41,897 nucleotides of DNA from Sedimenticola sp. (GTDB lineage: Bacteria > Pseudomonadota > Gammaproteobacteria > Chromatiales > Chromatiaceae), in the NCBI GenBank assembly GCA_027008705.1, contig JALVEB010000032.1, positions 1 to 41,897 of the forward strand, given 5' to 3'. Positions 1 to 41,897 of this stretch are shown piece after piece. The translations under genes were made by a program, and so were the position numbers. Under the pieces are notes generated by a model. It was not told the DNA's origin. It saw only the letters and a list, made by a program, of their open reading frames with translations, and ran no database searches. Numbering within the stretch: position 1 is the stretch's first letter; each line of letters begins with the position of its first letter.

Positions 1-1
1 C

Positions 2-667
2 CGGCCGTTCGCGCCCAAGCCGGAGCATTGGGAGCAGGCCGTTGCCGCCTGGCGCGAGCTGCGCAGCGACGAGGGCGCGCGCTTCGATCGCGTGGTGCGG
101 CTCGACGCCAGCCGCATCGCGCCGCAGATCACCTGGGGCACCTCGCCGGAGATGGTCGCGCCGATCGACGGTCGCGTGCCGGACCCGGACGCCGAGTCCG
201 ACGCGGTGCGCGCCGAGGGCATGCGCCGCGCGTTGGCCTACATGGGTCTCGCGCCGGGCACGCCAATCCAGGAGATCAAGGTTGACAAGGTGTTTATCGG
301 CTCGTGCACCAACTCGCGCATTGAGGATCTGCGTGCCGCCGCCGAGATCGCGCGGGGGCGCAAGGTCGCGCCCAATGTGCGCCAGGCGCTGGTCGTGCCG
401 GGTTCCGGCCTGGTCAAGCGGCAGGCCGAGGAGGAGGGGCTGGACCGCATCTTCCGCGAGGCCGGTTTTGAATGGCGCGAGCCGGGTTGCTCGATGTGCC
501 TGGCGATGAATGCCGATCGCCTAGAACCCGGCGAGCGCTGCGCCTCCACCTCCAACCGCAACTTCGAAGGTCGTCAGGGGCCGGGGGGGCGTACCCATCT
601 GGTCAGTCCGGCGATGGCCGCCGCCGCCGCCGTGACCGGGCACTTTACTGACGCGAGGAATCTCTGA
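2..667 (+). CDS. leuC: 3-isopropylmalate dehydratase large subunit, 5'-truncated by window edge
   Basis: Frame is open from nt 2 ([52 protein letters not shown]...[19 protein letters not shown]...GCSMCLAMN); followed by leuD with overlapping stop/start. Confidence 0.96.
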
Positions 668-1302
668 TGGAACCCTTTTCTATCGTTACCGGCGTGGTCG
701 CGCCGCTCGACCGCGCGAATGTCGATACCGACGCGATTATCCCGAAGCAGTTTCTGAAATCGACCAAGCGCACCGGCTTTGGGCCGAACCTGTTCGACGA
801 GTGGCGCTATCTCGACCACGGCGAGCCGGGTATGGACAACAGCCAGCGGCCGCTGAACCCCGATTTTGTGCTCAACGATCCGCGCTACCGCGATGCCCGC
901 ATCCTGCTCGCGCGCGACAACTTCGGTTGCGGCTCGTCGCGCGAGCATGCCCCCTGGGCGCTGTACGACTACGGATTCCGTGTCCTGATCGCGCCGAGCT
1001 TCGCCGACATCTTCTTCAATAACAGCTTCAAGAACGGCCTGCTGCCGATCGTGCTGCCCGAGGAGCAGGTCGACGAACTGTTCGCGCGGGCCAGCGGGCC
1101 CCAGGCGCTGGAATTGCGTGTCGACCTGCCGGAACAGCGCATCCAGGGCGACGGCATCGATCTGCGTTTCGAGATCGACCCGTTTCGCAAGCACTGCCTG
1201 CTGGAGGGCTTGGACGACATCGGCCTGACCTTGCAACATGTCGACGACATCCGCGCCTACGAGGAACGCCGGCGGCGCGAAGCCCCGTGGCTTTTTGAAT
1301 AG
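667..1302 (+). CDS. leuD: 3-isopropylmalate dehydratase small subunit
   Basis: [39 protein letters not shown]...[15 protein letters not shown]; typical LeuD. Confidence 0.97.
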
Positions 1303-1410
1303 GCGGCGCCAGCGGTTATACTCGGCACCTTGCACCAACCCTTTTCCCGCGCGGCGGCGTGGCGGCTCGAGCGCCGCGCCGTCTCGATGTTTTTCAATGG
1401 AAACCCGTAG

Positions 1411-2496
1411 ATGAGCAAACAGATACTGATCCTGCCCGGCGACGGCATCGGCCCCGAGATCGTCCATGAGGCGGTCAAGGTGCTGGCCTGCCTGCGAGAC
1501 GACTTCGGCCTCGATATCGATCTCGACGAGGCCCTCGTCGGGGGTTGCGCGATCGACGCCGCCGGCGCGCCCCTTCCGGAAGCCACGCTGGCGCTTGCGC
1601 GCGAGGCCGATGCGGTGTTGCTCGGCGCGGTCGGCGGGCCGAAGTGGGAATCGCTGGATATCGCGATCCGCCCCGAGAAAGGCCTGCTCGGTCTTCGCGC
1701 CGGGCTCGATCTCTTCGCCAACCTGCGTCCGGCGATACTCTATCCGCAACTCGCCGATGCCTCGACGCTGAAGCCCGAAGTGGTCTCCGGCCTCGACATC
1801 CTGATCGTGCGCGAGCTCACCGGCGGCATCTATTTCGGCCAGCCGCGCGGCGTGCGTACGCTCGACAATGGCGAGCGCGAGGGCTACAACACCCTGGTGT
1901 ACCGCGAATCGGAGATCGAGCGCATCTGTCGCGTGGCCTTCGATGTCGCCGCCAGGCGAAACCGACGGGTTTGCTCGGTCGACAAGGCCAATGTGCTCGA
2001 GAGCACCGAACTGTGGCGCGAGGTCGCGAACCGCGTCGCCGGCGAACAGGCCGACATCGAGCTGAGTCACATGTATGTCGACAACGCCGCGATGCAACTG
2101 GTGCGCGCGCCCAAGCAGTTCGATGTGATCGTCACCACCAACATGTTCGGCGACATCCTCTCGGACTGCGCCGCGATGCTCACCGGCTCGATCGGCATGC
2201 TGCCCTCCGCCTCGCTCGATGCCGATCGCAAGGGACTCTACGAGCCGATCCACGGCTCGGCCCCGGACATCGCCGGCCGGGGTATCGCCAACCCGCTGGC
2301 CACGATCCTCTCGGTGGCGATGATGCTGCGTTACTCGCTCGACGAGCCCGAACTCGCCGCGCGTATCGAGCGGGCGGTCGAGCAGGTGCTCGACGATGGT
2401 CTGCGCACGCCCGACATCCTTTCGCCCGGCGCTACCGAGGTCGGCACCGAGGCGATGGGCGACGCCGTGGTCGCCGCGCTTCGCGCGGCGGCGTGA
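1411..2496 (+). CDS. leuB: 3-isopropylmalate dehydrogenase
   Basis: [25 protein letters not shown]...[12 protein letters not shown]...[18 protein letters not shown]. Confidence 0.97.
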
Positions 2497-2577
2497 TGGG
2501 GTTCGCATGCTGAAGCATCGACAGCGCCAAACCGTGGCTTTTTCAATACACTTCGAAAACTTGTTGGAATCCGGACT

Positions 2578-3600
<1,023 letters not shown>

Positions 3601-3936
3601 CGGAGGACTTCACGGACCGCATGACGGTTTTGGTGTGACAGGAATAAATGGGCTATAGTTCGATAAGCTGACCTCGCGGCTGGATTCGTCCCGGGGGAAT
3701 GGTGGCCCCGAATAGAAGCAGAATAATCTACTGTTTGCGGGCTTGGAGGGTCGGTGCGCGTCGGTGGAATACCGATGCCGGCCATTGCGCGTCGCCTTCG
3801 AAGCGAGCGATCGAGACCGCCAGGGAGCGAGGCGGGTGGCACAATGAAGTCGGGCGGAGGGCAGTGGATCGCCTGTTCAGCCGGGACAGTCAGACAGCAC
3901 CAACCCCGAAAGCGCGGGGTGTCAACAGGAGATTCT

Positions 3937-6813
3937 ATGATACGCAAGTTGTCCGCGGCCGTTCTATTGGCCAGCGCGCTGACGCCGGTCAGTCTGTATG
4001 CGTTGGGCTTGGGGGAATTGCACACGCGTTCCGCGTTGAACCAGCCTTTCAACGGCGATATCGACCTGCTGTCGGTAACAAAGGGGGAGATCGACGGTAT
4101 CAAGGTCAAGCTGGCCGATCCGAAAGCGTTTTCACGCGCCGGGGTCGAGCGCCCCTATGCCTTGTCCCGGTTGCGCTTCAAGCCGATGGTGCTGCCGAAT
4201 GGCAAAACGGTCATTCATATCACCAGCAAGGATCCGATCCGCGAGCCCTTCCTGGATTTTCTGGTCGAGGTCAACTGGCCGAGCGGCCGCCTGCTTCGGG
4301 AATACACCGTTCTGTTGGACCCGCCGGTCACCCTGGCGCGTCGTCCGGCCCCGGTCGAGAAGGCGCGTGCCGGTGGGCGCGCGAAACCGGTCTCGAAACA
4401 GCCGGTTCGGTCCGTCACGCCGCGCACCGGGGAGCGCGTTGGCCCGGTTCGTGCGGGAGACACCCTCTGGGGCATCGCTGAGCGGACCCGTTATCCCGAT
4501 GTGTCGGTGGAGCAGATGGCCTTGGCCTACTTCGATACCAACCCGCCCGCGTTCAAGGATGGGGACATCAACAAGCTCAAGCAGGGAGCCGAGCTGACCG
4601 TCCCGACGCATGAAAAAGCCAGCGAACTCGGACGTCGCGCCGCGCGCGAGCGCTTCCTCGCCGAGGCCAACGCTTGGCGTAACCACGGCGCCGTGGCGGG
4701 CCGCGGTCGAGGTGCCAGCTCATCGCCAGGCGGCGGTCACGGGACGGCGAAGCCCAAGCTGGTGATCTCGGCGACCCGGCCCGACGGCCTGGGAGAAGCG
4801 GGGGTTGACAACGGCGATACCGAAGCGGCGGTTGCCCGCGTCAAGCAGGAATTGCTGCTGGCGCGCGAGCAGAATGCCGAGATCAAGCTGGAAAACGAGG
4901 GCCTGCGGAACCACATTACCGAGCTCGAGGAGCAGCTCGCCAAGCTCACCCGCCTGATTACCCTGAAGAACGAGCAACTTGCCAAGATCCAGGCGGCGCA
5001 ACTTGGGTTGGAAGGCGGAGAGGCCAAGCCCGCGACCGAGTCGGGCAACGTGATCGACCAGGCGATCGAAGGACAGCGCTCGGAAGCCGCGAGCCAGTCG
5101 CCGGAAGGCGGTGAACACCCAGTCGTCGCGGAAACCGCCGAAGCCGGCGCGGAACAAGCCGCCTCGGGCAATGAGTCCATGGCTTCCGCCGGCGGCGGGC
5201 AGGAAGGAACCGCCGAAACGAATGCAACCGTCGCTTCCGGGGAGACGGTTTCACCCGGAGAAGCTCCTGTCGGTGAAGCCACGGAACGAGCGGAAGGTGA
5301 AGCCACGGAACGAGCGGAAACAGCGGCGTCGGGCGCCAGCGGCGAAACCGTCCCGCCGGCCGGCGAGACGCCTGTCGCGCGGACCGGGACGCCGGCGAAG
5401 CGCCAGGCGGAACCCGGCCTGATCCAGAGCTGGCTCGACGATCCGATGAAGCTCGCATTGCCCGCCGGCGGTGTGCTGGCCGCGCTTCTGGGCGTCTGGG
5501 CCTTGCTGCGCCGGCGTCGCCGTGGCGAGGACGATCGTGTCGGGCCGGAGAGCATCCTGATCGAGCCGGACCAGGTGCAGGATACCGAGCTGTTGGCCAG
5601 TCAGGCCGAGGCGCCGATGACGGGTTCCGTCAACGAGACCTCCTTCCTGAGCGATTTCTCGCCGAGCGAGATCGATGCCTTGCAGGATGAGACCGGAGAG
5701 GTCGATCCGCTGTCCGAGGCCGATGTCTACATGGCCTATGGGCGTTACCAGCAGGCGGAGGATCTGATCCGCGATGCGCTGAACCGCAACCCGGATCGTC
5801 ATGCGCTGAAATTCAAGTTGGCCGAGATCCATTACGCCACGCGCGACACGGCCGCTTTCGAGTCGCTGATCGAAAGCATGGCCGAGGAGGGGCTCGGCGC
5901 CGAGAATCCGGAGGGTTGGCAGCGATTGTTGTCGATGGGCAAATCCCTGGATCCGACCCATCCCTTGTTCAAGGACGCCGAAGACCTGCCCGGAGAAGAG
6001 GGCGGAACGGGCGGCGATCCGCTCGGTGGCGCGGGGTTGGCCGCCGCCGGGGCCGGGATGGCGGCCGGCGCCGCGGCTTCGAGCGCTGTGGGTCTCGACG
6101 CCACGGGTCAGGATAAAGAAGTGGATTCTTCCTCGCGGAGCGCGGTTGCTTCCCGGGATTCCGAGACCCGGGTCAGCAAGCTTGACGACGAAGAGATGCT
6201 CGAACTCGACGCGCTCGCCGATGAAACCGGGGATGCCCCGTCGGCGGCGCCGCTCGCGGACGACGACTTCGCCGACCTGATGGATGAAGACAGCATCGTC
6301 ATCGACCTGCCGGGCGATCTTTCGGCGCTCGGCGACGAGGATTCGATTCTGAAGGCCTCCAGTCTGCACGACAGCCTGTTGGTCGACGAGACGCCGGACG
6401 ACAAACCCTTCTCACTCGATGAAGTCGACGACTCCTCGCTGATGCTCGATGACGACAGTTTGCTCAAGGAGCTGGATCTGCCCTCCGGCGATGCCAACGA
6501 GATGGCCACCGGTGACGCCTCGGTGGATTCGATGCTGTCGACGCTGAGCGAATTCAGCGCCACCGCCGGAGTTGATCTCGAAAAGCTCGACGACACGACC
6601 CTGTCGCCGGCCAGCGAGATGCTCGAGTTGGATTCCTCCATCGATGACGACTACGACGAGATCGACGAGGTCAGCACCAAGCTCGATCTTGCCCGCGCCT
6701 ACCTCGAGATGGGCGACAAGGACGGCGCGCGTGGCATCCTCGACGAGGTCATGGCGGAAGGCGATGATTTCCAGAAGGAAACCGCGCAGAAGATCATCGC
6801 CGAGCTGGGCTGA
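3937..6813 (+). CDS. fimV: FimV-like pilus assembly / polar hub protein
   Basis: Signal peptide MIRKLSAAVLLASALTPVSLYALGLGELHTRSALNQPFNGDIDLL, LysM-like segment (VRAGDTLWGIAERTRYP), coiled coil, acidic C-terminus ending in the FimV C-terminal motif TKLDLARAYLEMGDKDGARGILDEVMAEG; syntenic asd-fimV-truA. Confidence 0.92.
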   Translation: MIRKLSAAVLLASALTPVSLYALGLGELHTRSALNQPFNGDIDLLSVTKGEIDGIKVKLADPKAFSRAGVERPYALSRLRFKPMVLPNGKTVIHITSKDPIREPFLDFLVEVNWPSGRLLREYTVLLDPPVTLARRPAPVEKARAGGRAKPVSKQPVRSVTPRTGERVGPVRAGDTLWGIAERTRYPDVSVEQMALAYFDTNPPAFKDGDINKLKQGAELTVPTHEKASELGRRAARERFLAEANAWRNHGAVAGRGRGASSSPGGGHGTAKPKLVISATRPDGLGEAGVDNGDTEAAVARVKQELLLAREQNAEIKLENEGLRNHITELEEQLAKLTRLITLKNEQLAKIQAAQLGLEGGEAKPATESGNVIDQAIEGQRSEAASQSPEGGEHPVVAETAEAGAEQAASGNESMASAGGGQEGTAETNATVASGETVSPGEAPVGEATERAEGEATERAETAASGASGETVPPAGETPVARTGTPAKRQAEPGLIQSWLDDPMKLALPAGGVLAALLGVWALLRRRRRGEDDRVGPESILIEPDQVQDTELLASQAEAPMTGSVNETSFLSDFSPSEIDALQDETGEVDPLSEADVYMAYGRYQQAEDLIRDALNRNPDRHALKFKLAEIHYATRDTAAFESLIESMAEEGLGAENPEGWQRLLSMGKSLDPTHPLFKDAEDLPGEEGGTGGDPLGGAGLAAAGAGMAAGAAASSAVGLDATGQDKEVDSSSRSAVASRDSETRVSKLDDEEMLELDALADETGDAPSAAPLADDDFADLMDEDSIVIDLPGDLSALGDEDSILKASSLHDSLLVDETPDDKPFSLDEVDDSSLMLDDDSLLKELDLPSGDANEMATGDASVDSMLSTLSEFSATAGVDLEKLDDTTLSPASEMLELDSSIDDDYDEIDEVSTKLDLARAYLEMGDKDGARGILDEVMAEGDDFQKETAQKIIAELG

Positions 6814-6852
6814 AACGGCACCCGCCGCGTCGACGCTGTGGTAAACTCATGG

Positions 6853-6876
6853 GGCGCCCCAACGGGCGCCTTTTTT
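6853..6876 (+). terminator. Rho-independent terminator between fimV and truA
   Basis: GCGCCC-CAAC-GGGCGC stem followed by TTTTTT. Confidence 0.75.
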
Positions 6877-6899
6877 GTTCGCGGAAGATCTGACGCCCC

Positions 6900-7694
6900 A
6901 TGCGCCTCGCGGCGGGAATCGAATACGACGGCAGCCGGTTTCACGGCTGGCAGACGCAACCACACGCCCGCTCGGTGCAGGCCTGCCTGGAGCAGGCCTT
7001 GGCGCGGGTCGCCGATCATCCGCTGCGGGTGCAATGCGCCGGGCGCACTGACACCGGCGTGCATGCCAGCGCACAGGTGGTGCATTTCGACAGCGAAGCG
7101 CGGCGCACGCCGCGTAACTGGCGGCTTGGCGCCAATGTCAACCTGCCGGATGACATCGCGTTGACCTGGATCCGCCCGGTGGACGACGACTTCCACGCGC
7201 GTTTCGGCGCCATCGCGCGCGCCTACCGCTATGTGTTGCTGAACCGGGGCAGTCGTTCGGCCTTGTTGCATCGGCGCGTGACCTGGATGCACCGGCCGCT
7301 GGACGTGGCGCGCATGAACGCGGCGGCCCGCGCGCTGATCGGCGAGCACGATTTTACCTCGTATCGCGCGCTCGGCTGTCAGGCCAGATCGCCGGTGCGC
7401 GAGATCCGCCGCCTGGAATTGCGCCGCCACGGCGATTTCGTCGTGATGGACATCGAGGCCAACGCCTTTCTGCATCACATGGTGCGCAACATCATCGGCG
7501 TACTCGCCGCGATCGGACGCGGCGACGAAGACATCGAATGGGCCGGCGAGATCCTCGCCCGCCGCGATCGCGCGCGCGGCGGAGTCACCGCGCCGCCGGA
7601 CGGCCTGTATCTGACGCGCGTCGACTACCCGGCGCGGTTCGGCCTGCCGACTACGCCGCCGCCAGCCTTCTGGGAGAACGGAGATGCGGGCTAG
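6900..7694 (+). CDS. truA: tRNA pseudouridine(38-40) synthase
   Basis: [18 protein letters not shown]...[18 protein letters not shown]. Confidence 0.97.
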
Positions 7695-8305
7695 AACACG
7701 CGTCAAGATCTGCGGCATCACCCGGCGCGAGGACGCCGAGGCCGTCGCGCGCGCCGGCGCCGATGCCCTCGGGCTGGTGTTCTATCCGCCCAGCCCGCGA
7801 CATGTCGAAGTGGAGCAGGCAGCGCGGATTGTGCGGGGTCTGCCGCCGTTCGTCAGTATCGTGGGCTTGTTCGTCAATGCCGATCGCGAGACCATCGACG
7901 AGGTGCTGGAGCGGGTGCCGATCGACCTGCTTCAGTTTCACGGCAACGAGTGTCCGGACTACTGCGCCGGTTTCGGCAAGCCCTGGCTGAAGGCGGTCAC
8001 GATGAAACCGGGCGTCGATCTGAGCGCCGAGGCGCGGCGCTACGCCGGCGCCAGCGCATTGCTCGTAGACAGCCATCGTCCCGGCGTGCCGGGCGGCACC
8101 GGCGAGGTTTTCGACTGGCGGCGTATCCCGCCCGAGCTGGCGGGAGGGATCGTGCTCGCCGGCGGCTTGCGTCCCGACAACGTCGCCGGGGCGGTGCGTC
8201 TGCTGCGGCCGTGGGCGGTGGATGTCAGCGGCGGTGTCGAACAGGCCAAGGGCATCAAGAATGCCGCCCTGGTCGAGGAATTCATACAGCAAGTGAAACA
8301 AGCCG

Positions 8306-8322
<17 letters not shown>
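7684..8322 (+). CDS. trpF: phosphoribosylanthranilate isomerase
   Basis: [36 protein letters not shown]; between truA and trpB. Confidence 0.97.
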
Positions 8323-9513
<1,191 letters not shown>

Positions 9514-9517
<4 letters not shown>

Positions 9518-10344
9518 ACCACCGACTGAATGAACGTTTCGATGCGCTGCGCGCCAGCGGACGCAAGGCGCTGATCCCATTCGTCACCGCCGGCGATCCG
9601 CATCCCGATGTGACGGTGCCGCTGATGCACGCGATGGTCCAGGCCGGCGCCGACGTGATCGAACTCGGTGTGCCGTTCTCTGACCCGATGGCCGATGGCC
9701 CGGTGATCCAGAAGGCCTCCGAGCGCGCATTGCAACACCACGTCAGCTTGCGCGACGTGCTCGCCATGGTGCGCGAATTCCGCGCCGAAGACGGGGAGAC
9801 CCCGGTCGTGCTGATGGGTTACCTGAACCCGATCGAGGTGATGGGCCATGCCGATTTCGCCGCCGCCGCGGCGGCGGCCGGTGTCGACGGCGTGCTGACC
9901 GTCGACTGCCCGCCGGAAGAGAGCGCCTCGCTGGTCGGGCCGCTCGGCGAACACCGCATCGCGCCGATCTACCTGCTCGCGCCGACCAGCGACGAACGAC
10001 GCATACGCAAGATCTGCGCGGTGGCCGAGGGTTTCGTCTACTACGTCTCGATGAAGGGCGTTACCGGCGCCAGCCATCTCGATCTCGACTCGGTGGCCGG
10101 GAAGCTCGCCGGGATCCGCCGTCATACCGACTTGCCGCTGGGCGTCGGTTTCGGCATCAAGGATGCCGAAACCGCTGCCGCGATCGGCCGTCTCGCCGAT
10201 GCGGTGATCGTCGGCAGCGCCCTGGTCCGCTTGGTCGCCGAGAACGCCGATCGTCCTGACGCCATCCCCGGCGCGGTCGGCGAATTGCTGTATTCGATGC
10301 GTCAGGCGCTCGACCGGATCGGCGCCGAAGACAGGATTTGCTAA
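9514..10344 (+). CDS. trpA: tryptophan synthase alpha chain (GTG start overlapping the trpB stop)
   Basis: [26 protein letters not shown]...[23 protein letters not shown]. Confidence 0.97.
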
Positions 10345-10395
10345 TATACACTCGTTGCCCATGACTTTTCGGTCACTGCGACCGCCCCTCGCAAC
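10342..10395 (+). repeat. Dispersed repeat family 1, copy A (left core)
   Basis: TAATATACACTCGTTGCCCATGACTTTTCGGTCACTGCGACCGCCCCTCGCAACC; matches copies at 16152, 20126, 25357 and 29240(-). Confidence 0.85.
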
Positions 10396-10397
10396 CG

Positions 10398-10434
10398 CCG
10401 TAGCCGGTTCCGCGGTACTTGAACCGGCCTACGG
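10398..10434 (+). repeat. Strong intergenic hairpin between trpA and accD
   Basis: CCGTAGCCGGTTC-cgcggtactt-GAACCGGcCTACGG; 13-bp stem with one bulged C. Confidence 0.8.
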
Positions 10435-10466
10435 AGGTGGAAATGGGCAAGCAGGATGCCAAGTCG

Positions 10467-10519
10467 TTGATTTTTTTCGTGGTCTGGGGTGATGTCACCC
10501 CGCGTCATGAGCGCTGGCC
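10467..10519 (+). repeat. Dispersed repeat family 2, copy 1
   Basis: ttgatttttttcgtggtctggggtgatgtcaccccgcgtcatgagcgctggcc; 47/53 identical to 28292..28344; contains palindrome GGGGTGA-TG-TCACCCC. Confidence 0.9.
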
Positions 10520-10559
10520 GAGTAGTTAAGATCAAACAAGCGAGACAGGAACGACGCCG

Positions 10560-11516
10560 ATGAGCATGAGCTGGTTCGAGAAACTGATGCCGAGCCGCAT
10601 CCGCACCGAGAGCAGCACCAAGAAAGCGGTGCCGGAAGGACTGTGGGCCAAGTGTCCGGGCTGCGGCGCGATCCTGTATCGCGCCGAGGTCGAGCGCAAC
10701 ATGGACGTCTGTCCGAAGTGCGACTACCACAACCGGATCGGCGCGCGTCGGCGTCTGGATCTGTTTCTGGACCCGGAACCGCGCGAGGAACTCGGCGCCG
10801 GGCTGACGCCGACCGATCCGCTGAAGTTCAAGGATTCGAAGAAGTATAAGGATCGTATCGCCCAGGCGCAGAAGAAGACCGGCGAAAAGGACGCGCTGAT
10901 CGCGATGCAGGGGCGCGTCAACGGGCTCGATCTGGTCGCCTGCGCGTTCGAGTTCGGCTACATGGGCGGCTCGATGGGGTCGGTGGTCGGCGAGCGCTTC
11001 GTGCGCGCGGTGAACCGCTGTCTGGAACTGCATATCCCCTTGGTCTGTTTCTCGGCCAGCGGTGGCGCGCGCATGCAGGAATCGTTGTTCTCGCTGATGC
11101 AGATGGCGAAGACCAGCGCGGCGCTGAAGAAGCTCTCCGACCGTGGCATCCCGTTCATCTCCGTCATGACCGATCCGACGATGGGCGGGGTATCGGCCAG
11201 CCTGGCGATGCTCGGCGATCTGAACATCGCCGAGCCGAAGGCGCTGATCGGCTTCGCCGGCCCGCGGGTCATCGAACAGACCGTGCGCGAGACCCTGCCG
11301 GAGGGCTTTCAGCGCAGCGAGTTTCTGCTCGAGCATGGCGCCATCGACGCGATCATGGACCGGCGCGAGATGCGCAACCGGATTTCGTCGTTGCTGGCGC
11401 AGCTGCTGCGCAAGCCTCCGCTGGAACCGGTGACGCCGGCCCCGGCCGCCGCGGTCGCGGCCGCGGAGCGCGACACGGGCAGCGAAACCCCGCCGGAAAC
11501 GCCCGACGCGCAATGA
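10560..11516 (+). CDS. accD: acetyl-CoA carboxylase carboxyltransferase subunit beta
   Basis: Zinc-finger [23 protein letters not shown] and carboxyltransferase core; upstream of folC. Confidence 0.97.
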
Positions 11517-12826
11517 GATTCGATACCCTGGCCGGCTGGCTGGAATGGCAGTCCAGCCTGCATCCGGCCGCCATCGACCTGGGTCTGGAACGGGTCGCCG
11601 AGGTCTGGCGGCGCCTCGGCGGGCGCATCGTCTGCCCGCTCGTGACCGTGGCCGGGACCAACGGCAAGGGCTCCAGCGTGGCGATGCTGGACGCGATCTG
11701 GCAGGCTGCCGGCTACCGCGTCGGCAGCTTCAGCTCGCCTCACCTGATGCGCTACAACGAGCGCATCCGGCTCGATGGCGAACCGCTCTCCGATGCCGCC
11801 ATCATCGAGGCCTTCGCGCGTATCGATCGCGCCCGGGGCGACCTCTCGCTGACCTATTTCGAATTCGGCGCATTGGCCGCGCTGGATTGTTTCGCGCGCG
11901 CGCGGCCCGATGTCGTGGTTCTCGAGACGGGGCTCGGCGGGCGGCTCGACGCGGTCAACATCGTGGATGCCGATGTCGCGCTGATCACCGCGATCGGTCT
12001 CGACCACACCGAGTGGCTCGGTGAGGATCGCGACCGGATCGCGCGCGAGAAGGCCGGCATCCTGCGCGCCGGCCGCGCGGCGGTCTGTTCCGACCCGCAA
12101 CCGCCGGCTGGCTTGCTCGAACAAGCCGCGCGGCTGGATGTTCCGCTGCGTGTCTATCGGCGTGACTTCGACGCCACGCCGAACCCGGGCGGCGGGTGGC
12201 GCTGGAGCATGGAAGGACGTCGGCGCGAGGCGTTGCCGCTGCCGGCGCTGCGCGGCGACTACCAGCTTCAGAACGCTGCCGGAGCGCTCGCGGTAACCGA
12301 ACTGTTGGGCGGGCGCCTGCCGCTCGAGACCGCCGCGATTCGCGAGGGACTGGCTTCCGTCTCCCTGCCGGGGCGTTTCGAGGTCCGCCCGGGCCGCCCG
12401 ACCCTGATCCTCGATGTCGCCCACAATACGCAAGCGGTCGCGGCGTTGCGCGATACCTTGCGTCGCTACCGCTGTCGCGGGCGCGTGCTCGCGGTGTTCT
12501 CGGCGCTGCGCGACAAGCGTCTCGGTGAGATGATCGCGCGGATCGACGATCGGATCCACCAATGGCACCCGGCCGGGCTGGAAGGGCCGCGAGGGCTGGA
12601 TGGAAAAACCGTCGCGGCGGCAGTGGCGCGACATGCCCATGGGCGACGCGCGCCGCCCCGCGAGCGGGTTTCCGAAGCCCTGGGCGACGCCCTCGCGGAG
12701 GCGCGGGATGACGACTGCATCCTGGTGTTCGGCTCCTTTCTCAGCGTGGCCGCGGCATGCCGGGCGCTGGAAGACCATGATGGCCAGGCCCGCCGGACGA
12801 TGACACCAGAGCATGATGGACGATAG
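11513..12826 (+). CDS. folC: bifunctional folylpolyglutamate / dihydrofolate synthase
   Basis: [42 protein letters not shown]...[15 protein letters not shown]. Confidence 0.96.
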
Positions 12827-13355
12827 ATTAAAGAAACGCCTGATCGGCGCGGCGGTATTGATGTCTTTGTTGATCATCTTCGTGCCGATGCTGATCGAGA
12901 AGGGACGGATCGACAACCGCATCGATGAGCATGCGATCCCGCCGCGTCCGGAGGTCGAGTTCCCGCCGGTGCATCTCGACCTGCCGCAGCCGCCACCGGA
13001 GGCCGCGCGAGTCGGACCGCGGCCGTCCGCGCCGCCGTCGAAACCGTCGGCTCACTCCCGGGCGGCGTCGAGCAAGCCAGCGGCGGCGAAAGCCAACGCT
13101 CAGGGGCGCGATCGACGGCCCAACGCCTGGGTGGTACAGGTCGCCAGCTTCACCGACAAGGCGCGCGCCGAGCGTCTTGCCGCGCGCCTGCGCAAGGCCG
13201 GGTTCAGCACCTTCATCAGTCGCGCCTGGGTGAAGGGCGCGCGGCGCTACCGGGTGCGCGTCGGCCCCGAGTTGGATCTCGATCGCGCGCGCCGCATCGC
13301 GCGCGCGATCGAGCGCAAGGTCAAGCTCAAGGGCCGCGTGCAGCGGCATCGTTGA
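12813..13355 (+). CDS. SPOR-domain protein, DedD-like
   Basis: Short cytoplasmic N-terminus, one TM (LIGAAVLMSLLIIFVPML), Pro-rich linker, C-terminal SPOR repeat NAWVVQVASFTDKARAERLAARLRKAGFSTFIS...RYRVRVGPE; start could be 12816. Confidence 0.88.
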   Translation: MMDDRLKKRLIGAAVLMSLLIIFVPMLIEKGRIDNRIDEHAIPPRPEVEFPPVHLDLPQPPPEAARVGPRPSAPPSKPSAHSRAASSKPAAAKANAQGRDRRPNAWVVQVASFTDKARAERLAARLRKAGFSTFISRAWVKGARRYRVRVGPELDLDRARRIARAIERKVKLKGRVQRHR

Positions 13356-13547
13356 AAGCCGGGCGACATGGCTGCGCGCCGCCGAGCCACAGGGCGGTAT
13401 TCACGGCCTTTCCCCGAGCCGAAGTCACTCCGGCCGAAACTCGATGACGGGACCCTGAGCGCGATTGTCCAGGCGTTGCATCGAAGCGCCATGGGTGAGT
13501 AGTCACCAGTCTGTTAAGATGGGGTATCCGCACACCCGGAGGGGACA

Positions 13548-15560
13548 ATGAACAGACAATGGCTCGCGGCGCTGCTCGGCGCGCTGATGACAAGCCCGGC
13601 CAGCGCGCTGGATTACGATCAACTCTATATCTTCGGCGACAGCCTGAGCGACGCCGGCGCCTATGTCGGCCGGCCCGACGCCGGCAACGGCCAGCGCTTC
13701 ACCACCGATCCCGGGCCGGTCTGGGTGGAGACCCTCGGCGCCGGTTTCGGCGTGGCGGTACGCGCCAACAACCCGGACAATCCGAACACCTCGCCGCAGG
13801 GCAACGACTACGCCCAGGGCGGCGCGCGCGTCGACGACCCACAAGGGATCGGGCAGAGTCCGTCTCCGCTCGCCGCGCAGCCGATCACCATCCAGGTGCA
13901 AAACTATCTCGCGACTCACCCGCGCGCCGACGAGAATGCCTTGTACGTCGTCTGGGGCGGCGCCAACGATGTCTTCGCCCAGGCCGCGGCGGCCGCCGCC
14001 GGCGCGCCGGCCGAGCAGATCAGCGCCAGTCTCCAGGCCGCCGCCGGCAAGCTCGACGAGCAGATCCAGCGGCTTGCCCAGAGCGGCGCGCGCGCGATCG
14101 TCGTGCCGACGCTGCCGGACATCGGCCAGACCCCGGCAACGCTGCTGACCGCGATCCAAAGCGCCGGCGCCGGCAACCCGAACCTCGCGACCGCGCTCGG
14201 CGCGGCGACGCTGGCGCTGCGGGCCCCGGCGACCACGCCGGCGCAACAGCAGGCGGTGCGCGACAACGCGTTGGCCACCGCCGCCCAGGTGCTCGGCGTG
14301 CCGGTCGCTTCGCTGCGCGGCGCGGCGGCACAGGTCGGCGGCGGGCTAAGCCAGTTGTCGGATGGCTTCAACCGCGCGCTGGCCTTCGCGTTGTCACGCG
14401 GCACCGCCAACGTGGTCACGCTGGACATGACCGCGTTCTTCGCCGAGGCGCTCGCCGATCCCGCTGGCTTCGGCTTCACCAACGTCACCGGCACGGCCTG
14501 CAACACCCCGTCATCGTTGCCCTGTACCGGCGCCGAGCTCGCCGCGCCGGGCGCCGAGCGCGCCTTTCTGTTCGCCGATGGCGTGCATCCGACGACGGCC
14601 GGGCATGACGCCATCGCCGCCTATGCGCGCTCGGTGCTCGAGGCTCCGGGGCTGGTATCGACGCTGCCGCACGCGGCCTATGCCCTCGGGCGCGGTTTTC
14701 TGCAAGGCTTGCAAACCCAGATCGGCCTGACCGACGGGGCCGCGGTCGGGACCTGGTCGCCGTTTGCGATCGCCGGTTTCCAGAGCCATGATTTCGACGA
14801 TCGCGCGGTGGGCGGCTGGGATGCCGACAGCGATACCCAGACCATCGGCGGCACCTATCGCATGGATGCGAACTGGACCTACGGCGTCGCCCTCAGCCGG
14901 TTGGCCAGCGACACCAGTTGGGGCCGCCAGGGCGGCTTCGACTACCGCGGCATCTATGGCACGGTATTCGCCCACTATCGGGATCCGCGTTATTTCGCCG
15001 ATCTGATCGGCAGTTTCGGCAACGGGCGTTATGACAATATCCGCCGCCATGTCGGTTTTGGGCGCGATCCTTCCGGCGATACCGACGGCACCCATTTCCT
15101 GATCGCCGCGAATGCCGGCCTGACGCTGTGGCGGAATGAACGCTTCGCCGTCGGGCCGCTGTTCGGCCTGGTCTATCAGAACGTCACGGTCGACGGCTAC
15201 GGCGAGGACCGCGCCACCGGGTTGCGCTACTCCGATCAGTCGATCGAGGCGCTGAACGGCGAGCTCGGGCTGTTTCTGGACTACCGCGCCAGCCAGCGTC
15301 TGAAGCTCAACGCCGCGTTGGTGCGGGAGCAATCGTTGTCGGACGATTCCAGCACGCTCGATGCGCGCGCCCGCGGCACCTCGGCGAGCGGTTTTCGCAC
15401 ACAGAGCGTCGGTATCGACGACGGCTTGTGGCGGATCGGGCTCAGCGCGGGCTACGCGATCAGCCCATCGATCAGCGCGACGCTGGACTACAGCTACCGC
15501 AAAGGGGACTCCCTGGCCGAGACCCATGTTCTGAATCTGGGTATCCGTGTCAGCCTGTAG
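13548..15560 (+). CDS. GDSL-family autotransporter esterase/lipase (EstA-like)
   Basis: Signal peptide, FGDSLSDAG block I, GxND-type WGGANDVF, DGVHPTTAGHDAIA catalytic block, C-terminal autotransporter beta-barrel ending ...SRKGDSLAETHVLNLGIRVSL-like strands. Confidence 0.9.
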   Translation: MNRQWLAALLGALMTSPASALDYDQLYIFGDSLSDAGAYVGRPDAGNGQRFTTDPGPVWVETLGAGFGVAVRANNPDNPNTSPQGNDYAQGGARVDDPQGIGQSPSPLAAQPITIQVQNYLATHPRADENALYVVWGGANDVFAQAAAAAAGAPAEQISASLQAAAGKLDEQIQRLAQSGARAIVVPTLPDIGQTPATLLTAIQSAGAGNPNLATALGAATLALRAPATTPAQQQAVRDNALATAAQVLGVPVASLRGAAAQVGGGLSQLSDGFNRALAFALSRGTANVVTLDMTAFFAEALADPAGFGFTNVTGTACNTPSSLPCTGAELAAPGAERAFLFADGVHPTTAGHDAIAAYARSVLEAPGLVSTLPHAAYALGRGFLQGLQTQIGLTDGAAVGTWSPFAIAGFQSHDFDDRAVGGWDADSDTQTIGGTYRMDANWTYGVALSRLASDTSWGRQGGFDYRGIYGTVFAHYRDPRYFADLIGSFGNGRYDNIRRHVGFGRDPSGDTDGTHFLIAANAGLTLWRNERFAVGPLFGLVYQNVTVDGYGEDRATGLRYSDQSIEALNGELGLFLDYRASQRLKLNAALVREQSLSDDSSTLDARARGTSASGFRTQSVGIDDGLWRIGLSAGYAISPSISATLDYSYRKGDSLAETHVLNLGIRVSL

Positions 15561-15592
15561 AGAACATGCCGAGCATCGGCGGGGAGAGAATC

Positions 15593-16102
15593 ATGTGGAA
15601 GGCGTTCTTTGGCGAACTCGGCGGCGGCCGTCTCACGCGCCTGCAATACCTGGGCTACTCGGTGCTGCTGAACCTGATCCTGTTTGCCATCGTGATCGGC
15701 GTGACCCTGCTCGCCGGCGGCCTGGAGCAGGCCGGTGACGACCCGGCGGCGATGCAGCGCCAGCTGCTGGAGCGCTTCGGCGCGGTCGGCATGTCGTTGA
15801 TGACGGTATTGTTCTTCCTCCTTCTGTTCGCCGGTCTGAACCTGATGGCGAAGCGTCTGCGCGACATGGGGCTGCCGGGCTGGCCGGGCGTGCTTGGCGT
15901 GATGATCGTGAGTCTGATCCTGGCGATGGCGTTCGGTGGCGGCGCGCCGGCCGGTGGCGCGATGCCGCCGGCGATGAGCCTGATCCAGCTTGCGATCCTG
16001 GCCTTTTTGTTGCTCGTGCCGGGCAACGCTTTCGGTGGCGGCAGGCCGAAGGATGGCCCGGGGGATGGTTCGAGGCCGGGCGACGGCCAGATGCTCGGTT
16101 GA
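15593..16102 (+). CDS. DUF805 family membrane protein
   Basis: MWKAFFGELGGGRLTRLQYLGYSVLLNLILFAIVIG...AKRLRDMGLPGWPGVL; RBS-like ggggagag upstream. Confidence 0.8.
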   Translation: MWKAFFGELGGGRLTRLQYLGYSVLLNLILFAIVIGVTLLAGGLEQAGDDPAAMQRQLLERFGAVGMSLMTVLFFLLLFAGLNLMAKRLRDMGLPGWPGVLGVMIVSLILAMAFGGGAPAGGAMPPAMSLIQLAILAFLLLVPGNAFGGGRPKDGPGDGSRPGDGQMLG

Positions 16103-16151
16103 AGCGTTCGTCCGCGGGCCGGGGTGGCGTCAGCCCGGAAGAACGCCGGGA

Positions 16152-16200
16152 GTATACTCGTCGCCCATGAGTTTTCGGCCACTGCCGTCGCGTTCGCGAC
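16152..16200 (+). repeat. Dispersed repeat family 1, copy B (left core plus small palindrome)
   Basis: GTATACTCGTCGCCCATGAGTTTTCGGCCACTGCCGTCGCGTTCGCGAC; ends in palindrome GTCGCG-TT-CGCGAC. Confidence 0.85.
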
Positions 16201-16289
16201 AAACGGGCGTCGAGTCGGTGTGTCCGGATTTTGCCGCTGTTTCCGGGGTCTGATAGGATGGCCCGTCCAAGCTCCGAATATGGCAGACG

Positions 16290-16937
16290 ATGATCAAAGT
16301 GCTGTTGGTCGATGACCACGACCTGGTGCGAACCGGGATCAAGCGTATTCTGGAAGGGACTTCGGACATTACCGTGCTGGGCGAGGCGGACAGCGGCGAA
16401 GAGGCGGTGCGTTTCGTGCGCCGCGAGCCGCCCGACGTGGTGCTGATGGATGTGCGCATGCCGGGCATGGGCGGGCTAGAGGCGACGCGCAAGATCCGTC
16501 TCATCGACGAGCGCATCCAGGTGATCGCGCTGACGATGCTCCAGGAGCAGCCGTTTCCGGCGCGGCTTCACGAGGCCGGCGCGCTCGGTTACCTGACCAA
16601 GGGTTGCGATGCCAATGAGCTGCTGAACGCGATCCGCACCGTGCATCAGGGTCGCCCCTATCTCGACCGCGAGGTGGCCCAGGCGATTGTTCTCGCCGAC
16701 CTGAACGGCAGGAACAAGGGACCGTTCGACGGGCTTTCGAATCGCGAGATGCAGGTCATGTTGATGATTACCCAGGGGATCGGTAACCAGGAGATCGCGG
16801 ATACCCTGTGTCTCAGTCCGAAGACCATCTCGACCTATCGCCATCGCCTGTTCGAGAAGCTGGATGTTCACAACGATGTCGAACTGACCCATCTCGCGAT
16901 CCGCCACGGCCTCAGCGGAGATCCAACCGAGCAATGA
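16290..16937 (+). CDS. uvrY: NarL/FixJ-family response regulator, GacA/UvrY-type
   Basis: MIKVLLVDDHDLVRTGIKRILEG...LSNREMQVMLMITQGIGNQEIADTLCLSPKTISTYRHRLFEKL; located just upstream of uvrC as for gacA/uvrY. Confidence 0.9.
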   Translation: MIKVLLVDDHDLVRTGIKRILEGTSDITVLGEADSGEEAVRFVRREPPDVVLMDVRMPGMGGLEATRKIRLIDERIQVIALTMLQEQPFPARLHEAGALGYLTKGCDANELLNAIRTVHQGRPYLDREVAQAIVLADLNGRNKGPFDGLSNREMQVMLMITQGIGNQEIADTLCLSPKTISTYRHRLFEKLDVHNDVELTHLAIRHGLSGDPTEQ

Positions 16938-17569
16938 ACGGTTTCGATCCCGCCTGCCGGCGTTGTCCCCGCCTGGCCGGCTTTCTCGAGGAGCTGCGCG
17001 CGCGCCATCCCGGCTATCATTGCGCCCCGGTGGCGCCGTTCGGCGCGCCACGTCCGGCCCTGCTGGTGGTGGGCCTCGCGCCCGGTCTGCATGGCGCCAA
17101 TCGCACCGGACGGCCGTTTACCGGAGACCATGCCGGCATCCTGCTCTACGAAACCTTGCATCGTCATGGCTTCGCCAGCGCGCCACAGTCGCTCGCCCGG
17201 GACGACGGCCTGGTGCTGCGCGACTGCGCGATCACCAATGCCGTGAAATGCCTGCCGCCCCAGAACAAGCCGAAGGCCGCCGAGATCAATCGCTGCAATC
17301 CTTTTCTGCGCCAGGAGCTGGACGCGCTGCAAGCCGGCGCGGTGGTATTGGCGCTCGGCACGATCGCGCACAAGGCGGTGATCGCCGCGTTCGGTTTGCG
17401 CCAGGCGGCGCATGGTTTCGGCCATGGCGCCGAGCATGCCTTGCCGGATCGGCGCGTGTTGCTCGACTCCTACCATTGCAGCCGCTACAACACCCAGACC
17501 CGGCGCCTGACACCGGCGATGTTCGACCGGATCTTCGCCCGCGCCAGGACGCTGATCGACGCGCAATGA
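16934..17569 (+). CDS. uracil-DNA glycosylase, family 4/5-like (UdgB-type)
   Basis: CRRCPRLAGFLEELRARHPGYHCAPVAPFGAPRPALLVVGLAPGLHGANRTGRPFTGDHAG...NAVKCLPPQNKP...LLDSYHCSRYNTQTRRLT. Confidence 0.9.
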   Translation: MNGFDPACRRCPRLAGFLEELRARHPGYHCAPVAPFGAPRPALLVVGLAPGLHGANRTGRPFTGDHAGILLYETLHRHGFASAPQSLARDDGLVLRDCAITNAVKCLPPQNKPKAAEINRCNPFLRQELDALQAGAVVLALGTIAHKAVIAAFGLRQAAHGFGHGAEHALPDRRVLLDSYHCSRYNTQTRRLTPAMFDRIFARARTLIDAQ

Positions 17570-19383
17570 ATGCCCCCGCCTTCGACCACAAGGCCTTTCT
17601 GCGCACCCTGACCCACCGTCCCGGCGTCTACCGCATGCTCGACGCCGACGGCGAGGTGCTCTATGTCGGCAAGGCCAAGGACCTGAAGCGGCGGGTTTCG
17701 AGTTACTTCAGCCGCTCGCTGAACCGGCGCATCCAGCGCATGGTGGCGCGGATCCGCTCGATCGAGGTCACCGTCACCCACACCGAGGCCGAGGCGCTGC
17801 TGCTCGAGGCCAACCTGATCAAGTCGCTGAAGCCGCGCTATAACGTGCTGCTGCGTGACGACAAGAGCTATCCCTCGGTGTATCTTTCGGACGATCCCTT
17901 CCCACGGGTCGCCTTCCACCGCGGCGCGCGCAAGCGGCCGGGACGCTATTTCGGTCCCTATCCCAGCGTGCGCGCGGTGCGCGAGACGCTGCACATCCTG
18001 CAAAAGCTGTTTCGTGTCCGCCAATGTGAAGACAGCGTCTATCGCAACCGCTCGCGGCCCTGCCTGCAATACCAGATCGAACGTTGCTCCGGCCCCTGCG
18101 TCGGCCTGATCCCGCAGCAGGATTATGCGCGCGACGTGGCCGACACGATGCGTTTTCTCGACGGCAAGACCACCCACATCATCGACGATCTGGTGGAGCG
18201 CATGGAGCAGGCCTCGGCGGCGTTGGAATTCGAACGGGCCGCGCGTCTGCGTGACCAGATCGCGGCGTTGCGGCGGGTGCAGGAGAAGCAATACGTCAGC
18301 GGAGAACAGGGCGATCTCGATATCGTCGCCTGCCATCTCGCCGGCGACAGCGCCTGCGTGCAGGTGTTCTTTCTGCGCAACGGCCGCAACCTTGGGAACA
18401 AGGCGTTTTTCCCGCGCCTGCCGCGCGGCGTCGACGAGGGTGAACTGTTGTCCGCCTTCATCGCCCAGTTCTATGCCGACAAACCGGTGCCGCCCGAGCT
18501 GCTGAGTTCCCACGAACCGGCCCAGCGCGAGCTGCTCGAAACCGCGCTGGCGCAGCGCGCCGGGCGCAAGGTAAGCATCCGCCACCGCCTGCGCGGTCAG
18601 CGCCGCCATTGGCAGAGGATGGCCGTGAACAACGCCAGGCTGGCGCTCGAGGCGCGTCTTGCCAGCCATGCCGGCATGCGTCACCGGCTCGAGGCGCTGC
18701 GCGAACTGCTGGGCCTGGACGAAGCGCCGGAGCGCATGGAATGCTTCGACATCAGCCACACCAGCGGCGAACTGACCGTGGCTTCCTGTGTGGTGTTCGA
18801 CCGGGACGGGCCGTTGAAATCAGATTATCGTCGCTTCAATATCCAGGGGATTACCGCCGCCGACGACTACGCGGCGATGCGTCAGGCGCTGCAACGCCGC
18901 TATGCGCGCATCCAGAAGGAAGATGGCGTGTTGCCGGATGTCCTGTTCATCGACGGGGGCAAGGGGCAGCTCGGCGTCGCGCGCGAGGTCCTCGCCGAGC
19001 TCGGCATCGATCAGCTGTTGTTGGTCGGCGTCGCCAAGGGGCCGGATCGCAAGCCCGGCATGGAACAGCTGTTCGTCGGAGAGGATCCCCGGCCGCGGCT
19101 GCTGCCCGGTGATTCTCCGGGCTTGCACCTGATTCAGCAGATTCGCGATGAAGCGCATCGCTTCGCGATCACCGCCCACCGCCAGCGGCGCGGCAAGCGC
19201 GCGCGCGGCTCCACGCTGGAAGAGATCCCCGGCATCGGGCCGAAGCGTCGCCGTCGCTTGCTGAACCAGTTCGGCGGTCTCGGCGAACTCGCCGGCGCCG
19301 GGGTTGAGGACATCGCGCGCGTCGACGGCATCTCACGCCGCCTCGCCGAGCAGATCTACGCTCATTTTCATGGCGAGGGTTGA
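17566..19383 (+). CDS. uvrC: excinuclease ABC subunit C
   Basis: [38 protein letters not shown]...[16 protein letters not shown]-type HhH C-terminus; start overlaps the UDG stop. Confidence 0.97.
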
Positions 19384-19419
19384 GCGCGGTGCTTTCGACA
19401 AGGCTTCTGGTAAGATAGG

Positions 19420-19449
19420 GCGGCCGAAGCTTCATGGGCGACGGATAGA
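19420..19449 (-). repeat. Dispersed repeat family 1, copy G (inverted, left-core remnant)
   Basis: Reverse complement reads CTATCCGTCGCCCATGAAGCTTCGGCCGCCC; about 20/22 match to CGTCGCCCATGAGTTTTCGGCC. Confidence 0.65.
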
Positions 19450-19477
19450 GACCGTCCCTCTCGACCGGGAAAAGCGC

Positions 19478-20074
19478 TTGAACATCCCCAATCAATTGAC
19501 ATTGCTGCGCATTCTGCTGGTGCCCGTCATCGTCGTGGTGTTCTACCTGCCGTTGTCCTGGGCGAGCCGGCTCTCGGCCTTGGTGTTCGCGGTCGCGGCG
19601 CTTACTGACTGGCTCGACGGCTACCTCGCGCGGCGCTGGGGGCAGACCTCGCCGTTCGGCGCCTTTCTTGACCCGGTGGCCGACAAGATCATGGTCGCGG
19701 TTGCGCTGATCCTGCTGTTGCAGGCCGATCCCAACGTTTGGTTGACCTTGCCGATCATCATCATCATCGGACGCGAGATCACGATTTCGGCGCTGCGGGA
19801 ATGGATGGCCGAGCTGGGTTCGCGCACCACCGTCGCGGTGTCTTTTATCGGCAAGCTGAAGACCGCCGCGCAGATGGGCTCGATCATCGCGATGCTGTGG
19901 CGGGACGAGTTCCTCGGCCTGCCGGTCTACCGCATCGGCGTGGTGCTGTTGTATGTCGCCGCCGCGCTCACCTTGTGGTCGATGTCGATCTACCTGAAAG
20001 CCGCCTGGCCCCTGCTGTCACCGCGGGCACGACCGGTTGCCGGGGAAAAGCCGCGGCAAAGCGATATGGGCTAG
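19478..20074 (+). CDS. pgsA: CDP-diacylglycerol--glycerol-3-phosphate 3-phosphatidyltransferase (TTG start)
   Basis: (L)[24 protein letters not shown]...[30 protein letters not shown] (CDP-alcohol phosphatidyltransferase motif). Confidence 0.95.
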
Positions 20075-20125
20075 TCGCATACCTCACCAGGTCGTATAGT
20101 GGCCCGCTATTGTCTGGGTAGCAGT

Positions 20126-20202
20126 TTATACTCGTCGCCCATGAGTTTTCGGTTTTTCGAGGGACGACCGCGGTGGCCGAGCATTCATGGGACGAGTATA
20201 TA
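20126..20202. repeat. Dispersed repeat family 1, copy C: compact element with inverted termini
   Basis: TTATACTCGTCGCCCATGAG ... CATTCATGGGACGAGTATATA; termini are imperfect inverted repeats. Confidence 0.85.
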
Positions 20203-20270
20203 TTCTTGGGAGTCGGCCTGTACGAATGGAACGGCCTGTTCCATGTTGGACCGGTCGGGAGGAGGGCATC

Positions 20271-21206
20271 ATGAAGAAGCAGCGGCGACCCCGGGTCGGT
20301 ATCGCGCTCGGCAGTGGTTCGTCGCGCGGCTGGGCGCATATCGGCATCATCCAGGCGCTTGGCGGGATGGGCATCGAGCCGGAGATCGTTTGCGGCTGCT
20401 CGGTCGGCGCGGTGGTCGGCGCGGCCTACGCGGCCGGCAATCTGGCGCGCTTCGAGGAGTGGGTGCGCTCGTTGAATCGTGCCGGGCTGGCGCGGTTCAT
20501 CGATGTCAATCTGTCGTTGAACGGCTTTATCGACCAGCCGCGTTTGCAACGTTTCTTCGACAAGTATGTATGCCCGGGCGAGACCCGATTCCGCGACCTC
20601 GACAAAACCTTCGCCACGGTCTCGACCGATCTCGTCACCGGCAAGGAGGTGTGGTTCACCGACGAGAAAGTGCTGGAGGCGGTATGGGCCTCGATGGGCC
20701 TGCCCGGCCTGTTTCCACCGATTCAATATCGCGGGCGCTGGTTGGTTGATGGCGGGTTGGTCAATCCGGTGCCGGTGTCGCTGTGCCGCGCGCTTGGCGC
20801 CGATATCGTCATCGCCGTGAATCTGAATGGCGACGTGGTCGGCAAGCATTTCGTCCGCCGCGAGTCGGAAGAGGACGATGATCTGGACGACGAAGAAGGC
20901 ATGTTCGCCTCGTTCCGACGCACCGTCAGCGCCTATTCGCAGAGCCTGTTCGGGCCGCCGGACAATACCGAGGAGCCGCCGGGCTTGTTCGAGGCGATCT
21001 CCGGCTCAATCAACATCACGCAGGATCGCATCACCCGCAGCCGTCTCGCCGGAGACCCGCCGGATATCCTGTTGTCGCCGAAGCTGGCGCATATCGCGCT
21101 GATGGAATTCTACCGTGCCGACGAAGCGATTGCCGAGGGCCGGGCCTGTGTCGAGCGCCTGCGCCCGGAGATCGAGCATGTGCTGCGGAATGCCTTGATT
21201 CGTTAG
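20271..21206 (+). CDS. patatin-like phospholipase family protein
   Basis: RVGIALGSGSSRGWAHIGIIQAL (GxSxGxAH region), CGCSVGAVVGAAYAAG (nucleophile elbow), LVDGGLVNPVPV (DGG); RBS ggaggg. Confidence 0.93.
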   Translation: MKKQRRPRVGIALGSGSSRGWAHIGIIQALGGMGIEPEIVCGCSVGAVVGAAYAAGNLARFEEWVRSLNRAGLARFIDVNLSLNGFIDQPRLQRFFDKYVCPGETRFRDLDKTFATVSTDLVTGKEVWFTDEKVLEAVWASMGLPGLFPPIQYRGRWLVDGGLVNPVPVSLCRALGADIVIAVNLNGDVVGKHFVRRESEEDDDLDDEEGMFASFRRTVSAYSQSLFGPPDNTEEPPGLFEAISGSINITQDRITRSRLAGDPPDILLSPKLAHIALMEFYRADEAIAEGRACVERLRPEIEHVLRNALIR

Positions 21207-21299
21207 CGGATGCCGGGCGATGACTGTAGATTGTTTTTCTGGCCGGCGGTCCGTCACCGGTCCGGTTGTTCTTACCTGCAAATGAAAGGAGAAATCGCC

Positions 21300-21506
21300 A
21301 TGTCGATTGCCAAGGTCACCGAGATTATCGCCACCTCGCCGAAGAGCTTCGACGATGCGGTGCGCAAGGGTATCAAGCGCGCCACCAAGACGTTGAAGAA
21401 CGTGCGTGGCGCCTGGGTCAGCGACCACAGCGTCCGGGTCAACAAGAAGGGCGAGATCGATGAGTACAAGGTACGGATGAAGGTCACCTTCGTGCTGAAG
21501 GATTGA
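21300..21506 (+). CDS. dodecin, flavin-binding
   Basis: 68 aa MSIAKVTEIIATSPKSFDDAVRKGIKRATKTLKNVRGAWVSDHSVRVNKKGEIDEYKVRMKVTFVLKD. Confidence 0.93.
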   Translation: MSIAKVTEIIATSPKSFDDAVRKGIKRATKTLKNVRGAWVSDHSVRVNKKGEIDEYKVRMKVTFVLKD

Positions 21507-21605
21507 GGGCTTCGGGCCGCTCTTCGGCTCTGTCATGATCCGCGGCGCACCGGGCCGATTGTCGGACGTTGAACTTCGACGCGGTTTCCGGTCTAATCCC
21601 TTGCT

Positions 21606-21977
21606 ATGTCGAAATCCCCCGGACGCATTCTGGCCCTGCTGCTCGCCTGCCTGATCGGCTTCTCGCCGGCGCGGGCGGCTTGGCAGGGCTTGGCGTCTGC
21701 TTCCGTCGCGTCGGAAGAGGCGCGCTCCGCCTCCCATCACTCGATGGACGGGCGTCATGCGGCCGGGCCGTCCGCGCCCGCCTGCCAACACTGCAAGGCC
21801 GCTGACTGCTGTGGCGGCAGCCATTGCCTGGCCGGTCATTGCGCGGTGTGCGTCGCGATGCTGCCGGTCACGCTGCGCCTGCCGCCGGTCGCCGGTGCCA
21901 GCACGCGCGCCGAATTCTCGCCCATGATGCCGTTGTCCGGCATCGTCTTCCCGCTGTATCGTCCGCCCCGGGGCTGA
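21606..21977 (+). CDS. small exported Cys/His-rich protein, first gene of the copper cluster
   Basis: Signal-peptide-like N-terminus and CQHCKAADCCGGSHCLAGHCAVC cluster; directly upstream of CopA. Confidence 0.65.
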   Translation: MSKSPGRILALLLACLIGFSPARAAWQGLASASVASEEARSASHHSMDGRHAAGPSAPACQHCKAADCCGGSHCLAGHCAVCVAMLPVTLRLPPVAGASTRAEFSPMMPLSGIVFPLYRPPRG

Positions 21978-22099
21978 ATCCTCCTGTTGCGCGAGCGCTT
22001 CCGGCGTTGGCTGGGGCGTGCTTGCGCCTGTCCAAACGATTCACTCAAGCAATTTCATCGGGGATCCGCGCGATCCGGTCTCCGATGCAGGGGAACAGC

Positions 22100-23932
22100 A
22101 TGCAAGACAAGAGTATTCCATATGCCTCCGATATCGATTCCGGGCGACGGCGTTTCGTCACCGGAATCGCCGCGGGCGGGGCCCTGGCCGGGCTGGGTCT
22201 GGCCGGAAAAGCCTTTGCCGAAACCCGCCCGTCGAACGGCCCGGTGACGCTGCGCGGCACCCGCTTCGAGCTGTCGATCGAGCCGACGCTGGTCAATTTC
22301 ACCGGCCGTTCGCGGGTCGCCACGGCGGTCAACGGCAGCGTCCCGGCGCCGCTGTTGCGTTGGAAAGAGGGCGACCAGGTCACGCTGAACGTCACCAATC
22401 GCCTCGCCGAGGACAGCTCGATCCATTGGCATGGCATCATCCTGCCGAGCGAGATGGATGGCGTGCCCGCTATCAGCAACGGTTTTCATGGCATCAAGCC
22501 GGGGGAAACCTTCCACTACCGATTCGATGTCGCGCAGAGCGGCACCTACTGGTATCACAGCCATTCCGGTTTTCAGGAGCAGACCGGCACCTACGGGCCG
22601 ATCGTCATCGACCCGATCGAGCCGGAGCCTTTCTCTTATGACCGCGACTACGTCGTCATGCTGTCGGACTGGAGCGACGAGAACCCGGCCGACATCTACC
22701 ACAAGCTGAAGAAGCTCAGCGACTACTACAACTTCCGCGAACGCACAGTGGCGGACCTCTTCTCCGAGATCCGCGAGAAGGGCATCCGGCGGGTCTGGAA
22801 CGAGCGTGCGATGTGGAACCAGATGCGCATGAGCGATCGCGACATCTCCGACGTCACCGGATACACCTACACCTTCCTGATGAACGGTCATCCCCCGGCC
22901 GGGGGATGGACCGGCCTGTTCCGGCGCGGCGAGAAGCTGCGCCTGCGCTTCATCAACGGCGCGGCGATGACCTTCTTCGATGTCCGCATCCCGGGTCTGA
23001 CGATGACCGTCGTCGCCGCCGACGGCCAATACATCGAGCCGGTCAGCGTCGACGAGTTCCGCATCGGCGTCGCGGAAACCTACGATGTCATCGTCGAGCC
23101 GAAGGACGATCGCGCTTATGCCGTCTTCGCCCAGGCGATCGACCGCTCCGGCTATGCCTTCGGCAACCTGACCCCGGATATCTCGCTGAAGGCCGGAGTG
23201 CCGGAGATGGATCCGGCGCCCCTGTTGTCCCATACCGATATGGGCATGGGCATGATGCACATGGGGCATGGCGGCATGAACCATGAGATGGGCGGGATGA
23301 CTCACGACATGAGCGGCATGGGGCACGCGATGCCGGGCATGGGCGCAACGGCCCCCGAGGCCCGGCCCGGCAAGCCGTCGATGGGGAGCGGCAAGGCCGG
23401 TTTCGGCAGCCGCCGGCCCGTCGTGCACGCGCCGACCGAGTATGGCCCGCAGGTCGATATGCGCGCCGATGGCGCGGCCTATCGCCTCGACGATCCCGGC
23501 GTGGGCCTGCGCCGGCTGAATCGCAAGATCCTGACTTATGCCGATCTGTTCAACCTGCGGAAGACCCCCGATCCGCGGGAGCCGGAGCGAGAGATTCAGC
23601 TCCACCTGACCGGCAACATGAGTCGCTATATGTGGTCCGTCAACGGCGTCAAATTCGCCGATGCCGAACCGCTGCGCTTCAAGTACGGCGAGCGGCTGCG
23701 CATCACCCTGGTCAATGACACCATGATGAACCATCCGATTCATCTGCACGGCATGTGGTCCGACCTGGAAACCGGCGATCCGGACCGCATACCGCGCAAG
23801 CATACCGTCATCGTCCAGCCCGGCGCCAAGATCAGCTACCTGGTGACCGCCGATGCCATGGGAGGTTGGGCCTACCACTGCCATCTGCTCTATCACATGC
23901 TGGGCATGTTCCGCAAAGTCGAAGTCGCATGA
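22100..23932 (+). CDS. copA: copper resistance multicopper oxidase (Tat-exported CopA)
   Basis: Tat motif GRRRFVTGIAAGGALAGLG; HWHGIILP, WYHSHSGFQEQTG, HPIHLHGMW, YHCHLLYHMLGMFR copper motifs; Met/His-rich insert DMGMGMMHMGHGGMNHEMGGMTHDMSGMGHAMPGMG. Confidence 0.97.
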   Translation: MQDKSIPYASDIDSGRRRFVTGIAAGGALAGLGLAGKAFAETRPSNGPVTLRGTRFELSIEPTLVNFTGRSRVATAVNGSVPAPLLRWKEGDQVTLNVTNRLAEDSSIHWHGIILPSEMDGVPAISNGFHGIKPGETFHYRFDVAQSGTYWYHSHSGFQEQTGTYGPIVIDPIEPEPFSYDRDYVVMLSDWSDENPADIYHKLKKLSDYYNFRERTVADLFSEIREKGIRRVWNERAMWNQMRMSDRDISDVTGYTYTFLMNGHPPAGGWTGLFRRGEKLRLRFINGAAMTFFDVRIPGLTMTVVAADGQYIEPVSVDEFRIGVAETYDVIVEPKDDRAYAVFAQAIDRSGYAFGNLTPDISLKAGVPEMDPAPLLSHTDMGMGMMHMGHGGMNHEMGGMTHDMSGMGHAMPGMGATAPEARPGKPSMGSGKAGFGSRRPVVHAPTEYGPQVDMRADGAAYRLDDPGVGLRRLNRKILTYADLFNLRKTPDPREPEREIQLHLTGNMSRYMWSVNGVKFADAEPLRFKYGERLRITLVNDTMMNHPIHLHGMWSDLETGDPDRIPRKHTVIVQPGAKISYLVTADAMGGWAYHCHLLYHMLGMFRKVEVA

Positions 23933-23940
23933 GGAGCGCC

Positions 23941-24648
23941 ATGATGAAGAAATTCTCAGCTATTCTGGTCTCCCTCCTGTTGACGATCCATCTGGCGTGG
24001 GCCGGCGGCATGGAAGACGACCCCTTTCTCGCGATGTTCAAGCTCGACCAGTTCGAATGGCAGGATGCCGAAGGCGCCGACGCCCTGAGTTGGGATGCCC
24101 AGGCCTGGTTCGGCAAGGATCTGCACAAACTGTGGATCAAAACCGAGGGCGAGTTCATCGACGGTCAGGCCGAAGACGCCGAAGTCCAGCTGCTCTACAG
24201 CCGGGCCATCGCTCCGTACTGGGACCTTCAAGCGGGTTGGCGACGAGATATTCGTCCATCTCCCGAGCGTGACTGGTTCGCGCTCGGCGTCAAGGGGCTT
24301 GCGCCGTACTTCTTCGAGATCGACGCTCAACTGTTCGTCGGCGAAGCCGGTCGCCTCGGCGCGCGCTTCAAGGCCGAATACGAACTCCTGTTCACGCAGC
24401 GCCTGGTATTGACGCCGGAACTGGAACTGAACTGGTACTCCGGCGATGATCCCGGGCGCGGTCTGGGCAGCGGCCTTTCCGACGCCAGCCTCGGCTTGCG
24501 TCTGCGCTACGAAATCCGGCGCGAGTTCGCTCCCTATATCGGCGTTGAATGGTCACGCGTATTCGGCGCCACCGCCGATTTTACCGAGGCGGAAGGCGGC
24601 GACATCCAGGATACCCGGCTTGTCGCGGGCATCCGCGCCTGGTTTTAG
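23941..24648 (+). CDS. copB: copper resistance protein B, outer membrane
   Basis: Signal peptide, then MFKLDQFEWQ...ALSWDAQAWFGKDLHKLWIKTEGEFIDGQAEDAEVQLLYSRAIAPYWDLQAGWRRD; typical CopB; adjacent to copA. Confidence 0.95.
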   Translation: MMKKFSAILVSLLLTIHLAWAGGMEDDPFLAMFKLDQFEWQDAEGADALSWDAQAWFGKDLHKLWIKTEGEFIDGQAEDAEVQLLYSRAIAPYWDLQAGWRRDIRPSPERDWFALGVKGLAPYFFEIDAQLFVGEAGRLGARFKAEYELLFTQRLVLTPELELNWYSGDDPGRGLGSGLSDASLGLRLRYEIRREFAPYIGVEWSRVFGATADFTEAEGGDIQDTRLVAGIRAWF

Positions 24649-24731
24649 GCGCATTTTTTGTACCGGACGGGTACACTCGAAGCGGCCTCCCGACGGGAGG
24701 CCGAAACCACCGAAAATGAGGAGAACATTCC

Positions 24732-25292
24732 ATGAAAACATCGATTACACAGAGCGCATTGAGCGCGGCCCTGTTGCTCGCCATCGCGGCGGGCACCGCG
24801 AACGCCGACGAGGCGGTTTCCGCAGCCAGCGACGCCGCGACCACGGCCGGCCACGCCGCGAATGACGCCGCGCGGGCGGCGGGCGAGCGTGCCGCCGAGG
24901 CCGGCGGCGGCCAGGTCGCGAAGCCGGGCATGGGACCTGCCGGCATGCCGATGATGCAGGGCAATATGCCCGGCATGGGGCGCATGGGCATGCCGATGCC
25001 GGGCTACATGCCGGGCATGGGGCGCGGGGGCATGCCGATGGGGCGCGGCCCGATGGGTGGAGCGCCGCAAGCGGGCGAGCCCAACGGCGGCAATGCCAAC
25101 GCGCCGGGCAACCAGGGCATGACGCCTGGCATGGGACGAGGCATGCCGATGCGCGGTCCCGGCATGGGCATGGATCCCCGTCGGATGCGCGCGATGATGC
25201 AGATGAAACGCCAGCATATGCAACGCATGGAACAGCACCTCGCCAACATCGAGGCATTGTTGCGGGAGCTGGTGGAGCAGGGCAGGAAATAG
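24732..25292 (+). CDS. exported Met/Gly/Pro-rich protein with a C-terminal Met-rich helix; unknown function
   Basis: MKTSITQSALSAALLLAIAAGTANADEA signal peptide, repeated GMPM/PGMGR motifs, C-terminal MQMKRQHMQRMEQHLANIEALLRELVEQ; followed by a terminator. Confidence 0.8.
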   Translation: MKTSITQSALSAALLLAIAAGTANADEAVSAASDAATTAGHAANDAARAAGERAAEAGGGQVAKPGMGPAGMPMMQGNMPGMGRMGMPMPGYMPGMGRGGMPMGRGPMGGAPQAGEPNGGNANAPGNQGMTPGMGRGMPMRGPGMGMDPRRMRAMMQMKRQHMQRMEQHLANIEALLRELVEQGRK

Positions 25293-25321
25293 GCCGGATC
25301 GAACTCGCTTGCTGGTTTCCG

Positions 25322-25352
25322 CCGCCGGGGCCTGCGCTCCGGCGGTTTTTTT
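25322..25352 (+). terminator. Rho-independent terminator after the Met-rich gene
   Basis: CCGCCGG-ggcctgcgct-CCGGCGG-TTTTTTT. Confidence 0.88.
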
Positions 25353-25356
25353 GTGT

Positions 25357-25425
25357 ATAAATACACTCGCCGCCCATGAATTTTCGGCCACTGCGAGCGT
25401 CTCTCGCACCCGTGGGGCCAGGCGC
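25357..25425 (+). repeat. Dispersed repeat family 1, copy D (left core plus partial right core)
   Basis: TAAATACACTCGCCGCCCATGAATTTTCGGCCACTGCGAGCGTCTCTCGCACCCGTGGGGCCAGGCGCG; hairpin TGCGAG-cgtct-CTCGCA; end matches the right core of copy E. Confidence 0.87.
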
Positions 25426-25627
25426 GCACGGATTGCGCGATCCCGCTGAATCGCGCGCAAGGTCAACCGATTGCGTTTCGAGGCGTTGTTTCCTGGTGGA
25501 GGCGGAGAAGCTGCTCCGCCGATACGGAACCGGGGCCGGCGGGCGGACCGGGTTCCCGTTGGACGATGCGAACGGGGGCGCCGGGGGGATACGGTTCCCC
25601 GGAACTCATGGGGGCGGGCGTTTTGAT

Positions 25628-26146
25628 ATGGAAGCCTTTCTTGCCGGTGTCGAACGCCGGGCTTTTGTCATGGCGGAACTGGCGACCCACGATCGCGAAG
25701 AGGCGCTGGACCTGGTTCAGGACGCGATGCTCGTCTTCGCCAAGCGTTATGCGCGGCGTCCCCGGGAGGAATGGCCGCCCCTGTTCCATCGGATACTGCA
25801 AAACCGCATTCGTGACTGGTATCGGCGTCGTCATGGCCGTGGACGCTGGTGGGGGCGCCTGGGTTGGTCGGGTCGGGACGAGGAGGATACCGTCGACCCG
25901 ATCCAGCAGGCGCCCGACACCCATGCGGTCACCCCGGAACAGGCATTGCAGAACGACGAGACCCGGGAACGCATCGTACGAGCCGTGGGGCGATTGCCGG
26001 CACGTCAGCAACAAGCCTTTCTGCTGCGCGTATGGGAGGGTTTGGACGTGAAGCAGACGGCACGCGCGATGGGTTGCTCCAGTGGCAGTGTCAAGACCCA
26101 CCTGTCGCGCGCGATGGCTGCGCTGAGAAAGGAGTTGGGCGAATGA
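25628..26146 (+). CDS. RNA polymerase sigma factor, ECF/sigma-70 family
   Basis: EEALDLVQDAMLVFAKRY...WPPLFHRILQNRIRDWYRR...IVRAVGRLPARQQQAFLLRVWEGLDVKQTARAMGCSSGSVKTHLSRAMAALRKELGE. Confidence 0.92.
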   Translation: MEAFLAGVERRAFVMAELATHDREEALDLVQDAMLVFAKRYARRPREEWPPLFHRILQNRIRDWYRRRHGRGRWWGRLGWSGRDEEDTVDPIQQAPDTHAVTPEQALQNDETRERIVRAVGRLPARQQQAFLLRVWEGLDVKQTARAMGCSSGSVKTHLSRAMAALRKELGE

Positions 26147-26526
26147 GCGAATCCTCTTCGGAGGCTGACAAGATGGCGCTGACACGGGCGCTCGACGCCC
26201 GTGTCGAAGCGCTCGATGGCGAGGTCCTGGAACGGCTGCGACGCGCGCGTCGGCAAGCGGCGCGACAAGCCGATCGTTCCGTCAAACCCTGGTTTCCTCC
26301 TGCTGGTTTGCATTGGGCCGCCGGGGTCGCGGCGTTTGCCGTATTGGCGGTGGGTCTTGGCTTCTGGTGGCAGGCCGCGCGGCAGCCGCTGCCCGCCGCC
26401 CTGGACGATCTCGACGTATTGGCCGGCAGCGAGGATCTGAACCTGGTGCGCGACCTGGATTTCTACCTCTGGTTGGAACAGGACGCCGCGCTGGACGAGG
26501 GACAGCCGGCGCTCGACAAGACATGA
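26143..26526 (+). CDS. single-TM protein, DUF3619-like, probable anti-sigma-like partner
   Basis: ATGA overlap with the sigma gene; one TM (WAAGVAAFAVLAVGLGFWW), then ...LPAALDDLDVLAGSEDLNLVRDLDFYLWLEQD. Confidence 0.75.
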   Translation: MSESSSEADKMALTRALDARVEALDGEVLERLRRARRQAARQADRSVKPWFPPAGLHWAAGVAAFAVLAVGLGFWWQAARQPLPAALDDLDVLAGSEDLNLVRDLDFYLWLEQDAALDEGQPALDKT

Positions 26527-26765
26527 AGCGTGGCCTGGCGGCGGTCTGCATGCTGTTCCCCCTGTCCGCGTTGGGCCAGGAGCCAGCGGATACGCCGGGT
26601 ATCGAACTGTTGGAATACCTCGGGCAATGGCGGGACGATCCGGATGAGTCGGCGGGATGGACCGATCCGGTGGAACTCTACGCCGCCGGCATGCTGGGCG
26701 GGGCGGACGAGTCGCCTCGGCGGGAGTCCGCGCCGGTCACCGACAAGGAGCACGAAGCGCAATGA
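26523..26765 (+). CDS. small exported hypothetical protein of the sigma operon
   Basis: MKRGLAAVCMLFPLSALGQEPADTPGIELLEYLGQWRDDPDESAGWTDPVEL; overlapping start/stop on both sides. Confidence 0.7.
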   Translation: MKRGLAAVCMLFPLSALGQEPADTPGIELLEYLGQWRDDPDESAGWTDPVELYAAGMLGGADESPRRESAPVTDKEHEAQ

Positions 26766-27241
26766 TCCGTCTGCTGATAGTGATGTTGTTGATCCTGGCG
26801 TCTCCGAGCCGGGCCGCCGGAACGAGTTGGGGCGATCTCTCCCGCGCGCAACGCAAGGTGATCGGCCTGAGCGAGTCGCGTTGGGAAGCGCTGCCGGCCG
26901 CGCGCCGGGAACGCCTGCTGCGTGGCGCCGAACATTGGCTTGGGATGTCACCGGAGGAACGCCGGCGGGCGCGAAGGAACCTGCGCCTGTGGAAGGAGAT
27001 GACACCCGGGGAACGTCGTTTCGTGCGACGCAAGTTCAAGGAGTATCAGGCGCTCCCCGCGCGGAAGAAGGCGCGCTTGCGCCGCCTCAAGCGCTGGTTC
27101 CAGAACCTGCCTCCGGAAAGAAAACGGCGGATCCGCCAACGCTGGCGCCAGGCGAAAGACAAAAAGGCCCTGCTGCGAAAAGGCTTGCATCAGGCGCGGC
27201 GCAAGCGCGCCAGACAACCCCGCCCGGCGCAACGGCGGTAG
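26762..27241 (+). CDS. DUF3106-type exported basic protein
   Basis: Signal peptide and repeated W..LP..R..L/MSPEERRRARRNLRLWKEMTPGERRFVRRKFKEYQ...LPPERKRRIRQRWRQ. Confidence 0.82.
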   Translation: MIRLLIVMLLILASPSRAAGTSWGDLSRAQRKVIGLSESRWEALPAARRERLLRGAEHWLGMSPEERRRARRNLRLWKEMTPGERRFVRRKFKEYQALPARKKARLRRLKRWFQNLPPERKRRIRQRWRQAKDKKALLRKGLHQARRKRARQPRPAQRR

Positions 27242-27268
27242 ACGCGCGGCTCGCTTGTGAAGAACGCC

Positions 27269-27306
27269 CCGGCCCGGAAAGAACGGGGCCGGAGTCGGGG
27301 TCTTTT
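27269..27306 (+). terminator. Possible Rho-independent terminator of the sigma/DUF3106 operon
   Basis: CCGGCCC...GGGCCGG stem, nearby GGGG and TCTTTTC. Confidence 0.45.
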
Positions 27307-27354
27307 CTTGTGCAATCGCAAAACACAATGAAGTATTCGCACGAGGATGGAAAA

Positions 27355-27705
27355 ATGAAAAAACAGATCATCGCAAGCACCCTGTTATTGGCCTCTACCG
27401 CTGGGCTGGCCGACTGGGAAGACGTTTGGCGGAACCCCGACCTGAATACCGGCGTCAGCGCCTACCAGGGAGGCCCGGCGCGGGGCTATATCGAGCCGAC
27501 CTCAACCAGTCTCGATCGTGTCAGCCGGCAAAATCCGGACCTGTACACCGGTCAGGATCTCGCGAACGCAGTGGCGATTCCGGGCTTTTCCGGCCCCACC
27601 TCGCTGGACGTATTCGTTGCCGGCAATGCCGATAACTACTCCGGCGCGCCGGAACGGGGCATCGTGGTCGACGATCGCGGCGGGATGCTCGGGCAGAACC
27701 GCTGA
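27355..27705 (+). CDS. small exported protein with internal NPDLxTG repeats
   Basis: MKKQIIASTLLLASTAGLADWEDVWRNPDLNTGVSAY...QNPDLYTGQDLANAV...GNADNYSGAP; an in-frame ATG at 27328 is an alternative start. Confidence 0.72.
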   Translation: MKKQIIASTLLLASTAGLADWEDVWRNPDLNTGVSAYQGGPARGYIEPTSTSLDRVSRQNPDLYTGQDLANAVAIPGFSGPTSLDVFVAGNADNYSGAPERGIVVDDRGGMLGQNR

Positions 27706-27724
27706 GAACCACCAGGCGAGACGG

Positions 27725-28114
27725 TCAACCTTGAAGGAACCGCCTCAGCCTGGTCGGGTTCTGGGCGCCCAATGCGACTCCTTCCACCCGCCCGTCGCGA
27801 ATCATGACGAAGGTCGGGGTCGCGCGGATGTTCAAGCGGGCGGCGGCTTCCGGTTCCCGCTGGACGTCCAGCTTCCCGATCGCCAGACCCTCGGCGATCA
27901 TTTCATCGATCCGTGGGCTGATCGCCTTGCACGGCCCACAGTTCGGGCTGAACGCATAGACGATCACCGGACGGCGGGGGTCCAGCCGGCTCAGGCTGCC
28001 CGGCAGGCGGTCGATGCGCCCCCCCTTCATACGGCGCGCCTGGTACTGGATCCAGGCGGCGTTCAGCGCTATTGCAAGCACAAAGGCGATAATCAGATAG
28101 ACGTACCAAGGCAT
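27725..28114 (-). CDS. membrane-anchored thioredoxin-family protein
   Basis: MPWYVYLIIAFVLAIALNAAWIQYQ anchor; VIVYAFSPNCGPCKAISPRIDEM (CGPC), IRATPTFVMIRDG. Confidence 0.88.
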   Translation of the reverse strand: MPWYVYLIIAFVLAIALNAAWIQYQARRMKGGRIDRLPGSLSRLDPRRPVIVYAFSPNCGPCKAISPRIDEMIAEGLAIGKLDVQREPEAAARLNIRATPTFVMIRDGRVEGVALGAQNPTRLRRFLQG

Positions 28115-28242
28115 GTCGGATTCCTGCTCGCTGTAACGAACGGGGATGGTAACAGACCCTTGGATTCGCCGGGTCTTTTTCCTGTTAATGTGAAAATACA
28201 GTAGCCACTCAGCCAACCAGCGGAAATGATATTCATCAGGCA

Positions 28243-28288
28243 AGGCGTAGGCCCGGTCAAGCGCAGCGGATCGGGCAGCGGCGCTGCC
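28243..28288. repeat. REP-like double palindrome
   Basis: GCCCGGTC-AAGCGCAGCG-GATCGGGC (8 bp, one wobble), then GGCAGC-ggc-GCTGCC. Confidence 0.7.
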
Positions 28289-28291
28289 AAA

Positions 28292-28344
28292 TTGATGATT
28301 TTCATGATCTGGGGTGACGCCACCCCGCGTCATGAGCGCTGGCC
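28292..28344 (+). repeat. Dispersed repeat family 2, copy 2
   Basis: ttgatgattttcatgatctggggtgacgccaccccgcgtcatgagcgctggcc; 47/53 with 10467..10519. Confidence 0.9.
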
Positions 28345-28386
28345 CGCATTTCTCACCATCTACTGCGACGACCCAATGGCCCCCCC

Positions 28387-28465
28387 TGGCTGGCTTTCGC
28401 CCGGTCGAAGTGCTCGACATCGTGTCGGCTATGCCTGCGCGCGCCTCGGTCGCGAAAGCCAGCCA
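28387..28465. repeat. 14-bp perfect inverted repeat bracketing 51 nt
   Basis: TGGCTGGCTTTCGC (28387-28400) versus GCGAAAGCCAGCCA (28452-28465). Confidence 0.8.
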
Positions 28466-28550
28466 TGACGCACCCTGCATCCGTCTCGCTACGAACGCTG
28501 GTGAGAAACCCGGGCAAGGCGAAAAAAGCGAGGGCGATTCCAGCGCCGCT

Positions 28551-29009
28551 TCAGCTGAGCAGCAGCGAGACCGCGCGGGGCGTCCAATGGTCGTCGCCGA
28601 GCGCCGGGCGGCGCAGATCGTTCCACAAGCGGGCGATCTGTTCCAGCGACAGCGCGTTATCCTGAAACTCCCGTGCCTCGCGCCGCAGCGAGGCGAGGTA
28701 GTCCCGGTTACCGACCAGCTCGATCAGTTGTTCGATGCCCGCCAGCGTATGGCCACGGCTGCGCAGCGCGTCCAGCGCGTCTTCCAGCGACCGTTCCGAC
28801 AGCAGACTTCGCGCGAGCGCGCGCAAGGCTTCGTGGTCGTCCCGCGACTGGATGGGCGGCGTCAGTTCGGGCGGATTGGCGAACAGGCGGCGCATGTCGC
28901 CGACCACCTTGATCGTGGCTGGTGTGGCGAGATCGGGGTAGCTCTGATTCAGACGATCGAGCTGATCCACCGCGTTGACGATCGCGTTCTTTGGTTTGAG
29001 TCTGGCCAT
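28551..29009 (-). CDS. hypothetical protein
   Basis: MARLKPKNAIVNAVDQLDRLNQSYPDLATPATIKVVGDMRRLFANPPELTPPIQSRDDHEALRALARSLLSE...; alpha-helical, no recognised domain. Confidence 0.65.
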   Translation of the reverse strand: MARLKPKNAIVNAVDQLDRLNQSYPDLATPATIKVVGDMRRLFANPPELTPPIQSRDDHEALRALARSLLSERSLEDALDALRSRGHTLAGIEQLIELVGNRDYLASLRREAREFQDNALSLEQIARLWNDLRRPALGDDHWTPRAVSLLLS

Positions 29010-29142
29010 GACGGAAGCCCCGTGACGATGAGAATGGCGGTTGCGGCAGGGACGCATGGCGGGTATCGAAACCGTACTGCAACCCGTGCCTGGGTAGCGG
29101 CCGGCGGCGAGCCGGCTTGAGCGCCTCGTGGCTGATACCCGT

Positions 29143-29240
29143 CATAATGAATTGGGCTATGACTCGTTTCCGCGCCTGGCCCACGGGCGCGAGGATCGGT
29201 CTCGAAAACCCGATCATTCATCGGCGACGAGCATATTATT
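29143..29240 (-). repeat. Dispersed repeat family 1, copy E (fullest copy, both cores, about 100 bp)
   Basis: Reverse complement AATAATATGCTCGTCGCCGATGAATGATCGGGTTTTCGAGACCGATCCTCGCGCCCGTGGGCCAGGCGCGGAAACGAGTCATAGCCCAATTCATTATGA. Confidence 0.87.
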
Positions 29241-29985
29241 CCAGATAGCGTGCCTGCCAATGCAGATAGCGCGCATGGACCTGCCGCGCATAGTGCTCGG
29301 GGTTTTCGAAATCACATGGATCGAAAGCGTCGTGGAGATAGTAGTTGGCTCGTGGATTCCGGCTGCGCATGAAATCCAGCATCTTGCGCGGGACGCTGAC
29401 CCCGTCCGGCCAGGCGAAGTCGTTCTGGGCCTCGTAGTGGATGAAGACCGGCACGATCGGAATGCCGGTGCGCAGCGAGATATCGAAGGCCCCGTGGCGG
29501 AACGAATCATGCAGCCGCTTGCCCTTGCAGCCACCTTCCGGGTACAGCGCGACCGAGGTGCCGGCGCGCAGGCGGTCGATGATCCGCTGCTTCGCCGCGT
29601 TGCGTGATGCGCGTTCCTCGCGCTTGACGAACAGGGTGCCGGCCGCCTCGCTGATGCGGCCCGCGATCCACCAGTGGCGGACCTCCTCCTTCGCCAGGCA
29701 GGCGACATCGAACAGCGCCGGAATGCCGATGTCCTCGAAGGCCGAAGGATGATTGGCGATCAGGATGAACACAGGCGGCAGCGGCGCGAGGTTCTTCTGG
29801 TGCAGGCGCAGCTCGACGCCGAGGGCATGGGTAAAGACCTGGCTCCAATAGCGAAACAGGCGGGGATAGAAGGGGCGGGTCCAGGCGCATGGCAGCAGGG
29901 CGAGCAGGTACATCGGCAGGCTTGCGATGACCAGCTCGGCCCAGTTCATTGCCATCCAGCCGTAACGCGCCAATGCGTGGAGCAT
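29236..29985 (-). CDS. lysophospholipid (1-acyl-glycerol-3-phosphate-type) acyltransferase
   Basis: FILIANHPSAFEDIGIP (NHX4D), LFVKREERASRN, SVALYPEGGCKGKRL; RBS ggagg before the chosen ATG; alternative starts at 29991 or 30018. Confidence 0.88.
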   Translation of the reverse strand: MLHALARYGWMAMNWAELVIASLPMYLLALLPCAWTRPFYPRLFRYWSQVFTHALGVELRLHQKNLAPLPPVFILIANHPSAFEDIGIPALFDVACLAKEEVRHWWIAGRISEAAGTLFVKREERASRNAAKQRIIDRLRAGTSVALYPEGGCKGKRLHDSFRHGAFDISLRTGIPIVPVFIHYEAQNDFAWPDGVSVPRKMLDFMRSRNPRANYYLHDAFDPCDFENPEHYARQVHARYLHWQARYLE

Positions 29986-30116
29986 CACCATCCTCCGCAA
30001 GCCTTCCCCATGAGGCATCATAGCAGTGCGCGGGAGAACCGCCAGGGTGGTCGCGGTTGGCCTTGTCTTGCCCGCCCCATTATACTGGCGGCATCGTAAC
30101 GAAGGAGGCATATTCC

Positions 30117-30974
30117 ATGCGCTGGAGAACAGGGCGTCGCAGCACCAATGTGGAAGACCGACGCGGCAGACGGGCGAGCCGTGGTCTGGTCGGCGGCGGG
30201 ATCGGGACCATTCTGCTGGCCTTGGTGGCGATGTATTTCGGCGTCGATCCGTCGTTGGTACTGCAATCGGGCGGCTCGTCCCGCACCGCGCGCGGCGGCG
30301 CCACGTCTTATCAGCCGAGCGCGCATGAACAGGAGCTGGCGGCCTTTGCCTCGACGGTGCTCGCCGATACCGAGGATGTCTGGAGCAAGCTGTTGCCGGA
30401 ACAGGCCGGAAAGCGTTATGAGAAGCCTCGTCTGGTGCTCTATACCGGGATCACGCAATCGGCCTGCGGCACAGGTCAGGCGGCGATGGGGCCTTTCTAC
30501 TGTCCGGGCGACCACAAGGTCTATCTCGACCTGAGCTTCTTCGATGAGCTCAAGCGTCGTCACGATGCGCCTGGGGATTTCGCCCAGGCCTATGTGCTGG
30601 CGCACGAGGTGGGTCACCATGTGCAGAACCTGCTCGGTATCGCCGACAAGGTCGACCGCCTGCGCGCGCGCCTGGGCAAGACCGAGTTCAACCAGGTTTC
30701 GGTGCGCATGGAGTTGCAGGCCGATTGCCTTGCCGGCGTCTGGGCCAACCATGCCGATCGCGAACGCCATATTCTGGAAGAAGGGGATATCGAGGAAGCC
30801 TTGAACGCGGCCACTCAGATCGGCGACGATCGCCTGCAGAAGCAGGCGCGTGGCTATGTGGTGCCGGAATCCTTCACCCACGGCACTTCGAAGCAGCGCA
30901 TGCGCTGGTTCGCGACCGGGATGCGCTCGGGCGAGCTGTCCGCGTGCAATACCTTCAAGGCGGCGTCGTTGTGA
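30117..30974 (+). CDS. neutral zinc metallopeptidase, YpfJ-type
   Basis: MRWRTGRRSTNVEDRRG...; FYCPGDHKVYLDLSFFDEL, AYVLAHEVGHHVQNLLG (HEXGH), RMELQADCLAGVWA. Confidence 0.95.
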   Translation: MRWRTGRRSTNVEDRRGRRASRGLVGGGIGTILLALVAMYFGVDPSLVLQSGGSSRTARGGATSYQPSAHEQELAAFASTVLADTEDVWSKLLPEQAGKRYEKPRLVLYTGITQSACGTGQAAMGPFYCPGDHKVYLDLSFFDELKRRHDAPGDFAQAYVLAHEVGHHVQNLLGIADKVDRLRARLGKTEFNQVSVRMELQADCLAGVWANHADRERHILEEGDIEEALNAATQIGDDRLQKQARGYVVPESFTHGTSKQRMRWFATGMRSGELSACNTFKAASL

Positions 30975-31399
30975 TCCAGCCATTGCTGGTGGCGATGCAG
31001 TTCGCGCTGATCGGCGCCATCGCCTGGCCGTGGTCGGGCAGTCAGGCGAACCCGTGGGCGCTGGTATTGATCGCGCCGGCGGGGTTGTTCGCGCTCTGGA
31101 CGCTGGCGCACAACCGCCCGGGAAACTTCAATGTCCGGCCGGCGGTGAAGGCGCGCGCGCAACTGATTACCAGCGGTCCGTATCGCTGGGTGCGCAACCC
31201 GATGTATGTTTCGCTGCTGTTGTTGATGCTCGGGGTCGCGGTGTTCCACGGGCGTCCTGTCTACCTGCTGCCATGGGGCGGTCTGGCGCTGGTGTTGGCG
31301 ATCAAGGTGCGCCTGGAAGAGGCCTTCCTGGTCGAACGCTTCCCCGAGTACGCTGATTACATGGCGCGGGTGAAGCGCTTTCTGCCCGGGATCTACTGA
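30971..31399 (+). CDS. isoprenylcysteine carboxyl methyltransferase-like (ICMT/PEMT) membrane protein (GTG start)
   Basis: LITSGPYRWVRNPMYVSLLLLMLG...RLEEAFLVERFPEYADYMARVKRFLP; GTGA overlap with the upstream gene. Confidence 0.88.
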   Translation: MIQPLLVAMQFALIGAIAWPWSGSQANPWALVLIAPAGLFALWTLAHNRPGNFNVRPAVKARAQLITSGPYRWVRNPMYVSLLLLMLGVAVFHGRPVYLLPWGGLALVLAIKVRLEEAFLVERFPEYADYMARVKRFLPGIY

Positions 31400-31410
31400 G
31401 GCCCGCCGGT

Positions 31411-32664
31411 TCAGGCCGCGTCCTTGCCGCCGCAGGCCATGAACTGGCAGATATCCAGGTTCAGATCGCGATCGCGCAGCATCGCGCGGATACGGTAGGG
31501 TACGCCGTTCGGCGCGGGATCGTCATTGAGCAGGTTGATGAAGAACGGCTCGATCGGCCGGCCTTCCGCGTCGCGCACCACGAGCACCATCGGCCGGGTC
31601 TTGAGCCGCTGCGACAACACCTTGGTCACGATGCCGATCTCGCCGCTGTTCAATTCCACCACGCTGCCGACCGGGTACAGCCCGATACATTGGATGAAGC
31701 GCATTACATAGCCCGGTTCGAAGTGCGCGCCCTTGCCATCGTTGAGGATCTTGAGCCCCTGCAGCGAGGTCAGGCCGCGCTTGTAGGGGCGCTCGCTGGT
31801 GATCGCGTCGTAGGCATCGACGATGCTGACGATCTTGGTGTAGGAAGTGGTCTGGTCGCCGGTGAGTCCGCGGGGATAGCCGGTCCCATCGATGCGTTCG
31901 TGGTGGGCGTGGGCGACGCTGATCGCGCCGTCGTTCAAGCCCGAATGGCCGAGCAGGATATCACGGCCCTCGGTCGGATGGCGTTTCATGATCTGGAACT
32001 CGTCCGGGGTCAGGCGGCCCGGCTTGTTGAGAATCTCCAGCGGGGTATGCACCTTGCCGATATCGTGCAGCATGCCACAGGTCCCCAGTTCTTCCAGTTG
32101 CTTTCGTTCCATCCCCAGATGGCGTCCGAGCGCGATCGACAGCAGCGCCACGTTCAGGCTGTGTTGCGAGGTGTATTCGTCGCGCTCCTTCAGGCGCGTC
32201 AGCAGGGTCATCGCCTGTTCGTGTTGCAGCACCCGGTCGACGCATTCCGAGACGGCTTCCTTGACCCGGGGTATGTCCAGCGAACCGCCGAGGCGGACAT
32301 CGTCCATCATGTTCTTGATCAGACTGTGGGCGGCCTGATAGGTGCGCGCGGCCTTTTGCAACCGCGCGCGCTCGTCGCGTTTTTCCTGTTCCGACTGGCG
32401 CGGGCGTCCCGGCCGGCGACCGGCCTTTTTCCGGGCCGAGTGACGATCGGCGTCGATGAACACATAGCGGCAGACGCGCCGAACCTGTTCGATCTCCTCG
32501 GCGGTGTTGACTGGAAAGCCCTGGAATAGAAATGGCGATTCCAGCCACGGGCGGTCGAGCTCGTTGATGTACATGCCCGGTTCCAGTTGTTCGACCGGGA
32601 TCATGATGCTGTTGCCGTCGCCGTGGCGGGCCGGCGGGAGATCGGGTGGTTGCGGCTTGCTCAT
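31411..32664 (-). CDS. HD-GYP domain c-di-GMP phosphodiesterase with N-terminal DUF3391
   Basis: [47 protein letters not shown]...[12 protein letters not shown]...[14 protein letters not shown]. Confidence 0.94.
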
Positions 32665-32773
32665 GCGGGACTTAGCGGTAGTCGGGTTTCCCGGCTTGAG
32701 CAACTGGGGAACCCGGGTTTTTTTCAGGCGCGCGGTGGTTTGGCCGGGCGCCGCCGGATCAAGTAGTATTGGC

Positions 32774-32816
32774 GGGGAAACCGCCTTGTCCGCGTTGCGG
32801 GCAAGGCGGTTTCCCC
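32774..32816 (+). promoter_or_regulatory. 43-nt near-perfect hairpin in the acs upstream region
   Basis: GGGGAAACCGCCTTG-T-CCGC-GTT-GCGG-G-CAAGGCGGTTTCCCC; 57 nt from its 3' edge to the acs ATG. Confidence 0.7.
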
Positions 32817-32872
32817 TGATCGGTTTGCCGCGGGCAGTGCCGGGATCGAAAACCATTACCGAGGAGAACACC

Positions 32873-34810
<1,938 letters not shown>

Positions 34811-34889
34811 ATTCGGCCCCGCGCCCCGTGATTCGGGCGTTATTGACGAGGGCGCGGGCTGGCTCATTATCGCATGCATGGGGAAATCT

Positions 34890-35752
<863 letters not shown>

Positions 35753-35753
<1 letters not shown>

Positions 35754-36802
35754 TGAATCTGACCCTGGCCCAGATCGCGGCATCCAGCGGCGCCTTGCTG
35801 AGCGGCGATCCCGATGCCGTGGTCTTCGCGGTCGCGCCGCTCGATGAGGCCGGCCCCGGCGAGCTGAGCTTCGCCGCCGACACCCGGCGCATCGAACAGG
35901 TGGCCGCCTCGGGCGCCACTGCGGTGTTCGTGCCCAACGGCTTTCCCTCGCTCGACGGTGTCAATCTGTTGCACGTCGAGCATCCGCGCGAAGCCCTGAT
36001 CGCGCTGATGGAGCGACTCTATCCGCCAGTGGACGCCACGCCGGGCATCCATCCCCGCGCGGTGGTCTCCGAGGGCGCCGAGGTGGCGGCGGATGCCGCG
36101 ATCGGTCCCTGCGCGGTGATCGAGCATGGCGCGCGCATTGCTTCCGGATGCCTGATCGGCGCTGGCGCTTTCGTCGGCGAGGGCGTGGTGCTCGGGCGCG
36201 ACTGCCGGATTGCCCCGAACGTCAGCCTGATGGCGGGTTGCCGTCTTGGAAAACGCGTCATCGTGCATGCCGGCAGCGTGATCGGCGCCGATGGCTTCGG
36301 CTATGTCTGGCGTGGCGACCACCACCACAAGATTCCCCAGGTCGGCGGTGTCGAGATCGGTGACGATGTTGAGATCGGCGCCAACAGCTGCATCGACCGC
36401 GCGATGATGGGGACCACCCGGATCGGCGCCGGCACCAAGATCGACAACCAGGTCCAGGTCGGTCACAACGACCAGATCGGCCGGCATGTGATCCTGGTCG
36501 CCCAGGTCGGCCTGTCGGGCAGCGTGGAGGTCGGCGACGGCGCGGTTCTCGCCGGCCAGGCCGGCGTGGCCGATCACCTGAAGATCGGAGCGCGCGCGGT
36601 GGTCGGCGCCGCCAGCGGGGTCACCGGCGGGATCGACGCCGGCGAGAAGGTCTGGGGCGTGCCGGCACGGCCGATCGCTCGTGTGCTGCGCGAGCAGGCC
36701 GCCTTGGCCCAGCTGCCCGCTTTGTTGAAGCAGGTCCGCCGCCTGCAGAAGCGCATCGACGAACTCGATGCCCGGCCCGGCGAGAAGCCGGACAGTGGGT
36801 GA
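35753..36802 (+). CDS. lpxD: UDP-3-O-(3-hydroxyacyl)glucosamine N-acyltransferase
   Basis: Left-handed beta-helix hexapeptides; VIGADGFGYVWRGDHHHKIPQVGGVEIGDDVEIGANSCIDRAMMGTTRIGAGTKIDN. Confidence 0.95.
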
Positions 36803-36808
36803 GGTCGT

Positions 36809-39631
36809 TCAGCCAGTATTCCGCATGCCGGCGGCGATCGCATTGATCGAACGCAGCAACGGATCCAGCCAGCGTTGCCGCGTTTCTTCCGCCAGGGTTT
36901 CGTCGCGATAGTGACGCAACAGCTCGAGCTGGATATGGTTCAGCGGGTCCAGGTAGGGATCGCGGCGGCTCAGCGAGAGTTGCAGGATCGGGGTCTCGTC
37001 GAGCAACTGGTGGATGCCGGCGATCTCCATGATCTGGCGCAGCGTCAGGTAGTACTCCTCCCGCACCATGCCATAGATGGTCTCGGCGACGGCGGGATCG
37101 TGACACAGTTGCGCGTACTCGCGGGCGATGGTCATCTCGCCCTTGAACAACGCCATCTGCGCATTGCCGAGCAGGGCGCGGAAGAACGGCCAGTCCTGGT
37201 ACATGCGTTGCAGCGTCGCGAGACGTTCGGGGTGATCCTGCCGCCAGGCGGCGAGCGCGCTGCCGATGCCATACCAGGCCGGCAGGGTGTGGCGTGACTG
37301 CGCCCAGCCGAAGACCCAGGCGATGGCGCGCACCGAATCCTTCGAGCGGTCGGCCTTTTTGCGGTGGGAGGGGCGCGAGCCGATGTTCATCATGGCGATC
37401 TCGTTGACCGGGGTCGCCTCGTAGAAATAATCCAGAAACCCCGGGGTCCGCTCGGTCAGCTCGCGAAAGCTCGCCTCGCCGCTGGCCGAGAGCTCGTCGA
37501 GGATGGCCAGATAGTCCTTGCGGTCCTCCGCCGGCGGCCGGATCAGGCATTGGCTGGCGATCAGCAGGCCGGTGGCGCCCATCGTCAGCTCATAGACCGC
37601 GGTTTCGTGGTTGCTGTATTTGTAGGTCAGCACCTCGCCCTGCTCGGTGAACTTGATCTGACCGCGCACCGTGCCGGCCGGCTGGGACAGGATCGCCTCG
37701 TGAGTCGGGCCGCCGCCGCGCCCGACCGTGCCGCCGCGGCCATGGAACAGACGGCAGCGAATGCCATAGTCGTCGGCCAGTTGGATGATCTTCTTCTGCG
37801 TCTCGTAGAGATTCCAGGCTGACGAGACGATGCCGCCGTCCTTGGCCGAATCGGAGTAGCCGAGCATCACCTCTTGCAGGTTGCCGGAGGCCTTCAGCAG
37901 CTCGGCGTAGGTATCGTCCTGGAAGAGCAGGTTTAGCACCTCCTCGGTATGTTCCAGGTCTTCGATGGTCTCGAACAGCGGCGAGACGATCAGATGGCAG
38001 AACCAGCCCTCGTCGTTGCGCCCGACCAGGCCGGTGAGGCTGGCGAGAAACAGCACCTCCAGGATATGGCTGGCGGCATGGGTCATCGAGATCACATAGG
38101 CACCGATGATGCGCGGGCTGACCTGTTCCCGCATCTCGGCGACGACATCGAAGACCGCCAGCACCTGGCGGGTTTCGTCGGACAGGCCGGCGCGATCCAG
38201 TTCCCGGTTTTGCGGGATGGCCCCGGCCAGCAGCGCGAGCCGGCCGGGCTCGTCGAGGCTTGCGTAGTCTCCCAGCCCCAGCTGGGTGACGATCTCGGCG
38301 ACCGCGGCGCTGTGCACGGCGGATTCCTGACGGATGTCGAGGTGGGCGAGAAAAAAGCCGAAGGTTTCGACCAGGCGAATCAGGTCTTTCAGCTCACCGT
38401 TGGCGATCGCCGCGTCCTGGTGGCTGATCAGCGAGGCATGGATCGCCGACAGGTCGTTGAGCAGCTCGTCGGCGCCGCGGAAGGCCATCGGCGGCAGCTT
38501 CCATTCCTGGCCGCGCAGCGCGCGATCCACCGCTTGCAGGTTGTGCTCGAGGCGACGTTTGATAATGTACAGCTTGCGGCGGTAGGGTTCGTCGCCGTAG
38601 CGTCCGGGATTGTCCTCGAACAGCGCGGCAAAGCGTTCATTATCGGCCTCCAGCGAGTCGAGAAAGGCGGGGCTCGGGGTACAGAATGCGATCGACTGAG
38701 TGATGACGTAGATCAGATCGGTGGCGCGGCGCTGGTATTCCTCGATCGCCGTCTGGTAATGCATGTAGGCGGCTTCGCGCGTAATCTCCGGCGTGACATA
38801 GGGGTTGCCGTCGCGATCGCCGCCGATCCATGAGCCGAACTTCAGGAACGCGGGCACGCGCATCGCCTGCAACTCGGGATCGTCGCTGTAGGCGCGGTGC
38901 AGCGCGCGCTCCATGCGGCGATAGACCTCGGGCACCGAATCGAACAGGCTGTCCTTATAGTATTGCAGGCCGTTGCGGATCTCGTTGCAGACCTGAAGCC
39001 GGTTGGTACGCACCTCATTGGTCTCCCACAGGGTGCGGATCTGGATCTGCAACTCATCGATCACGCGCTGTTTCAGCACCTTGCCGAGACCGGGCTGATC
39101 GAGTTGCTCACTGGTGACGAAGATCGTGCGCAACTGGTGCATGATTACGCGGCGGCGCGCCTCGGTGGGGTGCGCGGTGAACACCGGGTAGTAGCACAAC
39201 TCGTTCAGCAGGGTACCCAGGTCGGTCAGCTTCATGCCTTGTTGCTGCATCTCGCGCACGGTGTGGTCGAAGGAGCCCTCCCAGAGCTCGTCACCGCGGT
39301 TGACGATGCGCCGCCGCTGACGATGATGGAAGGATTCCTCGGCGATATTGACGAGCTGGAAGTAGAGGTTGAACGCCCGCGTGATCGCGGTCAGCTCTTC
39401 CGGCGACATGCGCGCGATCAGCGTGATCAAGCGCTCGCGCTTGGCGGGATCGTCGTGAGTGCGCAACTTGATGAAGCCCTTGCGCAGCTTCTCCAGCAGC
39501 GAGAAGGCATGAGTGCCTTCCTTTTCGCGGAACACATTGCCGAGCAGGGTGCCGAGCAACTTCACCTTTTTGCGCAGCAGGCGATCGTTTTTCAGGCATT
39601 CCTGAACGAATACATCGTCGGATGACGGCAT
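36809..39631 (-). CDS. ppc: phosphoenolpyruvate carboxylase
   Basis: YPVFTAHPTEARRR; GYSDSAKDGGIVSSAWNLY; FHGRGGTVGRGGGPTHEAILSQP; ends in ...AIAAGMRNTG. Confidence 0.98.
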   Translation of the reverse strand: MPSSDDVFVQECLKNDRLLRKKVKLLGTLLGNVFREKEGTHAFSLLEKLRKGFIKLRTHDDPAKRERLITLIARMSPEELTAITRAFNLYFQLVNIAEESFHHRQRRRIVNRGDELWEGSFDHTVREMQQQGMKLTDLGTLLNELCYYPVFTAHPTEARRRVIMHQLRTIFVTSEQLDQPGLGKVLKQRVIDELQIQIRTLWETNEVRTNRLQVCNEIRNGLQYYKDSLFDSVPEVYRRMERALHRAYSDDPELQAMRVPAFLKFGSWIGGDRDGNPYVTPEITREAAYMHYQTAIEEYQRRATDLIYVITQSIAFCTPSPAFLDSLEADNERFAALFEDNPGRYGDEPYRRKLYIIKRRLEHNLQAVDRALRGQEWKLPPMAFRGADELLNDLSAIHASLISHQDAAIANGELKDLIRLVETFGFFLAHLDIRQESAVHSAAVAEIVTQLGLGDYASLDEPGRLALLAGAIPQNRELDRAGLSDETRQVLAVFDVVAEMREQVSPRIIGAYVISMTHAASHILEVLFLASLTGLVGRNDEGWFCHLIVSPLFETIEDLEHTEEVLNLLFQDDTYAELLKASGNLQEVMLGYSDSAKDGGIVSSAWNLYETQKKIIQLADDYGIRCRLFHGRGGTVGRGGGPTHEAILSQPAGTVRGQIKFTEQGEVLTYKYSNHETAVYELTMGATGLLIASQCLIRPPAEDRKDYLAILDELSASGEASFRELTERTPGFLDYFYEATPVNEIAMMNIGSRPSHRKKADRSKDSVRAIAWVFGWAQSRHTLPAWYGIGSALAAWRQDHPERLATLQRMYQDWPFFRALLGNAQMALFKGEMTIAREYAQLCHDPAVAETIYGMVREEYYLTLRQIMEIAGIHQLLDETPILQLSLSRRDPYLDPLNHIQLELLRHYRDETLAEETRQRWLDPLLRSINAIAAGMRNTG

Positions 39632-39799
39632 GCGGGTACTCCAGCTGGATCAAAACCCGCCCATTTTAACAGATCCGGATACGCCTGAAGCTATGCGCGT
39701 CCGCTCCAACAGGATTGCCTCATCAGGCTCGGATAGAGGTGGATTCTGTTCAATAAATGCCGCTAACTCGCAATTTTCCAGGCCGGGTTTTCGGAAATG

Positions 39800-39841
39800 G
39801 CGTAGCCGCAGTTACGGCGTGGCTCCGGCTCCTACAGGGGC
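39800..39841 (-). repeat. REP-like palindrome
   Basis: Reverse complement CCCCTGTAGGAGCCGGAGCCACGCCGTAACTGCGGCTACGCCA; GTAGGAGC start and GGCTAC end typical of REP/BIME-type elements. Confidence 0.6.
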
Positions 39842-39906
39842 AACGACACCCGGAAGTGCGAGCAGGGTAAGATGGCTGACGATCAATGGGCAATGCGCGT
39901 TTTCGT

Positions 39907-40238
39907 TCAGCGTTGGAAATCGTCGAGGAACTCTGAAGCGGGATCGATGCCTGTTACAAGCAGCCGGTCCCGGGGGCGGGTGCAGGCGACGTAGAGAAGG
40001 TGGCGCTCTGTCTCGTGGATCTCTTCGAGATCTGCATCATCCGTCACTGATTCCATTCTTTCTTGCAAGGAAATGACTTCATCGTCACAGGCCATGACGG
40101 CAACTGCCCGGAACTCGAGTCCCTTCGCCAAGTGCATGGTGCTGATTACCATCTTTCCATTTGTAAGCTCCACTCGCTCATCCAGTGTCTTGAACGGGAT
40201 GCCTGAGCGCCTGGCGGGCCTTCTTGTGGAGTGAAATG
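39907..40238 (-). pseudogene. C-terminal remnant of a UvrD/Rep-type DNA helicase, frameshifted at its 5' side
   Basis: GIPFKTLDERVELTNGKMVISTMHLAKGLEFRAVAVMACDDEVISL...ETERHLLYVACTRPRDRLLVTGIDPASEFLDDFQR; stop 5' of TFHSTRRPARRSGIPF while another frame reads SLHKKARQALR. Confidence 0.82.
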
Positions 40239-40330
40239 TTCATGCCAGATTGCCTCGTGTGTTTGAGGGATGCTCTTCCGCGAGGGCCTGTAGCACCGTT
40301 CTCGCCTGGAACAGAGCATAGCTCCTTTTT

Positions 40331-40390
40331 GGGATATAATCACACGGGCCTTGACAGCTATGACTCGTTCCCGCGCCTGGTCCACGAGCG
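40331..40390 (+). repeat. Dispersed repeat family 1, copy F (right core)
   Basis: GCTATGACTCGTTCCCGCGCCTGGTCCACGAGCG, 31/34 identical to 29156..29189. Confidence 0.85.
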
Positions 40391-40585
40391 AAAAGCCGAT
40401 CGTTTCCGCGTTGCAACCGCTTGCCATTGCCTGCGTTTTTCCCTTGAACGAAAGGTTTTTTCCCTACAAGCGGATCATTTCAGGGTGAGTCAGCGTTTCC
40501 CCAGACGGCAGGCGTGCTGGAACATTTTCGGAACGGGGTGGGTGGGGCGATACAATGTCTTTCTCAAGCAATCCCGAGCGCGCCG

Positions 40586-41897
40586 ATGCCAATCCTGTAT
40601 CCCCTGCCTTATCATCCCGACAGCCAGGCGCTGTTCGAGCGTCTCGCCGATGCCCCGTGGGCGGTGTTTCTCGATAGCGGCGCCCACGGTGCCCGTCAGG
40701 GGCGCTTCGATATTCTCAGCGCCTGGCCGGAGCGTTGTCTGCTGGCCGATGAAACCGGCATCTGGCAGGTGGACGGGCATCGGCGGCGACGCCGGCAGGG
40801 CGGCCCGTTTCTGGCGCGGCTGCGCGAGCTTCTCGGAACGCCGCGTCCGCTGCCGGGCGGTTTGCCGTTCGCCGGTGGCTTGATCGGCTACCTTGGTTAT
40901 GATTTCGGGTTCGAGCTCGACGGCTTCGAGGCTCGGGACAAGCCGGGTGACGCCATGCCGAGCGCCGCGTTCGGCTTGTACCGCTGGGCGGTGGTCGTCG
41001 ATCATCAAGCGCGCCGTAGCCATCTTGTGATCGAGTCGGGCGCCCGTCCCGGTGGTCGCTCGCCGCGCGCTCTGCGTAATTGGCTGCGAGGCATGCGCAT
41101 CACGCGACCGGGTCGCAAGATCGGTTTCCCCGGCCCGGTTACGGCGGAGCTGGATACAAGCGCTTACCGCCAGCGTTTCGAACGCATCCAGGCCTACATC
41201 CGTGACGGCGACGTATACCAGGTCAACTTTGCGCAGCGCTTCGAAGCCCGTTGCAACGGCGACAGCTGGACGCTGTACCAGCGTTTGCGGCGGATGGGCT
41301 CAGCGCCCTATGCCGCTTATCTGCACCTGCCGTTCGCTGACATTCTCAGCATGTCGCCGGAACTCTTCGTCGAGCTGCGTGGGCGGCGGATCTTGACCAA
41401 GCCGATCAAGGGCACGCGCCCGCGCAGCGACAGCGAGGCTCGGGACAGACGCTTGCGCGAGGAGCTGCTCGCCAGCGAAAAAGACCGCGCGGAGAATCTG
41501 ATGATCGTCGACCTGTTGCGCAATGATCTCGGGCGGGTCGCCGAGATCGGGTCGGTGCGGGTTCCCAAGCTGTTCGCGTTGGAGAGTTTCAGCAACGTCC
41601 ATCACCTGGTCAGCAGCATCACCGCCAGGCTCGCGGACGACAAGGATCTCTTCGACCTGCTGGAGGGCAGTTTTCCCGGAGGTTCGATCACCGGCGCGCC
41701 GAAGCGGCGCGCGATGGAGATCATCGATGAGTTGGAGCCGCGCCGCCGGGGTCTCTACTGCGGCGCCATCGGTTACATCGATCGCGCTCGCGACATGGCG
41801 ATGAATATCGCGATCCGGACCATGGTGCGGCAGGATGGAAGCCTGTGGTTCTGGGCCGGAGGCGGTATCGTCGCCGATTCAGATTGCGAGGAAGAAG
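40586..41897 (+). CDS. pabB: aminodeoxychorismate synthase component I, 3'-truncated by window edge
   Basis: Open frame MPILYPLPYHPDSQALFERLADAPWAVFLDSG...DGDVYQVNFAQRFEA...LTKPIKGTRPRS...DLLRNDLGRVAEIGSV...SFPGGSITGAPKRRAMEIIDELE; no stop in the window, hence absent from the supplied ORF list. Confidence 0.94.
   Translation, partial: MPILYPLPYHPDSQALFERLADAPWAVFLDSGAHGARQGRFDILSAWPERCLLADETGIWQVDGHRRRRRQGGPFLARLRELLGTPRPLPGGLPFAGGLIGYLGYDFGFELDGFEARDKPGDAMPSAAFGLYRWAVVVDHQARRSHLVIESGARPGGRSPRALRNWLRGMRITRPGRKIGFPGPVTAELDTSAYRQRFERIQAYIRDGDVYQVNFAQRFEARCNGDSWTLYQRLRRMGSAPYAAYLHLPFADILSMSPELFVELRGRRILTKPIKGTRPRSDSEARDRRLREELLASEKDRAENLMIVDLLRNDLGRVAEIGSVRVPKLFALESFSNVHHLVSSITARLADDKDLFDLLEGSFPGGSITGAPKRRAMEIIDELEPRRRGLYCGAIGYIDRARDMAMNIAIRTMVRQDGSLWFWAGGGIVADSDCEEE

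Follow-up and report, generated by a model that had tools for sequence, protein, structure and literature searches.

A family of methionine-rich exported proteins linked to copper resistance genes in Gammaproteobacteria, candidate periplasmic Cu(I) buffers

We analysed a stretch of 41,897 nucleotides from Sedimenticola sp. (the window) and found that the Met-rich exported protein encoded next to its copA and copB genes, hereafter X, belongs to an unnamed family that recurs beside copper resistance genes. Judging from its sequence and its neighbours, X is probably a periplasmic Cu(I) buffer that would act like SilE and PcoE, a reading to which we give a probability of about 0.6. The involvement in copper handling is supported by a genomic context that goes well beyond adjacency in one genome. 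How Cu(I) is handled in the periplasm, from the P1B-ATPase to the outer membrane, is one of the less well understood parts of bacterial resistance to copper. The X family, which lacks a library model, accompanies copA-copB-ATPase clusters in several gammaproteobacterial families, with sulfur oxidisers and Endoriftia, a tubeworm symbiont, among the carriers. It offers a defined protein and a signature with which a periplasmic role in Cu(I) handling can be tested, and would put a name on proteins that have no model in Pfam or NCBIfam.

The original prediction described an exported, Met-dense protein of 186 aa with a signal peptide and a C-terminal helix, and all these traits are borne out. The reading frame is open (Table 1) and encodes 27 Met, including the initiator. 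After a signal peptide that ends in GTANA, just before DE, 26 of the 161 residues of the mature chain are Met (16%), an excess with a binomial P of ~3e-13 when a typical Met content of 2.5% is assumed. X has only three His and no Cys. In the AlphaFold2 model, built from a 36-member alignment, residues 149-185 are predicted to form a helix with pLDDT of ~95, and residues 63-144 mostly have pLDDT below 50, i.e., they are predicted to be disordered. On a helical wheel, M155, M158, H162, M166, and H169 span ~80 degrees, and I173, L176, and L180 prolong the same face.

Table 1. Features of the X locus, in window coordinates.
Feature	Position	Strand	Basis
copL-like small exported protein, Cys/His cluster	21606..21977	+	NF033807, E 4.6e-4, below model cut-off; same position in sister genome L093
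copA, multicopper oxidase of the PcoA type, itself with a Met-rich segment	22100..23932	+	TIGR01480, E 3e-261
copB, outer-membrane copper resistance protein without Met/His-rich N-terminal extension	23944..24648	+	PF05275, E 3e-91
X, Met-rich periplasmic protein, 186 aa	24732..25292	+	ORF read and family profile searches
Predicted Sec signal peptide of X, residues 1-25	24732..24806	+	Sequence; Ala25 conserved in at least 90% of 36 homologs
Disordered Met/Gly/Pro-rich segment of X, residues 66-147, 20 Met in 82	24927..25172	+	Alignment, AlphaFold2
Two 42-bp tandem repeat units within the Met-rich segment	24953..25040	+	Sequence
Conserved C-terminal helix of X, residues 149-185, signature HMxxMExxxxNIExLLxxLV	25176..25286	+	Alignment, AlphaFold2
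Terminator-like hairpin (11 pairs) followed by a T run, after X	25321..25346	+	Sequence

The genes of the window come in the order copL-like, copA, copB, and X. The profile matches to copA and copB agree with the position originally given for X, after these two genes; the copL-like gene upstream of copA had been overlooked. X adjoins copA-copB in the sister genome L093 as well. The terminator that X was said to have for itself corresponds to the strong hairpin in the last row of Table 1. Another terminator-like hairpin overlaps the copB stop, with a hairpin of 9-10 bp next to it, before X (24635-24703, RNA fold z -2.5), and neither is obviously conserved in L093. X could have a transcript of its own or depend on read-through. 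It may also be induced by copper. Downstream of X, positions 25628-27241 encode an ECF sigma factor of the PRK09047 type and then a DUF3619 protein, with a DUF3106 protein farther along. Regarding CopB across the window's order (L081-L135), nearly all copies are without the Met/His-rich N-terminal extension, which is kept only by the genomes G262, G265, and G266, all of one genus.

Profile searches with X against Pfam-A, NCBIfam, and the PDB gave no convincing family, in line with the earlier remark that none was recognisable, and tblastn against plasmid records found no detectable relative. Metal_resist and Spy/CpxP-like models (PF13801 and relatives) gave at best 0.016, in three of the 36 members and not in the window protein, and stayed below the gathering score. 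The comparison of the 36 members with NCBIfam gave no match to a MXKDX/Met-rich peptide model at E<=0.1, a result that is informative only if the library contains such a model. A first search for relatives returned six homologs. Scanning a single genome for each species of bacteria and archaea with the conserved C-terminal peptide then gave 38 loci, all labelled as Gammaproteobacteria or subgroups of it, among which are Sedimenticola, Marichromatium, Thiolapillus, Thiotrichaceae, and Endoriftia. Profile searches made without a sequence pattern identified the family in 46 of the 210 genomes of the window's order (48 loci in 21 genera) and in 11 genomes outside it, from 369 genomes drawn from the class.

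Members of the family share the signal peptide, the Met-rich middle, and the C-terminal helix with its HMxxMExxxxNIExLLxxLV signature. They are 86 to 234 aa long; Met makes up 11-27% of the mature chain, MPM motifs number 0 to 12, and the median count of His is three. The repeat region is highly variable and the last 35 residues are conserved. Residues H162, M166, E167, N172, I173, E174, and L176 are identical in 36/36 members and M163 in 35/36; since the pattern behind the 38 loci itself demanded ME and NIE, the conservation is unbiased only for H162, M163 (35/36), L176, L177, and V181. In members retrieved without the pattern the helix persists with some residues exchanged, e.g., NME or NIQ for NIE. 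One member, at L138 4133-4582, has the C-terminal helix motif doubled in tandem and lies beside a YHS-type Cu-ATPase.

The family is strongly associated with copper genes. Within the order we took CopB (PF05275) and the Cu(I) P1B-ATPase (TIGR01511) as markers, with a threshold of 5 kb. Fifteen of the 48 loci lie within this distance of a marker, where random placement would give 0.53 (Poisson P ~3e-17); because related genomes lack independence, a fairer measure than the count of loci is that of genera, with copper-linked X in 11 of the 21. Outside the order, in loci drawn without a sequence-pattern filter, 8 of 11 are within 5 kb of copA, copB, or the gene of a Cu(I)-exporting ATPase (L152, L153, L154, L155, L157, L158, L160, L161); the neighbours were assigned to CopA (TIGR01480), CopB, Cu-ATPase, or a CueR/ZntR-like MerR protein. 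Of the other three, L159 and L162 are without copper linkage, and L156 has SHOCT and HMA-like genes near X but no marker in the stretch read. The linked loci belong to the window's own family and to six families outside the order. As a matched control, none of the 36 copies of MsrP in the same 46 genomes is within 5 kb of the copper markers where the two share a contig. The original prediction was exposed to finding homologs away from copper genes; the opposite was found, both in the frequencies of cop-locus co-occurrence given above (15/48 against 0.53 expected, and 8/11) and in a recurring gene order. The latter consists of copL-copA-copB, at least one of DUF4399, DUF302, cytochrome c, and DUF411 (CopG-like), then X, sometimes a MerR gene, and a YHS-domain P1B-ATPase, SHOCT, and HMA. 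It is found in distant genera, and Sedimenticola selenatireducens DSM 17993 carries it twice, with one X in each cluster. RND heavy-metal efflux genes occur near X only in G236 (~6.7 kb) and G226 (~16 kb), and MFP/OMF genes in L028, L043, and L049; these were not counted.

About two thirds of the loci in the order (33/48) have no marker gene within 5 kb, although many of these genomes have short contigs and some copper linkage may be missed. In one genus, X and the copA-copB locus are at separate places. One genus has X paired to a DUF4399 gene close to a regulator of the NtrC type, and in a second genus X is near a gene for a trypsin-like protease. The DUF4399 gene accompanies X repeatedly, both inside copper clusters (L082 5041-5481, L152 3604-4032) and elsewhere. 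Since it is next to X also within these two clusters, the X-DUF4399 pair may be a mobile module.

From these data we infer that X binds Cu(I), oligomerises, and buffers the metal. Exported by Sec to the periplasm, the protein would offer, in its disordered Met-Pro-Met/Gly repeats, many soft thioether ligands for Cu(I) forming numerous weaker sites, whose capacity would be set by the number of repeats. In the amphipathic helix, the face carrying M155, M158, H162, M166, and H169 would be shared with the hydrophobic stripe formed by I173, L176, and L180; this common face makes self-association of the helices, with a Cu(I) site shared between them, probable. Pairing would bring together Met and His of two chains, an arrangement that suits trigonal or tetrahedral Cu(I) sites, and the i/i+3/i+4 spacing of Met and His follows the logic described for the helices of SilE (PMC5008109, PMC10080550). 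X could thus hold Cu(I) arriving from the P1B-ATPase or from outside until it is oxidised by the CopA oxidase or cleared by CopB-dependent resistance. Precedents for such a metal sponge are PcoE and SilE, the former being regarded as a first-line sponge for copper (PMC7558416). We propose more tentatively, as a possibility that has the odds against it, a sponge of tunable capacity in which metal binding is coupled to self-association of the helix: the shared Met/His site of its N-terminal half would be completed only when helices pair through the hydrophobic C-terminal half, and expansion or contraction of the tandem Met-Pro-Met repeats would set the storage. The points against the buffer reading are the unlinked loci of the order (33/48), the genus in which X is apart from copA-copB, and the presence of only three His in X.

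The Met-rich sequence by itself would also fit an oxidant scavenger. The surface methionines of X would then be sacrificially oxidised by hypochlorite or by copper-generated oxidants and repaired by methionine sulfoxide reductase. Hypochlorite scavenging is known for periplasmic Met-rich peptides, and X is in the same composition class: like MrpX and BcrX, it is periplasmic, small, and very rich in Met (PMC4623255, PMC8315932). There is also the ECF sigma gene downstream of X (25628-26146). However, the latter belongs to another set (PRK09047 type, beside DUF3619 and DUF3106 genes) and is separated from X by the terminator of X; the contig of L093 stops short of the matching position. The genes of MrpX and BcrX accompany msrPQ and a sigma/anti-sigma pair of the sigF/nrsF type, whereas X is tied to copper genes and never to msrP: MsrP is present in 34 of the 46 genomes, yet 0 of its 36 copies are within 10 kb of X. 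The members also match no NCBIfam model convincingly. The known systems being encoded with msrPQ, the lack of this linkage in all 46 genomes disfavours hypochlorite scavenging, and we consider an oxidant sink improbable. It is hardly probable either that X is a general envelope protein with no metal role, e.g., a repeat protein serving structure or adhesion, and came to lie in copper islands by drift. Many loci are indeed outside such islands, with DUF4399 or envelope-stress-like neighbours, but the enrichment of X beside copper genes is far above chance across many genera and other orders, and the helix has invariant His and Met.

Two other explanations keep the link with copper. X could be a metallochaperone that passes Cu(I) specifically to the CopA oxidase or to CopB, or takes it from the ATPase, without storage, with the helix as a docking element and the repeats as a flexible arm. 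Several genera have X with copA-copB on one side and the ATPase gene on the other, which fits this idea, as does the helix, far better conserved than the repeats as a binding surface would be. CutF, which like X is small, exported, and encoded with a multicopper oxidase, is a precedent for an oxidase needing a dedicated Cu-binding partner (PMC8456105); it is defined by a CxxxC motif and a PPR tail (PMC7558416), whereas the X of the window has no Cys. However, several linked loci have the ATPase without CopA or CopB in the stretch read, and X is not beside CopB in most of the genomes that carry CopB. Hence X has no single obligatory client, and the chaperone is a rather doubtful alternative. 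Finally, X could provide in trans what many PcoB/CopB proteins have in cis, a disordered region rich in Met and His. This N-terminal domain resembles X in being disordered, Met-rich, periplasmic, and part of the same type of operon, and it is essential in the PcoB of Caulobacter (PMC12509749). X differs from it in being encoded on its own, with a signal peptide and a conserved helix. In the order, the CopBs adjacent to X are all without it. On the other hand, so are most CopBs of the order that have no X, the CopB beside X in L152 retains its Met/His extension, and many X loci have no CopB nearby. We therefore regard provision in trans as very improbable. The rule that X would occur only beside CopBs without the domain also failed, as such CopBs are common without X and L152 is a counter-example.

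X, as a putative Cu(I) buffer, is best framed as a new family within a known functional class, the periplasmic Met-rich copper-binding proteins, SilE having been compared by sequence and PcoE, CopM, and MrpX by description. SilE and PcoE are, like X, small, Sec-exported, and encoded with copper or silver resistance genes, and their helices also have Met and His at i/i+3/i+4 spacing (PMC5008109, PMC7558416). They are disordered when apo, as the middle of X is predicted to be, and fold on binding Cu(I) or Ag(I). X is not a SilE homolog: comparison with SilE from an E. coli plasmid gave a BLASTP E of 79 and a hhalign probability of 4%, with only the signal peptide aligned. SilE has ten His, in MxxH/HxxM motifs, against three in X (family median 3), and X differs from it by the Met-Pro/Gly repeats and the single conserved C-terminal helix. 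CopM of Synechocystis is a periplasmic copper-binding protein, as X may be, and is likewise encoded beside copper resistance genes (PMC4335983).

Other Met-rich exported proteins occur near copper genes. The one at L139 1010-1516 (G257), 1.5 kb upstream of a Cu-ATPase, has a related but different terminal helix, LDLIDARLAKIETLLERLL, and perhaps represents a sister family of X. Just upstream of copL-copA-copB, L082 (486-1067) and L102 (201-815) encode Met/Gly-rich exported proteins with LTPEQQ- or LSPAQQ-like motifs in the C-terminal part. Small c-type cytochromes with Met-rich N-termini are found inside copper clusters at L089 5663-6118, L138 3143-3622, and L129 2644-3315.
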